Shown: in pieces, positions 1 to 64,000 of the stretch
Position numbering within the stretch: the first letter of the stretch is position 1
How the letters are laid out: every line of letters starts with the position of its first letter
Assembly (NCBI GenBank): GCA_023666615.1
Contig: JAMPBQ010000002.1
Span: 26,885 to 90,884 of the forward strand
Reading direction: 5' to 3'
DNA length: 64,000 bases
Origin: Clostridium sp.
GTDB taxonomy: Bacteria; Bacteroidota; Bacteroidia; Bacteroidales; Muribaculaceae
Translations under genes and position numbers: made by a program
Notes under the pieces: generated by a model
What the model saw: only the letters and a program-made list of their open reading frames with translations
Database searches by the model: none
Told to the model about the DNA's origin: nothing

Positions 1-1
1 T

Positions 2-1186
2 CCGCTTAACAACGCCGCGGCCGCCGACCCCAACTGGAAATACGAAAAGCTGGGCGTGGGCGACATCGTGTACCGCGACTACGACGGCCACACCGCCCAA
101 GAGGGACTGTACCTGCAGGGCGAATATTTCGCTTTCGACAAGAAGCTTACGGCCATCGTGACCGGATCGGTGAGCAACACCGCTTATTGGCGCGTTGACC
201 ATTTCTATTATGACAAGGAGCACGAAAAGTCTGCCACAGTAAATTTCTGGGCCGGCACAGTGAAGGGCGGCGTGAACTACAACATTGACCGCCACAACAA
301 TGTATACTTCAATGCAGGCTATATCACCCGCGCGCCCTTCTTCGACGGCGGCGCCTTCCTCAGCGCCAAGGTGAGCAACGCGACAAACCCCGACGCCGTG
401 AACGAGAAAGTGGCCTCGTTCGAGCTCGGCTACGCCTACCGCTCGCCGATATTCAGCGCAACCGTTGACGCATACTATACGAAATGGCTTGACAAGACCT
501 CAACCCGCTCAGGCGACATCACCAGCGGCGAGCATGCAGGCGACCGCTACTACTTCAACATGAGCGGCGTAAACGCCCGCCACATGGGCATCGAGGTAAA
601 CGCCACGCTGCAGCCCACCAACTGGTTCACCCTCGAGGGCATGCTCTCGCTTGGCGACTGGATTTGGGACAGCAACGCCACCGGCTACTTCTACAACCAG
701 ATGGGCCAGCCCCTCTCTAACCTGCGCGGCGACATAGCCCAAGGCATCTTCGCCCCCGACCACGCCCACGCCACCCTCAACCAGAAGGGCGTAAAGGTGG
801 GCGGCTCGGCCCAATGGACCGGCGCCCTATCAGCCACATTCCGCCCCTTCAAGGGATTCCGCATCGGCGCGGACTGGGTGCTCAGCAGCCACAACTACAG
901 CGATTACCAGATTTCTTCGAGCAGCTACACCGCGGGCGCGGAAATCAACGTGGCCGATCCCTGGAGGATTCCATGGGGGCAGCAGCTAGACCTGAACGCC
1001 AGCTACCGATTCAAGATGGGAGGCCTCGACGCCACGCTGATCGGCAACGTCAACAACCTCTTCAATTACAACTACGTGATGGACGCCTATACTAACACTG
1101 ACGAGAGGGGCACATGGCAGAACGCATACCGCGTGTTCTACTCCTTCGGCCGCACATTCTCCGTCCGTCTAAAGGTCAACTTCTGA
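2..1186 (+). CDS. TonB-dependent outer-membrane receptor, C-terminal part (5' truncated by window edge)
   Basis: The frame is open from the first codons of the window, so this is the last ~394 residues of a longer protein; the GTG at 56 is internal. What is seen is beta-barrel sequence: alternating aromatic/polar strands, Asn-Leu-Phe near the end of the barrel (VNNLFNYNY), and a terminal strand ending in Phe (SVRLKVNF), as expected for a BamA-inserted barrel. By family knowledge this is the barrel of a TonB-dependent receptor; plug and any carboxypeptidase-like N-terminus lie outside the window. A lipoprotein gene follows after 37 nt, the usual receptor/lipoprotein pairing, although that lipoprotein is not recognisably SusD. 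The substrate cannot be told. Confidence 0.85.
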   Translation, partial: PLNNAAAADPNWKYEKLGVGDIVYRDYDGHTAQEGLYLQGEYFAFDKKLTAIVTGSVSNTAYWRVDHFYYDKEHEKSATVNFWAGTVKGGVNYNIDRHNNVYFNAGYITRAPFFDGGAFLSAKVSNATNPDAVNEKVASFELGYAYRSPIFSATVDAYYTKWLDKTSTRSGDITSGEHAGDRYYFNMSGVNARHMGIEVNATLQPTNWFTLEGMLSLGDWIWDSNATGYFYNQMGQPLSNLRGDIAQGIFAPDHAHATLNQKGVKVGGSAQWTGALSATFRPFKGFRIGADWVLSSHNYSDYQISSSSYTAGAEINVADPWRIPWGQQLDLNASYRFKMGGLDATLIGNVNNLFNYNYVMDAYTNTDERGTWQNAYRVFYSFGRTFSVRLKVNF

Positions 1187-1223
1187 TTAATTCATGAATC
1201 AGCAATTATTAATTGACAAAAAA

Positions 1224-3161
1224 ATGAGAAAATCATATATCAACGCTTTGCTCATCCCGTCCGTGGCCATTGCCATGGCTTCATGCGATGACAATTCATG
1301 GAACGACCATGAGCTCGACGGATTCGAGAGCGACCCGGCCATCACCGACGTGCAGACAATAGAGTACACCCTCACCGCCGCCGACTATGCCGCAATAGCG
1401 TCGAACTCCGACAATCTTTCCCTCGCCGGCGAGGCAGGCGCCGAAGCGCTGGAGGGTGTGGGCACTCAGCTGTACTTCACGCAGGACGCATCCGCCGCGG
1501 AGTACGTGCCCGCCTTCCTGGCATCATCATCATTCCCCTACTTCACCCTCTCCGACGGCTCGGCCGTGAAGGTGACATACAAAGAGGCCGTGGCCCTTCC
1601 TGAAGAAGTGGCTAAGCTCGCCGCCGCATCGAAGGTGACAATCTCCACGGAGAATTACCAGGCCGCTTGGGGCAGCGAGGACGACTATGTGGACTGCTTC
1701 ACCCCCGCTGTGGCAGCGTCAAAGTACATCCCGCGCTACATCCCCGAGTATCTGCCCGACGCAGAGGCCGGCGACTATGCCATCGTGACGTATCAGACCT
1801 CAGACCAAGAGCCCGTGTTCGGCACGCCCGACGACAACGGCCCAAAGTTCACCCACACCCTTCTGGGCGAAATGGCCGACGGCAAATACCTGATCGTGGC
1901 TAACGGCAACGCGGCCACCGTTGTCAGCAAGGCATATGGATATTTCGGATTGACCGAAGTGACTGTTGAGGGCGAGAACCTTACAGCTGAAGATGTCACC
2001 GACATTGAATTTACGTTTACGGCTACAGATGGCGGATATTACATAAAGGATCCTAAAGACCGCTACGTGTACATGGACGAAACCCATGACAGCTTTAACT
2101 TCAGCGCTGATCTTCCTGCAGATGCCGCTGTATGGACCGTCACATTCAATGAGGATGGCAGCGTCAAGATTATGAATGTCGCTAGGCAGAAATACATCCA
2201 ATATGACACAAAATATTCCTCTTATGGGTCATATAATTCGGAGCGCGGCGTGATGCCCTCCCTCTACAGGCAAATCGAGGCTGCCGCAAAAGCTCCGGCC
2301 AAGGCTCCGCTCGCCAACGTGCCTTACACCACGGCTTACTCCGTATGGGCATATGACGGCAGCGCATGGTCCGCCGCGGCCGACGTGGTTATCCTTCAGC
2401 CTTCCGACTACAAGGACATGCAGCAGAGCTATCAGAATCTCTCCGGCTCGCTACCCGCTGAGTACCTGCCCATCTTCATGGACAAGAACTATCCCTATGC
2501 CCAGGCCGACGACGTGAAATATGTGCTATATCAGTACTACAACGGTTCGTCAACCAGCTATGTAGCGGACCAATACGTTTATGACGGCTCAGCATGGAAG
2601 CTCAACAACGGCATAGAGACAGTGACCAGCCAGTTCGTGCTCAACGGCGGCGTGTGGAAGTTTGACCCCAGCGTCACAGTCACTCTCCCCGTAGGCAAGA
2701 GCATTCCAATCAGCCAGACTTACTATCAGGCATGCGTCGACTGGGTATACGAGAACATTGACAAGCCCCTGGGCTCTACAAGCATCAAGAGCGGCCTCTA
2801 CTACGTGACGAGCTACGGCAATAACGAGTACTACAGCGGCACCTCGGCATACCAGAACAACGTTGACCTACGCGCCGATAAGGCCATCGAGCAATATCCC
2901 AAAGGCTACGAAGGAATGAGCAACGACGAAATCGTTGAGCTGATGAAGCACCGCTTCGCCTACGAGGTAATGCCCGGCGCCCTGAAGGCCCTGCACGCCG
3001 ACGCGGTGCCAGTAGAAGGCGTAGAGGTGCTCTACACGATCCACTTCAGCGTCTACACGGGCTCCAACACCGAGTACACCATCGTCTACAAAGTCACCGC
3101 TCCAGCAACCTTCGAGTTCGTAAGCTGCGACTGGTGGGAAAACGGCGCCCCCGCGGAGTAA
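1224..3161 (+). CDS. Surface-type lipoprotein of unknown function paired with the TonB receptor
   Basis: 645 residues from ATG 1224; an in-frame ATG at 1194 would put an unlikely charged stretch before the signal. The signal peptide starts MRKSYINALL and ends in a lipobox (AMASC), so it should be an outer-membrane lipoprotein. Two segments look alike: ~46-117 and ~387-437 share a pattern of DY...EY(V/L)P.F....YPYF/YA....VKY. Between them, ~205-345 is a separate beta-rich module (DGKYLIVANG...YIKDPKDRYVYM) with visibly more A/T-ending codons than its flanks. It is probably cotranscribed with the receptor upstream and followed by an intrinsic terminator. I do not recognise the family; a role in ligand capture with the receptor is inferred from position only. 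Confidence 0.75.
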   Translation: MRKSYINALLIPSVAIAMASCDDNSWNDHELDGFESDPAITDVQTIEYTLTAADYAAIASNSDNLSLAGEAGAEALEGVGTQLYFTQDASAAEYVPAFLASSSFPYFTLSDGSAVKVTYKEAVALPEEVAKLAAASKVTISTENYQAAWGSEDDYVDCFTPAVAASKYIPRYIPEYLPDAEAGDYAIVTYQTSDQEPVFGTPDDNGPKFTHTLLGEMADGKYLIVANGNAATVVSKAYGYFGLTEVTVEGENLTAEDVTDIEFTFTATDGGYYIKDPKDRYVYMDETHDSFNFSADLPADAAVWTVTFNEDGSVKIMNVARQKYIQYDTKYSSYGSYNSERGVMPSLYRQIEAAAKAPAKAPLANVPYTTAYSVWAYDGSAWSAAADVVILQPSDYKDMQQSYQNLSGSLPAEYLPIFMDKNYPYAQADDVKYVLYQYYNGSSTSYVADQYVYDGSAWKLNNGIETVTSQFVLNGGVWKFDPSVTVTLPVGKSIPISQTYYQACVDWVYENIDKPLGSTSIKSGLYYVTSYGNNEYYSGTSAYQNNVDLRADKAIEQYPKGYEGMSNDEIVELMKHRFAYEVMPGALKALHADAVPVEGVEVLYTIHFSVYTGSNTEYTIVYKVTAPATFEFVSCDWWENGAPAE

Positions 3162-3180
3162 ACCTGTATCCCAAATCTAT

Positions 3181-3219
3181 AAAAATCGCCTTGGATTGTA
3201 TGCCAAGGCGATTTTTTTG
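3181..3219 (+). terminator. Rho-independent terminator after the receptor/lipoprotein pair
   Basis: An inverted repeat AATCGCCTTGG / CCAAGGCGATT with an 8-nt loop runs directly into seven T residues, 20 nt after the lipoprotein stop. Confidence 0.9.
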
Positions 3220-3235
3220 TATGGAAACATATGTG

Positions 3236-3269
3236 GTTTTGGTGTTGACGGATTTTTTTCGTAAATTTG
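3236..3269 (+). promoter_or_regulatory. Bacteroidetes-type promoter for pheT
   Basis: TTTTG at 3236-3240, 21 nt, then TAAATTTG at 3262-3269, matching the Bacteroidetes -33/-7 pattern (TTTG, TAnnTTTG). It lies 36 nt before the pheT ATG, which supports starting pheT at 3306 and not at the GTG-like start upstream. Confidence 0.75.
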
Positions 3270-3305
3270 CGCGTTAATACCGCAAATAATTTACCAACAT
3301 CTATC

Positions 3306-5777
3306 ATGAATATATCATATAGCTGGCTGAAACAGTATATCGACTTTGACCTCACGCCGGAGGAGTTGGCGGCAGCCCTCACTTCAATCGGGCTTGAGAC
3401 CGGAGGCATAGAAAAAGTTGAATCAATCCGCGGCGGCCTGCGCGGCATCGTAATAGGCAAGGTGCTCACTTGCGAAGAGCATCCCGACAGCGACCACCTT
3501 CACATCACCACCGTCGACCTTGGCGACGGCAAAGCCACTCAAATCGTGTGCGGCGCCCCAAACGTCGCCGCAGGGCAGACAGTAGTTGTCGCCACCGTGG
3601 GCACCACCCTATACGACGGCGACAAGGAATTTCAGATTAAGAAATCAAAGATACGCGGCGTAGAATCATTCGGCATGATATGCGCTGAAGATGAAATAGG
3701 AGTGGGCGCATCCCACGATGGCATCATCGTTCTCCCCGACGGCTGCGCGCCCACAGGCACCCCCGCCACTGAGTACTACGGCCTCACCGACGACTATGTG
3801 CTAGAAGTGGACCTGACGCCTAACCGCATTGACGCCGCCTCCCACTATGGAGTGGCGCGCGACCTGGCCGCATGGCTCGCTTGCCACGCCAACGCCGCAG
3901 AGCTTAAGAAGCCATCTGTAGAGGCGTTCAAGGTTGACGCCCCAGGCCTGCAAGGCGTAAGCGTAGAGGTTGACGACAAGCAAGGGTGCCCACGCTATTG
4001 CGGCCTCACCATCGAAGGCGTCACCGTGGCCGAAAGTCCGCAGTGGCTTAAGGATAGGCTCAACGCCATCGGCCTGCACCCAATCAACAACATCGTTGAC
4101 ATCACCAACTATATCCTGCATGGCTTTGGCCAGCCAATGCACTGCTTTGACGCAGCAAAGATAAAGGGCGGAAAAATCGTGGTGCGCACATGCCCCACCG
4201 GCACGAAATTCACCACGCTTGACGGAGCCGAGCGCGAGCTCAACGAGGCCGACCTCATGATTTGCAACGCCGAGGAGCCGATGTGCATTGCAGGCGTATT
4301 CGGCGGCCTGGAGTCAGGCGTCACCGAGGAGGCCACTTCAGTGTTCCTGGAGAGCGCGTATTTCAATCCCACCCGAGTGCGCAAGACCGCACGACGCCAT
4401 GGCCTTAGCACTGACGCATCATTCCGCTACGAGCGCGGCACCGACCCCAACTGCTGCATGTACATCCTCAAGCTTGCAGCCTTGCTGGTGCAGGAATTGG
4501 CCGGCGGAAAAATAGTAGGCCAAATTTACGACGTTAAGGATGGCGAATTTCCCCCGTTCGAAGTTGAGCTTTCCTACAGCCAGCTCAACGGCCTTATCGG
4601 CAAGGATATACCGGCTGAGACCGTCGACTCTATAATCAAATCGCTAGAGATTGAGATTGCCAACCGCAAGGATGGCGTCCTCAGCCTGAAGGTGCCCACC
4701 TACCGCGTGGACGTGCAGCGCCCATGCGACGTGATTGAAGACGTGCTCCGCATCTACGGCTACAACAATGTTGAGATGCCGCAAGCCGTGCATTCGTCGC
4801 TGTCGTTCAAGACCCCAACCGACGAGGCCGAGGACCTGCGCCGCACAATTGCCAACCAGCTTGCGGCCGAGGGATTCAATGAAATCCTCAATAATTCCCT
4901 CACTGCGGAGAAATACTACCAAAATCTGCAAAGTTACCCCGCAGACCGCTGCGTGCGTCTGCTCAACCCGCTGAGCCAGGACCTGAACGTGATGCGGCAG
5001 ACCCTACTGTTCGGCGGCCTGGAGACCATTGAGCACAACTCCAACCGCAAGATGCCCGACCTTATGCTATATGAGTTCGGAAACACATACTATTGCGATT
5101 CCGCGGCAGAATCTACCGCCGAAAAGCCCCTTGCCCCCTACTCCGAATCATCGCGCCTGGGAATTTGGCTAACGGGAAATGTCCGCAACGGCAACTGGGC
5201 CCGCCCCACCGAAGAGGCTTCTATCTACGACCTTAAAGCCGTAGTCGCCAACATTATGGCTCGCCTGGGCATAAATCCAAAGGAGATTGCGCTGAAGAAC
5301 GGCGACAGCGACCTTTTCGACGCCTCAATCGATATAGCCACACGCTCGGGCAAGCATCTTGGCGTGATGGGCATTGTGCGCAAGAGCGTCGCTAAGCTTT
5401 GCGACCTCAAGCAGACCGTATATTTCGCCGAACTTGACTGGAACGCCCTTACCCGCTTGGCTATGGGCAAGAAGGTGACTTTCGCCCCCCTGCCAAAGAC
5501 GATGCCCGTGAAGCGCGACCTCGCGCTTCTGATTGACTCGTCAGTCACGATGGAGCAAATCGAGGCTGCCGTGCGCCAGGCTGAAAAGAAAATCCTGCGT
5601 TCGGTAAGCCTCTTCGACGTGTACGAAGGGAAGAACCTCCCCGAAGGCAAAAAGTCGTACGCAATCGCCATCACTCTCCAAGATCCGGAAAAGACCCTCA
5701 ACGACAAATACATCGACCAAGTGATGTCAAAAATAATCTCCAGTCTGCAAAAGCAAGTAGGAGCGGAATTAAGATAA
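3306..5777 (+). CDS. pheT: Phenylalanyl-tRNA synthetase beta subunit
   Basis: 823 residues, the usual length for bacterial PheT, starting MNISYSWLKQY. PheT pairs with PheS (alpha2beta2) to charge tRNA-Phe; the beta chain holds tRNA-binding and editing domains. Seen: the EMAP/OB-fold tRNA-binding domain at ~42-150 (VIGKVLTCEEHPDSDHL), the B3/B4 editing region at ~210-390 (GLHPINNIVDITNYI, ASFRYERGTDPN), B5 at ~410-480, the catalytic-like core to ~690, and the FDX-ACB anticodon-binding domain at the C-terminus (MPVKRDLALLID, SYAIAITLQDPEKTLND). pheS is not adjacent, which is normal in Bacteroidetes. It has its own promoter at 3236-3269. Confidence 0.97.
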   Translation: MNISYSWLKQYIDFDLTPEELAAALTSIGLETGGIEKVESIRGGLRGIVIGKVLTCEEHPDSDHLHITTVDLGDGKATQIVCGAPNVAAGQTVVVATVGTTLYDGDKEFQIKKSKIRGVESFGMICAEDEIGVGASHDGIIVLPDGCAPTGTPATEYYGLTDDYVLEVDLTPNRIDAASHYGVARDLAAWLACHANAAELKKPSVEAFKVDAPGLQGVSVEVDDKQGCPRYCGLTIEGVTVAESPQWLKDRLNAIGLHPINNIVDITNYILHGFGQPMHCFDAAKIKGGKIVVRTCPTGTKFTTLDGAERELNEADLMICNAEEPMCIAGVFGGLESGVTEEATSVFLESAYFNPTRVRKTARRHGLSTDASFRYERGTDPNCCMYILKLAALLVQELAGGKIVGQIYDVKDGEFPPFEVELSYSQLNGLIGKDIPAETVDSIIKSLEIEIANRKDGVLSLKVPTYRVDVQRPCDVIEDVLRIYGYNNVEMPQAVHSSLSFKTPTDEAEDLRRTIANQLAAEGFNEILNNSLTAEKYYQNLQSYPADRCVRLLNPLSQDLNVMRQTLLFGGLETIEHNSNRKMPDLMLYEFGNTYYCDSAAESTAEKPLAPYSESSRLGIWLTGNVRNGNWARPTEEASIYDLKAVVANIMARLGINPKEIALKNGDSDLFDASIDIATRSGKHLGVMGIVRKSVAKLCDLKQTVYFAELDWNALTRLAMGKKVTFAPLPKTMPVKRDLALLIDSSVTMEQIEAAVRQAEKKILRSVSLFDVYEGKNLPEGKKSYAIAITLQDPEKTLNDKYIDQVMSKIISSLQKQVGAELR

Positions 5778-5821
5778 GGGCCAGAGCTCTTGGACGCCGC
5801 CAGACCCTAACAAAAAAAGCC

Positions 5822-5856
5822 AAAACTAAAAACTAAAAACTAAAAACTAAAAACTA
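5822..5856 (+). repeat. (AAAAACT)n microrepeat between pheT and yebC
   Basis: About five near-perfect copies of a 7-nt unit AAAAACT end 7 nt before the yebC start codon. A-rich leaders favour initiation in Bacteroidetes, which mostly lack Shine-Dalgarno sites, so a translational role is possible; copy number could vary by slippage. Confidence 0.85.
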
Positions 5857-5863
5857 TCATACA

Positions 5864-6595
5864 ATGGGAAGAGCTTTTGAATACCGCAAAGCCAGAAAAC
5901 TAAAGCGCTGGGGCAACATGTCCCGCACATTCACTCGCATTGGAAAGGAAATAACCATCGCCGCCAAGGCCGGCGGTCCCGACCCTGAATGCAACCCTCG
6001 CCTGCGCGCCCTAATGCAGAACGCCAAGGCCGCAAACATGCCCAAGGACACCGTAGAGCGCGCCATCAAAAAGGCAACTGACAAGGACGCTAGCGACTAT
6101 AAGGAAATCACTTACGAAGGATACGGCCCCCATGGCGTGGCTATCTTTGTTGAGGCCGCTACCGACAACAACACACGCACCGTGGCAAACGTGCGCTCTT
6201 ATTTCACCAAGCACGGCGGCAGCCTCGGCACCCAGGGTTCGCTCACATTCCTTTTCGATCACAAGAGCGTATTTAAAATCAAGCCCAAGGATGGCGTTGA
6301 CATGGAAGAGCTCGAGCTTGAGCTCATCGACTATGGCGTTGACGAGCTTGAGCAGGACGAGGAGGAAATCGTGCTCTATGGCGCCTTCGAGCAATTCGCC
6401 GCTATTCAGAAATATCTTGAGGACAACGGCTATGAAATAATCAGCGCCGAATTTGAGCGCATCCCCAACGACCTGAAGGACGTAGCCCCCGAGGATCGCG
6501 ACGGCATCAACAAGCTCCTTGAGAAGCTTGAGGATGATGAGGACGTGCAGAATGTGTTCCATAACATGCGCGAACTTGACGAAGACGAAGAATAA
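5864..6595 (+). CDS. yebC: YebC/TACO1 family protein
   Basis: 243 residues, typical family length (235-250). The N-terminus MGRAFEYRKARKLKRWGNM, the internal AKAANMPKDTVERAIKKA block and the ITYEGYGPHGVAIFVEA block are YebC hallmarks; the acidic tail DEDEE is common. The family was long annotated as DNA-binding regulators (PmpR type); more recent work on relatives points to ribosome-associated roles relieving stalling, and the sequence alone does not say which applies. It follows pheT by 86 nt and ends in a 12-bp hairpin. Bacterial YebC is cytoplasmic. Confidence 0.93.
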   Translation: MGRAFEYRKARKLKRWGNMSRTFTRIGKEITIAAKAGGPDPECNPRLRALMQNAKAANMPKDTVERAIKKATDKDASDYKEITYEGYGPHGVAIFVEAATDNNTRTVANVRSYFTKHGGSLGTQGSLTFLFDHKSVFKIKPKDGVDMEELELELIDYGVDELEQDEEEIVLYGAFEQFAAIQKYLEDNGYEIISAEFERIPNDLKDVAPEDRDGINKLLEKLEDDEDVQNVFHNMRELDEDEE

Positions 6596-6606
6596 TATTC
6601 CAACCA

Positions 6607-6634
6607 GCCCTATTCGGCGCATGCCGAATAGGGC
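6607..6634 (+). terminator. Hairpin after yebC
   Basis: GCCCTATTCGGC / GCCGAATAGGGC with a GCAT centre, a perfect 12-bp stem starting 11 nt after the yebC stop. No T-run follows, so it may pause polymerase or protect the 3' end and not terminate cleanly. Confidence 0.5.
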
Positions 6635-6705
6635 GTTATAAAACCATCCTCTCAATCTAGCGTTAAAGTCATCCTCTCAAACGCTCAATAAAGCCATCCG
6701 CGCAA

Positions 6706-8223
6706 ATGCTTAAATCAATAAGGACCATAATCGCGATAATCAGCCTCGCCGCAGTCACCCTACTTTTCCTCGACTTCACCGGCACGGCACAAAAGCTGTG
6801 GCCTTGGATGGCTAAAATCCAATTCATGCCGGCGTTGCTTTCACTCAATGCCGCAGCATTGCTGGCGCTTTTGCTCGGCACGCTCATGCTGGGCCGGGTC
6901 TATTGCTCAGTGATTTGCCCATTGGGAATTCTTCAGGACACTGTAAATTGGTTAAGGGGGCGTGTAGGCAACAAGAGGAAAAGGAAAAATAGGTTCCGCT
7001 ACGTCCCCGCCAAGACTAAAACCCGCCTTGCGGTGCTTGGTGTTTTCACGGTGCTGGTAATTATCGGCCTCACAAACGTACTGGCGGCATCAATAGCCGG
7101 CCTTATTGAGCCATATTCCGCCTACGGCAGAATCGCCTCGCAGATGTTTGCCCCGGCATATGACTGGATCAACAATCTTTTGGCCTCATGGTCGGAAAGC
7201 CAAATCGACAATTACGCATTCTATCGAGTGGCTATTTCAGTGAGCGCGCCTCTGCTGGCCGTGGCGATCATCACTTTTATCGCCGTCGCAACCATGTCAT
7301 GGCGCGGCGGACGAGACTATTGCAACACAATCTGCCCCGTAGGCACGATTTTGGGCTATCTGTCAAAGTATTCGCTGCTCAAGCCGGTGATTAACACAGA
7401 AAAGTGCATCAACTGCGGCAAGTGCATGCGCAACTGCAAGGCGCAGTGCATCAACTCAAAGGCGCATGACATAGACTATTCGCGGTGCGTGGCGTGCATG
7501 GACTGCATATCCGTCTGCCAAGAGGGCGCTATAAGCTACACAGCAAGAAGGACGAGGCCGCAGGCCGTCGCCGCACCCATTACGGCTGACAGATCTCGCC
7601 GCGGTTTCATAATTGCGGGCGCCCTCCTTTCCGGCACCGCCCTCAGCGCTAAAATAACCGATGGCGGACTCACCGCCCTGAAGGACAAAAAGCCCGCGCA
7701 ACGCGCCACAAGGATTGCCCCTCCCGGAGCCAAAAGCCTTTCGCATCTTAGCGGAAAATGCACCGCATGCCAGCTGTGCATCCAAGCATGCCCCAACAAT
7801 GTGCTCAAGCCTACGCTCAGCATTGAAGGGTTTATGCAGCCTCATCTCGATTTCACCGATGGCTACTGCACGCCTGAATGCACTGTGTGCTCATCAGTTT
7901 GCCCCGTAGGCGCCATATTGCCAATCGATGAAGCTGAAAAGAGCTCAACGAAAATCGGCACCGCCGTGGTCGACCCGCAAATTTGCATTTCCGCCACCGA
8001 AGGCGTGCAATGCGGCTCGTGCGCCAAGCATTGCCCAGCTGCGGCGATAACCATGGTGGAGGTAAACGCTGACAGCGAATTGCTGCGTCCAGCCGTGGAT
8101 GAAGAGGCCTGCATCGGATGCGGCAGCTGTGAGTTCCATTGCCCGGCGGGCACGGTCGACGGCATGGCGTCCGAGGCCTCGGCCATACACGTTGAAGGCA
8201 TTCTCCGGCATAGAGAAATATAA
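6706..8223 (+). CDS. Membrane-bound 4Fe-4S polyferredoxin (NapH/NosR-like)
   Basis: 505 residues. Four transmembrane segments (~7-24, ~48-66, ~103-128, ~175-196) carry CxxxCP motifs at membrane edges (YCSVICPLG, YCNTICPVG), as in NapH/NosR/CcoG-like membrane ferredoxins. A first dicluster domain follows (CINCGKCMRNC, CVACMDCISVC), then a twin-arginine-like hydrophobic segment (RRGFIIAGALL), then a second ferredoxin region with at least four cysteine groups (CTACQLCIQACP, CTVCSSVCP, CGSCAKHCP, CIGCGSCEFHCP). It should pass electrons across or along the inner membrane. No partner oxidoreductase is adjacent, so donor and acceptor are unknown. The start at 6706 is the first ATG before TM1. Proteins of this layout are known in Bacteroides as uncharacterised 4Fe-4S proteins. 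Confidence 0.85.
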   Translation: MLKSIRTIIAIISLAAVTLLFLDFTGTAQKLWPWMAKIQFMPALLSLNAAALLALLLGTLMLGRVYCSVICPLGILQDTVNWLRGRVGNKRKRKNRFRYVPAKTKTRLAVLGVFTVLVIIGLTNVLAASIAGLIEPYSAYGRIASQMFAPAYDWINNLLASWSESQIDNYAFYRVAISVSAPLLAVAIITFIAVATMSWRGGRDYCNTICPVGTILGYLSKYSLLKPVINTEKCINCGKCMRNCKAQCINSKAHDIDYSRCVACMDCISVCQEGAISYTARRTRPQAVAAPITADRSRRGFIIAGALLSGTALSAKITDGGLTALKDKKPAQRATRIAPPGAKSLSHLSGKCTACQLCIQACPNNVLKPTLSIEGFMQPHLDFTDGYCTPECTVCSSVCPVGAILPIDEAEKSSTKIGTAVVDPQICISATEGVQCGSCAKHCPAAAITMVEVNADSELLRPAVDEEACIGCGSCEFHCPAGTVDGMASEASAIHVEGILRHREI

Positions 8224-8298
8224 AGCCGGCGCATAGCTATCCCAGCCAACACCCCTCCCAACCAACAGTCCACCTGACCAATAATCCTCTTGACCAAA

Positions 8299-9252
8299 AT
8301 GAATAGAGAAAAGCCCACAATCGCCATAGTGATTCCTTGCTACAACGAGGAAGAGGCGCTGCCCATATCCACAAAGGAAATAATGGCCATAATCGACGGC
8401 ATGGCCGCCGAGGGTCTGGTATCGCCACAAAGCTTCATCCTGTGCAGCAATGACGGGAGCAAGGATGACACATGGAAAGTGATTAAGCGCCTGCATGAGA
8501 AAAATCCCCGCATCAAGGGCATTTCCCTTGCGCACAACCGCGGCCACCAATATGCCCTGCTCGCCGGATTGATGTGGGCGCGCACCCGCTGCGACGCCGC
8601 CATCAGCATCGATGCCGACCTGCAGGACGACCCCAAGACCATTATCGAAATGGTGCGGAAATTCCGCATGGGCGATGACATTGTGTATGGCGTACGCTCC
8701 AGCCGCAAGACAGACACGTGGTTCAAGCGCTCAACGGCCCATGCCTTCTATTCATTCCAAAAGACAATGGGGCTGGACACAGTATATGACCATGCCGACT
8801 ACCGCCTCATGGACGCCAAAGCTCTTGATATGCTGAGCGAATATGGCGAAAGCAACCTGTTTTTGCGCGGCATTGTGCCTCAAATCGGGCTAAAGACCGG
8901 CATAGTGCATTATGAGCGTAATCCCCGAGTGGCCGGCGAATCAAAATATCCACTGTCAAAGATGCTCAGCTTCTCCATCGACGGCATCACATCATTTTCG
9001 TCAAAGCCAATCCGCATGATATTCTTCACGGGAGTGCTCTTCCTTCTGATTGACATTTGCGTGCTGATTTACGTGCTTTATTCCCTCTTCACAGGCCACG
9101 TAGTGCCCGGCTGGTCCTCGCTTATGCTGTCGATTTGGTTCATCGGAGGAATAGTGCTTATGAGCCTGGGCATTGTGGGCGAATACATTGGCAAAATCTT
9201 CGTGGAAGTGAAGGGACGCCCGCGCTATTCCATTTGGGAAGAAATCGAATAA
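8299..9252 (+). CDS. GT2 family glycosyltransferase, dolichyl/undecaprenyl-phosphate sugar synthase type
   Basis: 317 residues from ATG 8299. The GT2 fold is at ~1-230: IVIPCYNEEEAL, a nucleotide site SNDGSKDDT and the metal-binding DADLQDDP. Two transmembrane helices follow (~245-268 and ~278-300), the DPM1/GtrB/ArnC-like layout that transfers a sugar from a nucleotide donor to a polyprenyl phosphate on the cytoplasmic face. The KYPLSKMLSFSIDGITSFS region before the helices is characteristic. Product and sugar are not determinable. It lies 75 nt after the polyferredoxin gene and converges with the barrel gene. Confidence 0.9.
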   Translation: MNREKPTIAIVIPCYNEEEALPISTKEIMAIIDGMAAEGLVSPQSFILCSNDGSKDDTWKVIKRLHEKNPRIKGISLAHNRGHQYALLAGLMWARTRCDAAISIDADLQDDPKTIIEMVRKFRMGDDIVYGVRSSRKTDTWFKRSTAHAFYSFQKTMGLDTVYDHADYRLMDAKALDMLSEYGESNLFLRGIVPQIGLKTGIVHYERNPRVAGESKYPLSKMLSFSIDGITSFSSKPIRMIFFTGVLFLLIDICVLIYVLYSLFTGHVVPGWSSLMLSIWFIGGIVLMSLGIVGEYIGKIFVEVKGRPRYSIWEEIE

Positions 9253-9274
9253 TTCCGGATTAGATTCGCTTGAT

Positions 9275-9312
9275 GCCGTTTAAACGGCGATTAATGCTAG
9301 CCTAACATTAAT
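9275..9312. terminator. Two hairpins between convergent genes
   Basis: A perfect 14-bp palindrome GCCGTTTAAACGGC (9275-9288) and an inverted pair ATTAATG/CATTAAT (9290-9312) fill the gap between convergent genes. No clear T-run on either strand; bidirectional termination is inferred from position. Confidence 0.4.
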
Positions 9313-9333
9313 GCCGGCATAGGATGAGGCCGG

Positions 9334-9867
9334 CTAAAAGGCGATGCCGATGCGCATCGTGGCCATATGCAAATCATGCATCCTTATCTTGTCTTGGCCA
9401 TGCTCGTAATCATCTCGGCCGAAATAGCTGTAGGCCAATATCAGATGTGACGAAAACTTGCTGCTTGACGCCAACTGGAATCCCACGCCGGCCGATACGT
9501 AGGCGCCGGTCTGCTTATGGTCGTATTCAAGAAGGTTAACCGATGCGCCGCCTCGCAGGTCGAAGAAGCATAGAGAAGGACGCTTCATGAAATTCGTGCG
9601 CATAATCATATACACCGGATACGAACGCCAAGAGTTGCTCACAGGCACGTCTATCCCGGCGCCAACGCCCAATACCTGGACGCCCGCAAACCTTATGCCA
9701 AAATAAGCGTCGAGGCTTACGTCCGACTTGTCATTTCCCGTCAAGTCAATGTCGCTGCCAAAAGACGCGCCCCACGTGAATCGCATCGCATTGTATTCCT
9801 TCAGGCCATCTTGCGCAAAGGCGCATATCCCCATCGCCAAAAACGCTATCAAAATCAGCTTCTTCAT
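9334..9867 (-). CDS. Small outer-membrane beta-barrel protein
   Basis: 177 residues with a signal peptide (MKKLILIAFLAMGICAFAQ) and then alternating amphipathic strands rich in Gly and aromatics (YFGIRFAGVQVLGVGAGI, YVSAGVGFQL, HLILAYSYFG), ending in Phe. This fits an eight-stranded opacity-type barrel. It follows prmA on the same strand after an AT-rich repeat, so it may be the last gene of that run. Function unknown; comparable small barrels in Bacteroidales lack assigned roles. Confidence 0.75.
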   Translation of the reverse strand: MKKLILIAFLAMGICAFAQDGLKEYNAMRFTWGASFGSDIDLTGNDKSDVSLDAYFGIRFAGVQVLGVGAGIDVPVSNSWRSYPVYMIMRTNFMKRPSLCFFDLRGGASVNLLEYDHKQTGAYVSAGVGFQLASSSKFSSHLILAYSYFGRDDYEHGQDKIRMHDLHMATMRIGIAF

Positions 9868-9873
9868 ATATCA

Positions 9874-9943
9874 AATACTTTATCCTTAATACTCTATCCT
9901 TTATCCTTAATACTTTATCCTTAATGCTTTATCCTTAATGCTT
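9874..9943 (-). repeat. 14-nt-unit AT-rich tandem repeat between prmA and the barrel gene
   Basis: About five copies of TACTTTATCCTTAA (plus strand), read in the transcribed direction as TTAAGGATAAAGTA. The same unit recurs at 22771-22806 in the same orientation relative to transcription. Confidence 0.85.
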
Positions 9944-9971
9944 AGACTTAAACTGCTCGCAGTTTAAGTCT
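9944..9971 (-). terminator. 12-bp perfect hairpin spanning the prmA stop codon
   Basis: AGACTTAAACTG (9944-9955) and CAGTTTAAGTCT (9960-9971) with a 4-nt loop. The prmA stop is inside the stem. No T-run follows, so coupling to translation or 3'-end protection is as likely as termination. Confidence 0.5.
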
Positions 9972-10805
9972 AGTCCAGTTGTCGCCCTTCACCTCGTGAT
10001 CAACCATTGAGAGGCCCAAAGGCTCGGCGGCCTTCAGTATTTCCGGTATGTCATGCTCATAAAATCCGCTCAAAAGCATTATGCCGCCGGGCTTTAAAGC
10101 TTTAACGTAAGATGGAAGGTCGCCGATAATGATATTGCGGTTTATATTGGCTATAAACACATCAGCCGGCGCAAGGCCTTCAAGGGCCAAAGCGTCGCCA
10201 TTGATAATCTTAATATCCTGAAGTGAATTTAATTTGGTGTTTTCCACGGCATTTTCATATGCGAAAGCGTCAATCTCTATTCCCGTCACGGGATTTGCGC
10301 CCCTCATTGCCGCAAGCATGGCCAAAATGCCCGTGCCCGTGCCCATATCTATCACGGCTTTGCCCGCCAGGTCAAGATCCAGCAAGGCAGCCAGCATCAG
10401 TGATGTAGTGGCGTGGTGGCCTGTGCCGAATGCCATCTTCGGGTCAACCACAATGTCATAGGCTGCCGGGGGCACATCAGTGTGGAAAGAGCTGTGAATC
10501 GCAACGCTGTCCTTGCCCTCACCCACCACAATAGGCTTGAAATAGTTCTTTTCCCATTCCTTGTTCCAGTCCTGGCCGGGAATAAGATTGGACGAACAGG
10601 TTACTATGCAGTCAAATGGAAATTCATTAAGGACGTCCTTTAGGGCTTCGCCGTCATAGTCCTCCTCCTTTACGTAGGCCAGCATGCCTTTTTCGTCGGG
10701 CACAAATGATTCATAGCCAATCTCGCCAAGCATGGCGGCCATATAGTCAGTGGCATCCTCCGAACATGGATCGAGGTCAAGTCGCACTTCACGGTAATCG
10801 TTCAT
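9948..10805 (-). CDS. prmA: Ribosomal protein L11 methyltransferase
   Basis: 285 residues, usual length. PrmA trimethylates ribosomal protein L11 using S-adenosylmethionine. Seen: an N-terminal L11-binding region (~1-110), then a Rossmann methyltransferase with DPKMAFGTGHHATTSLML before motif I (VIDMGTGTGILAMLA), acidic TGIEIDAFAYENA, and IANINRNII in place of the NPP-type motif IV. These are PrmA signatures. It starts 50 nt after the hypothetical protein upstream; the run YtxH-YtxH-HolinX-hypothetical-prmA-barrel is all on the minus strand. The stop codon is within a perfect hairpin. Confidence 0.95.
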   Translation of the reverse strand: MNDYREVRLDLDPCSEDATDYMAAMLGEIGYESFVPDEKGMLAYVKEEDYDGEALKDVLNEFPFDCIVTCSSNLIPGQDWNKEWEKNYFKPIVVGEGKDSVAIHSSFHTDVPPAAYDIVVDPKMAFGTGHHATTSLMLAALLDLDLAGKAVIDMGTGTGILAMLAAMRGANPVTGIEIDAFAYENAVENTKLNSLQDIKIINGDALALEGLAPADVFIANINRNIIIGDLPSYVKALKPGGIMLLSGFYEHDIPEILKAAEPLGLSMVDHEVKGDNWTRLKLRAV

Positions 10806-10855
10806 TCTTTTTAGGATTTATGCGCAAAAATAGCGAAAAATCCCGAATAGACAAA

Positions 10856-11353
10856 TCACCTGCGGAACAATTTGAATATAGTGCGCCCCAACTTGTAGGC
10901 GAGGACGCCATAGTCAAGATAGTCAAGGGCGCCCAGCATTCGGCCCAGCATTGTCACCGGCTTGCTCTTCTTTTGCATGAACATTTGACCCCTCGACATC
11001 ATCATGCTCTTGTTCAAGTCGATGCGAGTGCGCATCAGCAATGTCTGCAGCCTCAGTTCATTATATGAATATCCTTTCCACTCGTATTTCTCAAAGTTCA
11101 CCCTTTTAGCCAGCGACGCGCCTTTTGCCTTGAGCTTGTCCTCCTTGGCTTGCGCCTTGTCGGCCTTAGCCTGCGGCTTTGGCGCCCGGGTCTTTTCCTC
11201 TTTGGCCTGAAGCTTTACCTCTGATCCCTGAATCTCGCCATCCGCGCCCTGAATCTCGCCATCTTTTGCGGAAATGGGCGCGGCTGTCACTTCCTCACGC
11301 TTAATCTCTATGATTTGCGGCGTTTCGCAAACCTCTATTTCTGTCATTTTCAT
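10856..11353 (-). CDS. Low-complexity Lys/Ala/Gln-rich protein of the envelope cluster
   Basis: 165 residues. The N-terminal half is low complexity with short repeats (DGEIQGADGEIQG; KADKAQAKEDKLKAKG), likely extended or coiled-coil. The C-terminal half (NFEKYEWKGYSYNELRLQTLLMRTRID onward) is more ordered and conserved-looking, with basic residues at the end (KLFRR). No signal peptide or clear membrane segment. It begins 2 nt after the Holin-X stop and is surely cotranscribed with it, so a role with the envelope proteins upstream is inferred. Family not recognised. Confidence 0.7.
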   Translation of the reverse strand: MKMTEIEVCETPQIIEIKREEVTAAPISAKDGEIQGADGEIQGSEVKLQAKEEKTRAPKPQAKADKAQAKEDKLKAKGASLAKRVNFEKYEWKGYSYNELRLQTLLMRTRIDLNKSMMMSRGQMFMQKKSKPVTMLGRMLGALDYLDYGVLAYKLGRTIFKLFRR

Positions 11354-11355
11354 AG

Positions 11356-11712
11356 TTATGGTTTTTGTGGAGGGTTAAGCAATAACTTCGACATGAATCG
11401 GGCGATAGGGTCATATACGAGCCTATCCCTGAGAAGCCACACCAAGATGGCCGCGGCGATGAACACTCCCGCCACTATGAAAAACGTCCAAAACGGAGCT
11501 ATGTACGATTCAAGCATGCTGGCTATGCCCATCGTGAGAAAAACAAGCACCACCATGCCCAGCATAATGCCCACGATGGCAATTGCCAGCACTGAAAACA
11601 GCGCCGTGGCCTTTTCCGCGGCGGTAAGGCGGGCAAGGTCGAGATACATGGTCCCCAGCCTCTTGGCGTCTCCGCAAATGGAGGATATGTCTTGTTTTGA
11701 GGTTTCTTGCAT
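11356..11712 (-). CDS. Phage-holin family (Holin-X-like) membrane protein
   Basis: 118 residues with a cytoplasmic amphipathic start, two strong transmembrane helices (~38-62 and ~70-93) and a basic tail, the pattern of the Actinobacterial Holin-X family widely found in Bacteroidetes genomes. Despite the name these are not phage genes; they sit with YtxH proteins in envelope-stress clusters, as here. Probably an inner-membrane protein. It overlaps nothing but is 2 nt from the next gene, indicating one transcript. Confidence 0.8.
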   Translation of the reverse strand: MQETSKQDISSICGDAKRLGTMYLDLARLTAAEKATALFSVLAIAIVGIMLGMVVLVFLTMGIASMLESYIAPFWTFFIVAGVFIAAAILVWLLRDRLVYDPIARFMSKLLLNPPQKP

Positions 11713-11753
11713 GAGAGAAATAAAAAAAGAGTTGAAACGCGGTATTTTATGAT

Positions 11754-11796
11754 AGGCCCGACGCCTTGTGGCGGCTACGCCCCGGGCATCGGGCCT
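11754..11796 (-). repeat. GC-rich hairpin between the Holin-X and YtxH genes
   Basis: AGGCCCGA (11754-11761) pairs with TCGGGCCT (11789-11796), extending to ~12 bp with a G-U pair. The following 50 nt repeat GGCGCCATC twice. It could be a processing or attenuation site inside the operon. Confidence 0.5.
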
Positions 11797-11845
11797 CTGT
11801 ATGCTTAGCTTGGGAAGGCGCCATCGCTAAGGCGCCATCTTGGCG

Positions 11846-12040
11846 TCAGCCCCTTGCGGCTGTCACCTCAGCTACTATTTGCTCTACGATTTCGTCTTCT
11901 GTGGGGCTGTCCAATACGCCGTAGCGGCGCAGAATGTTCCTCACTTGCGAGCGAAGCTCTTCGCCTTTTTCAGGAGCGAACAGAAGGGCCAAGCCGGCTC
12001 CGGCGATTGCCCCGCCCAGGAATGCAGCTAATATTCTCAT
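11846..12040 (-). CDS. YtxH-like small membrane protein
   Basis: 64 residues: one transmembrane helix (FLGGAIAGAGLALLFAP) followed by the YtxH signature GLALLFAPEKGEELRSQ and a short helical tail. YtxH/GvpP-type proteins are stress-induced envelope proteins of unknown mechanism. A second copy lies 68 nt upstream on the same strand. Confidence 0.82.
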   Translation of the reverse strand: MRILAAFLGGAIAGAGLALLFAPEKGEELRSQVRNILRRYGVLDSPTEDEIVEQIVAEVTAARG

Positions 12041-12108
12041 TGTGTTCAGGGTTTTAAATAGTTAAACGTGTGTTTTTTTGCCATCATCTGATGGTCGAGC
12101 GTTGCGCG

Positions 12109-12318
12109 TTATTCGCCTTTCACCTTAGCGATCTCTTCCTTGATCATGTCGGTGATTTCCTCGATCTTGCTCTCCTTAGCGAAGGGACACTTCTCCCTTA
12201 CGAAGTCTACGATGTCGTTGCGTGTGTCTTCGCCCTTCTTGGGTGCGAAAAGGAGACCGAGGGTAGCTCCGGCCACGGCGCCGCCGAGAACGGCAAGCAT
12301 GATGTTGATTCCTTTCAT
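12109..12318 (-). CDS. YtxH-like small membrane protein, first gene of the cluster
   Basis: 69 residues from ATG 12318 (MKGINIMLAVLGG). A longer reading to 12435 adds a basic Phe-rich segment that does not look like coding sequence. The glycine-rich membrane helix and LGLLFAPKKGEDTRND are the YtxH signature; the tail KSKIEEITDMIKEEIAKVKGE is amphipathic and helical. It is a paralogue of the gene at 11846-12040 and probably heads the minus-strand envelope cluster. Confidence 0.82.
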   Translation of the reverse strand: MKGINIMLAVLGGAVAGATLGLLFAPKKGEDTRNDIVDFVREKCPFAKESKIEEITDMIKEEIAKVKGE

Positions 12319-12420
12319 AATACTGATTATTTTGTTTGTGAAAAAAAAGATTTTGAAATTAAAACAATCAAAGCGCGAAAATTGCTTGCGATGACGCAAA
12401 AAAAATTTTGCGCATATTTT

Positions 12421-12453
12421 TTTTGTTTTCTCCATTGAGTTTTTTTAAATTTG
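12421..12453 (+). promoter_or_regulatory. Bacteroidetes-type promoter for serC-serA
   Basis: TTTTG (12421-12425), 20 nt, TAAATTTG (12446-12453), 34 nt before the serC ATG. Confidence 0.75.
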
Positions 12454-12487
12454 CAAAACAGTAGATAACGCTAAAAATCCATTTGGC

Positions 12488-13558
12488 ATGAAGAAACATA
12501 ACTTTTACGCCGGGCCATCGATCCTGAGCGAGTACACCATCAAGAACACCGCGGAGGCTGTTCTCAACTTTGCCGGCACCGGCCTGTCGATTCTCGAGGT
12601 TTCTCACCGCAGCAAGGAGTTCCAGGCTGTAATCGACGAAGCCACAGCGCTGGTGAAAGAGCTTCTCGAAGTGCCCGAGGGCTATTCGGTGCTTTGGCTT
12701 GGCGGCGGCGCCTCCACTCAGTTCGCCATGATTCCCATGAACCTCCTGCGCACAAAGGCTGCATACATAGACACCGGCACATGGGCGCACAAAGCCGCAA
12801 AGGAAGCCAAGCTGTTCGGCCAAGTTGACGTAGTGGCCTCTTCCGAGGCAGAAGGCTACACCTTCATTCCAAAGGGATACACAGTGCCAGCGGACGCCGA
12901 CTATTTCCATTATACGTCCAACAATACCATCTATGGCACCGAGACCCGCTTCGACCCCGATGTGGCCTGCCCCCTGGTGGCCGACATGAGCTCCGACATA
13001 TTCTCCCGCCCCGTGGATGTATCTAAATACATAGCCATCTACGCCGGCGCGCAGAAGAACCTCGCCCCCGCAGGCGTGACAATCGTGATCGTAAAGGATG
13101 ACGCCCTGGGCAAGACCGGCCGCCAGATTCCCACGATGTTCAACTATCAGACGCACGTAGACAAGGGCTCAATGTTCAACACGCCCCCCGTACTCCCCAT
13201 CTTCTCCGCCCTGCAGACCCTACGCTATTACAAGCAGCTGGGCGGCGTGAAGGTTCTTGAGAAGATGGACATGGACAAGGCCGCTTGCCTCTATGACGCC
13301 ATCGACTCAAGCAAGATGTTCGTGGGCACAGTCACCGACCCCGCCGACCGCTCAATCATGAACGTTTGCTTCGTGATGAAGCCCGAATACAAGGAATTGG
13401 AGAAGGACTTCCTTGACCTCTGCGCATCCAAGGGCATTGTTGGCATCAAGGGCCACCGCTCTGTTGGTGGTTTCCGCGCGTCGCTCTACAACGCCCTGCC
13501 CATGGAGAGCGTGAAAGTGCTTGTGGACGCAATGAAGGAATTTGAAAACAAGCATTGA
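12488..13558 (+). CDS. serC: Phosphoserine aminotransferase
   Basis: 356 residues, usual length. It converts 3-phosphohydroxypyruvate and glutamate to phosphoserine, the second step of serine synthesis, with PLP. Seen: [17 protein letters not shown] start typical of SerC, the [15 protein letters not shown] phosphate/PLP region, [13 protein letters not shown] and the Schiff-base lysine in [12 protein letters not shown], and a C-terminal [15 protein letters not shown] block. It has its own promoter and is followed after 36 nt by the dehydrogenase for the preceding step, so this is a serine operon. Confidence 0.97.
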
Positions 13559-13594
13559 TTATAAGCGCTTTTAATTTGTAAACGGACATTAGAA

Positions 13595-14518
13595 ATGAAA
13601 GTACTTGTAGCTACAGAAAAACCATTTGCCGCAGTCGCAATCGACGGCATACGCAAAGTGGTGGAGGACGCCGGCTATGAGCTTTGCCTCCTTGAAAAAT
13701 ACTCTAACAAGCAGCAGCTTCTCGACGCCGCAGCTGATGTAGACGCCCTTATCGTGCGCTCAGACATTGTCGACGCCGAGGTGCTTGACGCCGCAAAGAA
13801 TCTGAAAATAGTGGTGCGCGCCGGCGCAGGATACGACAACCTTGACCTAGCCGCATGCACGGCCCACGGCGTTGTGGCGGAGAATACCCCCGGACAAAAC
13901 TCCAACGCGGTGGCCGAGCTCGTGTTCGGAATGATGGTAATGGCCGCGCGCAATATGTACAACGGCACATCCGGCTTTGAGCTCAAGGGCAAAAAGCTTG
14001 GCATACACGCATTTGGCCAGGTTGGCCGCAATGTGGCCCGCATCGCCAAGGGATTCGGCATGGAAGTATCGGCGCTCGACCCTTATTGCCCTGATGAAGT
14101 AATGATTGAGGCCGGTGTCGAGCCCGTGCATAGCGTTGACGACCTCTACCGCAATAATCAATTTGTTTCACTTCATATCCCCGCCACGGCCGAAACAAAG
14201 AAGTCGGTTGGATATGACCTGATTATGCTTATGCCCAAGAATGGCGTACTTATCAACACCGCCCGCAAGGAGGTAATCGACGAGGAAGGCTTGGCAAAGG
14301 CTCTTGAGGCACGCACCGACATCAAATATATGGCCGACATCAAGCCCGATTCCGCAACCGAGCTTAAGGAGAAATTCACCGACCGCGTGTTCTTCACTCC
14401 CAAGAAGATGGGCGCACAGACCGCCGAAGCCAACATCAACGCCGGCATAGCCGCCGCAAAGCAATGCGTGGCCTACCTGCGCGACGGCATCGACCGCTTC
14501 CGCCTGAACAAGGCCTAA
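13595..14518 (+). CDS. serA: 3-phosphoglycerate dehydrogenase, short form
   Basis: 307 residues, the short form without an ACT domain. It oxidises 3-phosphoglycerate with NAD, feeding SerC. Seen: an NAD-binding turn LGIHAFGQVGRNVARIAKG, the catalytic Arg region INTARKEVIDEEGLAKAL and the substrate-binding RAGAGYDNLDLAAC. Where most D-2-hydroxyacid dehydrogenases have the catalytic His (TPHxG), this protein reads TPKKMGAQT, so His is replaced by Lys. I recall the same residues in Bacteroides homologues, so this may be a lineage trait. Operon with serC. In several Bacteroides genomes a DUF1015 gene follows; here a terminator does. Confidence 0.88.
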   Translation: MKVLVATEKPFAAVAIDGIRKVVEDAGYELCLLEKYSNKQQLLDAAADVDALIVRSDIVDAEVLDAAKNLKIVVRAGAGYDNLDLAACTAHGVVAENTPGQNSNAVAELVFGMMVMAARNMYNGTSGFELKGKKLGIHAFGQVGRNVARIAKGFGMEVSALDPYCPDEVMIEAGVEPVHSVDDLYRNNQFVSLHIPATAETKKSVGYDLIMLMPKNGVLINTARKEVIDEEGLAKALEARTDIKYMADIKPDSATELKEKFTDRVFFTPKKMGAQTAEANINAGIAAAKQCVAYLRDGIDRFRLNKA

Positions 14519-14532
14519 AATCCGCATAAAGG

Positions 14533-14574
14533 ATTATAAATCTTATAAATCTTATAAATCTTATAAGTCTTATA
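14533..14574 (+). repeat. 9-nt AT-rich tandem repeat after serA
   Basis: Four to five copies of CTTATAAAT with single-base variation, 15 nt after the serA stop and just before the terminator hairpin. Confidence 0.85.
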
Positions 14575-14582
14575 GGCGCCCC

Positions 14583-14618
14583 AAAGAAAAAGGAGCCCGC
14601 GGGCTCCTTTTTCTTTTG
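14583..14618. terminator. Bidirectional terminator between serA and the BlaR1-like gene
   Basis: A perfect 16-bp inverted repeat (AAAGAAAAAGGAGCCC and its complement, GC centre) with A-runs on the left and T-runs on the right arm, so it can end transcripts on both strands of this convergent pair. Confidence 0.88.
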
Positions 14619-14631
14619 CATGAACGCCGCT

Positions 14632-16101
14632 TTACTTCAGCTTGAAGCTTACCGGCACCACAAAGTAGACTGCCGCCTCCTTGCCATCCTTCTTTCCGGG
14701 GATCCATTCTTCAGAGAGCGCCTCTTGGCAAGCGCGCACGGCCTCAGCGTCAAGACTTGGATTGCCCGCGGATTTCTTTATCTCAAATGACCCGGCCTTT
14801 CCGTCAGGATTCACCACGAATCCCACAGCGGCCACGCCTTGCGCCTGCTCCTTGACGGCTTCTTCAGGATATCTCACCATCTCAGAAAGGCGCTTGAACA
14901 TTTCAGCCTCGCCCGCCTTGAACTTGGGCAATTCCACCCCTTCCCCGTCTTCAACCACCGCCGAGGCGTTCTTCTTGGTGTTGACAATGATTTGATCAGG
15001 GTCTCTGAATACGGTTATGTCCGCGATTTCATCAGGATTCAAAGCCTTCAGCTCTTCTTCAGTAGCCTTCTGGCCGTCAATCACGATTTCCGTGCCTGAC
15101 AAATCCCTAACGACCTTGTTTTCATCCGTTTTCTTCACGGCTCCGTAGCCGATCACCCTTACCTCGTCTATGGCGGAGTAGAGCGTATCTGTTTTCTCTG
15201 ACGCCTTGGGCGCTTCACGCATCTGCGAAAGGCTTGAAGCCACAGCGGGAGTCTGAATCAGGGCCATCGCGGCAATGACTGCCGGGGCGATGGCGGCGGC
15301 CATCAGGCCGCGAATCGACTTTGTTTTCATCTTGAGCATCATTTTCACTCGTTTTTTAAGTTGGGAACTATGCAGGCAGTTGGCCAAAGGGCCCATATTC
15401 AGGCCAACAGCCTTTCTTACTATAAGCATTTGGTATTCTCGCGCATCCACACCTCCGCGGAGCATGGCTGCGTCAACCGCGTATTCATGCTGCGCGCTGA
15501 GCTCGCTTCGCATCGCCCAGGCCAGAGGATTGAACCAATTGAATATTGCGAACATCTGCGCCAAGGCCAAATCGGCGGTGTGCATGCCACGCACATGGCA
15601 AAGCTCATGCCTCAATATCACGGCGTTGCATGCGTCTTGCCGGGACACCACTATCCATTTCCACCAGCTGAATGGCGCAACGTCCTCATCCACAATCACA
15701 AGCGTGGCGCCGTCGATTTTCCTGCGCTCGCCTTTTCTGATTATTGAAATAATTCTGAACAAGCCAATAGCGGTAAAGGCCAGCGTCAACGAAGCGCCAA
15801 TCGCATAGGCCACAGGCACATATTGCCAAAGGTTGACATGCTCAACCGCCGGCGCCGCCTCCGCCCCCGCGCCGCCGAATCCAACAGCTATTGGCATGCC
15901 CGCAGCGGCCATGTAGTCCGGTCTCGCCAAGATAGTCACGATGGCCGGGGCGGCCAGCGAAATAGCGTAAAGCGAAAGAATCACAGTGCGATTGAAGCGG
16001 TGGAATGTGGCGCCGGAAAGGCACAGCCTGTATGCAAGGGTGCACAGAGCGAAAACTATGCCGACAGACACGGCGTAAATGGTTATGCTTGCCATAGTCA
16101 T
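14632..16101 (-). CDS. BlaR1-type M56 metallopeptidase fused to a TonB C-terminal domain
   Basis: 489 residues. N-terminal membrane helices (~4-28, ~38-58, ~92-116) bracket a cytoplasmic gluzincin M56 domain with HELCH at 165-169 and a downstream EYAVD. A fourth membrane segment lies at ~265-285. The periplasmic part holds a segment resembling a TonB-receptor plug motif (RVIGYGAVKKTDENKVV...EIADITVF) and ends in a TonB C-terminal domain (YPEEAVKEQAQGVAAVGFVV...VPVSFKLK). In BlaR1 systems the peptidase senses envelope damage and inactivates BlaI; the TonB domain could contact an outer-membrane receptor. It overlaps blaI by ATGA, so the two are translationally coupled. The signal is unknown. 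Confidence 0.88.
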   Translation of the reverse strand: MTMASITIYAVSVGIVFALCTLAYRLCLSGATFHRFNRTVILSLYAISLAAPAIVTILARPDYMAAAGMPIAVGFGGAGAEAAPAVEHVNLWQYVPVAYAIGASLTLAFTAIGLFRIISIIRKGERRKIDGATLVIVDEDVAPFSWWKWIVVSRQDACNAVILRHELCHVRGMHTADLALAQMFAIFNWFNPLAWAMRSELSAQHEYAVDAAMLRGGVDAREYQMLIVRKAVGLNMGPLANCLHSSQLKKRVKMMLKMKTKSIRGLMAAAIAPAVIAAMALIQTPAVASSLSQMREAPKASEKTDTLYSAIDEVRVIGYGAVKKTDENKVVRDLSGTEIVIDGQKATEEELKALNPDEIADITVFRDPDQIIVNTKKNASAVVEDGEGVELPKFKAGEAEMFKRLSEMVRYPEEAVKEQAQGVAAVGFVVNPDGKAGSFEIKKSAGNPSLDAEAVRACQEALSEEWIPGKKDGKEAAVYFVVPVSFKLK

Positions 16102-16472
16102 TTTGCTTTTTGGTTTTCAATCATCTCCACTATCTCCTTGAGCTCATCGACCGAAACGGCCTCTTCCTTCACAAAGGCGGAAATGATGTTGCGATACGAA
16201 TCGTCAAAGAATTTGCTTATCACGCTCTTAAGCGTGAATCGGCGGTATTCGTCAATGCTTATGGCCGGGATATAGCACAGCGCCGCGCCTCGCTTCTCCC
16301 TCTTCAGGTAGCCCTTTGACTCCAAAATATGCACATAGGTGCTCACGGTGTTGAAGTGCGGGCGCGGCTCGTCGTAGCAGTCCACCACTTCGCGCACCGT
16401 CATGCCGCCCTTGCGCCAATAGTGACGCATCACCTCTTCTTCTTTTTCTGTCAGTTTCTGAAATTCGCTCAT
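16098..16472 (-). CDS. BlaI/MecI-type transcriptional repressor
   Basis: 124 residues: an N-terminal winged helix (LTEKEEEVMRHYWRKGGMTVREVV, then TVSTYVHILESKGYL for the recognition and wing region) and a C-terminal helical dimer domain (VSVDELKEIVEMIENQ). BlaI repressors bind paired palindromes and are cleaved or inactivated through the partner peptidase; here that is the gene coupled downstream. Two matching palindromes flank its own -7 box at 16478-16524, which indicates autoregulation. Penicillinase genes are not nearby, so beta-lactams need not be the signal. Confidence 0.92.
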   Translation of the reverse strand: MSEFQKLTEKEEEVMRHYWRKGGMTVREVVDCYDEPRPHFNTVSTYVHILESKGYLKREKRGAALCYIPAISIDEYRRFTLKSVISKFFDDSYRNIISAFVKEEAVSVDELKEIVEMIENQKAK

Positions 16473-16477
16473 AACAC

Positions 16478-16530
16478 AACTAAAAATTTAGTTCACCGGC
16501 AAAGTTACAACTAAATTTTTAGTTCACAAG
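16478..16530 (-). promoter_or_regulatory. blaI-blaR promoter with twin BlaI-type operators
   Basis: Two 16-bp palindromes, AACTAAAAATTTAGTT (16478-16493) and its exact reverse complement (16509-16524), are centred 31 bp apart, about three helical turns. Between them lies CAAAGTTA (16500-16507), read on the minus strand as TAACTTTG, a -7 box; a CTTG-like -33 element sits ~19 nt further upstream. Repressor at either site would cover the promoter. Confidence 0.8.
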
Positions 16531-16563
16531 ATTATTTGCACTTTTTAGCGTAAAATTTTTCCT

Positions 16564-17769
16564 TTAGATTTCCGGGGCGAAGCGTCGGGAGAAGATTGAG
16601 CAAACGAAAACGAGTACTGCGAGCACTACGAAAGCTATTGCCGTAGAATGCATTACATTGCCTAAACCCACCAGTGGCGACACCACTCCGCCCACGATAT
16701 ACCCCATTATGCCCAAGAGGGCCGAAGCCTCGCCGGCATGGCCTCGCCCTTCGTTCATGGCCAAAGTGTTGGTAGTAGTGAAAATCAAGCCAAGTCCAAA
16801 AAGCATCAATCCCATGCACACCTCAAAAAGCGCCATGCTCTTCACATGCCAAAGGGCGAAAGCCTGAGCTGCCGCGCCCAAAAGAAGGAGCGCGGCGCCA
16901 ATCGTAGCAGCCTTCTTCAGGGGCTTGAACCGCATGGCCAAAGTGGCGCCGCAGACTACAAAGAGCGCGTTGCCGCCGATGATCAATCCATACTGCGTCT
17001 GGGAGAAGCCATAATGCGTCTGCAGAATGAACGGAGTGGCGGAGATGTAGGCGAAAAGCAAACCCAAGGCCAGTCCCTTGAACGTGACGTGCAGCATAAA
17101 CCTGCCATTGCCAATCAACCCCTTATATCCATCGAAAGATTGCCAAATCGACCCTTTCGCCCGCTTGGAGGGCGGCAGCGTCTCCTTTCCGAAGAGGGTC
17201 ATCACCCAAATTACCCCCGCCAAAATGGCCAACACCACGAATATGCCCTTCCACCCGTAGGCGTCGGCCGTGACGCCTCCAAGCACCGGCGCCGAAGCCG
17301 GCGCCACGCCGTTGATGGCCCCGATTAAGGCCATCATTTTGGCCAACTGCCTACCGCCATATAGATCCGCCGGCATAGTGCGCGCCAGCATGTAGCCAGC
17401 AGAAGCCCCCACGCCCTGAAAAAATCTGCAAGCTATGAAGAAATGAATAGTAGGCGAATGCACGCTCACGATGGCAGCGGCGATGAAGAGCAGCAATGCG
17501 ACCAGCAACACCGGCTTTCGACCATAGCGGTCGCTGATAGGGCCAAGCAGCAGCTGCCCCACGGCCAGACCGGCCATGCCCAAGGTCAAGCCCATCTGCA
17601 CAGTTGGGATAGAGGCGTGGAAGAATCTGCACATTGCAGGCAGGGCGGGGGTAAACATATCATTTACGAACGAGCCCAGCATGCTCAGCATCACCATCAG
17701 CGTGACGAAATACCACACATGTACCTTCACGGCCGGCTGCGGCCCATCCTGATTCAATTCATTTCCCAT
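16564..17769 (-). CDS. Bcr/CflA-type multidrug MFS exporter
   Basis: 401 residues from ATG 17769 (the TTG two codons upstream is less likely). Twelve hydrophobic segments; MFS motif A after TM2 (GPISDRYGRKPVLL) and the drug:H+ antiporter motif C-like segment (AINGVAPASAPVLGG) in TM5 place it in the Bcr/CflA subfamily. It would export a small drug-like compound from the cytoplasm by proton exchange. It lies upstream of blaI on the same strand, but blaI has its own promoter 34 nt below. Substrate unknown. Confidence 0.88.
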   Translation of the reverse strand: MGNELNQDGPQPAVKVHVWYFVTLMVMLSMLGSFVNDMFTPALPAMCRFFHASIPTVQMGLTLGMAGLAVGQLLLGPISDRYGRKPVLLVALLLFIAAAIVSVHSPTIHFFIACRFFQGVGASAGYMLARTMPADLYGGRQLAKMMALIGAINGVAPASAPVLGGVTADAYGWKGIFVVLAILAGVIWVMTLFGKETLPPSKRAKGSIWQSFDGYKGLIGNGRFMLHVTFKGLALGLLFAYISATPFILQTHYGFSQTQYGLIIGGNALFVVCGATLAMRFKPLKKAATIGAALLLLGAAAQAFALWHVKSMALFEVCMGLMLFGLGLIFTTTNTLAMNEGRGHAGEASALLGIMGYIVGGVVSPLVGLGNVMHSTAIAFVVLAVLVFVCSIFSRRFAPEI

Positions 17770-17911
17770 AGACAAAACGCTTTTTTACAAAAACAACAAA
17801 CCCAATCCGCCTTTAGTTTAATCCACGCAATCTTGGCATCATTGCATACACATCATAATCAATAATTTAACAAATCAATTAAAATTTTTTGAAAAATTTT
17901 TTCAAAATAAC

Positions 17912-17942
17912 TTTGTAGATTGGAAAAAGCGCATTACCTTTG
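17912..17942 (+). promoter_or_regulatory. Promoter of the ABC/efflux operon
   Basis: TTTG (17912-17915), 19 nt, TACCTTTG (17935-17942). It precedes the first ABC gene by 84 nt and directly abuts a palindromic operator. Confidence 0.78.
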
Positions 17943-17944
17943 CG

Positions 17945-17966
17945 GTGTATTAGTACAGTAGTACAC
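17945..17966 (+). promoter_or_regulatory. Imperfect 22-bp palindrome, probable YtrA/GntR operator
   Basis: Outer arms GTGTA and TACAC with inner symmetric positions (TA..T and A.TA) give a 22-bp dyad starting 2 nt after the -7 box, where the transcription start should be. GntR-family operators are dyads of this size, and the operon encodes a YtrA-subfamily GntR protein, so autoregulation is the natural inference. Confidence 0.65.
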
Positions 17967-18026
17967 TACGACAATATTTAACTATTACACGAATCAACCA
18001 TAATAAATCAACCAAACCACAGAATA

Positions 18027-18869
18027 ATGCTTGACATCACCAACCTCACATTCGCTTACCCCAAGCAGACCCAGCCGGTGATCAGCGGCCTGAACCTGAA
18101 GATAGAAGCCGGAGGCGTCTACGGCCTTCTTGGCCCCAACGGGGCGGGCAAGAGCACCCTCCTGTATCTCATCTCCGGCCTTCTCACCCCTAAGGAAGGC
18201 AAGGTGGAGCTGTTCGGCGCCGACAACCGCCTGCGCCGCCCCGATACGCTGGCCGACATCTTTATCGTGCCTGAAGAGTTCGCCCTCCCCAATGTCAGGC
18301 TCTCCTCCTACGTAAAGAGCTACGCCCCCTTCTATCCCCGATTCTCAATGGAGGACATGAAGGCGCACCTCGAGACATTCGAAATGGGAGGCTGCGACTT
18401 CAGTCTGGGCGCCCTCTCCATGGGGCAGAAAAAGAAAATATACATGAGCTTCGCCCTGGCCACCAACACCCCGCTGATGCTCATGGACGAGCCCACCAAC
18501 GGCCTTGACATACCCGGCAAGGCGAGCTTCCGCCGCTTCATAGCATCAAAGGTGGACGAGACCCGCTCCATCATAATCTCCACCCACCAAGTGCGCGACA
18601 TCGACCAGCTCCTTGACCATGTGGCCATAATCGACCGCCACGCCCTGCGCCTGGTGGCCTCCATGCAGGAGGTATCGGAAAAACTGACGTTCAAGCTTAC
18701 CAACAATCCCCAAGAAATAGAATCAGCACTGCTGAAGATGGCTGACATCAACGGCACGCTCATAGTCAAGCCCAACGACGAGGGCGGCGAGACAAACGTC
18801 AACCTTGAGCTCCTCTTCCAGCTGGCCACAACCCAACCCGAAACAATCTCAAAAATTTTCCGCCAATGA
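18027..18869 (+). CDS. ABC transporter ATP-binding protein (ABC-2 type)
   Basis: 280 residues. Walker A GPNGAGKST (~39-47), signature LSMGQKKK, Walker B LMLMDEPTNGLD and the switch His in STHQVRD. The C-terminal ~70 residues are a divergent regulatory extension. It energises the membrane protein encoded by the next gene, which overlaps it by ATGA. It is the first gene of the operon, and the pairing of such an ATPase with a YtrA-type GntR regulator resembles the ytr operons of Firmicutes, whose ATPases respond to cell-wall stress. Substrate unknown. Confidence 0.92.
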   Translation: MLDITNLTFAYPKQTQPVISGLNLKIEAGGVYGLLGPNGAGKSTLLYLISGLLTPKEGKVELFGADNRLRRPDTLADIFIVPEEFALPNVRLSSYVKSYAPFYPRFSMEDMKAHLETFEMGGCDFSLGALSMGQKKKIYMSFALATNTPLMLMDEPTNGLDIPGKASFRRFIASKVDETRSIIISTHQVRDIDQLLDHVAIIDRHALRLVASMQEVSEKLTFKLTNNPQEIESALLKMADINGTLIVKPNDEGGETNVNLELLFQLATTQPETISKIFRQ

Positions 18870-19666
18870 AAACCGAATGCACCCAACTGCTGCAGCTTCT
18901 GCGCCTGGAGATGCGCGACAACGGCAAGAAATACCTGATGTGGATTGGCATAATCTTCATCACCCTGGCGGCTGTGACAGCCTTCGCCACCACCCAAACG
19001 TATGATCAATACACCAGCGAATGGCGCGTCGGGATTTCCGACCCCATGACCTCGACCATGGATATTCTTTTCTGGTTCGGATTCGTTTCGGCCAGCTGCG
19101 TCTTCGCCTCGCAGGTGTTCTCCCCACTCACCACAAAGGGCGGAGTGATTTCCTTCCTCATGCTTCCCGCCACTCAGCTCAACAAATACATCGTGCGCTG
19201 GCTGCTGTTTGTGCCCGCGTTCATCCTGACATTTATCATATGCTTTGAGCTCGTGGACATGGGGCGCGCCGCGGCCTTGACAACAATGCTTCCCACCGCC
19301 GAAAGAGTCCACCTCACAGGCTTCGACTTTATGCCGTCCGACATAACCGACACAAGCTTGGCCATATCGCTCAGCCTGCTGCTTCCATCCTTCTATGTTC
19401 TCGGCAGCGCCATTTGGCCCAAGCGGTCATTCCTCTACACCACCCTTTGGCTTGGCGGATTGGTGACGATCTGCTCCGTGGCCGCGGCCATCTACTACAC
19501 CTTCCTGCTCAGCGGCGAGCACATTCCTGACAGCCTGCGGCACAGCCACATCAACCAGGAAGCCATCATAAAGACAATCATCGGCTTGGCCATCGCCGGC
19601 TGCCTCGTGAATTACGTCCTGGCTTATTTCCGCTTCAAGGAGACAGAAATAATACAGCGCTGGTAA
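18866..19666 (+). CDS. ABC-2 type membrane protein
   Basis: 266 residues with six predicted transmembrane helices (for example ~24-43, ~66-84, ~111-130, ~170-190, ~200-222, ~238-256). No signal peptide. Starts inside the stop of the ATPase gene (ATGA), so stoichiometric coupling is likely. It would form the channel half of an ABC-2 exporter or a bacitracin/cell-wall-stress type system. Family assigned from topology and neighbour more than from sequence motif. Confidence 0.78.
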   Translation: MKTECTQLLQLLRLEMRDNGKKYLMWIGIIFITLAAVTAFATTQTYDQYTSEWRVGISDPMTSTMDILFWFGFVSASCVFASQVFSPLTTKGGVISFLMLPATQLNKYIVRWLLFVPAFILTFIICFELVDMGRAAALTTMLPTAERVHLTGFDFMPSDITDTSLAISLSLLLPSFYVLGSAIWPKRSFLYTTLWLGGLVTICSVAAAIYYTFLLSGEHIPDSLRHSHINQEAIIKTIIGLAIAGCLVNYVLAYFRFKETEIIQRW

Positions 19667-19682
19667 ACCAAAACTTTTTGAA

Positions 19683-20072
19683 ATGGAATTTACAGAAAAC
19701 GCAAAGCCAATATACCTCCAGATAGCCGACCGCATCTGCGACGAAATACTCGGCGGAGTGTACGCCCCCGACAGCCGCATCCCATCGGTGAGGGAGTACG
19801 CGATCTCCGTGCAGGTGAACGCCAACACGGTGATGCGGAGCTACCTCCACCTGGCCGCTAAGGACATCATAGCCAACAAGCGCGGAGTGGGATTCTTCAC
19901 CACCGCCGACGCCGCGGAGAAGATACACCAATGGCGAAAGGCCGAATTCTTCGACCACGAGGCCAACTACTTCTTCTCCCGCCTCCGCACCATGGGCGTC
20001 ACCCCCGAGGCGCTGCTCGACCTCTACGCCAACTATTTGAAATCAAAGGACTCTGAAAACGCAATGTCATGA
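19683..20072 (+). CDS. GntR family regulator, YtrA subfamily
   Basis: 129 residues. The N-terminal winged helix is a clear GntR domain (PIYLQIADRICDEILGGVY, SRIPSVREYAISVQVNANTVMRSYLHL), followed by only ~50 residues of short helical dimerisation tail, which defines the YtrA subfamily (no ligand pocket of FadR/HutC type). These regulators usually repress their own ABC operon. A 22-bp dyad at the operon promoter (17945-17966) is the likely target. The gene overlaps the next by ATGA. Confidence 0.92.
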   Translation: MEFTENAKPIYLQIADRICDEILGGVYAPDSRIPSVREYAISVQVNANTVMRSYLHLAAKDIIANKRGVGFFTTADAAEKIHQWRKAEFFDHEANYFFSRLRTMGVTPEALLDLYANYLKSKDSENAMS

Positions 20073-20836
20073 AAAAAACCTCCTACATAATAATCGCCCT
20101 TGCCATACTCCCGCTGGCTATGGTGTTTCTCTCCCCATTCATAATTTCGCTCTATGCCGACGACGATTCAACGCGGCGCCAAATGGGCATAGACATTTCC
20201 AAGAGCCTCACCGAAATCAGCGCTCCGGCCTTCAACAAAGCAAAAATTGAAATCAAGGACCTTGGCTCCACCCCCGACGTCTGCGTCGTGGCGCGAAAAG
20301 GCGAGGCAAACAGAATCTTGGTCGCCGACAACGTCGCCTCCATGCTCTCATTCAATGCCGAAGGGCAAACCCTCAAGATAAGCATAGCCGTTGAGGACGG
20401 CGATTTCCATTATCTGCGGGGCGACACATTGATGATAATTGAGGCGCCAAGCCTGGAGGCGCTAAGCCTGAACGACCTCAACATCCTGAAGCTTGTAGGA
20501 TTCTCTGGCCAGGACATAGCCATAAAATTCGACCAGGACATCTACATGCGCGATTGCCAATTCGACTCAGCCGACCTTGTCGACGCCGGCAAGCTATGCC
20601 TGACTAACAGCCGCGTCGGCCACGCCCGGGTGGAGGCCGAATCCTACTTCAAGACATTCACCGACGATTCACGCATCGATTCAATGACAGTCACCACAAG
20701 CTCGCGCCGCCTGTATTTCACATACACCGACGCCAACATAGGCATCCTGCAAATCCTGCCCGAAGGGAAAGAGGCCGTCATCAAGCTCAACGGACAAATC
20801 ACCATAAACAACGACAGCCATGCCAGCAATGATTAA
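20069..20836 (+). CDS. Membrane-anchored beta-helix-like protein, DUF2807-like
   Basis: 255 residues: N-terminal membrane anchor or signal (IIIALAILPLAMVFLSPFII), then short repeating beta motifs (NRILVADNVASMLSF, LSLNDLNILKLVGF, LVDAGKLCLTNSRVG) like the DUF2807 auto-transporter-adhesin head fold found often beside GntR/ABC genes in Bacteroidetes. Its stop overlaps the next ABC gene by 17 nt. Probably periplasmic side, function unknown. Assignment rests on repeat pattern and context, so it is moderate. Confidence 0.65.
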   Translation: MKKTSYIIIALAILPLAMVFLSPFIISLYADDDSTRRQMGIDISKSLTEISAPAFNKAKIEIKDLGSTPDVCVVARKGEANRILVADNVASMLSFNAEGQTLKISIAVEDGDFHYLRGDTLMIIEAPSLEALSLNDLNILKLVGFSGQDIAIKFDQDIYMRDCQFDSADLVDAGKLCLTNSRVGHARVEAESYFKTFTDDSRIDSMTVTTSSRRLYFTYTDANIGILQILPEGKEAVIKLNGQITINNDSHASND

Positions 20837-21509
20837 GCTCACCGACATCAACAAGACCTATCCCGGCGCCGTGCCCCTGCACGTGCTCAAGGGCATCAAC
20901 CTGGAAATAGAGAAGGGAGAATTGGTCTCGATCATGGGCGCGTCTGGTTCGGGAAAGTCCACCCTGCTCAACATCCTCGGAATCCTTGACAATTACGATA
21001 CAGGCGAATACATCCTCGACGGCACCCTCATACGCGGCCTGAGCGAGAACAAGGCCGCCGAGCTCCGAAACCACAAAATCGGATTCGTGTTCCAGTCCTT
21101 CAACCTCATCAACTACAAGGACGCCCTGGAGAACGTGGCCCTACCGCTCTACTACCAAGGCGTGTCGCGCCGCAAGCGCAACGCCCTCGCCCTGCAGCAG
21201 CTGGACCGAATGGGCCTGAAGGACTGGAGCCACCACCTCCCCTCCGAAATGTCAGGCGGACAGAAGCAGCGCGTGGCCATTGCGAGGGCGCTGATCACCA
21301 ACCCCGCCGTGCTCCTGGCCGACGAGCCCACCGGCGCCCTGGACAGCAAGACCTCGGTGGAGGTGATGCAGATTTTCCGCCAGCTCAACTCCGAAGGCGT
21401 CACCACCGTCATCGTCACCCACGACCCCAAAGTGGCCCAGCAGACCAACCGCATGATACGCATCGTCGACGGCCTGATCGTGCCGAATCAGGATATTCTT
21501 AATTCATAA
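20820..21509 (+). CDS. ABC transporter ATP-binding protein, MacB/LolD type
   Basis: 229 residues. Walker A MGASGSGKST, Q-loop region FVFQSFNLI, signature MSGGQKQRVAIARAL, Walker B VLLADEPTGALD and H-loop VTHD. Size and sequence fit the MacB/LolD/FtsE group that powers mechanotransmission-type transporters. Two MacB-like membrane proteins follow. A start at 20829 (MIKLTD) is also possible and would shorten the overlap with the preceding gene. Confidence 0.94.
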   Translation: MPAMIKLTDINKTYPGAVPLHVLKGINLEIEKGELVSIMGASGSGKSTLLNILGILDNYDTGEYILDGTLIRGLSENKAAELRNHKIGFVFQSFNLINYKDALENVALPLYYQGVSRRKRNALALQQLDRMGLKDWSHHLPSEMSGGQKQRVAIARALITNPAVLLADEPTGALDSKTSVEVMQIFRQLNSEGVTTVIVTHDPKVAQQTNRMIRIVDGLIVPNQDILNS

Positions 21510-21532
21510 TTCATAATTCGCAATTCATAATT
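21501..21532 (+). repeat. AATTCAT microrepeat between ABC ATPase and permease
   Basis: Four imperfect copies of AATTCAT(A) begin at the stop codon of the ATPase gene and end 8 nt before the next start. The same unit, same orientation relative to transcription, occurs between recR and the GNAT gene (63450-63489). Confidence 0.85.
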
Positions 21533-21540
21533 GGATTAAG

Positions 21541-22761
21541 ATGTTTGACTTAGCAAAAGAAATATGGCAGACTATGACCACCAACAAGCTGCGCACCATC
21601 CTTACGGGCGTGTCAGTGGCTTGGGGCATATTCATGCTGATTCTCCTTCTGTCAATAGCCAACGGCGTGGTGCGCCAATCGCAGGAGCAAAGCCTGCGCA
21701 ACGACCCCTTCCGCATCTCGGTATGGTCCGGCTACACATCGCGCCCCTACCAGGGAATGAAGATGGGCAGAAGAATAAATTTCAAGGGCGGCGACATTTC
21801 GGCCTTTGACCACACTCGCTCCCCCTACATTGAATCCGTCTCCGGCACCATCAGCCTCTCCGGCCAGATTTCCACTCCGCGCGATTATCTTACGCAATCG
21901 TCCTCCGAAGGCGTTTTTCCCAAGGATATGAACCAGCGCTACAAAATCGTGCAGGGCCGCTGGATCAACCAGGCCGACATCAATGATTGCCGCAAGGTGG
22001 TGCTCCTGTGCGAAAACGACGCCAAGATTCTCTTCGAGGACATAGACCATGCCATTGGCCAGACGGTGAAGATAGGCAATGCGGCGTTCACCCTCGTTGG
22101 CATATACTCGCACGGCTGGGACGAGAGCCCCAAGGTGCCGTTCTCCACCGCCTACGCCCTCAATGGCTTCGACGGCCGCATATACGGCCTTGACGCCCAC
22201 CTGAAGGACGTAGAGACCGTGGAGCAGTCGGCCGAGGCCGAAAAGGAAGTGCGCAAGATTTTGGCCGATAAGCACAGGTTCGACCCCGAAGACCAATCCG
22301 CGGTGCATACCTACGACCGGTTTGAGAGCTACATCAGCAGCATGGAGAGCACCAAATACCTCACCTACGCAATGTGGACCATAGGCATCCTCACCCTCCT
22401 TACGGGCATAGTCGGCGTCAGCAACATCATGTTCGTCTCGGTGCGCGAGCGCACCCACGAAATAGGCATACGCCGCGCCATCGGGGCCAAGCCGCGCAAG
22501 ATTCTCAGCCAAATCATCATAGAGAGCGTGGCCCTCACCACATGCTTCGGATATATAGGCATCGTCATGGGCGTGGCCGCCACGGAGATCGTAAAGAAAG
22601 TGTTTGAAAACAACGAGCAATTCCCCATCAGCCCCACCGTAGACATAGTCATAGCCATCGAAGTGACGATAGCCCTGATCATAGCCGGAGCCCTGGCCGG
22701 AATCTTCCCCGCCATCCGAGCCCTCAAGGTCAAGCCCGTGGAGGCACTGATGGAAGAGTAA
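21541..22761 (+). CDS. MacB-like ABC permease (first of two)
   Basis: 406 residues. An N-terminal transmembrane helix (~20-40), a large periplasmic MacB-PCD domain (~45-270) and three C-terminal helices (~285-310, ~330-355, ~375-398). The cytoplasmic coupling motif VRERTHEIGIRRAIGAKPRKIL after TM2 is characteristic of FtsX/MacB permeases. Such proteins do not conduct substrate through the inner membrane but drive periplasmic partners. The adaptor and TolC-like genes downstream complete a tripartite pump. The two permeases probably form a heterodimer. Confidence 0.92.
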   Translation: MFDLAKEIWQTMTTNKLRTILTGVSVAWGIFMLILLLSIANGVVRQSQEQSLRNDPFRISVWSGYTSRPYQGMKMGRRINFKGGDISAFDHTRSPYIESVSGTISLSGQISTPRDYLTQSSSEGVFPKDMNQRYKIVQGRWINQADINDCRKVVLLCENDAKILFEDIDHAIGQTVKIGNAAFTLVGIYSHGWDESPKVPFSTAYALNGFDGRIYGLDAHLKDVETVEQSAEAEKEVRKILADKHRFDPEDQSAVHTYDRFESYISSMESTKYLTYAMWTIGILTLLTGIVGVSNIMFVSVRERTHEIGIRRAIGAKPRKILSQIIIESVALTTCFGYIGIVMGVAATEIVKKVFENNEQFPISPTVDIVIAIEVTIALIIAGALAGIFPAIRALKVKPVEALMEE

Positions 22762-22829
22762 AGCTTAAAGCTTTAAGTATAAAGTATTAAGTATTAAGGA
22801 TAAAGTGTAACGTGTTAAGTTTGAAGTAA
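22762..22829 (+). repeat. AT-rich repeat between the two permease genes
   Basis: Degenerate copies of TAAAGTATTAAGGAT / AAGCTTTAAGTAT. The unit matches the tandem repeat at 9874-9943, in the same orientation with respect to transcription. Confidence 0.75.
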
Positions 22830-22848
22830 AAATCAAAAGCTCCCTAAT

Positions 22849-24105
22849 ATGGTTTTCGACATAGACAACTGGAAAGAAATCACCGCCACTCTCGCCCGAA
22901 ACAAGACGCGCACCTTCCTCACGGCCTTCGGCATCTTCTGGGGCACCGCGATGCTGGCCCTGCTCATGGGCGGAGGCAAAGGCCTGCGCGGGCTGATGGA
23001 GAGCACCTTTTCAGGCTTCGCCTCAAATTCGGCGATACTCATATCCTACCGCACCACAATGCCATACAATGGCTACAAGAAGGGCATGAGGTGGAACATG
23101 ACAACCACCGACATCGACAACATGCGCCGAGCCATCCCCGAGCTATCCGCCGTGAGCCCTATGACCAGCGTCTGGACCACTATCAGCTACGGCTCCCGCA
23201 GCCAGTCGAACGTCTCGATCCAGGGCGTGGAGCCCAACTTCATGGAGGTGACCAATCCCGTGATACGCAGCGGCCGATTCATCAACGACAAGGACATAGC
23301 GCAGGACGCCAAAGTGTGCGTGCTGGGGAAAAACTGCGCCAACGGCCTATTCGGCGACGATGACCCCATCGGGAAGTTCGTTATGGCCAACAACGTGTAC
23401 TACCGCGTGGTAGGCGTGGTGAAGCAGCGCAACGACATGTCAATCGGCGGCTCCACCGACGACTCCATGTTCATCCCCATGAGCACAGCCCGGCGCACCT
23501 ACAATCGCGGAAACATCGTGGACTACGTCACCATCGTGGCAAAGGACAACGTGAAAATCTCCGACCTCAAGCAGAAAATCTTCCGCGTGATGAGGGCCAG
23601 CCATCCCCTGCACCCCGACGACGAGAACGCCCTGCGCGTGATTGACCTTTCTGAAATGTTCGAGCAAGTAGGCGCGCTGTTCTCCGGCATCGACATTCTC
23701 ATCCTCTTCGTGGGCCTAAGCTCGCTCATAGCCGGCATAATCGGCGTGGGCAACATCATGTGGATCATCGTGAAGGAGCGCACAAAGGAATTTGGCATAC
23801 GCCGCGCCCTGGGCGCCAAGCCGCGCATGGTGATGGAGCAAATCCTCTCGGAGAGCGCAATCCTCACCCTCATCGCCGGCACCGCGGGCATTTGCTTCGC
23901 CGTGGGCATCCTCGGCCTTGTCACTATGTCCATACGCACGGCCAACGCCGGCGTCCCCCAGCTTGAGGACATCGACTTCCAGCTCTCATTCAGCTTGGCC
24001 GTGGGCATAGCCATCCTCTTCATCGTCCTTGGCATGGCGGCCGGCACGATACCCGCGTTCAAGGCCATGCGCATCAAGCCCATCGAGGCCATGAATGATA
24101 AGTAG
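22849..24105 (+). CDS. MacB-like ABC permease (second of two)
   Basis: 418 residues with the same layout as the gene before it: N-terminal helix (~20-42), periplasmic domain, and three C-terminal helices with VKERTKEFGIRRALGAKPRMVM between TM2 and TM3. About a quarter to a third of residues appear shared with the first permease, so they are paralogues and probably a heterodimer with the LolD-like ATPase. The periplasmic domain differs in sequence, which could allow asymmetric substrate contact. Confidence 0.92.
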   Translation: MVFDIDNWKEITATLARNKTRTFLTAFGIFWGTAMLALLMGGGKGLRGLMESTFSGFASNSAILISYRTTMPYNGYKKGMRWNMTTTDIDNMRRAIPELSAVSPMTSVWTTISYGSRSQSNVSIQGVEPNFMEVTNPVIRSGRFINDKDIAQDAKVCVLGKNCANGLFGDDDPIGKFVMANNVYYRVVGVVKQRNDMSIGGSTDDSMFIPMSTARRTYNRGNIVDYVTIVAKDNVKISDLKQKIFRVMRASHPLHPDDENALRVIDLSEMFEQVGALFSGIDILILFVGLSSLIAGIIGVGNIMWIIVKERTKEFGIRRALGAKPRMVMEQILSESAILTLIAGTAGICFAVGILGLVTMSIRTANAGVPQLEDIDFQLSFSLAVGIAILFIVLGMAAGTIPAFKAMRIKPIEAMNDK

Positions 24106-24164
24106 TTTTTTTGCTTTGGCATTCGTTTTCAATCTATTTATTTGATAATAAACATCTAACATAT

Positions 24165-25262
24165 ATGAAAAAATTCTTTAAAATCCTGCTTTGGGTCATC
24201 ATTGCCGCGGTCTTCGTCGGCACATTCTTCTACCTATTCAAAAATTCACAGCCGAAGGAGACAATCTACAGCACCGAGATGGCGTCGATCGCCACCATCG
24301 AGCGCTCCACTGTGCTGACCGGCAAGATTGAGCCACGCGACGAAATCGAAATCAAGCCCCAAATCTCGGGCATCATCTCTGAAATATGCGTAGAGGCCGG
24401 CGATTACGTGAAGAAAGACGACATTATAGCCAAGATCAAGGTCATCCCCGACGAATCAAGCCTCAACTCCGCCCAAAACCGCGTAGACGTGGCCAAGCTC
24501 TCCCTTGACCTGGCCAAAACCGCCTATGACCGCAGCAAGGGCCTATACGAGAAGAAGTTTGAAAGCCGCGAAAACTTTGAGCAAGCAGAAAACGCCTATG
24601 AAAAGGCCAAGCAGGAGTACGCTGCGGCAGTCGACGCCCTCTCCATCGTAAGGGATGGCGTTTCGAGCGTCAACGCCCAGTCGAGCAATACCCTGGTGCG
24701 CGCCACGATCGACGGCCAGGTGCTTGAGATTCCCGTGAAGGTGGGCTCCTCCGTGATTCAGGCCAATACGATGAACGACGGCACCACCGTGGCCAAAATC
24801 GCCGACATGCGCAATCTCCTTTTTGTAGGAAAAGTGGACGAGACTGAAGTAGGCCTCCTCAAGCCCGGAATGGAGACCACCATTTCCATCGGCGCCCTGC
24901 CGGATGTGAAGAATGAGGCCGTGATAGAATACGTGGCGCCGAAGAGCACCGAGGAAAACGGCTCAAACACTTTTGAAATCAAGGCCGCGATCAATGTGCC
25001 CGAGGACGTGGAGCTCCGCGCGGGATACAGCGCCAACGCAGCCGTCACCCTGCAGAAGGCCGCCGACGTGCTCACGGTGCCCGAGAGCGTGATCGAATGG
25101 CAGGGCGACAGCACTTACGTCTATGTCCTCACAGCCGAGAATCCCCAGCAGTTCGAGCGCCGCGCCATCTCCACCGGCCTGAGCGACGGCGTAAAGATCG
25201 AAGTGAAGTCGGGCATCGAGCTCTCTGACAGCCTCAAGCTACGCTCTACTATTGTGCAATAA
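24165..25262 (+). CDS. HlyD/AcrA-type membrane-fusion protein
   Basis: 365 residues from ATG 24165 (MKKFFKILLWV). One N-terminal membrane anchor, a split lipoyl/barrel-sandwich domain (EIKPQISGIISEICVEAGDYVKKDDIIAKI and LVRATIDGQVLEIPVKVG), a helical hairpin of ~70 residues between them (~115-170), and beta-barrel plus membrane-proximal domains. It links the inner-membrane MacB-type complex to the TolC-like channel encoded next. Starts 60 nt after the second permease. Confidence 0.93.
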   Translation: MKKFFKILLWVIIAAVFVGTFFYLFKNSQPKETIYSTEMASIATIERSTVLTGKIEPRDEIEIKPQISGIISEICVEAGDYVKKDDIIAKIKVIPDESSLNSAQNRVDVAKLSLDLAKTAYDRSKGLYEKKFESRENFEQAENAYEKAKQEYAAAVDALSIVRDGVSSVNAQSSNTLVRATIDGQVLEIPVKVGSSVIQANTMNDGTTVAKIADMRNLLFVGKVDETEVGLLKPGMETTISIGALPDVKNEAVIEYVAPKSTEENGSNTFEIKAAINVPEDVELRAGYSANAAVTLQKAADVLTVPESVIEWQGDSTYVYVLTAENPQQFERRAISTGLSDGVKIEVKSGIELSDSLKLRSTIVQ

Positions 25263-25280
25263 CCAATCATCGCACCCGAT

Positions 25281-26585
25281 ATGAAACGCCATATATCCCT
25301 TTTCATCGCGGTTTGCCTGGCCTGCGGATGCGCTTTGGCGCAGACATGGACGCTCGACGACTGCATTTCCTACGCTACAGCCCACAACCTTACCGTGCGC
25401 TCGCGCCAGCTCAGCGCTAAGCAGGCCGAGCAGTCCATCACCGACGCGAAGTCGGCCTTCCTCCCCCGCCTCTCCGCCGGCGCCGGCCAGTCCTGGAACC
25501 TCGGCCGCGGCCTTACCGCCGAGAATACCTACGCCGACCGCAACACGTCTTCGTTCAACTGGAGCGCCTCTTTCAATATGCCAGTATTCAACGGCCTGGC
25601 CAATGTGCGCCAGCTCTCCTACGCCAAGGCCAACCTGCAGCAGATGGTGGAGGAATGCGAGGCAGCGAAGGAGGACATTACCACAAACGTAATTTCCTAC
25701 TACCTGCAAGCGCTCTACTCCCGCGAAATGATGCAGGTGGCGCAAAACCAAGTGGAGCTTTCCGAATACGAAATCCGGCGCCGCGAGGCCCTGCTCGAGG
25801 CCGGCAAGATACCTGAAATCGACCTCCTTGAGGCGCAGGCGCAGCTGGCTTCGGACAAGCTCAACCTCACCCAGGCCAAGAACGACAACATCCTTGCCCG
25901 CCTGGACTTGATCCTTCTCCTGCAGCTTGACGACAAAACGCCGGAGAATTTCGACGTCGCCCCCCTCTCCGACGATGACCCCATGCTCATTGCCCCGGAA
26001 GAGGCATACCTGCGCGCCCTGCAGTACAGCCACGCCGTTGAGGCCGCCCGCAAAGGCATAATCGCCTCCGACAAGAACATCACCCTGGCGAAGTCGGGCT
26101 ACATCCCCACCCTTTCATTCAACGCCGGCCTGGGCAGCTCGTACTACAAGCTTTCGGGAGCCCATAATGATAAATTTTCCGACCAAATGCGCCACAATTA
26201 CAGCACCTACTTCGGATTCTCTCTCAACATCCCCATTTTTGACGGATTCTCCACACGAAATTCTGTGCGCAGGGCAAAAATCCAAAAGCTCAACGCCGAG
26301 CTCAACCTCGACCAGACTGAGCAGCAGCTCTACCGCAATATTCAGTCGGCCTACTATCAGGCCGTAGCCGCCGCCGAGAAATACGCGTCAAGCCAGCTGG
26401 CGGAGAAATCCACAGCCGCCGCATTCGAGGCGATGCAGGAAAAATACAACCTGGGCCGGGCCACTTCCACCGAATACGAGCAAGCGAAGACCAACGCCCT
26501 GCGCGCCACCGCCGACCGCATTCAGGCCAATTACGAAATGATCCTGCGCTCACGCCTCCTGCAATTCTACTCCACCCCCCACTAA
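25281..26585 (+). CDS. TolC-type outer-membrane channel
   Basis: 434 residues with a signal peptide (MKRHISLFIAVCLACGCALAQ). Two related OEP halves: WTLDDCISYATAHNLTVRSRQLSAK near residue 22 and a second helical hairpin pair after ~230 (YIPTLSFNAGLGSSYY, LNIPIFDGFSTRNSVRRA). It forms the outer-membrane duct of the MacB-type pump. Last gene of the operon, 18 nt after the adaptor; repeat hairpins follow directly. Confidence 0.94.
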   Translation: MKRHISLFIAVCLACGCALAQTWTLDDCISYATAHNLTVRSRQLSAKQAEQSITDAKSAFLPRLSAGAGQSWNLGRGLTAENTYADRNTSSFNWSASFNMPVFNGLANVRQLSYAKANLQQMVEECEAAKEDITTNVISYYLQALYSREMMQVAQNQVELSEYEIRRREALLEAGKIPEIDLLEAQAQLASDKLNLTQAKNDNILARLDLILLLQLDDKTPENFDVAPLSDDDPMLIAPEEAYLRALQYSHAVEAARKGIIASDKNITLAKSGYIPTLSFNAGLGSSYYKLSGAHNDKFSDQMRHNYSTYFGFSLNIPIFDGFSTRNSVRRAKIQKLNAELNLDQTEQQLYRNIQSAYYQAVAAAEKYASSQLAEKSTAAAFEAMQEKYNLGRATSTEYEQAKTNALRATADRIQANYEMILRSRLLQFYSTPH

Positions 26586-26586
26586 T

Positions 26587-26717
26587 ACATCGCTTTGCGA
26601 TGTCATATCTGCCACTACAAAAAAACACGGCGAAGCCGTGTCTCTATGGTTAACCGCGGGTGCCACTGGCACCCGCGGCTTCCATATACCCCGCACAAAT
26701 GCACGGCAAAGCCGTGC
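26587..26717 (+). repeat. Two-hairpin repeat module (locus 1)
   Basis: Four palindromes in 131 bp: ACATCGC-TTT-GCGATGT (26587-26603), ACACGGC-GAA-GCCGTGT (26625-26641), CCGCGGGTGCC-ACT-GGCACCCGCGG (26654-26678) and GCACGGC-AAA-GCCGTGC (26701-26717). The second and third are joined by CTCTATGGTTAACC. The same order of small hairpin, TAACC spacer, long hairpin, small hairpin recurs at four other borders of this window. Confidence 0.85.
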
Positions 26718-26736
26718 CTCCATCCCGCAAAATAAA

Positions 26737-26768
26737 TTTGAAAAACCACAAAATATTCCCTACCTTTG
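26737..26768 (+). promoter_or_regulatory. Promoter for dnaB
   Basis: TTTG (26737-26740), 20 nt, TACCTTTG (26761-26768), 31 nt before the dnaB ATG. It also argues against any start upstream of 26800. Confidence 0.78.
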
Positions 26769-26799
26769 CGCACACACCACAAAAACTAAACACCAATCC

Positions 26800-28332
26800 A
26801 TGCCCGAACCCCAATCATATTCCCGCCAGCGCCCCCAGCATACCCCGGCAGCCGACCTGTCAGGCCGCGTGCCGCCACGCGATATTGAGCTCGAAGAGGC
26901 CGTCCTCGGCGCCATGATGCTAGAAAAAGACGCCTACACCCGCGTCTGCGACATCCTTAAGCCGGAAAGTTTCTACGAGCCCTCCAACCGAAAGGTGTAC
27001 GAGGCAATACAGACCCTTGGCGCCCGCCAAATGCCTATCGATATGCTCACCGTGGCCGAGCAGCTCCGCCTCAACGGCACCATCGAGGAGGTTGGCGGCC
27101 CGGCCTTCGTCTCGCGCCTTACAGCCCGCGTCGGATCGGCGGCCAATGTGGAATTTCACGCACGCATCGTGGCGCAGAAATATCTCGCCCGCGAGCTAAT
27201 ATCCTTCGCCGCCATCATCGAAAGCAAGGCATTCGATGAGAGCAACGACGTTGACGACCTCCTCCAAGAGGCCGAGGGCAAGCTCTTTGAAATCTCGCAG
27301 CGAAACGTCAAGAAGGACGTCACGCAAATCGACCCAGTAATCAGCGACGCCATCCAGCAAATGCAGATCGCGCAAAACCGCGCCTCCGGCCTCAGCGGCC
27401 TGGAGACGGGTTTCCACGAGCTTGACAAGATGACCTCCGGCTGGCAGAACAGCGACCTCATTATCATAGCCGCCCGCCCGGCCATGGGCAAGACGGCCCT
27501 GGTGCTATCCATGGCGAAGAATATGGCTGTGACCTACAACACTCCCCTGGCTATCTTCTCTTTGGAAATGTCGAACCGCCAGCTCGTAAACCGCCTAATA
27601 AGCAACGTGGCGGAGATTTCCGGCGGCAAAATCAAGAGCGGCGACCTGTCGCCAATCGAATGGCAGCAGCTCTTCGCGCGCATCAAGTACCTCACCGGCG
27701 CGCCGATGTACATTGACGACACCCCCTCGCTCTCCATCTTTGAGTTGCGCACGAAGGCGCGCCGCCTGGTGCGCGAGCACGGCATAAGGATGATTATCAT
27801 CGACTACCTCCAGCTTATGAACGCCTCGGGCATGAAGTTCGGATCGCGCGAGCAGGAGGTCAGCATGATTTCGCGTTCGCTCAAGCAACTCGCCAAGGAG
27901 CTGGACATTCCCATCATCGCGCTTTCGCAGCTCAACCGCTCCGTGGAGAACCGAGCCGACGGCAAGCGCCCGCAGCTCAGCGACCTCCGCGAGTCGGGCG
28001 CCATCGAGCAGGACGCCGACATAGTTTGCTTCATCCACCGCCCTGAATACTACACGAAATCAGGGCAGGACGCCAGCGGCAACGACATTCGCGGCCTGGC
28101 GGAATTCATTATCGCCAAGCACCGCTCCGGCGCCGTGGGCGACGTGCAGCTGCATTTCCGCGCCGAATTCGCCCGCTTCGAAAACTGGGGCGAGGCCCCC
28201 CTGGGCACAGCCACCCAGGTGATGTCGAAGATGAACACCATCGACGATTCAGCGGCCTCCCTCCAAGCCGGCCAAATGCAAGACGGCACCGCCGACTTCC
28301 TCGCTCCCCCCTCCGAAGCGGCCCCCTTCTAA
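26800..28332 (+). CDS. dnaB: Replicative DNA helicase
   Basis: 510 residues from ATG 26800 (MPEPQSYSRQRPQ). The N-terminal DnaB domain (~35-140: RDIELEEAVLGAMM), linker, then the RecA-like domain with Walker A ARPAMGKTALVLSMA (~228-242), Walker B MIIIDYLQLM, the SQLNRSVENR arginine/sensor block and ESGAIEQDADIV. It unwinds DNA at the replication fork as a hexamer. No intein is present, although DnaB is a common host. Own promoter at 26737-26768; followed by repeats. Confidence 0.97.
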   Translation: MPEPQSYSRQRPQHTPAADLSGRVPPRDIELEEAVLGAMMLEKDAYTRVCDILKPESFYEPSNRKVYEAIQTLGARQMPIDMLTVAEQLRLNGTIEEVGGPAFVSRLTARVGSAANVEFHARIVAQKYLARELISFAAIIESKAFDESNDVDDLLQEAEGKLFEISQRNVKKDVTQIDPVISDAIQQMQIAQNRASGLSGLETGFHELDKMTSGWQNSDLIIIAARPAMGKTALVLSMAKNMAVTYNTPLAIFSLEMSNRQLVNRLISNVAEISGGKIKSGDLSPIEWQQLFARIKYLTGAPMYIDDTPSLSIFELRTKARRLVREHGIRMIIIDYLQLMNASGMKFGSREQEVSMISRSLKQLAKELDIPIIALSQLNRSVENRADGKRPQLSDLRESGAIEQDADIVCFIHRPEYYTKSGQDASGNDIRGLAEFIIAKHRSGAVGDVQLHFRAEFARFENWGEAPLGTATQVMSKMNTIDDSAASLQAGQMQDGTADFLAPPSEAAPF

Positions 28333-28342
28333 CCCCCGCACA

Positions 28343-28487
28343 GCAAAGCGGTGCCAACCCGCAACCAACAGCAGTGCAACGCAAACCCCGCTCATAAGCA
28401 AAGGCACCGCAAAGCGGTGCCAACCCGCAACCAACAGCAGTGCAACGCAAACCCCGCTCATAAGCAAAGGCACCGCAAAGCGGTGCC
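28343..28487 (+). repeat. 66-bp tandem repeat after dnaB
   Basis: Two complete, seemingly identical 66-bp units (28343-28408 and 28409-28474) and the first 13 nt of a third. Each junction forms GGCACCGC-AAA-GCGGTGCC. The period is a multiple of three, which keeps reading frames open on the minus strand; I treat those as artefacts. Confidence 0.92.
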
Positions 28488-28567
28488 TCCATTGTTAACC
28501 CCTGGTACGCCGCCAGCGGCGTACCAGGGGCATATTATCCCTCACTCTCTGCACGGCGAAGCCGTGC
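28469..28567 (+). repeat. Two-hairpin repeat module (locus 2)
   Basis: GGCACCGC-AAA-GCGGTGCC (28469-28487), spacer TCCATTGTTAACC, a 15-bp-stem hairpin with arms CCCCTGGTACGCCGC (28499-28513) and its complement (28516-28530), then GCACGGC-GAA-GCCGTGC (28551-28567). Same order as locus 1. This and the tandem repeat occupy most of the 436-bp gap between dnaB and the next gene; the rest is AT-rich promoter sequence. Confidence 0.87.
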
Positions 28568-28666
28568 CTCCCCCAAAAAAAATAAGCAATTGCGCGAACC
28601 ATTCCCCTCCCCCAAGTGTTAATATCATAAAAATTAGATGTTTTTTAAGAAATATATGCGAAAAAA

Positions 28667-28697
28667 TTGTTTTTAACATAAAAAATGCATAATTTTG
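28667..28697 (+). promoter_or_regulatory. Promoter for the small winged-helix gene
   Basis: TTG (28667-28669), 20 nt, TAATTTTG (28690-28697), 71 nt before the start codon. Confidence 0.65.
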
Positions 28698-28768
28698 CAA
28701 CCATAAAACATCCAATAGGCAACAAATAAAAATAACCAAAGAGAAATTAATCTCAAAATTAACCAATT

Positions 28769-28984
28769 ATGAATACTGACACAATCGGCGCATACGCCGG
28801 ACAGGTTTGGCAGGTGCTCAACGAGGCCGACGCCATGGGAGTGAAGCAAATCAAGAAAGTAACCAAGCTCAAGGACAAAGAAGTCTTCGCAGCCATCGGC
28901 TGGCTCGCCCGCGAAGGCAAGCTCATGATCACAGAAGATCCCGAAGACGCTAAAGAGCTCATCCTCACCCTCGAACGCAACTAA
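28769..28984 (+). CDS. Small winged-helix protein (DUF2582 type)
   Basis: 71 residues, full-length for the family: TIGAYAGQVWQVLNEAD, then MGVKQIKKVTKLKDKEVFAAIGWLAREGKL, a winged-helix fold. Members are frequent in Bacteroidetes and methanogens and may bind nucleic acid; no target is known. It has its own promoter and is monocistronic, ending in a 16-bp hairpin. Confidence 0.85.
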   Translation: MNTDTIGAYAGQVWQVLNEADAMGVKQIKKVTKLKDKEVFAAIGWLAREGKLMITEDPEDAKELILTLERN

Positions 28985-29022
28985 TCCTCGGCGGGGAACA
29001 CTCCCCTCCAAAAGGAAAATAA

Positions 29023-29060
29023 ATAGCAAAGGCGCGCCCAAAAAGGCGCGCCTTTGCTAT
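29023..29060 (+). terminator. 16-bp perfect hairpin after the winged-helix gene
   Basis: ATAGCAAAGGCGCGCC (29023-29038) and its full complement (29045-29060) with a 6-nt CAAAAA loop. No downstream T-run, so efficient intrinsic termination is uncertain. Confidence 0.55.
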
Positions 29061-29073
29061 CCCCAAAAAAATC

Positions 29074-29139
29074 AATTTGTCATCCCGACAATTTGTCAAA
29101 ATGACAATTTGACAAATTGACAATTTGACAAAATGACAG
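29074..29139. repeat. TTTGACA/TGTCAAA mixed microrepeat
   Basis: Alternating direct and inverted copies of a 7-nt word (CAATTTGTCA, TTTGTCAAA, CAATTTGACA, AAATTGACA, AAAATGACA) between two terminator hairpins of convergent genes. Confidence 0.75.
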
Positions 29140-29146
29140 CCCCCAA

Positions 29147-29186
29147 ATTAAAAAAAAAGCGCCCGCAAGAAAATCCTTGCGGGCGC
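29147..29186 (-). terminator. Terminator of the large surface-protein gene
   Basis: Stem GCGCCCGCAAG / CTTGCGGGCGC (29159-29169, 29176-29186) followed on the minus strand by a run of Ts (As at 29147-29158), 24 nt after the stop at 29210. Confidence 0.88.
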
Positions 29187-29209
29187 CAAAATCATATGCC
29201 AAGAGCTAT

Positions 29210-32200
29210 TTATTTGACAGCCACCTTCACGGTCTTGCCGCCAACGCGCACAATGTACACGCCTGCGCCAACCTCTATTCGGGCCGCAGCCGGGGCGTTG
29301 GCCATCGCCGTCGCCAGCACGCCTTGCGGAGCGTACACCTCAATGCTCTTGCCTTCGGCGCCGCTCACGAAGATGCAGCCCTCGCCTCCGGCCACGCTTA
29401 TGCCGCCGTTCTCAATGCCGGCTATGCCTGAGAGATTGATCGTTGCCTCGTTCGACGGGCGCGATTCGCCGGCCGCATAGTGCGCCGTCACGACATAAGA
29501 GTGGTCAAAGTCTGCCTTTGCATTAGCATCAATGTACTCAGCCGCGCCTACAAAGTCGCCATTGATCTTCACGCCGTTGCGGTATACGTTGTATCCCTTC
29601 AGCTCATGGTTGGCCTTCTCGCCCGTGGCCGGAATGTAGGTCACGTCGTCCACGAAGAGGAAGAACTTATCTATTGAGCGCGAACGTATCGCGAAATACA
29701 ATGCGCCCTGCGGCACGCGGAACGAATACTTTGTCCATGAGAACGGCACCTTGGTAAACGTACCGGCCGAAACAAAGTCATCCACGTTTGTCGTAGTCGT
29801 AGAGTAGAGCACCTCAAAATCCTCCTGATACATGCCGGCGTAGCTGCCTTCGCCATAGAAGCTGCGGGCGTACAGACTGATAATCTGCTCGCATCCGTAG
29901 AGGCGCGGCGAAATGGCCCAGTCGTCGCACTGCACATTTGTGCTGCCGCGCATCACAGAGCCGGACGCCAAATATTTTTCCCCGCTATGAGATGCCCAAA
30001 GCTCTACGGCGTTCTCATTCCAGTTCTGGTCATTTACCCACCAGCCCGCCAGCTTGCCGGCATTGAACTGGAAGGCCTGATTGCCGATGGAAATAAGGGG
30101 AGCCTGGTCGCCGTCGATAATCTTCCAGCCGTCAACCTCCTGCGCCCAGCGCGATGCGCCCTCAAAGGTCTCGGTGTACGCAGCCGGTGCAGCCTGCTCC
30201 ATATTGGGATCGGACCATGTCAGGCGCACTGCCTCGCCGCTCTTCTCGGCCACAAGGTTGGTCGGGACAGGCACTGCGGGAGCCACGATGCCTACGGTGA
30301 CTACGTCCGTCGTGTTATCGCTCTCCACTTCGTCGTTTTCAAACACAACCACTGCGTGGAAATCGCGGCTCTCGCCGTGCAGCACGGTGGCTGAGGTTAC
30401 GAATGTCAAGGTCTGCGAGGCCTCGGCGGCAAGGCTGATGCCGGCCTTAGTGTCAATGAATTCTTCGCCTGAATAAAGTTCAACTTCATATCTGCGCACT
30501 CCCTTGTCGCCAGTGTTGGTAACAGTTACGTTGATCTCAAAGTCCTCATTAACGCCTACGGCCGACGGAGCCTCGATGCGTGATGCCGTCAGGTTATAGT
30601 CGGCGTGCATCGCTATGCGCATATTGTCAAGGAAGAACCATGCGCCCTGTATCTTGTCAGGAACAAGGCGAAGCACCACGCTCTTGCCTTCATAGTCTGA
30701 AAGGTCAACAAGCACCTTGTGCCATTTTCCTACTTCGCCATTTGATATGCAGTCACTCTGCACGGGCACAAAACCGTTGCCATCGCCGCAATCGGCCTCT
30801 ACGAGGATTTCATTCGTGTAATCGGTATCGCTATAGCGGTATAGATAGTAAGTGAGAGCGGGGTTGGCCACATCTGAAAGGTCGATCTTGCCGGTAACAA
30901 GCGCGGTCTGCACCATGCCGTATGCCTCAAAGTAGGCAAGGCCATTGTCGCCGTCCTGCGGAGCGGCCGACCAGTCTGAATCCGCGCCGAAGCGCCAAGG
31001 CTCATCGCCCTTTATATAGTTGTAGCCGAAGATTGAGGATACCATGCCGTCGGCAAATGACTCCGTCCATGGCGTCGCATAGGGCTTGCCCACGGGCTTG
31101 TAGGCCGACCCGGCCAGCTTCGACTCGCCTCCCACCGTCACGGCATAGACGCCGAATTGGCAGAATGCCTGCGTCTCAGGGTCAACGGCCTGCGTGGAGA
31201 ATGTTGTCTCTGTGAGGTTCTCGGCCAAAACGTTGTAGTTGCGGTCAATCACCTTGTAGGTTATGGCCGATGCCATGATTGCGTTGCCGTCAACGTCAGT
31301 GGTCACGGGGTCCCATGTTACGGTCACCTTGCCGGTATTGCCCTCTTCGAGCATTAGCACATTGGTGGCTGCGGCCGGAACTCCGGGGCCTACCAGCACC
31401 TCAATTTCCGACTTCTTGCCCGCGCCGTAGGCGTTATGGGCAATAACATCGTATGTGTGCTTGCCGAGCTCCAAGCCTTCAGCGTCGGTGAATGTGGCCT
31501 CGCCCGCGGGCAAGTTCTCCGTTGCTGTGTAAATCGCCTTGCCGTCGCGCAGGATTTCAACCTTGGTGATGGCGGTAGCCTCTGTGATGGCCGAGCCGTC
31601 CACCGTAGTCGTAGGCAGCGTGTATGTGATGACCGCCTTGCCTGTGCCGTCCTTGGCGGGGGCTACGCTGAACTCTACGGCGTTCGGCGAGAGGCTGATC
31701 ACGCCTTCGCCGATAGTGATGTTCCTGGCGTAGAGCTGCGACGCGGTCGCGGTCTTGTCATGGATGGCGAAATAAATCTTGCCGTCTGCAGTCGGGGCGA
31801 TTTTCCCTTCGTAGGTCGTCCAAGTCGTGCTCTTTTGCTTGCTCTCGGCCACCGCCACGTTGGTCATTGCCTCAATGGTGGGCTCTGTGCCCCAAAGCAC
31901 TTCAAATGTCTCTTCGTAATAGTTCGATGTCTTGATGTCTAGGCTGATGGGATACACCGCTCCGGCCTTCACATTTACTGCCGGCGATATCAAGTAATCA
32001 TCCTGTCCCGTTGAGCTCGATGTGTAAAGGTAGACGCATTTGTCTGAAGAATAATACTTCCACTTGTTGCTGTCCTCAATGCTGCCTTCAAGTATAGTCC
32101 AGCCATAAAGCGAAAGGCTTGAGGCAAACTCTATAGTCGTAGGCGGCACAATTGCGCCGGCCTTGATTGTATTTGACTTCTTCTCGGGTGCAGACAGCCC

Positions 32201-33712
32201 GTTCACAGTAGCCACCAGGCCATAGCTGTATTCAACCATCTCCTCTGTCTCGGGCAGCTCATCGGTGGCCGTTCTCGTAGTGATGCCATCCGCAATCACC
32301 TTCATGTCGGGATAGCGCACCACTGTGTAGGTGGCCTTGCTGTATTCCACGTTGCCGCCGTTCACGCCCGTGCTCGAGGGTGTGCCCCATTGCAGATTTA
32401 TCGTTTTGCCGTTGAGCGTTAGGTTGAACATGCTTGGTGCCTGCGGGGTGTCAGGGCCTACGAATTTCTTCGTTCCCTTAATAGGCGATTTGCCTGCGGC
32501 GTTGGATGTTACAACCGCAAAATAGTAGCTGTCGGCCTTGTCCATTGTCACGGGCACCACCACTTGCTTGTTGGGAAGCTCGGTGCCGCGCGCCAATTCT
32601 TTGCCGTTTGCTGTCAATACCCAGGTCAACTCTGTTGATGCGTCAAGAGCGGCCTTTCCGTCGTACTGCAGGCGGGGCGTATTGATAATCGCCTTGCCGC
32701 TCAGCGACGCGCCGGAGAAGCTGACTGAAACGGAGCCTGCCGCGGGAGCCTCGGCGGGAGTGACAACAGTGTGGGGAATAAACATGCCGCAAAGCTGCTC
32801 TTCATTGCCCATGTCGTAGAGTTTGGTGGGGGTCGCCGAATTCAGGTCCACCGCATAGAGGGCGTTCTCGGTGTCTGAATTCACGCACCAGTACATGATG
32901 TCGGTGTCCGTGTCAATCGTGGCGTCAGCCTGGTAGATTGACTGGATGCCGGTGATGCCTACCAGCGTCATTTCGCCAGTCGCGAGGTCTACGGTGTAGA
33001 GCTCGCCGGCGCGGGTGATGGCATACAGTGTGTTGTCTGATGAGAACGCGCAGCCTGCCCACACCTTGTCCTTCTCTATCGGGCAAATGGTGCGCTTAAT
33101 GCCAAAATATCTGTAGTTGTATTCGCAGAATACGTAGCCATCGCGGTTCTCATTTATGAAACAGCCAAAGGCCTGATCCCTGTTTTCAGAATAAGCCATC
33201 GTTGTAGCCACAGTGGTGATTGCTCCGGTGTAGCTGTCATATTCTGACCAATTGTCGGCCATGTCATAATTGATGGTCTTGATTTCCTCGAAGCCCATGG
33301 CCTCGCGGTACTGTGTCACATAGTAGTAGCCGTCGTTTGCCGCTATGCCGCCGCCGGTGGCATACACCTTGCTCGCGTCGCCTTTGCCGTCTTCTCCCTT
33401 GATGCGCTCAGGCATCCACTGGTCGATGCCGTAGGTCCACATGCCGGTGATATGGTCGGGCGATACCACGCAGCCGACAATCGCAACGGGTGAAGATTCA
33501 CTGGAGACTTTTACCCCCCCCCGATTGATTTTCAGTGTGTTGCCAACAGCATAAGCCTTGCTGCCATTGGCCGCGCCATAGGAAGCGAACACATTGCTCC
33601 CCGCGCCTGGCTTCACCCCAAGCAGGTCTGAAACCGAAGCTCCTCCCGCAGGCTCGGCATAGGCGAAAAGCGCCAACGCCGCCCCGGCGGCAAAAAGTAA
33701 TTGTTTTTTCAT
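29210..33712 (-). CDS. Large secreted multi-domain protein with FN3 and choice-of-anchor-J-like domains
   Basis: 1500 residues from ATG 33712 (MKKQLLFAAGAALALFAYAEP, a signal peptide). The region ~30-320 looks like a beta-propeller or WD-like module (VYATGGGIAANDGYYYV, LYAITRAGELYTVDLATGEM). Three to four FN3-like repeats follow (PQAPSMFNLTLNGKTINLQW, PAAATNVLMLEEGNTGKVTVTW, PVPTNLVAEKSGEAVRLTW) alternating with jelly-roll modules of choice-of-anchor-J/MAM type (DDYLISPAVNVKAGAVY, CDWAISPRLYG...FFLDNMRI). It ends in a short sorting-like tail (GVYIVRVGGKTVKVAVK), as in type IX secretion cargo; T9SS use is inferred. A nine-G tract lies near codon 64. Ligand unknown. Confidence 0.85.
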   Translation of the reverse strand: MKKQLLFAAGAALALFAYAEPAGGASVSDLLGVKPGAGSNVFASYGAANGSKAYAVGNTLKINRGGVKVSSESSPVAIVGCVVSPDHITGMWTYGIDQWMPERIKGEDGKGDASKVYATGGGIAANDGYYYVTQYREAMGFEEIKTINYDMADNWSEYDSYTGAITTVATTMAYSENRDQAFGCFINENRDGYVFCEYNYRYFGIKRTICPIEKDKVWAGCAFSSDNTLYAITRAGELYTVDLATGEMTLVGITGIQSIYQADATIDTDTDIMYWCVNSDTENALYAVDLNSATPTKLYDMGNEEQLCGMFIPHTVVTPAEAPAAGSVSVSFSGASLSGKAIINTPRLQYDGKAALDASTELTWVLTANGKELARGTELPNKQVVVPVTMDKADSYYFAVVTSNAAGKSPIKGTKKFVGPDTPQAPSMFNLTLNGKTINLQWGTPSSTGVNGGNVEYSKATYTVVRYPDMKVIADGITTRTATDELPETEEMVEYSYGLVATVNGLSAPEKKSNTIKAGAIVPPTTIEFASSLSLYGWTILEGSIEDSNKWKYYSSDKCVYLYTSSSTGQDDYLISPAVNVKAGAVYPISLDIKTSNYYEETFEVLWGTEPTIEAMTNVAVAESKQKSTTWTTYEGKIAPTADGKIYFAIHDKTATASQLYARNITIGEGVISLSPNAVEFSVAPAKDGTGKAVITYTLPTTTVDGSAITEATAITKVEILRDGKAIYTATENLPAGEATFTDAEGLELGKHTYDVIAHNAYGAGKKSEIEVLVGPGVPAAATNVLMLEEGNTGKVTVTWDPVTTDVDGNAIMASAITYKVIDRNYNVLAENLTETTFSTQAVDPETQAFCQFGVYAVTVGGESKLAGSAYKPVGKPYATPWTESFADGMVSSIFGYNYIKGDEPWRFGADSDWSAAPQDGDNGLAYFEAYGMVQTALVTGKIDLSDVANPALTYYLYRYSDTDYTNEILVEADCGDGNGFVPVQSDCISNGEVGKWHKVLVDLSDYEGKSVVLRLVPDKIQGAWFFLDNMRIAMHADYNLTASRIEAPSAVGVNEDFEINVTVTNTGDKGVRRYEVELYSGEEFIDTKAGISLAAEASQTLTFVTSATVLHGESRDFHAVVVFENDEVESDNTTDVVTVGIVAPAVPVPTNLVAEKSGEAVRLTWSDPNMEQAAPAAYTETFEGASRWAQEVDGWKIIDGDQAPLISIGNQAFQFNAGKLAGWWVNDQNWNENAVELWASHSGEKYLASGSVMRGSTNVQCDDWAISPRLYGCEQIISLYARSFYGEGSYAGMYQEDFEVLYSTTTTNVDDFVSAGTFTKVPFSWTKYSFRVPQGALYFAIRSRSIDKFFLFVDDVTYIPATGEKANHELKGYNVYRNGVKINGDFVGAAEYIDANAKADFDHSYVVTAHYAAGESRPSNEATINLSGIAGIENGGISVAGGEGCIFVSGAEGKSIEVYAPQGVLATAMANAPAAARIEVGAGVYIVRVGGKTVKVAVK
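33514..33522 (-). repeat. G9 homopolymer inside the surface-protein gene
   Basis: Nine Cs on the plus strand read as Asn-Arg-Gly-Gly-Val codons near residue 64. Such tracts slip during replication and can switch genes on and off; here the frame is intact (ON) in this sequence. Confidence 0.9.
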
Positions 33713-33883
33713 TGTGATAAAATATTGATTGGAAATTTTCTCTTTTTTTCGACTTTTTCTTTCATTTTCCTTCCACATCGCAAAATTAATCATAAAAAAC
33801 GAATCCGCACCGTTATCTTGAAAAAAACATCAAAATTTAACCCCAAAAAATCCCCCATGCCCAATGCCAAATTCCCAACCCAT

Positions 33884-34093
33884 AATTCAGCGCCGTAGGC
33901 GCGTCATTGTGATTAACCCCAGGCGGAACGCAGTGGAGCCTGGGGCATTCATCCCCCATGCCAAAAACCTGTCGACATCACCTATCGCCTAATTCAGCGC
34001 CGTAGGCGCGTCATTGTGATTAACCCCAGGCGGAACGCAGTGGAGCCTGGGGCATTCATCCCCCACCCAAAAAAAAAGCGCCGTAGGCGCGTC
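33884..34093 (+). repeat. Two identical 75-bp repeats (two-hairpin module, locus 3) plus a partial copy
   Basis: Copies at 33884-33958 and 33991-34065, 107 bp apart, and a 17-nt fragment at 34077-34093. Each has GCGCC-GTA-GGCGC, spacer GTCATTGTGATTAACC, then CCCCAGGC...GCCTGGGG with a 13-nt loop. The 491-bp gap between the surface protein and the C1 peptidase otherwise holds AT-rich sequence and the peptidase promoter. Confidence 0.9.
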
Positions 34094-34119
34094 TTGTGGC
34101 ATATGCCAAATCAAAAAAT

Positions 34120-34146
34120 AATCCGTGTAATCCGTGAAATCCGTGG
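34120..34146 (+). repeat. Three ATCCGTG repeats at 9-nt spacing
   Basis: ATCCGTG at 34121, 34130 and 34139. The phrase AATCCGTGTAATCCGTGAA is a familiar intergenic word in Bacteroidetes genomes (recalled, not checked). Confidence 0.7.
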
Positions 34147-34175
34147 CAAAAATCCCCCCGCAATCAAAAAATCCG

Positions 34176-34183
34176 TATATTTG
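34176..34183 (+). promoter_or_regulatory. -7 box for the C1 peptidase gene
   Basis: TATATTTG, 20 nt before the ATG at 34204. No convincing TTTG at the -33 position, so only the -7 element is claimed. Confidence 0.5.
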
Positions 34184-34203
34184 CATATCAAAATCTTTCG
34201 AAA

Positions 34204-35397
34204 ATGCTAAAATACCTCATTATCCCCGCCATCTGCCTTGGCGTCGCCTCCCCGGCCTTCGCCGATGAGCCTGCTGATTCTGTCGAAGGCTTCGTATTCA
34301 CTGACGTAATCACAATCCCCACAACTTCCGTGAAGGACCAAAACAAGTCCGGCACTTGCTGGTGCTTCTGCGGCACCGGATTCTTTGAAAACGAAATCCG
34401 GCGCATCAAGGGCGATTCCCTCGACCTATCCGAGATGCTCACAGTGCGCCGCTGCTATGAGGACAAGGCCGACCGCTATGTCCGCAATTACGGCGACGTG
34501 AATTTCTCCCCCGGCGGCTCGGTGCTTGACGTAGCCCACGCCTGGAAAAAGTACGGCGTGGTGCCCGAAGAGGCATATCCCGGCCTTTCTTACGGCGAGG
34601 ACGGCCACGTGCATGGCGAGCTCAACGACATGATGGCCGCCATGCTTAAGGTGGTGAAGTCTAAGCCAAACAAGAAGATATCCACCGCTTGGCGTCCGGC
34701 TCTCAATGGCGTCCTTGACGCCTATTTCGGCCCCGTGCCCGAAACATTCACCTACAAAGGAAAGACCTATACTCCGCAATCCTACGCCCAAAGCCTCGGC
34801 GTAAACGTGGACGACTATGTTGGGTTCACATCCTTCACGCATCATCCTTTCTATGAGGAATTCATCCTTGAAATCCCCGACAACTGGCTCAATGCCTCCT
34901 ACATGAACGTTCCCCTTGACGACATGAAGGCCATCGTTGACAACGCCCTTGAGAATGGCTACACCGTGGCCTGGGCCGCCGACGTCAGCGAGGAAGGGTT
35001 CAAGTGGTACGACGGCGTTGCCCTCATGCCAAGGGAAAAGACCGAGGCTGACCTGCAGGGCACCGAGCTCTCTCGCTGGGTGAAGCTTTCCGACAAGGAG
35101 CGCCACGCCGAAACCTACAAGTTCAACGGACCGGTGGCTGAAATCAACGTCACTCAGGATTCGCGCCAAGCGATGTTCGACAGCCAGGAGACTACCGACG
35201 ACCACGGCATGATTATTGAAGGCGTGGCCACTGACCAGCAGGGCAACCGCTACTACAAGGTAAAGAACTCCTGGAACACAAACCAAAAGTACGACGGCTA
35301 CATCTACGTTTCCGAGCCATATTTCCTGGCGAAGACAATGGACATCTACGTCCACAAGGACGCCGTGCCCTCAGCCATAGCGAAGAAACTCAAATAA
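34204..35397 (+). CDS. Exported C1 cysteine aminopeptidase (PepC/bleomycin-hydrolase type)
   Basis: 397 residues with a signal peptide (MLKYLIIPAICLGVASPAFA). The papain-like triad is visible: Cys52 in SGTCWCFCG preceded by the oxyanion Gln of VKDQNKSG, His in DDHGMIIEG (~336) and Asn in VKNSWN (~356). Overall it resembles PepC/bleomycin hydrolase more than cathepsins. The signal peptide makes it a periplasmic or surface enzyme trimming peptides from the N-terminus, unlike cytosolic PepC. Monocistronic with a -7 box upstream. Confidence 0.92.
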   Translation: MLKYLIIPAICLGVASPAFADEPADSVEGFVFTDVITIPTTSVKDQNKSGTCWCFCGTGFFENEIRRIKGDSLDLSEMLTVRRCYEDKADRYVRNYGDVNFSPGGSVLDVAHAWKKYGVVPEEAYPGLSYGEDGHVHGELNDMMAAMLKVVKSKPNKKISTAWRPALNGVLDAYFGPVPETFTYKGKTYTPQSYAQSLGVNVDDYVGFTSFTHHPFYEEFILEIPDNWLNASYMNVPLDDMKAIVDNALENGYTVAWAADVSEEGFKWYDGVALMPREKTEADLQGTELSRWVKLSDKERHAETYKFNGPVAEINVTQDSRQAMFDSQETTDDHGMIIEGVATDQQGNRYYKVKNSWNTNQKYDGYIYVSEPYFLAKTMDIYVHKDAVPSAIAKKLK

Positions 35398-35460
35398 CCC
35401 ATCCGCGAAGCGAATGAATCTGTTTCGTTGAGTGAGGCAGCTTGCTGCCCCCCCCGCTCG

Positions 35461-37773
35461 TCAAAGTATCGTAAACCTGGCAAACTTCAGCAGCAGGGTC
35501 TTAACATCCACATTGTCAAACCGCACCCTGATCTTCGCATCGGGCTGGCTCGTGTCAACATCGATGATTGTGCCCTTGCCAAAGCGCGAATGTTCTATGC
35601 GCATGCCTTCCTCCAGTTCGCCCGGCGTATGCGTTTCGCCGGCGCTCATGCCGAAGGCCGGCGCCTGCGGCCGCTTTGCTCCAATGCCAAAAGATGGCGT
35701 GGGAATGGCCGAGGTCGCCGAGGCCGGGCGCCTGGGCGATACGGGGGAGTGGAACGACGCCCTCGCCTTGGATATCATGTCGGCCTGAGTGGGAATGGTG
35801 CCCTTGGTGAACTCAAGCCATTTGCTGTCAATGTCCTGAAGGAATCTTGACGGCTTGGTGGCCGCTGTCATGCCATTGCGGAATCGCGACGACGCGTAGG
35901 TCATCATGCAGAATCTTTTGGCTCGAGTTATCGCCACATACAGAAGCCGCCTCTCCTCCTCAATCTCCATGGGATTGTCCATGCTCATTGCCGATGGCAT
36001 CAGCTCTTCCTCAACCCCCACGATAAAGATGTTGCCAAATTCCAGCCCCTTGGCCGCGTGTATAGTCATTAGCGTCACCTTGTCTTGCCCGCTTTCGTCC
36101 GACGCGTCCTGATCGGTCGCAAGCGATACCTGCTGCAAAAATTGGGGCATCATCACCTCTTCCGCCAGGCCCTCCTCCAGCTTGCCGGCCACGTATTCCT
36201 GCACGCCGTTGAGAAGCTCTTGCAGGTTCTCCTGCTTCGATACGCTTTCGGGCGTGCGGTCGGAAATGAGCATGGACAGAAGCCGAGTGTCCGCCACTAT
36301 CTTCTTTGCTGTTTCGTAGGCGTCGCGCCCTTCCGTGTTGTAATCGATAAAGCCCTGTATCAGCTGGCGGAAGGCGTCGAGCTTGGCTGTCGTGCCCTTG
36401 TTTATGTCTATGCCGTAGCGCAAGGGGTCGGACATAGCCTCCCACATGCTCACGCTGTTGCTGATCGCTGCCGACGATATTTTCCGCACAGTGGTTTCGC
36501 CTATGCCCCTGGCGGGGAAATTGATTATGCGCTTAAGCGATTCATCGTCATGCGGATTTATCGAAAGCCTGAAATACGCAACGGCGTCCTTGATTTCCTT
36601 TCGCTGATAAAATGACAGGCCGCCATAGATGCGGTAGGGGATGTTGCGCCGCCGCAGGGCCTCCTCCAGCACGCGGCTCTGTGCGTTGGTGCGGTAAAGA
36701 ATCGCAAATTCCTCGTAGCTGTCGCCGGTCTTCATCTTTTGCTGCGATATGCGGTTGGAGACGAGGAAAGCCTCTTCAAAATCGCTGTAGCTTTTCACCA
36801 CTTCGATGCGGTCGCCGGGGGAGTTGCGCGAGAAAACTCGCTTGGGTATTTGCTCTTTGTTCTTTTCAATCAGCGAGTTAGCTGCGTTTATTATATTCTG
36901 CGTCGAACGGTAGTTCTGTTCCAACTTGTTGATTGTCAAGTTGGGATATGCCTTCTTTAGATTGAGGATATTGCGTATGTTGGCCCCGCGGAACGAGTAG
37001 ATGCTCTGCGCGTCGTCGCCCACTACGCAGAGGTTTCCGCTTTCTTGCGTAAGGAGCGACACGATCGAGTGCTGCGCGAAATTGGTATCCTGGTACTCAT
37101 CCACCAGCACATAGCGGAAATATTCCTTGTAGTGGTTGAGCACCTCGGGGTTTTCGCGCAAAAGCACGTTGGTGTAGTAGAGCAAATCGTCAAAATCCAT
37201 TGCCCCGGCCACATGGCAGCGGTTGACGTAAGCGGCGTATACCTCCGCCATCCTCGGCCGCTTGACCCTGCGGTCGGCCTCAATTATCTCCTTGTCCATG
37301 GCATAGGCCGAAGGCCCTATCAGAGCGTTCTTGGCGCTGGAGATGGCATTGAGCGCCACATTGGGCTTGTACACCTTGTCGTCAAGATCCATGTCCTTGA
37401 TTATCATCTTCACAAGCGATTTTGAATCAGCCGAATCGTAGATTGTGAAATTGGACGTGAACCCTATCAGCTCGGCGTGGCTGCGCAGAAGGCGCGAGAA
37501 AATGGAGTGGAAGGTGCCCATCCACAACTTCGACGCTATCTTGGGGCCGACAAGGGCCTGGATGCGCTCACGCATCTCGCGTGCCGCCTTGTTGGTGAAC
37601 GTCAGCGCCATAATGCGCCACGGCTCTACATCGTGCGCCAACAGATGCACTATCTTGTAGGTTAGCACTCGCGTTTTGCCAGACCCGGCGCCGGCGATAA
37701 CCAGCTGAGGCCCTGAACAATACTCCACCGCAGCGCGCTGCTGGTCGTTGAGCTTTGACAAATAGTCTTCCAT
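35461..37773 (-). CDS. UvrD/PcrA-type DNA helicase
   Basis: 770 residues from ATG 37773 (MEDYLSKLNDQQ). Superfamily 1A: Q-motif LNDQQRAAVEY, Walker A AGAGSGKTRVLTYK, motif II VDEYQDTN, motif III VVGDDAQSIYSFRGA, motif IV EQNYRST, motif V TIHAAKGLEF, motif VI YVAITRAKRF, and a C-terminal tudor-like segment (HSRFGKGTIIDVD). It acts in nucleotide-excision and mismatch repair and in removing stalled complexes. Five nt downstream of a DUF4250 gene on the same strand, so cotranscribed. A TTG start four codons upstream is possible but less likely. Confidence 0.95.
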   Translation of the reverse strand: MEDYLSKLNDQQRAAVEYCSGPQLVIAGAGSGKTRVLTYKIVHLLAHDVEPWRIMALTFTNKAAREMRERIQALVGPKIASKLWMGTFHSIFSRLLRSHAELIGFTSNFTIYDSADSKSLVKMIIKDMDLDDKVYKPNVALNAISSAKNALIGPSAYAMDKEIIEADRRVKRPRMAEVYAAYVNRCHVAGAMDFDDLLYYTNVLLRENPEVLNHYKEYFRYVLVDEYQDTNFAQHSIVSLLTQESGNLCVVGDDAQSIYSFRGANIRNILNLKKAYPNLTINKLEQNYRSTQNIINAANSLIEKNKEQIPKRVFSRNSPGDRIEVVKSYSDFEEAFLVSNRISQQKMKTGDSYEEFAILYRTNAQSRVLEEALRRRNIPYRIYGGLSFYQRKEIKDAVAYFRLSINPHDDESLKRIINFPARGIGETTVRKISSAAISNSVSMWEAMSDPLRYGIDINKGTTAKLDAFRQLIQGFIDYNTEGRDAYETAKKIVADTRLLSMLISDRTPESVSKQENLQELLNGVQEYVAGKLEEGLAEEVMMPQFLQQVSLATDQDASDESGQDKVTLMTIHAAKGLEFGNIFIVGVEEELMPSAMSMDNPMEIEEERRLLYVAITRAKRFCMMTYASSRFRNGMTAATKPSRFLQDIDSKWLEFTKGTIPTQADMISKARASFHSPVSPRRPASATSAIPTPSFGIGAKRPQAPAFGMSAGETHTPGELEEGMRIEHSRFGKGTIIDVDTSQPDAKIRVRFDNVDVKTLLLKFARFTIL

Positions 37774-37778
37774 GCCTA

Positions 37779-37964
37779 TCACCAAAACTTGTTGTTTGAC
37801 TCTGAATATTCAAAACCGCCCTTCGCCAGCGCCTCGGAGAGGGCGGCTTTGTCTATGTGCAAGTCTTCGCACAGGGCGTCAAGCGAAGGGTAATCATCCC
37901 TCAGCTTAGTGTTTATATAGCTCATAAGCATGGCCGGATCTTGCGGCAGTGAAGATAATTCCAT
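37779..37964 (-). CDS. DUF4250 family small protein
   Basis: 61 residues, complete for this small family (SLPQDPAMLMSYINTKLRDDYPSLDALCEDLHID). It looks like a helix-turn-helix-sized fold (LDALCEDLHIDKAALSEAL). The helicase follows after 5 nt, so they share a transcript. No function known. Confidence 0.8.
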   Translation of the reverse strand: MELSSLPQDPAMLMSYINTKLRDDYPSLDALCEDLHIDKAALSEALAKGGFEYSESNNKFW

Positions 37965-38065
37965 TGCGATAACTGCTTTAGTTTGAGTGAAAACTTAAAA
38001 GTTTTAGATTAAGCGAAATAGCAAAAAGCTTTAGATTAAGTTGATAAAATTCTCCTGCGGCATCG

Positions 38066-38635
38066 TCATGGCCTAAGACTCTCGGCCGCCAATTCGGAAA
38101 ACGACGCGGCAAAGCCCGGCGGTGTCGCCCATGTTTCGTCGGAAGATTGCATCTGGTCGATGGCGCGCAAGGTGAAGTCCAGCACCGCGCGCAGCTTTTC
38201 AGCCTTTGCGGCGTCAAACTCTCCGTTGGCCACGCCTTGCTCCAATATGGCCTCAAGCATCTCCCTCCCCTTCTCGCCGGCTTTCTTGCGCGTCTTGCTC
38301 TTGCGGGCAAAGTCCATGCTCAACAGTGATTTCAGTATCGAGCCCGGGGAAGCGCTGTGGTCAGCCGAAAGGCGAAGCTCGATAAAGCGCCTCAGCTTCC
38401 CCGCCGCCGAATCCGCCGACTGGGATATCTCGCGCAGCTGCCCCACCATCCTCTCGCTTTCAGTCTCAATCACGGCATTGTAAATGTCAAGCTTGCTCCT
38501 GAAATAAGTGTAGATCGTGCGGCGCCCCTTGTCCGAGGCGCTGGCTATATCCCCAATGGTGGTGTTCTCCACCCCATTGCGGATAAAAAGCTGCTTCGCC
38601 GTCTCAATCAATTTATCTCGAGTCCTTGTCCCCAT
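38066..38635 (-). CDS. TetR/AcrR family transcriptional regulator
   Basis: 189 residues. The TetR helix-turn-helix is clear at ~10-55 (TRDKLIETAKQLFIRNGVENTTIGDIA...GRRTIYTYFRSKLDIYNAV). The remaining helices form the ligand/dimer domain and share no motif I can name. It is a repressor of an unknown target; the neighbouring genes are not transporters. Its own promoter lies at 38663-38694, and the gap to DUF4250 is 101 nt with repeated TTTAGATTAAG words. Confidence 0.92.
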   Translation of the reverse strand: MGTRTRDKLIETAKQLFIRNGVENTTIGDIASASDKGRRTIYTYFRSKLDIYNAVIETESERMVGQLREISQSADSAAGKLRRFIELRLSADHSASPGSILKSLLSMDFARKSKTRKKAGEKGREMLEAILEQGVANGEFDAAKAEKLRAVLDFTLRAIDQMQSSDETWATPPGFAASFSELAAESLRP

Positions 38636-38662
38636 CTCGCGCCTATCTCGTTATTTTATTTG

Positions 38663-38694
38663 CAAAGTTACGCATTTTCCCGCAAAATCACAAA
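38663..38694 (-). promoter_or_regulatory. Promoter for the TetR gene
   Basis: On the minus strand: TTTG (38694-38691), 20 nt, TAACTTTG (38670-38663), 28 nt before the start codon. Confidence 0.78.
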
Positions 38695-38750
38695 CCCCCA
38701 CCCTCCCGCAAACCATCCGCATATATCCGAGTATTGAATTTCATCAAATT

Positions 38751-38821
38751 GTAGGGTCGCCATTTATGGCGACTGCGGCAAAGCATCCCGCCCCCCGCAT
38801 CAGTCGCCATTTATGGCGGCT
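38751..38821 (+). repeat. GTAG-headed REP-like palindrome and a second copy
   Basis: GTAG followed by GTCGCCAT-TT-ATGGCGAC (38756-38773); the core GTCGCCATTTATGGCG is repeated directly at 38803-38818. A 5' GTAG or similar tetranucleotide before a hairpin is described for REPs linked to RAYT transposases. Confidence 0.75.
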
Positions 38822-38938
38822 ATACGTGAAAATCCAACAACTTATGTTAAATCAACTAGTTGACTAGTCACATAATTTTAATTTTTTATAACTTTTCAAC
38901 GGATACGCAACGACTATTCAGTCATACAAAAAATTGAA

Positions 38939-38965
38939 TTGTAGGGACGCACCCTGGTGCGTCCG
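38939..38965 (+). repeat. GTAG-headed REP-like palindrome, identical to 61317-61343
   Basis: TTGTAG then GGACGCACC-CT-GGTGCGTCC. The same 27 bp occur at 61317-61343, and both are preceded by an ACTATTCAG word at about 30 nt. Confidence 0.85.
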
Positions 38966-39041
38966 GGACCATAAATGCGCAAATTTGACGTGAATCGTAC
39001 CCCCTGTCGCAATTTATTGTCAAATAATGAAAATGATTTGA

Positions 39042-39139
39042 CACCGCGAAGCGGTGATTCCATTGTTAACCGCGGGTAGATCGCTTCGCAATCTACCCGC
39101 GGCAGATATCCCCCCAACGTCAGCACGGCGAAGCCGTGC
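39042..39139 (+). repeat. Two-hairpin repeat module (locus 4)
   Basis: CACCGC-GAA-GCGGTG (39042-39056), spacer ATTCCATTGTTAAC, 12-bp hairpin CCGCGGGTAGAT/ATCTACCCGCGG (39070-39102), then GCACGGC-GAA-GCCGTGC (39123-39139). With the REPs at 38751 and 38939 it fills most of the 630-bp gene-free stretch left of the CXXX island; the remainder is AT-rich and holds nothing I recognise. Confidence 0.87.
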
Positions 39140-39265
39140 CTCTAACCACATCTGTTACAGAGGTAAGACTCCACCGTACTTTATTTGATTATCGGTTCTC
39201 CAAAGAAACACCCCGCAGCGGCGCTTGCATTGACTGAATCACCTCCAAATGCAAGTGTAATGTCA

Positions 39266-39541
39266 TTATTTTGTTACAAGCAAAATTTCATTTGACTGGA
39301 AGTTTATCTCCCAGTTGCCATTTTCTACACCTTCCCATTGGTACTTAGTGGACATATCATCCCACCATTTCTGAAATTTTGTTGTGGTCTCTCCGAGGTC
39401 TTTCACAAGTCGTTCGTAAAGGTCGAAATTCTCAGGAGAAAGGATTTTTGCCAACTCATTAATTCCGTTGCGACGCTCAAAGAGTGTCTGAATTTCATTC
39501 TTTTCTTCTTCGGTCACTTGACCAACTACTTTCTTGTTCAT
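39266..39541 (-). CDS. CXXX-repeat peptide modification system accessory protein
   Basis: 91 residues, charged and helical (TEEEKNEIQTLFERRNGINELAKIL), with a Trp-rich C-terminal half (KWWDDMSTKYQWEGVENGNWEINF). Size, position and sequence fit the small accessory protein of Bacteroidetes CXXX-repeat peptide systems; a precursor-recognition or scaffold role is inferred from analogy with other RiPP accessory proteins. It has no PqqD-like motif that I can see. The start overlaps the maturase stop by ATGA, so it is the last coupled gene of the operon. Confidence 0.75.
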   Translation of the reverse strand: MNKKVVGQVTEEEKNEIQTLFERRNGINELAKILSPENFDLYERLVKDLGETTTKFQKWWDDMSTKYQWEGVENGNWEINFQSNEILLVTK

Positions 39542-40470
39542 ATCTTGCCTATAATTTTCTCAAAAGGGTCGTTATAATCTAATTCAGGGATTTGAACATT
39601 GGCCACAAATGCGCCATACTCACGAATTCTATCAAGGAGTTTTCCTGCTATTTTTCTCTCAATATGCGCCATAAGACATTGCTGATGGCTTGGCGTATTT
39701 ATTTCTAACGTCAGTTTTTTATTTAACCATACGCATCGCTTGCAATTGTAGGCATCACATATACGACAAATTGGAGCATAGGCCAACTGCAGCAAATGGA
39801 CATTGTCAATATGCAGCCCGTCAGTAGGATTCCCAACGCTGTCTGCATTATCGCAGTAAAATGCCGGACAAAGATAGAAGTTCCCATCCGGGGATAATGC
39901 AATAGAATCTATCCCCGCATTACAATTATTCATATCGGACAACATCATTCTATCCGTGATAAGATTCAATTGTACATTGTTTCCATTACGATACAATTCA
40001 AAAATGGTATCACTGAGGCTTTGCAGTGCTTTTTCATATTCTTGGACATCCTCGTCTTTGAACGAATGAACATCCGTAAAAATGATGTTTATACGACTAA
40101 ATCTGTATATATTTTCTTTTATCAGATTGTATTGGACAATGAAATCTTTATAAGAGGCCGTCAAAACCACTGGCGCTGGATAAGTTTTTTCTGACTTATT
40201 AAATAAACCCCAATTTTGCAATACAATCACGTCTCCGTCAGAGCCTTTCTCCGATGTGATTTTAATATGAGGATAATCATTAAGGAGTTTCACATATTGC
40301 TCCGGCAAAGCGTACTCAGGATAGATAATATGTATGGTGATGTTTCTCTTTATAGCCCATAGGAGTCCATCTTCAAGAGCAGATAAAGATATTAGATGCG
40401 GGGTATTTCTCGTTCTATAATGACAATAGGAAACAACGCTATCGCACAACTGAATTATAAGATATTTCAT
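39538..40470 (-). CDS. CXXX-repeat peptide maturase (SPASM-like protein lacking the radical SAM triad)
   Basis: 310 residues. The C-terminal half has a SPASM-like cysteine set: C183, C201 and C206 (CNAGIDSIALSPDGNFYLC), C235, C238, C243, C246 and C265. The N-terminal half has only C9 and C16, so the CxxxCxxC motif that binds the radical-generating cluster is absent. By family it is the CXXX-repeat peptide maturase, always seen with a true radical SAM partner. It may bind auxiliary clusters and hold the precursor or act as a degenerate partner subunit. Overlaps both neighbours by ATGA, which implies a complex. Confidence 0.8.
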   Translation of the reverse strand: MKYLIIQLCDSVVSYCHYRTRNTPHLISLSALEDGLLWAIKRNITIHIIYPEYALPEQYVKLLNDYPHIKITSEKGSDGDVIVLQNWGLFNKSEKTYPAPVVLTASYKDFIVQYNLIKENIYRFSRINIIFTDVHSFKDEDVQEYEKALQSLSDTIFELYRNGNNVQLNLITDRMMLSDMNNCNAGIDSIALSPDGNFYLCPAFYCDNADSVGNPTDGLHIDNVHLLQLAYAPICRICDAYNCKRCVWLNKKLTLEINTPSHQQCLMAHIERKIAGKLLDRIREYGAFVANVQIPELDYNDPFEKIIGKI

Positions 40471-41654
40471 AATGAGTCCTCCTCTTCAAGTTTCTCTTTT
40501 GCTAACGCTTGTTTTATCTTAAACCAATAATAGTTATTGGCTCTTACCCTCGCCTTGTGCATTTTACAGATTGCAGTTGACCGTTGGAAAATAGTGGCAG
40601 TTTCGGCTGCATCATAGTTCTCTCCTTGACACCACGCGCATCCTAATGCAACATCACATTCTAAACATTTTTTAGATGATTGGGTGGTACGATCAAGAGA
40701 TAGAAATGGACGAAGTTTGTTCTTGTCAATTCCCTCGTTGACATTGCCAATGATTATTGGTTTCTTTGTTCGCAATGAGTATGCGGCAAATCTTGTACAG
40801 GGATAAAAATTCCCGGAGGCGTCAATTGCTAACATCTTCCCCGCCCCACACCAATTGTGATTGTCTGTTTCAGCATCTAACGGTTTGCCAATCAATTCAG
40901 AGAAAAAAGAACAGACATAGTCTTTATAATATTGTTTTGCGATTATTTCGTCAGCTAAACCTATAAGCTGTTGTTCAAATAGCCCGTCATCATTTTTTTT
41001 CCACACATCTTCAAATACCACATTGATATTTACTTCCTTGATTCCAAGAGAATATAGGTGCAAAACGCTTTCTTTGACATAGGGTATATCAGCCGAACTG
41101 ATTGTCACTTTGGTAGCGCCTTCGGGAAATTGGTTTAGCCATAATGGAATATTTTTAACAACATCTTCATAACTTCCACGTTCATCAGCCCCCTTCCAAA
41201 TACGATTGAGGTCATGTTTCCGTTTTGTGCCATCAATGGTAATACCTATCGAAAGATGCTCTCTATTCTTTGAGATGAATTTTTGGACCTTATCGGAATC
41301 ATAGTTGATGCCATTCGTAGAGAATGAGAACCTATACGAGTTGAACCAGTGATGATTAAGTCGGTACATCTCTGACTTAAGATAATCACAGATTTTATCA
41401 ATCAACTCTATCTCAAGAAATGGCTCGCCTCCGATAAAATCCCAGACTACTGATTTTTCGGGGAAATCACTTTCATGAGAAAGGATATAGTCAATTGCTG
41501 CCTTAGCAATTGACCAATCCATACGTTCTTTTTCATTTTTACCAACAAGATAGCAATACTTACAGGCTAATTGACAGTCCTTTGTTACTATAAACGTAAT
41601 GTTTTTAGCAATGCCAGATTCCCATGCGGGGATTTGCTCCTTATAGTCTGACAT
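40467..41654 (-). CDS. Radical SAM-SPASM peptide maturase, CXXX-repeat target type
   Basis: 395 residues. The radical SAM triad is C27, C31 and C34 (CQLACKYCY); the SAM-binding GGEP motif is present (FIGGEPFLE, ~75). The SPASM region has C269, C286, C330, C333, C339, C342 and C363 (WCGAGKMLAIDASGNFYPC, CLECDVALGCAWC), enough for two auxiliary [4Fe-4S] clusters. Such enzymes make Cys-to-carbon thioether or related crosslinks in ribosomally made peptides; the product of this subfamily is not known to me. It begins 9 nt after the Cys-rich precursor gene and overlaps the maturase by ATGA. AT-rich codons mark it as part of an acquired island. Confidence 0.9.
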   Translation of the reverse strand: MSDYKEQIPAWESGIAKNITFIVTKDCQLACKYCYLVGKNEKERMDWSIAKAAIDYILSHESDFPEKSVVWDFIGGEPFLEIELIDKICDYLKSEMYRLNHHWFNSYRFSFSTNGINYDSDKVQKFISKNREHLSIGITIDGTKRKHDLNRIWKGADERGSYEDVVKNIPLWLNQFPEGATKVTISSADIPYVKESVLHLYSLGIKEVNINVVFEDVWKKNDDGLFEQQLIGLADEIIAKQYYKDYVCSFFSELIGKPLDAETDNHNWCGAGKMLAIDASGNFYPCTRFAAYSLRTKKPIIIGNVNEGIDKNKLRPFLSLDRTTQSSKKCLECDVALGCAWCQGENYDAAETATIFQRSTAICKMHKARVRANNYYWFKIKQALAKEKLEEEDSL

Positions 41655-41663
41655 AAAGAATCT

Positions 41664-42179
41664 TTATAGATTTTGTGAACTGTTTTTACATGAATATTGA
41701 CAATATTGTTTGCAGCTGCCAAGACATGATGTATCACAACCGCCCAAACATGACTTTTCACATGTTCCTTGACATGAAGCAGAACATCCTTTACAGCTTG
41801 TTGCACAAGAGCCTGTACACATAGACGCGCAATTTCCACAACCCGATGAAGTTGCTGAATCTTGGCAATTACCACTACAATTTGAAGCACAACTGTCGCA
41901 TACGCTTGACTGTGCTGAATTTTCACAGCCAGTGCTACATGCTGAAGAGCAGCCTGAACTACATGCCGATGCTCCACATCCGTTTTTTGATGACCCGACA
42001 CAACTTTCGCTGCAAGTGCTGCCGCATCCTAAACGAGCAGAACCCGTGCAGCTGTTACCACATCCATTGGGATTACTGGGCTCATCTCCACCACATGATG
42101 ACAAAATCGTAGGAGCCAAAACAATACCCCCGAGTATCGGCAAAAGATGCTTGATAAATTCTCGTCGCGATATATTCAT
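41664..42179 (-). CDS. CXXX-repeat Cys-rich precursor peptide with Tat and lipoprotein signals
   Basis: 171 residues from ATG 42179; that ATG shares one base with the stop of the preceding gene (TAATG). The N-terminus has a twin-arginine consensus SRREFIK, a hydrophobic core and a lipobox LSSC. The mature part has 28 further Cys, mostly every fourth residue (C-GST-C-SES-C; C-SSG-C-SSA-C-STG-C; C-QGT-C-EKS-C-LGG-C-DTS-C), separated by Gly/Ser/Asn-rich linkers. It is the likely substrate of the two downstream enzymes. A Tat signal would suit export after folding or metal/crosslink formation in the cytoplasm, and the lipobox would anchor it. Which residues are modified is unknown. Confidence 0.88.
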   Translation of the reverse strand: MNISRREFIKHLLPILGGIVLAPTILSSCGGDEPSNPNGCGNSCTGSARLGCGSTCSESCVGSSKNGCGASACSSGCSSACSTGCENSAQSSVCDSCASNCSGNCQDSATSSGCGNCASMCTGSCATSCKGCSASCQGTCEKSCLGGCDTSCLGSCKQYCQYSCKNSSQNL

Positions 42180-43702
42180 TAATATGTAATGTTTGATATC
42201 CAAATATATTTAATTCCACTCTCAATGTTAAGGAATTCAATATTAAAATTCAATTTTGCCGGAATTGCATAATCGTTTGTATTCTCATGCATGGTATAGA
42301 AGGTTTGTTCACCTCCTGATATATATAATGTAGATTCTTTTTTGTATCCTTCCTCCTTGGAATATGTCTTGGTTAGTCCAATCAAATCCCCCATTTTCAA
42401 GTCTACTGGTTTTATATAGGCATAGGAAACCTGGTATGTACCTTGAGGTAAAACACTTGTGATTTTTGCAATATATGGACTATTATAGCTCATTACAGAG
42501 CTCCTACCGACTTTCTTGGCAACAATATTAACATCTGAAGTACCGATAGTAGTAGCAGCACCCTCATTATTATAGTACCTCACTTTGCCATCATTAAGAG
42601 TAAAAGCCCTAAGATAATACGTCGTGGATTTATCAAGAGGTTTTAATGTTATCCTGTAGTTATCATCTTCTTTAGCCACAGTCGCCATGTTATCAGTTAT
42701 TTCAGGGTGAGGCGCTATGCCATAGCAGACATTCAGAACATCTACGCCTGAAATTCTGGGGGTTGTAAATTCTAATTGATTAAGATAATAGGCCTTTATT
42801 TTAAAGTCAGTAATGATAATGCCTTGTGTACTAAACTCCACAGTAGCACTATAATAGATGTCAGATTTATCCTTTGCAAATGCACGGAGGAAATATCGTG
42901 TATTAGGTTTCAAACTTTTCAATGCGCCATTTATTTCAGTTTTCGTGACATCAAGTTTAATGACTGTAGATTCGGTTGTTGGTGTTTTTTCAATGTCATA
43001 GCATAGCCCAAGTTCGGATATAGTAGTTCCTCGAGCAAAAACATTTAACGACACTTTTACAGAGGTGTCATCTATGACTTCTGTTTTTATATCTGAAAAT
43101 TCAACCGTTTTATTGCCAATTGTTATTTTACATTGAGCCACCTTATTGTTTGAAGTAGTCGCAGAAATTACAGCCGTGCCCTCATTTATTCCTTTAACAG
43201 TACCATCATCTTCCACCGTAGCAACTTCGTGATTGGAAGAACGCCATGTTATCGACTTCGCATTAGATGTTTCCGGCAAAACAGTAGCTTCCAATTTAAC
43301 CGAACCACCAATTAACAAATATTCTTCGGTTTTATTTAACTTTACGCTCGTTGGATATATAATCTTTTCCACAACACTCACCTTACATGTGGCTATGCGG
43401 TTATTTGCAAGAGCTACAGCCGCAATTGTAGTTTCACCAGGAGATACGGCTGTAACAAGTCCGGTCTCATCAACTTTAGCAACACTTTGATTGCTACTTC
43501 TCCATTCGTGAGCGGTGTTTTCAGCATCCGCCGGAGTAAAAGATGCGGTTAATCTTTGTGTTTTCCCTACCTCAAGCGTAATGTCACTTTTGTCCAATGC
43601 AATTTGCAAATTGCTCTGGATATCAGGTTCGTCCGAGCCACTGCAAGAACTGAATAATAGAATCAACACGGCAAAGAAGCTTGATACTTTGACCAAATTC
43701 AT
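42179..43702 (-). CDS. Lipoprotein with Ig-like (Big2) and FN3-like domains heading the CXXX operon
   Basis: 507 residues with signal peptide and lipobox (LILLFSSC). Two bacterial Ig-like domains at ~32-112 and ~115-197 (ITLEVGKTQRLTASF, SITWRSSNHEVATVEDDGTV), two FN3-like repeats with matching LKPNTRYFLRAFAKD and LDKSTTYYLRAFTLND turns (~205-295, ~297-390), and a C-terminal beta domain. Probably exposed on the surface. It is the first gene of the CXXX operon and overlaps the precursor by one base, so it likely works with the modified peptide, perhaps as a carrier or partner at the outer membrane (inference). Confidence 0.85.
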   Translation of the reverse strand: MNLVKVSSFFAVLILLFSSCSGSDEPDIQSNLQIALDKSDITLEVGKTQRLTASFTPADAENTAHEWRSSNQSVAKVDETGLVTAVSPGETTIAAVALANNRIATCKVSVVEKIIYPTSVKLNKTEEYLLIGGSVKLEATVLPETSNAKSITWRSSNHEVATVEDDGTVKGINEGTAVISATTSNNKVAQCKITIGNKTVEFSDIKTEVIDDTSVKVSLNVFARGTTISELGLCYDIEKTPTTESTVIKLDVTKTEINGALKSLKPNTRYFLRAFAKDKSDIYYSATVEFSTQGIIITDFKIKAYYLNQLEFTTPRISGVDVLNVCYGIAPHPEITDNMATVAKEDDNYRITLKPLDKSTTYYLRAFTLNDGKVRYYNNEGAATTIGTSDVNIVAKKVGRSSVMSYNSPYIAKITSVLPQGTYQVSYAYIKPVDLKMGDLIGLTKTYSKEEGYKKESTLYISGGEQTFYTMHENTNDYAIPAKLNFNIEFLNIESGIKYIWISNITY

Positions 43703-43760
43703 AAATATATGGTTGCCGCGGTCATCCTCTCGTTGGCATTTGATTGGTTTATACGGAAAA

Positions 43761-43988
43761 AGCGTAGGAATCTGTATCTGTTGCCGTCCTACAACCTGAG
43801 GCTTCTCGCATTGCCCATCTTATGTTGGACGGCAACACGCAGAAGCCCTACGCTGTATATGCGACATCACATTCGGCCACGCCTCTCCCGAGGCAAAGGC
43901 CAAACGCCGGGTATCACATATCCACGGACATCTACCGTTGCTCTATCCTTGACATAAGATTGAAATTTTGCGAGAATTTCAGGTTGTC
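43761..43988 (-). other. Candidate structured leader RNA of the CXXX operon, with a pseudoknot
   Basis: Nested and crossing inverted repeats: AGCGTAGG (43761-43768)/CCTACGCT (43847-43854); GTTGCCGTCC (43780-43789)/GGACGGCAAC (43827-43836); GGCTTCT (43800-43806)/AGAAGCC (43841-43847), the last crossing the second. A further stem GCCTC-TCCC-GAGGC is at 43881-43894 and GAAATT/AATTTC at 43962-43980 inside GACA/TGTC. It lies between a minus-strand promoter (44084-44115) and the operon start (43702). No protein is encoded convincingly. With the two promoters it fills the 479-bp gap to the esterase gene. Confidence 0.55.
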
Positions 43989-44083
43989 AAGAATCAGCGC
44001 GGATATACGCTTTCTTTTATATGTCATCGCTTCCCGCCTCTCATGACCCCAGACCGGGGCTTCTGCGATGCAGTCTGCATTCG

Positions 44084-44115
44084 CAAAGTTACAATAAATA
44101 TTTCACATATACAAT
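44084..44115 (-). promoter_or_regulatory. Probable promoter of the CXXX operon
   Basis: Minus strand: ATTG (44115-44112), 20 nt, TAACTTTG (44091-44084). It gives a ~375-nt leader before the lipoprotein start. Confidence 0.6.
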
Positions 44116-44149
44116 AGCCAAATCTACATAAAAATTAACCCAAATTCGC

Positions 44150-44157
44150 TATCTTTG
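44150..44157 (+). promoter_or_regulatory. -7 box for the esterase gene
   Basis: TATCTTTG, 24 nt before the ATG at 44182, divergent from the promoter at 44084-44115. The -33 element is weak. Confidence 0.55.
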
Positions 44158-44181
44158 CGCTGCAATCTGTAATTTTATGCA

Positions 44182-45141
44182 ATGGCACACTTTCATTTTC
44201 TGCAATACATCTTTCTGACTCTAAGCCTTTTCATTTCCGCTTGTCCGGCGGAGGCACAATCGCTGAAGTCTTTCATCGGGAAGGCGACCGGAGGCTACAA
44301 TTTTTGGCTCAGCGAGCCAAAGAAAGACCAGGGAACGCCGCTGAAGCCCCTTGTGATTTTCCTGCACGGCGCCAGCCTCAGCGGCAATGACCTCAATAGG
44401 GTGCTTCGCTATGGCACGCTCGACGCCATAAAGCGCGGGCTGAACCTGGACGCATACGTCCTGGCCCCGCAGACGCGCGGCGCTTGGCAGCCAAAAAAGG
44501 TGATGGCCGACCTTGACTATGTACTCGAGCGCCACGACGACATAGACACCACACGCATCTACGTAGTAGGGATGAGCCTCGGGGGCTATGGCTCAATCGA
44601 TGTAGCCAATGCCTACCCGCATCGCATCGCCGCCGCGCTCTCATTTTGCGGAGGAGGATCCGGCTCTGACTTTTCCGGCCTGAGCCAAGTGCCGATTTGG
44701 ATTATACACGGCACAGCCGACCGCGCCGTGCCGATAAGCCGCAGCGACGCCGTGGCCAACGCACTTAAGAAAATTTCCAGGGATTCTCTGCGCCTAATCT
44801 ATGACAGGGTGCCAGGCATGAACCACGGCCAGCCCGCTCGCTTCTTCTACGTGCCGCAATTCTACGAATGGCTTTTCAGGCATTCCCTCTCCGACCCCGG
44901 ACGCCCCATTGCCGAGGGCTTTAAAGTAGACAACAGCCTTACGGCGGGCATCTACCGCAAGCTTCCCGGGTCTGAGCTTATCACGGTGATTGACGATGGC
45001 GCCAACCTGCAGCAAGAACTGATAAATTCCTTCGTTCCCGCGGGCTTCGATGGCGACGCCTTTGAGGGCATCATAATCGAAAACGAAATAGAGGACGAAG
45101 ACGTAGATTTCCCTATTGCCAAGCCTGAAGATACGGAATGA
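44182..45141 (+). CDS. Exported alpha/beta-hydrolase, esterase/phospholipase type
   Basis: 319 residues with a signal peptide (FLQYIFLTLSLFISACPAEAQ; the Cys is not in a good lipobox). Nucleophile elbow GMSLGGYGS (~137), an oxyanion block VIFLHGASLSG, an acid in GTADRAVP and His in PGMNHGQPA complete the triad. It resembles the esterase D/feruloyl or poly-HB depolymerase-like group often found with glycan-degrading genes. The final ~70 residues are acidic and unusual. The gene overlaps the convergent GH43-like gene by 29 bp at their 3' ends. Confidence 0.86.
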   Translation: MAHFHFLQYIFLTLSLFISACPAEAQSLKSFIGKATGGYNFWLSEPKKDQGTPLKPLVIFLHGASLSGNDLNRVLRYGTLDAIKRGLNLDAYVLAPQTRGAWQPKKVMADLDYVLERHDDIDTTRIYVVGMSLGGYGSIDVANAYPHRIAAALSFCGGGSGSDFSGLSQVPIWIIHGTADRAVPISRSDAVANALKKISRDSLRLIYDRVPGMNHGQPARFFYVPQFYEWLFRHSLSDPGRPIAEGFKVDNSLTAGIYRKLPGSELITVIDDGANLQQELINSFVPAGFDGDAFEGIIIENEIEDEDVDFPIAKPEDTE

Positions 45142-46201
45142 CCGGTTCTCCTTCCTGATTGAAAAGAATTGGAAGCCATAGCGACCCCGACCCTGCTAGG
45201 CATTTGGGCGTCCAGCGGTCGGCCATGAACACGAGCTTTCCGCCGATATTGGCGCAATAGGAGCCCTGGCCGCCAAAAGTGATTTCAGATTCGGGGCCGA
45301 TGCAGGGCGTGCCTTCCGCCATATGCCATTCTCCCAGCATGTCGTCCGCCCACATCATGCGGGCCTTATTTGGAGCCCAGCCCGTGCATCCGGATGTCAC
45401 CATCCAATATTTGCCTCCGTGCTTGAACACCACCGGCGCCTCGTTGTGGCCGCCGGGGAAAATGCGTATGTATTTGCCGGTGTGGGCCGTGTAATCGTCG
45501 TTAAGCTCAGCTATTTGCAGCGTAAGGTTCTCTTCAGAGGAATATACGTGATATGCCTTGCCGTCCTCGTCAACAAATATCGTCATGTCGCGGCTCATCT
45601 GTCCTCCATCAAGGTCCCTCTCCACAAAAGCACCCTTGTCTACCAGCTTGTACCAATCTTCAGTCCACCATTCACCGGGGATTTCCCCCGTCACTTGCTT
45701 GGGCTCCATATTCACCGGATATATGCCGGGATTCACCCTGCCTGAACGCACAAACTTGAACGGGCCGGCCGGCGCGTCGCTGACCGCCACGGCACATCGC
45801 GCCGCCTCATAGCCTCGTCCCGCCAATTCGTGGTGAAACCACATTACGTATTTCCCGGTCTTTGGGCAATACACCACCTTCGGACGCTCAATCGTGCAAT
45901 GCTTTTGAATTTCAGATTTGGGATCGTCCACTTTTTCAAACACTATGCCCTCGTTTTTCCAATTCGAAAAGTCAGTGGTGGAATAGCAAGAAACACCCTT
46001 CTGATAATTGACGTCATGGCCGGGGCGATGTTCGCCGTACCAATAGTACACAGAATCCACCTTCAGAATGCCGCCTCCGTGGCAATTGATGATGTTTCCG
46101 TCAGTGTCTTTCATGGGGCCAACGTTGTCGAAAGATGCCGCCCACGCCGATGCGCATGATATCGCCAAAGCGGAAAAGAACAGTAATGATTTAAATTTCA
46201 T
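45113..46201 (-). CDS. Exported GH43-like five-bladed beta-propeller glycosidase
   Basis: 362 residues with a signal peptide (SLLFFSALAISCASAWA). The propeller start INCHGGGILKVDSVYYWYGEHRPG and VSCYSTTDFSNWKNEGIVF are typical of the galactanase-like GH43 branch (subfamilies near 24/34). Later ...ARDMT-type blade signatures (MSRDMTIFVDEDGKAYHVYSSEENLTL) fit. The exact catalytic acids were not assigned. It would cleave a plant or mucin glycan side chain in the periplasm. It follows coaE by 24 nt on the same strand, so it may be read through from that operon. Confidence 0.82.
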   Translation of the reverse strand: MKFKSLLFFSALAISCASAWAASFDNVGPMKDTDGNIINCHGGGILKVDSVYYWYGEHRPGHDVNYQKGVSCYSTTDFSNWKNEGIVFEKVDDPKSEIQKHCTIERPKVVYCPKTGKYVMWFHHELAGRGYEAARCAVAVSDAPAGPFKFVRSGRVNPGIYPVNMEPKQVTGEIPGEWWTEDWYKLVDKGAFVERDLDGGQMSRDMTIFVDEDGKAYHVYSSEENLTLQIAELNDDYTAHTGKYIRIFPGGHNEAPVVFKHGGKYWMVTSGCTGWAPNKARMMWADDMLGEWHMAEGTPCIGPESEITFGGQGSYCANIGGKLVFMADRWTPKCLAGSGSLWLPILFNQEGEPVIPYLQAWQ

Positions 46202-46225
46202 GGTATTATATATTTTGTCTAATAA

Positions 46226-46840
46226 TTATTTTTTGAGAAGGACATGCAACTGCAAGAGCAGCGATTCCTTGCCGTCATTGACAATGCGCTTCACGCTTGG
46301 ATGCTCCTTTTCAGGAGTAAATTCCTGCGAGCGAATGCGCGCGGCCACTTCTGACGCGGTAAGGCCGCTGCGCTTCATCACCCTTTCAATGCGCACGTCC
46401 TCGGGGGCTTCAACATCCCACACTTGCGCGACAACGCGGTCAAGACCGCTTTGGTACAGTATGGCTGTCTCTATGAAAAGCCAATCTTCATGCTGATGCG
46501 AGGCAATCCACCTCGATATGTCTTCCCTCACCGCCCCGTGCGAAATAGCATTTAGGGCCCGCAGCTTTTCCGCATCTGAAAAGACAATCTTTGAAAGCAG
46601 CGTTCTGTTGATCGCGCCATCCGCCACAACCTCGGGATGTATCATACGGCATAGCGAGGCCTTAATCTCCTCGCTGTTGTCCATCAGCCATTTTGCGCGG
46701 GAGTCGCAATCATACACCTTATAGCCCATCGCCTCCAAAATGCGGCACACCACCGATTTTCCCGAGCCTATTCCGCCGGTTATGGCCACTACGCACGCTT
46801 GCGGCGCCGCCTGGCGCCTATCCCACATCCCGCTATTCAT
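46226..46840 (-). CDS. coaE: Dephospho-CoA kinase
   Basis: 204 residues from ATG 46840 (MNSGMWDRRQAAPQ; a TTG two codons earlier is less likely). Walker A ITGGIGSGKSVV near residue 19, VYDCDSRAKWLM, and the lid/CoA-binding FIETAILYQSGLD...VWDVEAPEDVRIERVMKR. It phosphorylates dephospho-CoA, the last step of CoA synthesis. It overlaps the YbbR gene by 8 bp. The order nusB-yajC-ybbR-coaE is a familiar Bacteroidetes run. Confidence 0.95.
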   Translation of the reverse strand: MNSGMWDRRQAAPQACVVAITGGIGSGKSVVCRILEAMGYKVYDCDSRAKWLMDNSEEIKASLCRMIHPEVVADGAINRTLLSKIVFSDAEKLRALNAISHGAVREDISRWIASHQHEDWLFIETAILYQSGLDRVVAQVWDVEAPEDVRIERVMKRSGLTASEVAARIRSQEFTPEKEHPSVKRIVNDGKESLLLQLHVLLKK

Positions 46841-47783
46841 GCTCAATTAGGTATTCAACGCTGTCGGTTGACATGAAAGCGTTGGTAAATTCCTTTGGAA
46901 CGCCTATAAGCCTGAGTGGAATCATGCCCTTTGAACGCCGGCTGTAATCGGCCTCAATGCGGAGCTCAGGCATCTCTCCGTTTTTGTAAAGGCTCATCGG
47001 CAGCATATAGTACACCTCCACGCTGGAGGGTGAGGGAAGCAGCTTCACGCTATCAGGCAAGTTTACGCTTGTCACCGGCACCTTCAGAGACTTTGAAATC
47101 AATGGCTCAATTATAATCTCAAGCCCAACGCTGTCGGGAATGGCTCGCTGGCCCTTCCCTACGGCTATCGGCACCATCACAGTCGTCGATTTTACCAGAC
47201 CGGTCAGCGTCACTTCTTGCGTGCGGGCATGCGAGGCCCTCACTCTGCCGTCAAGGCTGTAGATCGTCACGGAATCGCGCAATTTCCTCACCCCCGCCAC
47301 GACATGCTGGGGGGCTGGCTGCACCTTCACGGCATCAATCACAGGCAATTTCACTCCGGGATAAGACGTAAACAGGACAGAAAGCGAATCTGGCGTGACT
47401 GACTGAATTACGCTACCCGCGCCGAATTTATTGCGCAAGAAGGCCTTGAACGAGGCTTCGCCGAAATAAATCTTATTCCCTGACTTATATGTCCTAAAGT
47501 CAATGTCAATAGCCGGATCCTTTGACCTCCAATATTTCAGCAAATCGGTGCCTCGCGCCCTGACGCTGACATTCACAACTTCCGGCAGGGGGGAAACCCG
47601 CGTCAGGGAATCCGGCACGTTTGTGATTCGCACATAGCAGCGCAAATCAGCCTGCGTGTCTTCGTTTAAGGCCTGCACAAACCACAGCACTGAAGATATA
47701 ACCAAGAAGGCCAAGAACGTGATGACGTTCTTGCCCTCCGGACTTTTCAGGGCGTCATGCAGCCTTGACAAGCGCTCACGCAT
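46833..47783 (-). CDS. YbbR-domain protein
   Basis: 316 residues with one N-terminal membrane helix (NVITFLAFLVISSVLWFVQAL, ~18-38) and then beta-rich YbbR-like repeats in the periplasm (RVSPLPEVVNVSVRARGTDLL; VKLPVIDAVKVQPAPQHVVAG; KSLKVPVTSVNLPDSVKLLP). In Firmicutes YbbR (CdaR) regulates the diadenylate cyclase; no cyclase is next to it here. It lies between yajC and coaE. Confidence 0.87.
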   Translation of the reverse strand: MRERLSRLHDALKSPEGKNVITFLAFLVISSVLWFVQALNEDTQADLRCYVRITNVPDSLTRVSPLPEVVNVSVRARGTDLLKYWRSKDPAIDIDFRTYKSGNKIYFGEASFKAFLRNKFGAGSVIQSVTPDSLSVLFTSYPGVKLPVIDAVKVQPAPQHVVAGVRKLRDSVTIYSLDGRVRASHARTQEVTLTGLVKSTTVMVPIAVGKGQRAIPDSVGLEIIIEPLISKSLKVPVTSVNLPDSVKLLPSPSSVEVYYMLPMSLYKNGEMPELRIEADYSRRSKGMIPLRLIGVPKEFTNAFMSTDSVEYLIEHE

Positions 47784-47807
47784 AAGGCGCCAAAATTCTG
47801 TTGGATT

Positions 47808-48134
47808 TTACTTCTTCTCCGCGCCGTTCTCGGGAACGTCGGGCATGGCGAATACGTACTCCTTCAGCACCGTGATCTTCACGCCGTCGGCAATCTCAAT
47901 GACGAAAGAGTTTTCCTTGATTTCGCGCACCTTGCCGATGATTCCGCCCTGCGTAACCACCTTTGAGCCTTTTTCAAGCTTGTTGCGCTCTTCCTGCACC
48001 TTCTTTTGGCGCTTCTGCTGCGGACGAATCATAAGGAAATACATAATGCCGAAGATGAGCACCATCATGATGATCATATTCCACATGCTGCCCTCTTGAG
48101 CGGCTTCTTGCAGAAGGATAGTGTTGATTAACAT
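47808..48134 (-). CDS. yajC: Preprotein translocase accessory subunit YajC
   Basis: 108 residues: one transmembrane helix (MWNMIIMMVLIFGIMYFLMIRPQQKRQKK) and the YajC domain (GSKVVTQGGIIGKVREIKENSFVIEIADGVKITVLKEYV). YajC joins SecDF in the Sec accessory complex. Starts 82 nt after nusB and precedes ybbR. Confidence 0.95.
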   Translation of the reverse strand: MLINTILLQEAAQEGSMWNMIIMMVLIFGIMYFLMIRPQQKRQKKVQEERNKLEKGSKVVTQGGIIGKVREIKENSFVIEIADGVKITVLKEYVFAMPDVPENGAEKK

Positions 48135-48216
48135 ATTTTTATTGAATTAGGGTTTGTCTGTTTTAAAATCAAATTGGATTTTGCCGGGCCTTTTGCGCCC
48201 GTTTATCCGGCCACGA

Positions 48217-49656
48217 TTATTTTACGCTGGTTATGGGCTTTTCAATGATGCCTTCTTCGCTAAGGTAGCGCACCACCGAATAGAGGACGCCGTTGACGAA
48301 GCCACCGCTCTTGTCTGTGCTGTAGCTGTTGGCTATATCCACATACTCGTTCACCGACACCGGCACGGGAATCTTCGGGAAATTGATAATCTCAGCCACG
48401 GCGCACACCATAATCACGATGTCCATAAAGGCCAAGCGCTCGGGATCCCACTGGCTGCGCTGGATGAATTGATCAATATAGCCACGGTACGTCTCCATAT
48501 TTTCCACGGCGTACATAAAGAGCTCGGGGCCGAACTTTTCATCTTCAATGTCCTTGAACTTCGGCAGGATTTCAATTTCCTTGCCGTCGCCCTGGGCAAT
48601 CTGCCTGATTGTCTTGAGAACGAATGTGCCCATAATCTGCAAATCGTCGTTCCAATACACCGACTTGTCCTCAAGCTCTTCTGCCAGCAAGTCGGAAGGA
48701 AGCACTATCATGCGCAGAGCGTCTCTCCAAAATTCGGCGTCAACCTCGAGAGTGCGGTCTTCATTCTCGATGTATGCCTTGTAAAGGTCCGATTCCACAA
48801 TCTGGTCCAATAGTCCCTTAAGGAAAGCGGATGGCGCCTGAATCGGAGCCACCTTGTATTCCTTCAAAAGGTCCTGGAATGTCTCGTGTCCAAGTAGATA
48901 GTCAACAAGCTTATTGTCTATGAGGCGAGTATTGGGGTTCAGGTCGGCGGACGACGCCAAATGCTTCGACTTCGCGGCCTCAAGCCTGCGGGCCTGCTCG
49001 GCGGTAATGTCGATAATCAGCTGGAAGAGCCAAAGGTAAAGCTCATAAGCCTTGTCGAGCGAAGCCGCGAGGTCGCGCTTGGCCTTGAGAAGCTGCTCTG
49101 TGCTGTCAGCGTAAGATTTTAGCGTATCGCACACCTGAGCCACAGCCAGCTTGTATCCATGGCTTGAAAAATCGCCCTGCTCGCGGAGGATAGCTTCAAT
49201 TTCCGGGTTCTTGTCAATGATTGTCTCAAAAATCACCACCCAAAGCCTTACGTCATCCGCCAGGGTCTTCTTTTGGATTTTCAGATAGTCAACGAAAATT
49301 TTTGAGGTTTGGATTTTATCGAGAAGCCTTTTCAATATGGGGTCGAACATCGCTACGCGCGACGTTTCGCGCAATATTACGCCCTTCAGCGTATCGTCGG
49401 CCGCCAAGGCCTTGGCCACCTTGTTTGCGGCAAGCTTGGGATTGAGGTCAAGGGATGGGGCGGGCCTGCCGGATTTTACGGAATAACCGCTCAACTCCTC
49501 CAGCAAGAGCAGAAAATCAATGTAAAGAGAATGTGCGTAACGCCTGTCACGAGAGATGGATTCAGGCGCGTCATTTATTCTAAACTCACTACGTGTCAAC
49601 AGATAAGAGTAGAGAAGGTGTACAACCTTTGTACGTATAAGGACGCGATTTACCAT
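48217..49656 (-). CDS. nusB: Transcription antitermination factor NusB, enlarged by an internal duplication
   Basis: 479 residues; Bacteroides NusB proteins are about 300-310 residues by my recollection. The C-terminal NusB fold (~375-475: VAFMDIVIMVCAVAEIINFP-like, VNEYVDIANSYSTDKSGGFVNGVL) and the start VNRVLIRTKVVHLLYSYLL are normal. In between, two segments match: ~38-160 (LDLNPKLAANKVAKAL, LKRLLDKIQTSKIFVDYL) and ~202-328 (ADLNPNTRLIDNKLVDYL, LKGLLDQIVESDLYKAYI). The first looks like an added copy of the Bacteroidetes-specific helical insert. NusB with S10 binds boxA RNA during rRNA transcription. Confidence 0.92.
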   Translation of the reverse strand: MVNRVLIRTKVVHLLYSYLLTRSEFRINDAPESISRDRRYAHSLYIDFLLLLEELSGYSVKSGRPAPSLDLNPKLAANKVAKALAADDTLKGVILRETSRVAMFDPILKRLLDKIQTSKIFVDYLKIQKKTLADDVRLWVVIFETIIDKNPEIEAILREQGDFSSHGYKLAVAQVCDTLKSYADSTEQLLKAKRDLAASLDKAYELYLWLFQLIIDITAEQARRLEAAKSKHLASSADLNPNTRLIDNKLVDYLLGHETFQDLLKEYKVAPIQAPSAFLKGLLDQIVESDLYKAYIENEDRTLEVDAEFWRDALRMIVLPSDLLAEELEDKSVYWNDDLQIMGTFVLKTIRQIAQGDGKEIEILPKFKDIEDEKFGPELFMYAVENMETYRGYIDQFIQRSQWDPERLAFMDIVIMVCAVAEIINFPKIPVPVSVNEYVDIANSYSTDKSGGFVNGVLYSVVRYLSEEGIIEKPITSVK

Positions 49657-49678
49657 TTGTCAAGAAATTTTTGCTTTG

Positions 49679-49686
49679 CAAAGATA
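49679..49686 (-). promoter_or_regulatory. -7 box upstream of nusB
   Basis: CAAAGATA on the plus strand, TATCTTTG on the minus strand, 22 nt before the start. The best TTTG candidates are at 12 or 24 nt, so -33 is not claimed. Confidence 0.5.
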
Positions 49687-49815
49687 CGAATAAAAATCCA
49701 AACACGCCACCAAAAGGACGCGCAAATTATCAATATGCACTGACAATTTGCGCGCATTGCTCTTTATGGCGATGAATTTTGGGCGCCAATAAGACGCCAT
49801 TGCGGCAAAAGCCTC

Positions 49816-50847
49816 TTACGAAAGAGAATTCCAGCCTTGGGCCCGCAGGCTCATCTCCTGGTCGTCGCGGGTCACAAGCACTGCCCCGAGTTCAGGCTTG
49901 GTGATATATCCTATCACCTTTACATCGTCTATATCCAGCACCTTGTCGTGGTCAGTGAGGGGCACGGTGAAAAGAAGCTCATAATCCTCCCCCCCATTGA
50001 GGGCGGCAGTTACGAGATTCATATTCAGCTCTTCTGCCATAACCGCTGTCTGATAGTCAATTGGAATCTTATCCTCATAAACGCGGCAGCCCACATTGCT
50101 CTCCTTGCAAATGTGCAGAAGTTCAGATGAAAGGCCATCACTGACGTCCATCATGGATGTAGGCTGGATGCCGGCTTTGCGCAATGATTCAATTACGTCG
50201 CGACGCGGTTCGGGCTTAAGCTGCCTTTCCACCAAATATTCCTTTCCACCAAAATCGGGCGTAAAATCCTTCTGTCCGGCGGAGGCGACCTTCTCACGCT
50301 CCAACAGCTGCAGGCCCATGTAGGCCGCGCCCAAATTTCCTGAAACGCATATCAAGTCCGTTTCCTTTGCGCCGCTGCGCTTAATGGCCTTTCCCTTTTC
50401 AACATCGCCAATGGCGGTGATGCTTATCACAAGTCCTTGCCTTGACGCCGTGGTGTCGCCGCCAACCAAATCCACGCCGTAGCGTTCGCAGCAAAGCCGC
50501 ATGCCGGAATAAAGCTCATCAAGATGCTCAACGGCGAATCTTGCTGATACGCCGAGCGATACCGTAATTTGCCGAGGGGTGCCGCCCATAGCGCAGATAT
50601 CAGATAGATTCACGGCTACCGCTTTGTAACCCAAATGCTTAAGGGGCACATATGTAAGGTCGAAATGCACGCCCTCAAGCAGCAAATCAGTGCTTACAAG
50701 CACCTCAGTATCAGGATATGAGAGTACGGCGCAATCATCGCCAACACCAAGAATGGTTGAGGCGTTGCGCGGCTCAATGCCTTTTGTAAGCCTATCTATG
50801 AGCCCAAACTCTCCAAGCTGAGAAATTTCAGTAAGTTTATCTTCCAT
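49816..50847 (-). CDS. thiL: Thiamine-monophosphate kinase
   Basis: 343 residues. PurM-like fold: N-terminal EISQLGEFGLIDRL, DDCAVLSYPDTEVLVSTDLLLEGVHFDL with metal-binding Asp, LVGGDTTASRQGLVIS and DVSDGLSSELLHIC, all ThiL signatures. It makes thiamine pyrophosphate from the monophosphate. No other thi genes are near. Last gene of the sppA-lpxK-punA-thiL run, separated from punA by a hairpin. Confidence 0.95.
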   Translation of the reverse strand: MEDKLTEISQLGEFGLIDRLTKGIEPRNASTILGVGDDCAVLSYPDTEVLVSTDLLLEGVHFDLTYVPLKHLGYKAVAVNLSDICAMGGTPRQITVSLGVSARFAVEHLDELYSGMRLCCERYGVDLVGGDTTASRQGLVISITAIGDVEKGKAIKRSGAKETDLICVSGNLGAAYMGLQLLEREKVASAGQKDFTPDFGGKEYLVERQLKPEPRRDVIESLRKAGIQPTSMMDVSDGLSSELLHICKESNVGCRVYEDKIPIDYQTAVMAEELNMNLVTAALNGGEDYELLFTVPLTDHDKVLDIDDVKVIGYITKPELGAVLVTRDDQEMSLRAQGWNSLS

Positions 50848-50867
50848 AGTCTTCTAATTACAAATTA

Positions 50868-50910
50868 AATAGTGAATAGGACATGCCCGATTGGCCGCCT
50901 ATCCACTATT
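50868..50910 (-). terminator. Imperfect 13-bp hairpin between punA and thiL
   Basis: AATAGTGAATAGG (50868-50880) and CCTATCCACTATT (50898-50910), one mismatch. AT-rich sequence follows on the minus strand but without a clean T-run; attenuation or 3'-end protection within the operon is possible. Confidence 0.45.
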
Positions 50911-50932
50911 AGCTTTTTGCTTAGAGGGAAAA

Positions 50933-51745
50933 TCAAGAGCGATTTACAAGTTCGCGCATAACCTCCATCATCTTAGGCTGGGCGGCCTCTGCTGCCTTCT
51001 GCACCTCCTCGTGTGAGGGAACCTCATGCACTTCCTTTCCGCCAAGATCGGTGATCACGGAAACACCGAACACCCTCATGCCGGAATGGTTAGCCACGAT
51101 AACTTCAGGCACCGTAGACATGCCCACGGCGTCGCCGCCAATGATGCGGAAATACTCGTATTCAGCCGGCGTCTCGAATGTCGGGCCGGGAGTGCCAACG
51201 TACACGCCGTGCATAACTCGTATGCCCTTCTCTTGAGCGATCTTGTCGGCGAGGACGATAAGCTCATGGCTGTACGCCTCGGTCATCGCGGGGAAGCGAG
51301 GACCAAGCTCAGCGTAATTCTTTCCGCGGAGAGGATTCTCGGGGAAGAGATTGATGTGGTCGGTGATGATCATTATGTCGCCAACGATGAAGTCCTTGTT
51401 CATGCCGCCGGCTGCGTTTGAAACGAAAAGCGTCTCAATGCCGAGGGCCTTCATCACGCGCACGGGGAATGTAACTTGCTTCATGTCATATCCCTCATAG
51501 TAGTGGAAACGGCCCTGCATAGCCATCACCTTCTTGTCGCCAAGCTTTCCGAAAATGAGGTTGCCGCTATGGCCCTCGACTGTGGAAACAGGGAAATTGG
51601 GGATTTGCGAATACGGGATATATTTCTTGTCTTCAATGTGGTCAACGAGAGCGCCGAGGCCGGTGCCAAGTATTATGGCCGTTTTTGGCATCTCGTCCAC
51701 CTGCTGGCGGATGTAGTCTGCCGTCTGTTTGATTTTCTCAAGCAT
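50933..51745 (-). CDS. punA: Purine-nucleoside phosphorylase
   Basis: 270 residues, the trimeric PNP class. Seen: IILGTGLGALVD with phosphate-binding Ser/Gly-type loop, VEGHSGNLIFGKL, MQGRFHYYEGYDM, SNAAGGMN and GVYVGTPGPTFETPAEYEY. It cleaves guanosine/inosine with phosphate in purine salvage. Located between lpxK and thiL on the minus strand. Confidence 0.96.
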   Translation of the reverse strand: MLEKIKQTADYIRQQVDEMPKTAIILGTGLGALVDHIEDKKYIPYSQIPNFPVSTVEGHSGNLIFGKLGDKKVMAMQGRFHYYEGYDMKQVTFPVRVMKALGIETLFVSNAAGGMNKDFIVGDIMIITDHINLFPENPLRGKNYAELGPRFPAMTEAYSHELIVLADKIAQEKGIRVMHGVYVGTPGPTFETPAEYEYFRIIGGDAVGMSTVPEVIVANHSGMRVFGVSVITDLGGKEVHEVPSHEEVQKAAEAAQPKMMEVMRELVNRS

Positions 51746-51870
51746 CTGAAGTTGGTTTTAATTATCTGAATTTGGTATTAACTTTATGTATTTCTATTCT
51801 TTATGCATTTATGCCGATGTAGTGTCCAAACTGCGCTGATTTCTGTTGATGGAACGACCACACTATAAAT

Positions 51871-51891
51871 AAACGATGAAAATCATCGTTT
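51871..51891 (-). terminator. 9-bp hairpin overlapping the lpxK stop
   Basis: AAACGATGA-AAA-TCATCGTTT. The lpxK stop codon (51883-51885) is inside the stem. A short AT-rich tail follows; weak terminator at most. Confidence 0.4.
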
Positions 51892-52986
51892 TGTTTGCGG
51901 CCGCTTTGATTTAATCAGGCGGCGCACCGTATCAATGAACGCTTGCGATTCTCCCCGCATAATATCCACTTGCACAGGCAGATAGTAGACGTAGGGCTTG
52001 AGATCGTGCGGAAAATATGGGCAATTTATCATTCTGACGGCATCCTTTTCGGTGGTAATCAAGAACTTGCGGTTAGCGTTCATTGTCTCGAAACGCTGGA
52101 GCAACAAAGCCGTATCTTTCTTCGTAAAGGCGTGATGGTCAGGGAAAACATTCACCCTAACCTTAGCCTTGAAATGCTTGACATATCTCACAAAAGGCTT
52201 GGGATTGCCAATGCCGGCCACGGCGAGCAACATATCTTCGGACGTGAGCCAATCAAGCGAAGGGGCAATGGGCGGGGCTATGTCAGGGAAAACGGGCGAA
52301 AGCTTGGCGTAAGTAAATTTTGAAAAGAAAAGCGACTGGAACGGCAATAGCCGAAGATTTTCCTCAAATATGCGATAGTCAAGGGCCGTAATCTTCTCGG
52401 GGCATTTCGTGGCGATCACAATGTCGGCGCGGTGCGAACCGCTGCGAGGCTCGCGAAGGTGGCCATATGGGAGGATAGAGTCTTCGAAATATGGACGGTT
52501 GTACTCGGTGAGCAAAATAGAAACGGTAGGCTTTACGTACCTATGCTGGAAAGAATCGTCGAGCACCACAAGGTCGATGCGCGGATCGATGCGAAGCAAT
52601 TCGCTGATGCCCGCCACGCGATCCTCGCACACAGCCACCGGCACCTCGCATCCAAACTTATGATAGATTTGATATGGCTCGTCGCCAACATCGGAAGGCG
52701 TGCTGCGCTTTGTGGCCATAACAAATCCGGAAGTAGAGCGTTTATAACCGCGGCTCAGCACCGCAATGTGGAAACTGTGGCGAAGCCTGCCCACGACATA
52801 TTCCACATGAGGCGTCTTGCCGGTGCCTCCGGCGCAAAGATTGCCCACGCCAATCGTAGGAATATCAAACTCCTTCTCCTTCAGGATTTTGAGTTCGAAC
52901 ATCCAATTGCGGGCCACCACCCCCGCGCCATACAGGCAAGAGAGCGGCAACAGCAATGTCTTGGCCAGCCAACCTTTCCGTTTCAT
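51883..52986 (-). CDS. lpxK: Tetraacyldisaccharide 4'-kinase
   Basis: 367 residues. N-terminal membrane-associated helix, P-loop-like VGNLCAGGTGKTPHVEYVV (~43-61), SRGYKRSTSGF, GDEPYQIYHKFGCEVPVAVCEDR and DDSFQHRYVKP are standard LpxK motifs. It adds the 4'-phosphate of lipid A. It is immediately downstream of sppA and upstream of punA, a conserved Bacteroidetes order. Confidence 0.96.
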   Translation of the reverse strand: MKRKGWLAKTLLLPLSCLYGAGVVARNWMFELKILKEKEFDIPTIGVGNLCAGGTGKTPHVEYVVGRLRHSFHIAVLSRGYKRSTSGFVMATKRSTPSDVGDEPYQIYHKFGCEVPVAVCEDRVAGISELLRIDPRIDLVVLDDSFQHRYVKPTVSILLTEYNRPYFEDSILPYGHLREPRSGSHRADIVIATKCPEKITALDYRIFEENLRLLPFQSLFFSKFTYAKLSPVFPDIAPPIAPSLDWLTSEDMLLAVAGIGNPKPFVRYVKHFKAKVRVNVFPDHHAFTKKDTALLLQRFETMNANRKFLITTEKDAVRMINCPYFPHDLKPYVYYLPVQVDIMRGESQAFIDTVRRLIKSKRPQTKR

Positions 52987-53057
52987 CCTATGAAAAATTC
53001 ACTTTGTCTATTATTATCCAGCGGGATAGCAAAACCGCAATTGAAATTTACAGGCAA

Positions 53058-54815
53058 TTATTCAACCAAAATATACTCCATGCGAGCCTGCACGGGATTC
53101 ATATTTTTTATGCTTTCAGCAAACTTCTTCATGCGGACAAACTCCGATAAAGACTCGGCCGAACCGTACTCCACGCTATTGAGGCCTCCAAAGAGAACCT
53201 TCTTCCAATCATCCTCAATAGAAGGATAGCATGCGTATCTGTCAGCGTCAATATCAAGCTCCTTTGCCATCGCCTTTACCGCATCATTGAGAGTGCCCAG
53301 TTCATCCACAAGGCCGATCTTCAGAGCTGAAACGCCATCCCATACGCGGCCTCCGCCAATAGCCTTGACTGAATCCTGCGGAATATGACGGCCTGCGGCG
53401 ACACGCGAGGTGAACGTCTCGTAGCCGCGCTCGACGTATGACTGCATAGCCGCGAGCTGCCGCTCAGTGCCAGGCTCCGTGAAAGTCGGGAAATTGGCGT
53501 TGGGGGAGGAAGCCACGGTCTCAAAGGCAAGGCCGAGCTTGTCGGTGAGAAGCACGTGGGCGTTGGGAATCATTCCAAATATGCCAATCGAACCCGTAAG
53601 AGTTGTCGGGTCAGCATAAATGCGGTCAGCTCCACAAGATATGTAATAACCGCCTGAAGCGGCATAATCACCCATCGAAACGTAGAAAGGCTTGCCCGTC
53701 TCCTTGAACTTCTCCAAAGCGTGCCAAATCTGCTCAGAGGCGAAGGCGCTGCCGCCTCCTGAATTAACACGAAGCACCAGGCCGGCCACCTTATCATTGT
53801 CGGCCAGCTTGGCTATTTCAGGCACAAGCAAATCATCCACAATGCCTTCCGTGCCCGAATCAACGATATCGCCCACGGCATAGAGCACAGCGACATGCTT
53901 TTTGCCAGAAGCCTTTGAACCCTTGACCTTCAGATAGTTGGAAGGAGTAACGAGCGGGAGCTTATCGTCCTTGTCGATGTCAAGCCTTTCGCGCAATTCG
54001 TCCTCTACCTCCGAGCGGTATTTCAATTCGCTCACCATCTTGCGGTCAACGTACACCTCCGGGGCCCATGTGAACGAGAGGCTGTCGGCCCACATATCCA
54101 CCTGGCTTGCGTCAACACCGCGGGCCTTGGCGATTTCAGAAGCCATGCATCCCCAAAGCTGGTTCACATAAATCGAGGTTTGCAGCTTGCTGGGCTCGCT
54201 CATGCTCGTGCGGATAAAAGGCTCAACGGCGCTCTTAAACGAACCTACCTTCACCACCTGCACTTCCACGCCAAGCTTTTCCAAGAGGCCGGTGAAGAAT
54301 ATAGTCTGCACGCCAATGCCGTGGACATTAAGGCTGCCGACGGGATTGAGGTAAACCACATCGGCAAGCGAGGCCATGTAATAATCGCCCTGCTCATAAC
54401 TGTCGGCATAAGCGTAAATCTTCTTGCCAGAAGTTTTAAATTCCTTTAGGGCCTCAACCACCTCCGAACGGGATGCAATACCCATCGAAGCACCATTGCA
54501 GTTGATATATATAGCCTTGATTTTCTTATCTTTAGCGGCGATGCGGATGGAGGAAACAATGTCGGAGAGGCATTCTGAGGCTAAGTCGTTGCCATTCAGC
54601 ACGTCATATATGTCAAATTGTGCCGGCCTTTCAGGAATAGACCCCGTAAGGTTAAGATACAGAATGCCTTCCGTGGGAGTGATATCGGCGCTTGAACCGA
54701 TGGCTTTAGCCAAAGAAGCCACCAGACCGACAACCAACACAAACCCTAATATTATTATTGACAACCAAAACCCGGCCATCGTGCCAAGCATGGATATGAA
54801 GAAACGTTTAAGCAT
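53058..54815 (-). CDS. sppA: Signal peptide peptidase SppA, long form
   Basis: 585 residues, the 67-kDa two-domain form. One N-terminal membrane helix (FWLSIIILGFVLVVGLVASL). The N-domain carries the catalytic Lys region (SFKSAVEPFIRTSM) and the C-domain carries the Ser nucleophile in GDYAASGGYYISCGAD, with NSGGGSAFASEQI before it. It degrades signal peptides and may trim membrane proteins in the periplasmic face. Promoter at 54843-54875; followed by lpxK. Confidence 0.95.
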   Translation of the reverse strand: MLKRFFISMLGTMAGFWLSIIILGFVLVVGLVASLAKAIGSSADITPTEGILYLNLTGSIPERPAQFDIYDVLNGNDLASECLSDIVSSIRIAAKDKKIKAIYINCNGASMGIASRSEVVEALKEFKTSGKKIYAYADSYEQGDYYMASLADVVYLNPVGSLNVHGIGVQTIFFTGLLEKLGVEVQVVKVGSFKSAVEPFIRTSMSEPSKLQTSIYVNQLWGCMASEIAKARGVDASQVDMWADSLSFTWAPEVYVDRKMVSELKYRSEVEDELRERLDIDKDDKLPLVTPSNYLKVKGSKASGKKHVAVLYAVGDIVDSGTEGIVDDLLVPEIAKLADNDKVAGLVLRVNSGGGSAFASEQIWHALEKFKETGKPFYVSMGDYAASGGYYISCGADRIYADPTTLTGSIGIFGMIPNAHVLLTDKLGLAFETVASSPNANFPTFTEPGTERQLAAMQSYVERGYETFTSRVAAGRHIPQDSVKAIGGGRVWDGVSALKIGLVDELGTLNDAVKAMAKELDIDADRYACYPSIEDDWKKVLFGGLNSVEYGSAESLSEFVRMKKFAESIKNMNPVQARMEYILVE

Positions 54816-54842
54816 TATTTTCGATGTTAAGACTTTATTTCA

Positions 54843-54875
54843 CAAAGTTAGTAATAATTTTTTTAACTATTCAAT
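54843..54875 (-). promoter_or_regulatory. Promoter for the sppA-lpxK-punA-thiL run
   Basis: Minus strand: ATTG (54875-54872), 21 nt, TAACTTTG (54850-54843), 28 nt before the sppA start. Confidence 0.65.
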
Positions 54876-54920
54876 AAATTTTCGCATAAAATTTTGCAGT
54901 AACGCGGTTTTTGCGTCAAT

Positions 54921-55670
54921 TTATTGGAAAGCGGCGTTGGCGAGGGCCAGTGATTCAGGCTTGCCGACGTCAAACCACCGATAATCCTCCTTGGGCGCAT
55001 AGCCCATAATCTTAATGCGCGCGCAAAAATCTATATAGAAAGGCATTATCGGAAAGGCCTCCCTTCCGCCGGCATATTGGCGCAAGGAAGCGAAGATAGA
55101 CTGAGAAAGCACATGTACTCCCCCAAAGGCGAATTTATTCAAGAGCGAAATATCAGAGCCACAACCTTCGACCTCATGCATTTTCACCTCGCCGGTGTTG
55201 ACGTTAGTCCAGCCGCGCATGCGCATGCCATCGTCCATAAGAAGATAGCGGCTTGTCTTGCGATCCGCCACGAGGAGCGTGGCGTCCGCCGCATTCCGGC
55301 AATGGCAATCCGCCATCCTCGCTATGTCAAAATCAGTGACAATGTCGGCGTTATGCACCAATACGGGCCCACTGCCCTCAAGCCATTTCGAGGCAGCCAA
55401 AATGCCGCCACCGGTGTCAAGGAGTTGAGCTGTCTCGTCACTAATGGCCAAATCTACGCCAAAATTGTCGTTGCCGCGCAGAAATTCAATTATTTGAGAT
55501 GAGAAATGATGCACATTAACCACCATTTGGGTTATGCCTGCGGCCTTAAGCTTGAGAATAACCCTTTGAAGCATGGGAATGCCGCCAACCGGCACGAGAG
55601 CCTTTGGATGCTCAAGCGTGAACGGCTTAAGCCGCGTGCCCAAACCGGCGGCGAAAATCAAAGCTTTCAT
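54921..55670 (-). CDS. Sugar nucleotidyltransferase, MurU/mannose-1-P guanylyltransferase-like
   Basis: 249 residues. Nucleotide-binding start IFAAGLGTRLKPFTLEHPKALVPVGG, metal-binding Asp in VHNADIVTDFD and sugar-site region FNVGKPESLA-like (RWFDVGKPESLALA). The gene upstream encodes an aminoglycoside-kinase-like protein and shares one base with it (TGATG). The AmgK/MurU pair of Pseudomonas makes UDP-MurNAc from recycled MurNAc; by analogy this could be the uridylyltransferase step, but a GDP-mannose role cannot be excluded. Confidence 0.85.
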   Translation of the reverse strand: MKALIFAAGLGTRLKPFTLEHPKALVPVGGIPMLQRVILKLKAAGITQMVVNVHHFSSQIIEFLRGNDNFGVDLAISDETAQLLDTGGGILAASKWLEGSGPVLVHNADIVTDFDIARMADCHCRNAADATLLVADRKTSRYLLMDDGMRMRGWTNVNTGEVKMHEVEGCGSDISLLNKFAFGGVHVLSQSIFASLRQYAGGREAFPIMPFYIDFCARIKIMGYAPKEDYRWFDVGKPESLALANAAFQ

Positions 55671-57109
55671 CAGGCCTTTGGCAAAAATTCCTGTTCGATG
55701 TCCTGCTCGCGATGCACAAGCTCAACCTTAACATTGAACTTCTTATTTAGGTGTTCGGCCATATGCTGGGCGCTGTAGACCGAGCGATGCTGGCCGCCGG
55801 TGCATCCGAAGGCCACCATAAGATTTGTGAAGCCACGCTCAATGTACCTCTTAACAGAAGAATCGACAAGAGCATAGCAATGATCGAGGAAGGCTGTGAT
55901 TTCGCCGTCATCCTCAAGGAACTTAATCACTTGCTTGTCGAGGCCGGTGAAAGGCTTGTAACGCTCATACTTGCCCGGATTGTTCACGGCTCGGCAGTCA
56001 AACACATATCCGCCGCCATTGCCCGTAGTGTCAGAAGGTATGCCCTTTTTGTAGGCAAAACTCATCACCTTAACGGTCAAGGCCTGCTTCTGCAGCACAT
56101 CGCTGAACTGCTTCATCTCGGTGAGCCGGCGCAAAAGGTCGTCGAGATATGGATATTCTGTGAAAGGCTTTTTCAGGAGGTCGCGGAGATTGGCTATGGC
56201 GAAAGGCACGCTCTGAAGGAAATGCGGCTTCTTCTCAAAATAGCCGCGGAATCCGTATGCGCCAAGCACCTGCATTGTGCGGAAGAGGACGAAATGGCGC
56301 AGCTGCTCCATGAAATAGTCGTAATCCACCGGCTTATAGCGGCTTAAGCTGGATACATATTCGTTTATCAGCTCGTTGCGCAGACTGTCGGGGAAATTGG
56401 CCTTTGCTTGCCAAAGGAATGAGGCTACATCGTAGAAGAACGGGCCCTTTCTTCCGCCCTGGAAATCAATGAACCACGGCTCTCCGTCCTTAATCATCAC
56501 ATTTCGGCTCTGGAAATCGCGGTACATGAAAGTGCTTGACTTGCTGCGCATCAGCACCTCGGCCAGGGCCTGGAAGTCGTCCTCAAGCTTGTCCTCCTGA
56601 AACTCTATGCCTGTGGCCTTCAAAAAACAATACTTGAAATAGTTGAGGTCCCACATGATGCTGCGCACGTCAAACTCAATCGGGGGATAGCACTTGCTGA
56701 ACTGCAGGCCAACGGCGCCGGAGAATTGCACGTCAGGCAGCTTCCTGATTGTTTTCACCAAAAGGGCCTTCTCCTCGGCGGAGAACGAGCGCGTGGCTCT
56801 CCCCTTCTCTATCGCGTTGAACAGCAGGGTGTCGCCAAGGTCTTGCTGGAGATATGTGAGATGGTCGTCGCTCACCGCGGCAACCTTCGGCACGGCTATC
56901 CCGCGCTCGCGGAAATGCTCGTCGAGGTAGATAAACGCCTCATTCTCCTCCTTGCAAGTGCCCAAAACACCCACGAGCGACTCATGCCCCGGCGCCTGCA
57001 GGCGAAAATAGCGCCTGTTGGAGCCGGATGTCGGCAACTCGTCTATTGTTGTCGGCCGCACCCCCGTTGTGGAGGCGTAAAGGGCGGCCAATCTTGATTC
57101 CGCTGTCAT
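55670..57109 (-). CDS. AmgK-like sugar kinase fused to a RapZ C-terminal domain
   Basis: 479 residues. Residues ~1-330 are an aminoglycoside phosphotransferase-type kinase: GSNRRYFRL lobe, catalytic loop MYRDFQSRNVMI (~195) and metal site FIDFQGGRKGPFFYDV (~212). Residues ~345-475 are RapZ-C-like: VFDCRAVNNPG, GFTNLMVAFGCTGGQHRSVY, HREQD. In E. coli RapZ senses GlcN-6-P and controls RNase E targeting of glmZ; the linking of an amino-sugar kinase to this sensor module fits cell-wall sugar metabolism. Coupled to the nucleotidyltransferase by TGATG. Confidence 0.88.
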   Translation of the reverse strand: MTAESRLAALYASTTGVRPTTIDELPTSGSNRRYFRLQAPGHESLVGVLGTCKEENEAFIYLDEHFRERGIAVPKVAAVSDDHLTYLQQDLGDTLLFNAIEKGRATRSFSAEEKALLVKTIRKLPDVQFSGAVGLQFSKCYPPIEFDVRSIMWDLNYFKYCFLKATGIEFQEDKLEDDFQALAEVLMRSKSSTFMYRDFQSRNVMIKDGEPWFIDFQGGRKGPFFYDVASFLWQAKANFPDSLRNELINEYVSSLSRYKPVDYDYFMEQLRHFVLFRTMQVLGAYGFRGYFEKKPHFLQSVPFAIANLRDLLKKPFTEYPYLDDLLRRLTEMKQFSDVLQKQALTVKVMSFAYKKGIPSDTTGNGGGYVFDCRAVNNPGKYERYKPFTGLDKQVIKFLEDDGEITAFLDHCYALVDSSVKRYIERGFTNLMVAFGCTGGQHRSVYSAQHMAEHLNKKFNVKVELVHREQDIEQEFLPKA

Positions 57110-57165
57110 GCGCGATTCTGTTATTGATTAAGTTAAAGTACTGAAAAACTATTAATTAAAACTCA

Positions 57166-59349
57166 TTAATACCCAAGATCGGAAAGGAATTTGATGCGCA
57201 CGAGACGAACTTCGTCCTCCGTGCAGTCATCTTCCAGATCCTCAATGGCTTTCTGCATGTCATCTTTCTCCGACTTTTTGAAATAGTCATATATAATTTC
57301 CTGAACATCAGGGTCGACCACTTCATTGATATAGTACGAAATATTGATTTTGCTGCCGGAGTACATAATGGCCTCGATCTCATCCAAAAGCTCAGAGAAC
57401 TCAAGGCCGTAGGCCTCAGCCAGCTCGTCGAGGGGAACGCGCCGGTCGATCGCCTGGATTATGCTGCGCTTCTGCTTGCTCTTGTTTGGCATGCTGCGCA
57501 CCCTGAGGTCCTCAGGGCGCTCAATCTCATTGTCCTCCACGTGCTTCTTTATGACCTTTACGAACTCCTCGCCATAGCGCTTGGCCTTTCCGGCTCCGAC
57601 GCCGGAAATGTTCTGCAGTTCCTCAATCGTGACGGGGTAGGTGGTGGCCATAGCCTCCAGGGAGAAATCCTGGAAAATCACGTAAGGGGGCACCTCAAGC
57701 TTTTTCGCCACCTTCTTACGCAAGTCCTTGAGAATGTTGTACAGCTCAGGGTCGACGGCGCATCCCGCGCCGCTCTTCACCACAACTTCCTCTTCATTGT
57801 CTTCAAAATCGTTGTCCTCCACAATCTTGAACGAAACGGGCTTCTTCAGGAAGGCCTTTCCGGCCTTGGTGACATGGAGAATGCCGTAGTTTTCAATGTC
57901 CCGATCGAAATATCCGGCAATCACGGCCTGATGCAGCACGGCGCTCAGATGGCGCTCCTCGGCATTGTTGGCGCACCCGAACACCTCGAGCTCGTCATGG
58001 CCAAAACTTTTCACATCGGCCGTAACACGGCCTCTCATAACGTTGATAATGTGCTCTGCTTTGAATTTTTCTTTAAGGGCGAGCACTGTCTCGATCGCCG
58101 CAAGCAAATCTTCTTTAGCTTCCACTTTTTTCTTAGGATTAACGCAATTATCGCAGTTTCCACAGCTATCCGGCAAGTAGTCCTCGCCGAAATAGTGCAT
58201 AAGCGCCTTTCGGCGGCAAATCGACGTCTCGGCATACGAGACGGTCTCCGCCAGGAGCTGCTTGCCAATTTCCTGCTCAGTCAGCGGCTTGCTTTGCATG
58301 AACTTCTCCATCTTCTGCAAGTCCTTTGCCGAATAGTATGTGATGCACTGCCCTTCGCCCCCGTCGCGCCCGGCGCGGCCAGTCTCCTGGTAATAGCCTT
58401 CGAGCGACTTGGGCATGTCATAATGAATTACAAATCTCACATCTGGCTTGTCGATGCCCATGCCGAAAGCAATGGTTGCGACAATGACATCGACTGTTTC
58501 AAGCAAAAAGGCGTCCTGGTTGGCCGAGCGCGTGGCAGCGTCCATTCCGGCATGGTAAGGCAAGGCCTTAATGTCGTTGAGCTTAAGGAGCTCGGCCAGC
58601 TCTTCCACCTTTTTGCGGCTCAGGCAATATATAATGCCTGACTTTCCTGCGTTGTTTTTGATGAATCTGATGATGTCTCTGTCCACATTCTGCGTCTTTC
58701 CCTTTATCTCATAGTAGAGGTTGGGGCGGTTGAACGACGACTTGAACACCCGGCATCCGTTCATGCCCAGGCTCTTCTCAATGTCATGCTGCACCTTTGG
58801 GGTGGCCGTGGCGGTGAGGGCGATGATGGGCCTGACCTGTATCTCATTGATCAGCGGGCGTATCCTTCGGTATTCCGGTCGGAAATCGTGCCCCCATTCC
58901 GATATGCAGTGCGCCTCGTCGACGGCGTAGAATGAAATCGGGAACGACTTGAAGAACTCCACGTTTTCAGGCTTTGCCAGCGACTCCGGGGCCACATATA
59001 GGAGCTTGGTGCGGCCGTTGAGCACGTCGTCCTTCACCTGGTCCACGGCTGCCTTGTTGAGCGAGGAGTTCAGGAAATGCGCTATGTTGTCGGCCTCGCT
59101 GAAATTCCGCATGGCGTCGACCTGATTCTTCATAAGCGCGATCAGGGGTGAAATCACGATGGCTGTGCCCGGCATCAAGAGCGCAGGCAACTGGTAGCAG
59201 AGCGATTTTCCGCCGCCGGTGGGCATGAGCACAAATGTGTCATTTCCATCCATAAGGTTGCGGATTATAGCTTCCTGGTTGCCTTTGAATTTGTCGAAGC
59301 CGAAATGCCGCTTCAGGGCCTCGGCGAGGAGATTTGGGTCGGTGGCCAT
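57166..59349 (-). CDS. recQ: ATP-dependent DNA helicase RecQ
   Basis: 727 residues, longer than E. coli RecQ (~610). Walker A PTGGGKSLCYQLPALL, DEAH box VDEAHCISEWGHDFRPEY, motif VI YYQETGRAGRDG, zinc cysteines in CRRKALMHYF...SCGNCDNC, RQC winged helix (~410-510) and an HRDC domain (~530-610: VPPYVIFQDFSLEAMA). A further C-terminal region (~620-727) with EDLRVRSMPNKSKQKRS is the extension seen in Bacteroidetes RecQ. Acts in recombination and replication restart. Follows clpX by 62 nt. Confidence 0.96.
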   Translation of the reverse strand: MATDPNLLAEALKRHFGFDKFKGNQEAIIRNLMDGNDTFVLMPTGGGKSLCYQLPALLMPGTAIVISPLIALMKNQVDAMRNFSEADNIAHFLNSSLNKAAVDQVKDDVLNGRTKLLYVAPESLAKPENVEFFKSFPISFYAVDEAHCISEWGHDFRPEYRRIRPLINEIQVRPIIALTATATPKVQHDIEKSLGMNGCRVFKSSFNRPNLYYEIKGKTQNVDRDIIRFIKNNAGKSGIIYCLSRKKVEELAELLKLNDIKALPYHAGMDAATRSANQDAFLLETVDVIVATIAFGMGIDKPDVRFVIHYDMPKSLEGYYQETGRAGRDGGEGQCITYYSAKDLQKMEKFMQSKPLTEQEIGKQLLAETVSYAETSICRRKALMHYFGEDYLPDSCGNCDNCVNPKKKVEAKEDLLAAIETVLALKEKFKAEHIINVMRGRVTADVKSFGHDELEVFGCANNAEERHLSAVLHQAVIAGYFDRDIENYGILHVTKAGKAFLKKPVSFKIVEDNDFEDNEEEVVVKSGAGCAVDPELYNILKDLRKKVAKKLEVPPYVIFQDFSLEAMATTYPVTIEELQNISGVGAGKAKRYGEEFVKVIKKHVEDNEIERPEDLRVRSMPNKSKQKRSIIQAIDRRVPLDELAEAYGLEFSELLDEIEAIMYSGSKINISYYINEVVDPDVQEIIYDYFKKSEKDDMQKAIEDLEDDCTEDEVRLVRIKFLSDLGY

Positions 59350-59411
59350 GGTGTGGATTTTGGGGTGTGGAAGAGATTCTTTTTTTCTTTCGTTATTTCA
59401 ATCTGTTGAAT

Positions 59412-60659
59412 TTAAATGATGAAGTTGGCCTGCTCGAGCTTTTCGCGGGCGTAGTCGGCAGTAACCGCGAATTTCTTGAGGCCGCTTGAGGGAATGTCGT
59501 ACATGGCGTCGATCATGATTGTCTCCACGATCGTGCGCAGGCCGCGCGCGCCGAGCTTGAATTCGATGGCCTTGTCCACGATGAAGTCGAGGGCCTCGTC
59601 CTTGAACTCGAGCTTTACGCCGTCCATTTCAAAAAGTTTCTTGTATTGCCGGGTGATGGCGTTCTTGGGCTCGGTGAGCACGCGGCGCAGGGCGTCGCGG
59701 TCCAGCGGCTCGAGGGCCGTAAGGATAGGCAATCGGCCAATAATCTCGGGGATGAGGCCGAAGGATTTGAGGTCCTGCGGAGTGGCGTACTGCATGAAGT
59801 CCTCCTTCTTTATGCTGCGGTGCTTCGTGTCGGTGGTGTATCCCACTACATGCGAGTTCATCCTGTGGGCGATTTTTTCCTCGATGCCGTCGAAGGCTCC
59901 GCCGCAGATGAAGAGGATGTTCTTCGTGTCCACTGGAATCATCTTTGCCTCGGGGTGCTTGCGGCCGCCTTGCGGGGGCACGTTCACCACGCTGCCCTCC
60001 AGGAGCTTCAGCAGGCCCTGCTGCACTCCCTCGCCGCTGACGTCGCGCGTGATGGAGGGGTTGTCGCCCTTCCTGGCTATCTTGTCTATCTCATCGATGA
60101 AAACTATGCCCTTTTCGGCCTTCGCCACGTCATAGTCGGCCACCTGCAGGAGGCGGGTGAGGAGGCTCTCGATGTCTTCGCCCACATATCCGGCCTGTGT
60201 GAGCACCGTGGCGTCCACGATGGTGAACGGCACATCGAGGAGCTTTGCTATCGTGCGGGCCATCAGGGTCTTGCCCGTGCCGGTGGGGCCCACCATTATG
60301 ATGTTGCTCTTCTCAATGTCGACGTCGTCGCCCGTGGCCTGGGCCAGGCGCTTGTAGTGGTTGTAAACGGCCACAGAAAGGTATTTTTTCGCGGTCTCCT
60401 GCCCGATGACGTATTGGTCGAGGAAGGCCTTAATTTCGGCGGGCTTTGGCACCGTGTTCAGGTCGATGCCCTTTCCTTGCTTGGCGGCCTTTCCTCCGCC
60501 ATTGACTTGCTTGTGGAAGTCAATGATCATTTCGTGCATCTGCTCCACGCAGTCCGGACAAATGAAATCCTTCTCGTTGGCGGAAGGAATCAAGAATTCG
60601 GCCATGTCGGCGGGGCGTCCGCAAAATGCGCAATGTGCTAACGTGTTCTTTTTTGCCAT
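59412..60659 (-). CDS. clpX: ATP-dependent unfoldase ClpX
   Basis: 415 residues. Zinc-finger N-domain (CAFCGRPAD...FICPDC), Walker A GPTGTGKTLMARTIA, Walker B GIVFIDEIDKI, the RKH-like/pore region and sensor LGARGLRTIVE. At the loop that docks ClpP in other ClpX proteins (IGF) this one reads VGY; Bacteroidetes ClpX may commonly have this. No clpP is adjacent: the next gene upstream is tig, 795 bp away, beyond a repeat array. ClpX unfolds substrates for ClpP or acts alone as a chaperone. Confidence 0.97.
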   Translation of the reverse strand: MAKKNTLAHCAFCGRPADMAEFLIPSANEKDFICPDCVEQMHEMIIDFHKQVNGGGKAAKQGKGIDLNTVPKPAEIKAFLDQYVIGQETAKKYLSVAVYNHYKRLAQATGDDVDIEKSNIIMVGPTGTGKTLMARTIAKLLDVPFTIVDATVLTQAGYVGEDIESLLTRLLQVADYDVAKAEKGIVFIDEIDKIARKGDNPSITRDVSGEGVQQGLLKLLEGSVVNVPPQGGRKHPEAKMIPVDTKNILFICGGAFDGIEEKIAHRMNSHVVGYTTDTKHRSIKKEDFMQYATPQDLKSFGLIPEIIGRLPILTALEPLDRDALRRVLTEPKNAITRQYKKLFEMDGVKLEFKDEALDFIVDKAIEFKLGARGLRTIVETIMIDAMYDIPSSGLKKFAVTADYAREKLEQANFII

Positions 60660-60726
60660 ATTGTGCCTTAGGTTGCTTAAGCTCGTAAATTTTCGGCGCG
60701 CGGATGCGTCCGCGCGGAATTCAATT

Positions 60727-60734
60727 CAAAATTA
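60727..60734 (-). promoter_or_regulatory. -7 box for clpX
   Basis: CAAAATTA on plus, TAATTTTG on minus, 67 nt before the start and immediately downstream (in the reading direction) of a terminator. No clear -33 element. Confidence 0.5.
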
Positions 60735-60778
60735 CAAAAAAAAATTCAGAAATGCGCTCATTTCTGAATTTTTTTTAT
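60735..60778. terminator. Bidirectional terminator insulating clpX from upstream transcription
   Basis: AATTCAGAAAT (60743-60753) and ATTTCTGAATT (60760-60770) form an 11-bp stem with a 6-nt loop. Ts follow on plus; on minus the As at 60735-60743 give a T-run, so transcripts from tig would stop here. Confidence 0.8.
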
Positions 60779-60856
60779 TTCGGATGAAAAAATTTTTCCG
60801 CAAAGATGTTTGAAGGGGTGAGAAATCTGGCAAAAGAATGGGCCAAGGCTGAAACC

Positions 60857-61268
60857 ACAATGGCGCCTCTACGAGGCTTACCTTTTTGATTATCAGACCA
60901 CCCCAGGCTGTGCCTGGGGTTATGCACAATGAAGCCTCTACGAGGCTTTTTTCAACGCCTTCTTGCACGATGTGGCATCTACTTGGCTTTTGATTATCAG
61001 ATAACCCCAGGCTATGCCTGGGGTTGTACACAATGAAGCCTCTACGAGGCTTATTTCAACGCCTTTTTGCACGATGAGGCATCTACTTGGCTTTTGATTA
61101 TCAAACAACCCCAGGCTGTGCCTGGGGTTATGCACAATGAAGCCTCTACGAGGCTTTTTTCAACGCCTTTTTGCACGATGAGGCATCTACTTGGCTTTTG
61201 ATTATCAGATAACCCCAGGCTGCGCCTGGGATTATGCACAATGAAGCCTCTACGAGGCTTTTTTTTCA
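60857..61268. repeat. 104-bp-period tandem array (two-hairpin module, locus 5) between clpX and tig
   Basis: Hairpin CCCCAGGC-nnn-GCCTGGGG starts at 60901, 61005, 61109 and 61213 (exactly 104 bp apart; the last stem has one mismatch); hairpin GCCTC-TAC-GAGGC starts at 60934, 61038, 61142 and 61246, plus one at 60865 where a unit lost ~35 bp. On the minus strand the order is GCCTC-GTA-GAGGC, spacer TTCATTGTGCATAACC, CCCCAGGC hairpin, the same module seen at four other loci. Open frames here are by-products of the repeat. Confidence 0.92.
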
Positions 61269-61288
61269 AAACCCTTACGCCGATGGGC

Positions 61289-61438
61289 AACTATTCAGCT
61301 ATCATACACTGTTGGTTTGTAGGGACGCACCCTGGTGCGTCCGACGCTTCATCCATCATAATCGATTGGAAACGGATGCACCACGGTGCATCCCTACTTT
61401 TATAATCAATCGCTTATACATAAATATGGCTGAATAGC
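61289..61438. repeat. BIME-like element: two inverted GTAG-headed REPs with terminal inverted repeats
   Basis: The outer ends CAACTATTCAGCTAT (61289-61303) and ATGGCTGAATAGCTG (61426-61440) are near-perfect inverted repeats. Inside are GTAG-GGACGCACC...GGTGCGTCC (61319-61341) and, inverted, GGATGCACC...GGTGCATCC-CTAC (61374-61396). Together with the 104-bp array and terminator this accounts for most of the 795-bp gene-free stretch. Confidence 0.8.
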
Positions 61439-61454
61439 TGCGCCGATGGGGGGA

Positions 61455-62825
61455 TTAATCCTCCTTGGCGGCGCCTTCGGCGATTTTCTTGAACTCGTCA
61501 ACCGAAACGGTCTTCACGTCGAGGGTTACGGCGTTCTCTATCACAGCGTAGAGCTTGTTGTCGGCCACCGTGTCGAAGATGCGGCTGCGGTAATCCTTGT
61601 TTTCCAGCATGCGCTTAGCGTAGTCGGTGATGGTGTCATCGTCCATATTTGTCATGCCGTACTGGGCAAACTGCTGGTATGCCACCTGCTTCGCGAATTC
61701 GAGAAGGTCGGCCTCTTCCACCTTAACGTCGAACTGCTTTGCGATTTCGTCCTTCACGAGCTGCCAAACGAGCGAGGGGCGCATCTTGGCGTATTCCTCG
61801 TCGATGTTCTCAGCGGTGAGCTCCTCATTGCGGGCCACGAGCCACTTTTTGAGGAATGCCTCGGGAAGCTCGGCGTCCTTGTATTTCTCAATGAAGAAGT
61901 CGCGGGTCTGAGTGGCAAAGAGCTGCTTGCTGTTGCCTTCAAGGCCGTTGGCGATCATGTCGGTGAGGGCTGCCTGGTATTCCTCCTCGTTATGCACCTT
62001 GTCCTTGCCGAATACGGTGTCAAAGAATTCCTGGTTGTGCTCGGCGGGCTTGAGCACGATAATTTCGGAGATGGCCATCTCGAAGTCTCCCTTGTGGTTC
62101 TCCACCTCTTCCTTGTCGATGTTGAGCATCGAGGAGAGCTCAGCCGCATTTCCGCCACAAGTCTTGTAGGGGTTGAACACCACCTTGTCGTTTACGTGCT
62201 TGCCGTCGAATAGGGCGGCCTGCTCGCGGTCGGTGAAGTGGAACGGGGCGATGATGCCGTTGACCACCTGCACGGCGTCCTCGGTCTCCTTGACCGTGCC
62301 GTCCTCGTTGAGCTCCATGATGGCGCCCTTTACCAGCGCGCGCTCGTCCACGGTCTCGCCGGGCACCTGGGCGCCGAGGCGCTGGCAGAGGTTCTTGTCC
62401 TGCTCGGCGCGCATTTCGTCAGTCACTCCGATTTTATAATAAGGAAGGGTCATTTCCTTGTTGAGGGCGAGCGAGAAGTCGGGTGCCAGGCCTATTTCGT
62501 ACTGGAATGAATAGTCGGTGTCGTCAAGCGTAACCTCCTTCATTTCCACGGGGAGGGGCTCGCCGAGCACGGAAAGCTTGTTGTCCTGAATGTATTTGTA
62601 CACTTCGCGGTATACCAGGTCATTGATCACATCGCTCTTCACGTCCTTGCCGAAGCGGCGGCGGAGGTGGTCCATGGGCACATGTCCTTTGCGGAAGCCG
62701 GGCACCACGTGGGTCTCAGCGAGTTTCTTGAGCTCTTTCTTTACTTTGTCGGCGTAATCGGCCTTCTCGACCTGCACCGTGATGATGCCGTCGACGTTGC
62801 CGTTCTTCTCTAAGCTTACGTTCAT
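61455..62825 (-). CDS. tig: Trigger factor (ribosome-associated chaperone)
   Basis: 456 residues. N-terminal ribosome-binding domain with PGFRKGHVPMDHLRRRFG (around the GFRxGxxP signature), a middle PPIase-like domain (~150-240, divergent) and the C-terminal helical arms. It cradles nascent chains at the exit tunnel. In many Bacteroidales tig is followed by clpP and clpX; here clpX follows but clpP is missing from the gap. Promoter at 62876-62907. Confidence 0.95.
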   Translation of the reverse strand: MNVSLEKNGNVDGIITVQVEKADYADKVKKELKKLAETHVVPGFRKGHVPMDHLRRRFGKDVKSDVINDLVYREVYKYIQDNKLSVLGEPLPVEMKEVTLDDTDYSFQYEIGLAPDFSLALNKEMTLPYYKIGVTDEMRAEQDKNLCQRLGAQVPGETVDERALVKGAIMELNEDGTVKETEDAVQVVNGIIAPFHFTDREQAALFDGKHVNDKVVFNPYKTCGGNAAELSSMLNIDKEEVENHKGDFEMAISEIIVLKPAEHNQEFFDTVFGKDKVHNEEEYQAALTDMIANGLEGNSKQLFATQTRDFFIEKYKDAELPEAFLKKWLVARNEELTAENIDEEYAKMRPSLVWQLVKDEIAKQFDVKVEEADLLEFAKQVAYQQFAQYGMTNMDDDTITDYAKRMLENKDYRSRIFDTVADNKLYAVIENAVTLDVKTVSVDEFKKIAEGAAKED

Positions 62826-62875
62826 AAGTCGATTTATTGATAGTGTTTTTTGATTTGCGTATTTTTTTCAGAGTG

Positions 62876-62907
62876 CAAAATTAACTGATTATTTCGGATT
62901 AAACAAT
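62876..62907 (-). promoter_or_regulatory. Promoter for tig
   Basis: Minus strand: ATTG (62907-62904), 20 nt, TAATTTTG (62883-62876), 51 nt before the start. Confidence 0.68.
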
Positions 62908-62957
62908 TTCAGCACAAAGAAAAAGCGCTTTTTTGACTAAAAAAAGCTTCGCCGGGG

Positions 62958-63446
62958 TCAAACCAGCTCTTTCTGCCATATTGCGGCGTCGGAGGCGCCC
63001 AGCCAATTGCGCAATAGGCCGACTCGCTCGAATCCGCAGGCGGCGAATAGGCGCATCGAAGGCTCATTGTCCGCCGCCACCATCGCCGCCGCTTGCCGCA
63101 TCGAAAGCCGTCGGCACAGCTCCAGGGCCTGGAGGATGGCGGCCTTGGCCACTCCGCGCCCGCGATGCTCGGGGAGGATGCCTATGCCCAGCATTGCGTG
63201 GGCGTTGGCGGGGTCGTAGTCGGTTATGTCCACGGCGCCGGCAAATTCCCCGCCGGCCTCGACGATGAGCCTCAGCTGGCGGTCGCGGCATATGTCGGCG
63301 GTGTAGCTGCGGACGTATTCCCAGATGAGCTGGCGCGACAGCGGGCATTCGCCCCATGAAACGCGGCGCACGTCATCCACCATCTCCAGCCCATAAAGCG
63401 CGTCGACGTCGCCGGGCTCAACTGCCCTCAAATTAACCTCAGCCAT
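62958..63446 (-). CDS. GNAT family N-acetyltransferase
   Basis: 162 residues. The acetyl-CoA-binding motif A is clear (LGIGILPEHRGRGVAKAAI, ~93-111) with the core strand before it (GAVDITDYDPANAHAML) and motif B-like CGFERVGLLRNWL at the end. The start (LRAVEPGDVDALYGLE) resembles spermidine/SpeG- or RimJ-type acetyltransferases. Substrate unknown. It begins 35 nt after recR, across an ATGAATT microrepeat, so it is probably cotranscribed with recR. Confidence 0.88.
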   Translation of the reverse strand: MAEVNLRAVEPGDVDALYGLEMVDDVRRVSWGECPLSRQLIWEYVRSYTADICRDRQLRLIVEAGGEFAGAVDITDYDPANAHAMLGIGILPEHRGRGVAKAAILQALELCRRLSMRQAAAMVAADNEPSMRLFAACGFERVGLLRNWLGASDAAIWQKELV

Positions 63447-63449
63447 AAA

Positions 63450-63489
63450 AAATTATGAATTATGAATCATGAATTATGAATTATGAATT
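63450..63489 (-). repeat. AATTCAT microrepeat between recR and the GNAT gene
   Basis: Five to six copies of ATGAATT on plus (AATTCAT in the transcribed direction), including the recR stop codon. Same unit and orientation as 21501-21532. Confidence 0.87.
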
Positions 63490-64000
63490 CCCGAAGGGGG
63501 TGCGGTTGATCAGCGAGCGGCCGAGGGTTATTTCGTCGGTGTATTCGATTTCGTTGCCCACCGAAACGCCGCGCGAGAGCTGCGTCACCTTCACGCCCGT
63601 GCCGTCGAGGCGCCTATATATATAATAGTTGGTGGTGTCGCCCTCCATCGTGGCGCTCAGGGCCAGGATCACCTCGTCGACCCCGCCGGCCCTCGCCCTC
63701 TCCACCAGGGAATCGATCTCCAGCTTGTCGGGGCCGATGCCGTCCATGGGCGAAATAAGGCCGCCGAGCACGTGGTAGAGGCCGCTGTACTGCCCGGTGT
63801 TTTCGAAAATCATCACGTCCTTCACGCTCTCCACCACGCACACCGTGCGGGCGTCGCGCATCGGCGAGGCGCATATGGCGCACACATCGTCCTCGCTGAT
63901 GTTGTGGCATACGCGGCAGTAGCGTATGCCTGAGCGCATATTTATAATGGCGCTCCCCAGGCCCAGGGCCGCGCTCTCGTCCTGCCGCAGCAGGTGCAGG
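63481..64000 (-). CDS. recR: Recombination mediator RecR (5' end outside the window)
   Basis: About 173 codons are inside; the frame stays open to the window edge, giving [15 protein letters not shown] before the zinc finger, so the ATG at 63939 is internal. Seen: zinc finger [16 protein letters not shown] and Toprim domain ([58 protein letters not shown]). RecR works with RecO/RecF to load RecA at gaps. The C-terminus ends normally. Confidence 0.95.

Follow-up and report, generated by a model that had tools for sequence, protein, structure and literature searches.

A CXXX-repeat radical SAM gene island with a Tat-type cysteine-ladder precursor: a candidate system for crosslinking before export

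The CXXX-repeat family is already defined in silico, reportedly founded by a paper of Haft and Basu in 2011. We know of no described product of such a system. Among the papers listed by a literature search, judged by titles and abstracts and with most subscription journals outside its coverage, none concerns it. Among the closest described systems, the radical SAM enzyme PapB uses CX3D spacing for its thioether crosslinks and likely has three iron-sulfur clusters, according to the passages cited (PMC9413430). Intermolecular electron transfer, likely via a second auxiliary cluster, is also described for PapB in part of another report (PMC10470005). In the passages cited for QhpC, the protein is thioether-crosslinked in the cytoplasm and exported afterwards (PMC7876137).

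We analysed a stretch of 64,000 nucleotides, here called the window. An earlier note on this DNA had described five minus-strand genes at 43702-39266. They are real: 39266-43702 holds five intact minus-strand frames with overlapping or near-abutting ends. The note's "four of five junctions" was miscounted, since five genes have four junctions, namely three overlaps of 1, 4 and 4 bases and one gap of 9 bases. The single-base overlap joins the lipoprotein gene to the precursor gene. The features are as follows.

38900..43900 (limits approximate), no strand: low-G+C island enclosing the five genes, 39.7% G+C against 53.8% in the remaining window
42179..43702, minus strand: Ig-like lipoprotein of 507 aa with two Big_2 stretches (Pfam Big_2, 114 bits)
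41664..42179, minus strand: CXXX-ladder precursor, 171 aa, 29 Cys (ORF)
42150..42170, minus strand: Tat twin-arginine motif SRREFIK, precursor residues 4-10 (from sequence)
42093..42104, minus strand: lipobox LSSC, precursor residues 26-29, followed by GGDE; predicted lipidation site (from sequence)
41688..42062, minus strand: cysteine ladder C40-C164, 28 Cys, each with C, A or S at +4
40467..41654, minus strand: radical SAM/SPASM maturase, 395 aa (NCBIfam TIGR04115, 618.4 bits, cut-off 350)
41553..41576, minus strand: CX3CX2C AdoMet cluster motif (C27, C31, C34), invariant
40566..40850, minus strand: seven SPASM-type cysteines, C269-C363, invariant
39538..40470, minus strand: SPASM-only partner, 310 aa (NCBIfam TIGR04119, 232.9 bits, cut-off 150), degenerate AdoMet motif
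39266..39541, minus strand: accessory protein, 91 aa (NCBIfam TIGR04116, 96.4 bits, cut-off 50)

The low G+C of the island, which the earlier note does not mention, is also seen at third codon positions, where GC3 is 28-42% in the five genes and 73% in the two neighbours measured. The island was probably acquired by the host. Across the genus, 2 of 49 genomes have a match over the cut-off, the window's own genome included, and a fragment is present in G293. A comparison with empty sites was abandoned because the flanking esterase was matched in just 6 of 48 genus genomes, again counting its own.

The family assignment that the earlier note had proposed to check by HMM holds for three of the proteins, as enzyme, partner and accessory protein score far above the curated cut-offs. 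It does not extend to the precursor, which reaches 14.5 of the 50 bits needed for TIGR04117 and is unmatched by TIGR04114 and TIGR04118. The TIGR04117 cut-off was passed by four of the eight related precursors submitted (L056, L081, L012 and L002). TIGR04115 also found matches in 10 of 14 control genomes, none of them over the cut-off. The order enzyme, partner, accessory protein recurs in related loci, but the five-gene unit of the earlier note is not supported as it stood, since the Ig-like lipoprotein seldom adjoins. Among 80 loci a clear homologue adjoins the cluster only at L014 (39% identity, E 8e-86), and L039, L050 and L058 have weak matches (23-27% identity, E about 1e-5). Upstream, 48 proteins were scanned, the window's included, after 5 of 52 ORFs had been left out; the families differ, and the 47 of other loci fall into several families or into none. 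The lipoprotein was therefore rejected as a core part; it is an exported neighbour specific to this locus and stands outside the conserved system.

In the enzyme, C27, C31 and C34 are accompanied by nine further cysteines and not by seven as noted earlier: the seven SPASM-type residues plus C89 and C248. All twelve are invariant in an alignment of 28 of the 81 enzymes, from which near-duplicates and some others were left out. In a comparison of 11 enzymes that spans Bacteroidales, Bacillota and a phage contig, the ten catalytic-type cysteines are likewise invariant. After TIGR04115 the next-best family is PapB (194.6 bits, E 2.5e-57, under the PapB cut-off of 340), and the SCIFF maturase is fourth. 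Pfam detected no RRE or PqqD-like recognition domain at E<=1 in any of the five proteins, and the accessory protein, lacking Pfam or PDB support for this role, was rejected as an RRE.

The partner keeps little of the AdoMet motif. Only C16 of the motif is invariant in the family, while the window copy also has C9. Together with C16, the seven SPASM-type cysteines are invariant across 74 partner sequences (of 78 rows; near-duplicates and some others were left out, and the L074 partner was dropped for low coverage). The accessory protein has a mean column identity of 75% over 73 sequences, drawn in the same way from 76 rows, with the L011 protein dropped for low coverage. Homology of partner and enzyme over the full length was rejected, the profile comparison being limited to partner columns 128-271 at a probability of 78%. 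The window partner aligned with the L113 enzyme over partner residues 4-225 (E 2e-11), and the best pair in the main set gave E 6e-9 over partner residues 70-309. From these alignments the partner likely descends from a radical SAM enzyme, its N-terminal half being less settled. Fusions of enzyme with partner occur in two lineages (L089 and L118), and a fusion of partner with accessory protein in a third (L111 and L112). They suggest that enzyme, partner and 91-aa protein form one complex, with a predicted ratio of 1:1:1.

Tat signals consist of an S/T-R-R-x-F-L-K motif, a hydrophobic region and a cleavage site. The window precursor has features of this kind in SRREFIK and LSSC, both of them absent from the earlier note. 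Around 81 loci, 130 of 137 ladder ORFs carry a Tat-type motif. The leader pattern across precursors is RRxFFKKAAK...LP. The motif was absent from the candidate precursors of L089, L113-L115, L118 and L121; those of L113 and L114 have five cysteines. By pattern, 30 of the 130 Tat-type precursors are of lipobox type, three of them doubtful.

The total of 29 cysteines noted earlier is correct for the precursor; the ladder itself has 28, since C29 is the lipobox cysteine. In the window, 19 of 27 ladder steps are of exactly four residues, which is beyond chance: over 20,000 shuffles such steps numbered 2.8 on average and never more than 11. The residue at +4 of the 28 ladder cysteines is C in 19 cases, A in 6 and S in 3. 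A second precursor was not found in the same genome when the window precursor was used as query at E<=1; it matched only itself, and unlike ladder proteins could escape this search. In 23 precursor pairs, 95.7% of Cys and 57.7% of other core residues are conserved, a difference that leans on a scoring that rewards Cys matches; near-identical pairs were not pooled, and the window-L014 pair stands outside this set.

Two spurious high-Cys ORFs of L025 were removed before the counts of ladder composition, ladder steps, ladder ends and cysteines per precursor. At +4 of the last cysteine, 60 of 125 precursors have Ser, against a permutation mean of 28.2 and a maximum of 45. Outside the 81-locus set, S, A, N or T stands there in 13 of 15 scorable ladders. 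For this, 16 ladder ORFs, one too short to score, were kept of 21 rows; the five removed were an enzyme gene, ORFs antisense to an enzyme gene and long unrelated ORFs, and L116 and L085 are near-copies of main-set loci. L111 (Tyr) and L084 (Leu) are exceptions. Several observations argue against an acceptor at +4. When all loci are pooled, the residue found at +4 in CX2C steps hardly differs from the ordinary X1 composition, and in five-residue steps it is Gly in 9 of 33. Within the ladder, the +4 residue is Cys itself, an acceptor that the PapB passages cited do not mention (PMC9413430). Gly also hardly ever stands at +1 of the last cysteine (1 of 125), which makes +1 a rival acceptor position. 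The regular crosslinks along the CXXX ladder that the earlier note proposed are plausible, now as candidate i to i+4 links.

Tat genes are often linked to the relatives. Among the 67 loci with room to test, TatA lies downstream in 55, TatC in 53 and both in 53; 12 are without linked Tat genes, as is the window. One linked TatC and one TatA were confirmed by Pfam and NCBIfam. In a tree built without L011 and ORFs under 200 aa, a single clade (support 100/100) gathers 54 of 60 cluster-linked TatCs and includes none of the 12 other TatCs; the remaining six fall outside, and long branches are flagged by the tree program. At three outlying loci an ABC exporter takes the place of the Tat genes. Three pattern-seeded scans of viral contigs found no relatives.

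We propose, at slightly better than even chances for the explanation as a whole, that the island is a cassette, spread horizontally, for maturing and exporting a cysteine-ladder protein, which would receive PapB-like i to i+4 thioether crosslinks in the cytoplasm and then leave by Tat as an anchored lipoprotein. The gene identities, the conserved Tat-type leader, the Tat linkage in relatives, the fusions and the ladder register are observed; we infer the complex, the thioether chemistry, the acceptor position, the partner's role, Tat dependence, the final location and the function. The leader, a Tat-type signal, would probably also be the recognition sequence that brings the precursor to the three-protein complex. 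The enzyme would bond the Cys(i) thiol to a carbon in the side chain of residue i+4 and progress along the ladder, and the Ser or Ala at the rung past the end of each run would accept the final link. With seven SPASM-type cysteines and no working AdoMet motif, the partner would most likely shuttle electrons between crosslinks, or else hold thiols. Since the stiffened product would be unable to thread Sec, we propose that it exits by Tat, is cleaved by a signal peptidase and stays in the envelope on its lipid anchor, where it would act as a rigid rod or a display module.

Several other readings have to be weighed. We hold it improbable that the ladder serves to bind a metal or a cluster, receives only a minor modification from the enzymes and is sent through Tat because it takes up its metal in the cytoplasm. 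In favour, the export of cofactor-loaded proteins is the classical role of Tat, the precursors have 7 to 74 cysteines (median 15) and the ladder residues are mostly small. However, the ladders come with a radical SAM enzyme and a SPASM partner, Gly, Ser and Thr prevail at the X positions, where neither His nor an acidic pattern recurs (132 distinct precursors after merging), and no metal-handling family was recognised among the 48 upstream proteins. About equally improbable is another radical reaction on the ladder residues. The radical SAM/SPASM superfamily spans epimerisation, alpha-carbon thioethers and C-C crosslinks, and no single acceptor residue is conserved within the units; yet the cysteine spacing is their strongest regularity, and the family ranks of PapB and the SCIFF maturase, with CteB as nearest solved structure, speak against this reading.

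A diffusible antibacterial RiPP, that is a bacteriocin, would fit the variable cores under a conserved leader, the several precursors at 32 of 81 loci, the sporadic distribution of the system and an Anaerococcus locus where a 56-aa precursor adjoins an ABC transporter as well as a lanthipeptide cluster. We regard this product as unlikely, since the Tat/lipoprotein export route leads us to expect an anchored protein and not a small diffusible peptide. The lipobox predicts anchoring in the window and in some 27-30 of 130 precursors, ladder ORFs reach 434 aa and some contain non-ladder domains (for example L045), and no protease was recognised among the gene families present in at least four loci, although part of these are unannotated and an outer-membrane-like family recurs at 11 loci. 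Least probable of all, in our estimate, is that the copy in the window is in decay, an orphan without Tat genes of its own that has lost its function. It sits on an acquired low-G+C island with few counterparts in the genus, the window has no TatAC, and the one TatC of the genome lies elsewhere. Against decay, the five frames, the catalytic cysteines and the precursor register are intact, and all but one of the 12 other Tat-free loci also keep a Tat-type leader; the exception, L010, starts near the locus end with no leader in view.

A bolder form of the crosslinking proposal seems improbable to us when all its parts are taken jointly. Each Cys thiol would be joined to the beta carbon of the i+4 Cys, giving a second sulfur-carbon backbone (-CH-S-CH-S-, a dithioacetal run) parallel to the peptide and capped by Ser or Ala; the three-protein radical SAM complex would build it in the cytoplasm, and it would cross the membrane already folded, most relatives using a Tat translocase of their own, to form rods anchored at the surface. 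If this were true, a phage-borne version would place a ladder protein among phage tail genes. A RiPP-type precursor led by a Tat signal, and in relatives encoded beside TatA and TatC of their own, would connect radical SAM crosslinking directly with folded-protein export. It would also account for the passage of a heavily crosslinked polypeptide, with its tens of cysteines, across the inner membrane. A family known as sequence models is thereby turned into sharp tests: a mass loss of about 2 Da per Cys, the +4 acceptor, Tat dependence, and whether the SPASM-only partner may shuttle electrons when turnover is repeated.

Compared with the known systems, the window shares with the NCBIfam CXXX-repeat set (TIGR04114-TIGR04119) its maturase, partner and accessory protein; it differs in the precursor, and the model names seen mention neither a Tat leader nor TatAC. 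What the sequence comparison appears to add is the Tat-type leader with lipobox, the linked TatA and TatC, the gene fusions and the +4 ladder register. CteB, a SCIFF maturase, is the nearest solved structure to the enzyme (5wgg, E 1e-25); the match begins at position 12 of the window-family profile but at CteB residue 92, so the N-terminal part of CteB has no counterpart here. In DAG-RiPPs, RiPP-lipoprotein hybrids, a modified precursor also carries a lipoprotein signal, but the part of that report cited describes MNIO enzymes (PMC12636315), whereas here a radical SAM enzyme stands beside a Tat-type lipoprotein signal, with the modification putative and the lipobox assigned by pattern. QhpD/QhpC of quinohemoprotein amine dehydrogenase resembles our proposal in the thioether crosslinking of a protein subunit by a radical SAM enzyme before export (PMC7876137); it differs in its three Cys-Asp/Glu links, ABC exporter and dedicated protease, with no ladder and no Tat. 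PapB/PapA is the next-best family and shares the four-residue register, CX3D there and CX3-C/S/A in the window, and the three clusters that PapB likely has according to the passages cited (PMC9413430) equal the number predicted by the cysteine pattern of the window enzyme. It differs in that the window enzyme scores 195 of the 340 bits required, that +4 is Cys, Ser or Ala and not Asp or Glu, and that the system here has no RRE by Pfam, a separate SPASM-only partner and up to 74 cysteines in a precursor.

The CXXX-repeat family is known already from models, and the genes of the window island were assigned as follows.

43702-39266, minus strand: five ORFs, all intact
Gene upstream of the precursor, minus strand: lipoprotein with Big_2
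Radical SAM maturase, minus strand: TIGR04115, 618 bits against a cut-off of 350 (NCBIfam)
SPASM-only CXXX maturase (the partner), minus strand: TIGR04119, 233 bits against a cut-off of 150 (NCBIfam)
Accessory protein, minus strand: TIGR04116, 96 bits against a cut-off of 50 (NCBIfam)

At their four junctions the five genes overlap three times, by 1, 4 and 4 bases, and are separated once, by 9 bases. When the window precursor was compared with the NCBIfam target models, none reached its cut-off (TIGR04117, 14.5 against 50 bits). We know of no product of the family.

The G+C content of the island is 39.7%, whereas that of the remaining window is 53.8%, and the GC3 of the five genes is 28-42% compared to 73% in the two adjacent genes measured. 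Of 65 loci, 39 have a core whose G+C content is lower than that of the flanks by over 3 points, and in 10 it is higher. The island was probably acquired by its host, and its distribution is sporadic. TIGR04115 was found above the cut-off in 2 of 49 genomes of the host's genus, the host counted, with a fragment in one further genome. Searching the order sample with TIGR04115 gave 7 of 247 genomes and searching the phylum sample with TIGR04119 gave 6 of 395. Among 14 control genomes, 10 had TIGR04115 matches and none had a match above the cut-off; such sub-cut-off matches are general radical SAM enzymes and were left out of the counts. A locus titled Pseudoflavonifractor (L031, Bacillota) encodes an accessory protein 90% identical to that of the window, reflecting either a recent transfer or a misnamed record. 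The full precursor-enzyme-partner-accessory-TatA-TatC cluster was seen in a 6.8-kb record filed as human-faecal phage (L120, MT837480.1), which is probably a bacterial fragment.

The window precursor of 171 residues starts with MNISRREFIKHLLPILGGIVLAPTILSSC, comprising a twin-arginine motif, a hydrophobic stretch and a lipobox, and 28 ladder cysteines follow. An enzyme-seeded scan yielded 169 relatives. The 80 best were retained, which skews the locus sample to close relatives (72-80% identity). ORFs with four or more CX3C steps numbered 137 in these 80 loci and the window, and came from 79 of the 81 loci; two of the ORFs, both in L025, were spurious. The RRx-hydrophobic motif was present in 130 of the 137. 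When 126 leaders were aligned on this motif, which makes the RR trivial and the +3 and +4 positions hydrophobic by requirement, Phe was found at +3 and at +4 in 98% each, Lys at +5 in 95% and Pro at +13 in 94%. A permissive LP-type pattern was found in 124 of 127 leaders. Since K-T-L-P-G is likewise present in the short, non-Tat precursors of L113-L115, this leader segment may be the handle of the maturase. By pattern, 30 of the 130 motif-bearing precursors are of the lipobox type, three of them doubtful, and 91 of the 100 others have an AxA-like site. Acidic residues behind the lipobox cysteine favour surface display in Bacteroidetes. The ladders at L045:517-1821 and L029:8742-9461 sit next to a non-ladder domain, which in L029 matches Lcl_C weakly (18.8 against 34.9 bits); a ladder can therefore form one module within a larger protein that is exported.

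The Tat pathway transports folded proteins. Linkage to Tat genes was scored in 67 loci where the accessory gene was present with at least 1,500 bases beyond it. Downstream of this gene, TatA was found in 55 loci, TatC in 53, both in 53 and neither in 12, with the start of TatA mostly within about 110 bases. Pfam and NCBIfam confirmed the assignment for one TatC and for one TatA. TatC in general is widespread, with 209 of 247 genomes encoding it. In a TatC tree of 72 rows, for which the program warned of long branches, 54 of the 60 cluster-linked copies formed one clade with a support of 100/100; the 12 other TatCs, including that of the host genome, lay outside this main clade, and six cluster copies were placed elsewhere too. 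A search of the window found no Tat genes, and the host genome (94.6% complete) has one TatC on a different contig, with TatA adjoining. An ABC exporter was found in three outlying loci, with no Tat genes and no accessory gene within the 10-15 kb read.

In the window ladder, 19 of 27 steps are exactly four residues (20,000 shuffles: mean 2.8, maximum 11), and the nine cysteines that lack a cysteine four residues later (+4) are in every case followed at that position by Ala (6) or Ser (3). Across 132 distinct precursors, Cys occupied +4 of 2,231 of the 2,702 scored cysteines. At the protein end the +4 residue was Ser in 60 of 125 cases (5,000 permutations: mean 28.2, maximum 45), one of S/A/N/T in 101 and Gly in 7; in a less redundant set of 104 ends, Ser was found in 45 (permutation mean 22.6, maximum 37). 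Within the ladders, Ser or Ala was at +4 in 23 of 30 gaps of 8 and 22 of 31 gaps of 9. Among 33 steps of 5 residues, 18 had Ser or Ala at this position and 9 had Gly, and at CX2C steps over all loci the rule did not hold distinctly. Outside the 81 loci, 15 of 16 ladder ORFs were scorable, some being near-copies of loci within the set, and gave S 8, A 3, T 1, N 1, Y 1 and L 1. Gly is scarce at +1 too (1 of 125 ends), and Pro occurs in 10 of 2,227 ladder units. Judged from these sequences, the pattern fits an i to i+4 crosslink that would close on a small side chain. It equally fits a repeat fold, with Ser or Ala standing in for Cys in the last rung.

CX3CX2C and seven SPASM-type cysteines are conserved in 11 of 11 maturases from Bacteroidales, Bacillota and a phage contig. 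The next-best family of the window maturase is PapB (195 bits, under the cut-off of 340), and the closest solved structure is CteB. The partner has seven SPASM-type cysteines in all 74 sequences, where of CX3CX2C the third cysteine (C16) alone is invariant; the window copy has the first as well. Enzyme and partner are fused in L089 and on an Anaerococcus prevotii plasmid, and partner and accessory in L111 and L112. From these fusions we infer that maturase, partner and accessory protein form one complex. The plasmid, which is conjugative (L118, NC_013164.1, 1-9920), encodes the fusion of 728 residues, a candidate precursor of 56 residues with four cysteines spaced 4 residues apart, an accessory-like ORF of 41 residues and an ABC transporter, followed by a class III lanthipeptide cluster. 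L011 has an additional radical SAM gene (5587-6750), which shares 48% identity with that of the window and lies immediately 5' of the main maturase.

A faecal bacteriophage contig (L122, MT835573.1, 14229-17029) carries a TIGR04115-like radical SAM gene (300.6 against a cut-off of 350 bits) and encodes a 193-residue protein whose C-terminal part is a CXXX ladder (TIGR04114, 21.3 against 20 bits). The region also contains an endolysin and tape-measure, tail and tail-fibre matches. In this one record, the ladder protein is possibly a radical-SAM-modified phage tail protein. Salmonella and Erwinia phage records of about 200-250 kb contain radical SAM proteins that share about 25% identity with the enzyme of this tail locus.

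The Tat linkage, the fusions and the +4 rule were not found in the available portions of the literature searched, whose coverage leaves out most subscription journals. PapB is reported to join Cys to Asp or Glu in CX3D motifs with -2 Da apiece (PMC9413430), and intermolecular electron transfer was proposed to be needed in every cycle, likely via the second auxiliary cluster (PMC10470005). If tens of links were made per substrate, a dedicated iron-sulfur shuttle would be advantageous, and the partner is a candidate for such a shuttle of the maturase. Cytoplasmic crosslinking with export afterwards has a precedent in QhpC (PMC7876137), and modified lipoproteins have one in the DAG-RiPPs (PMC12636315).
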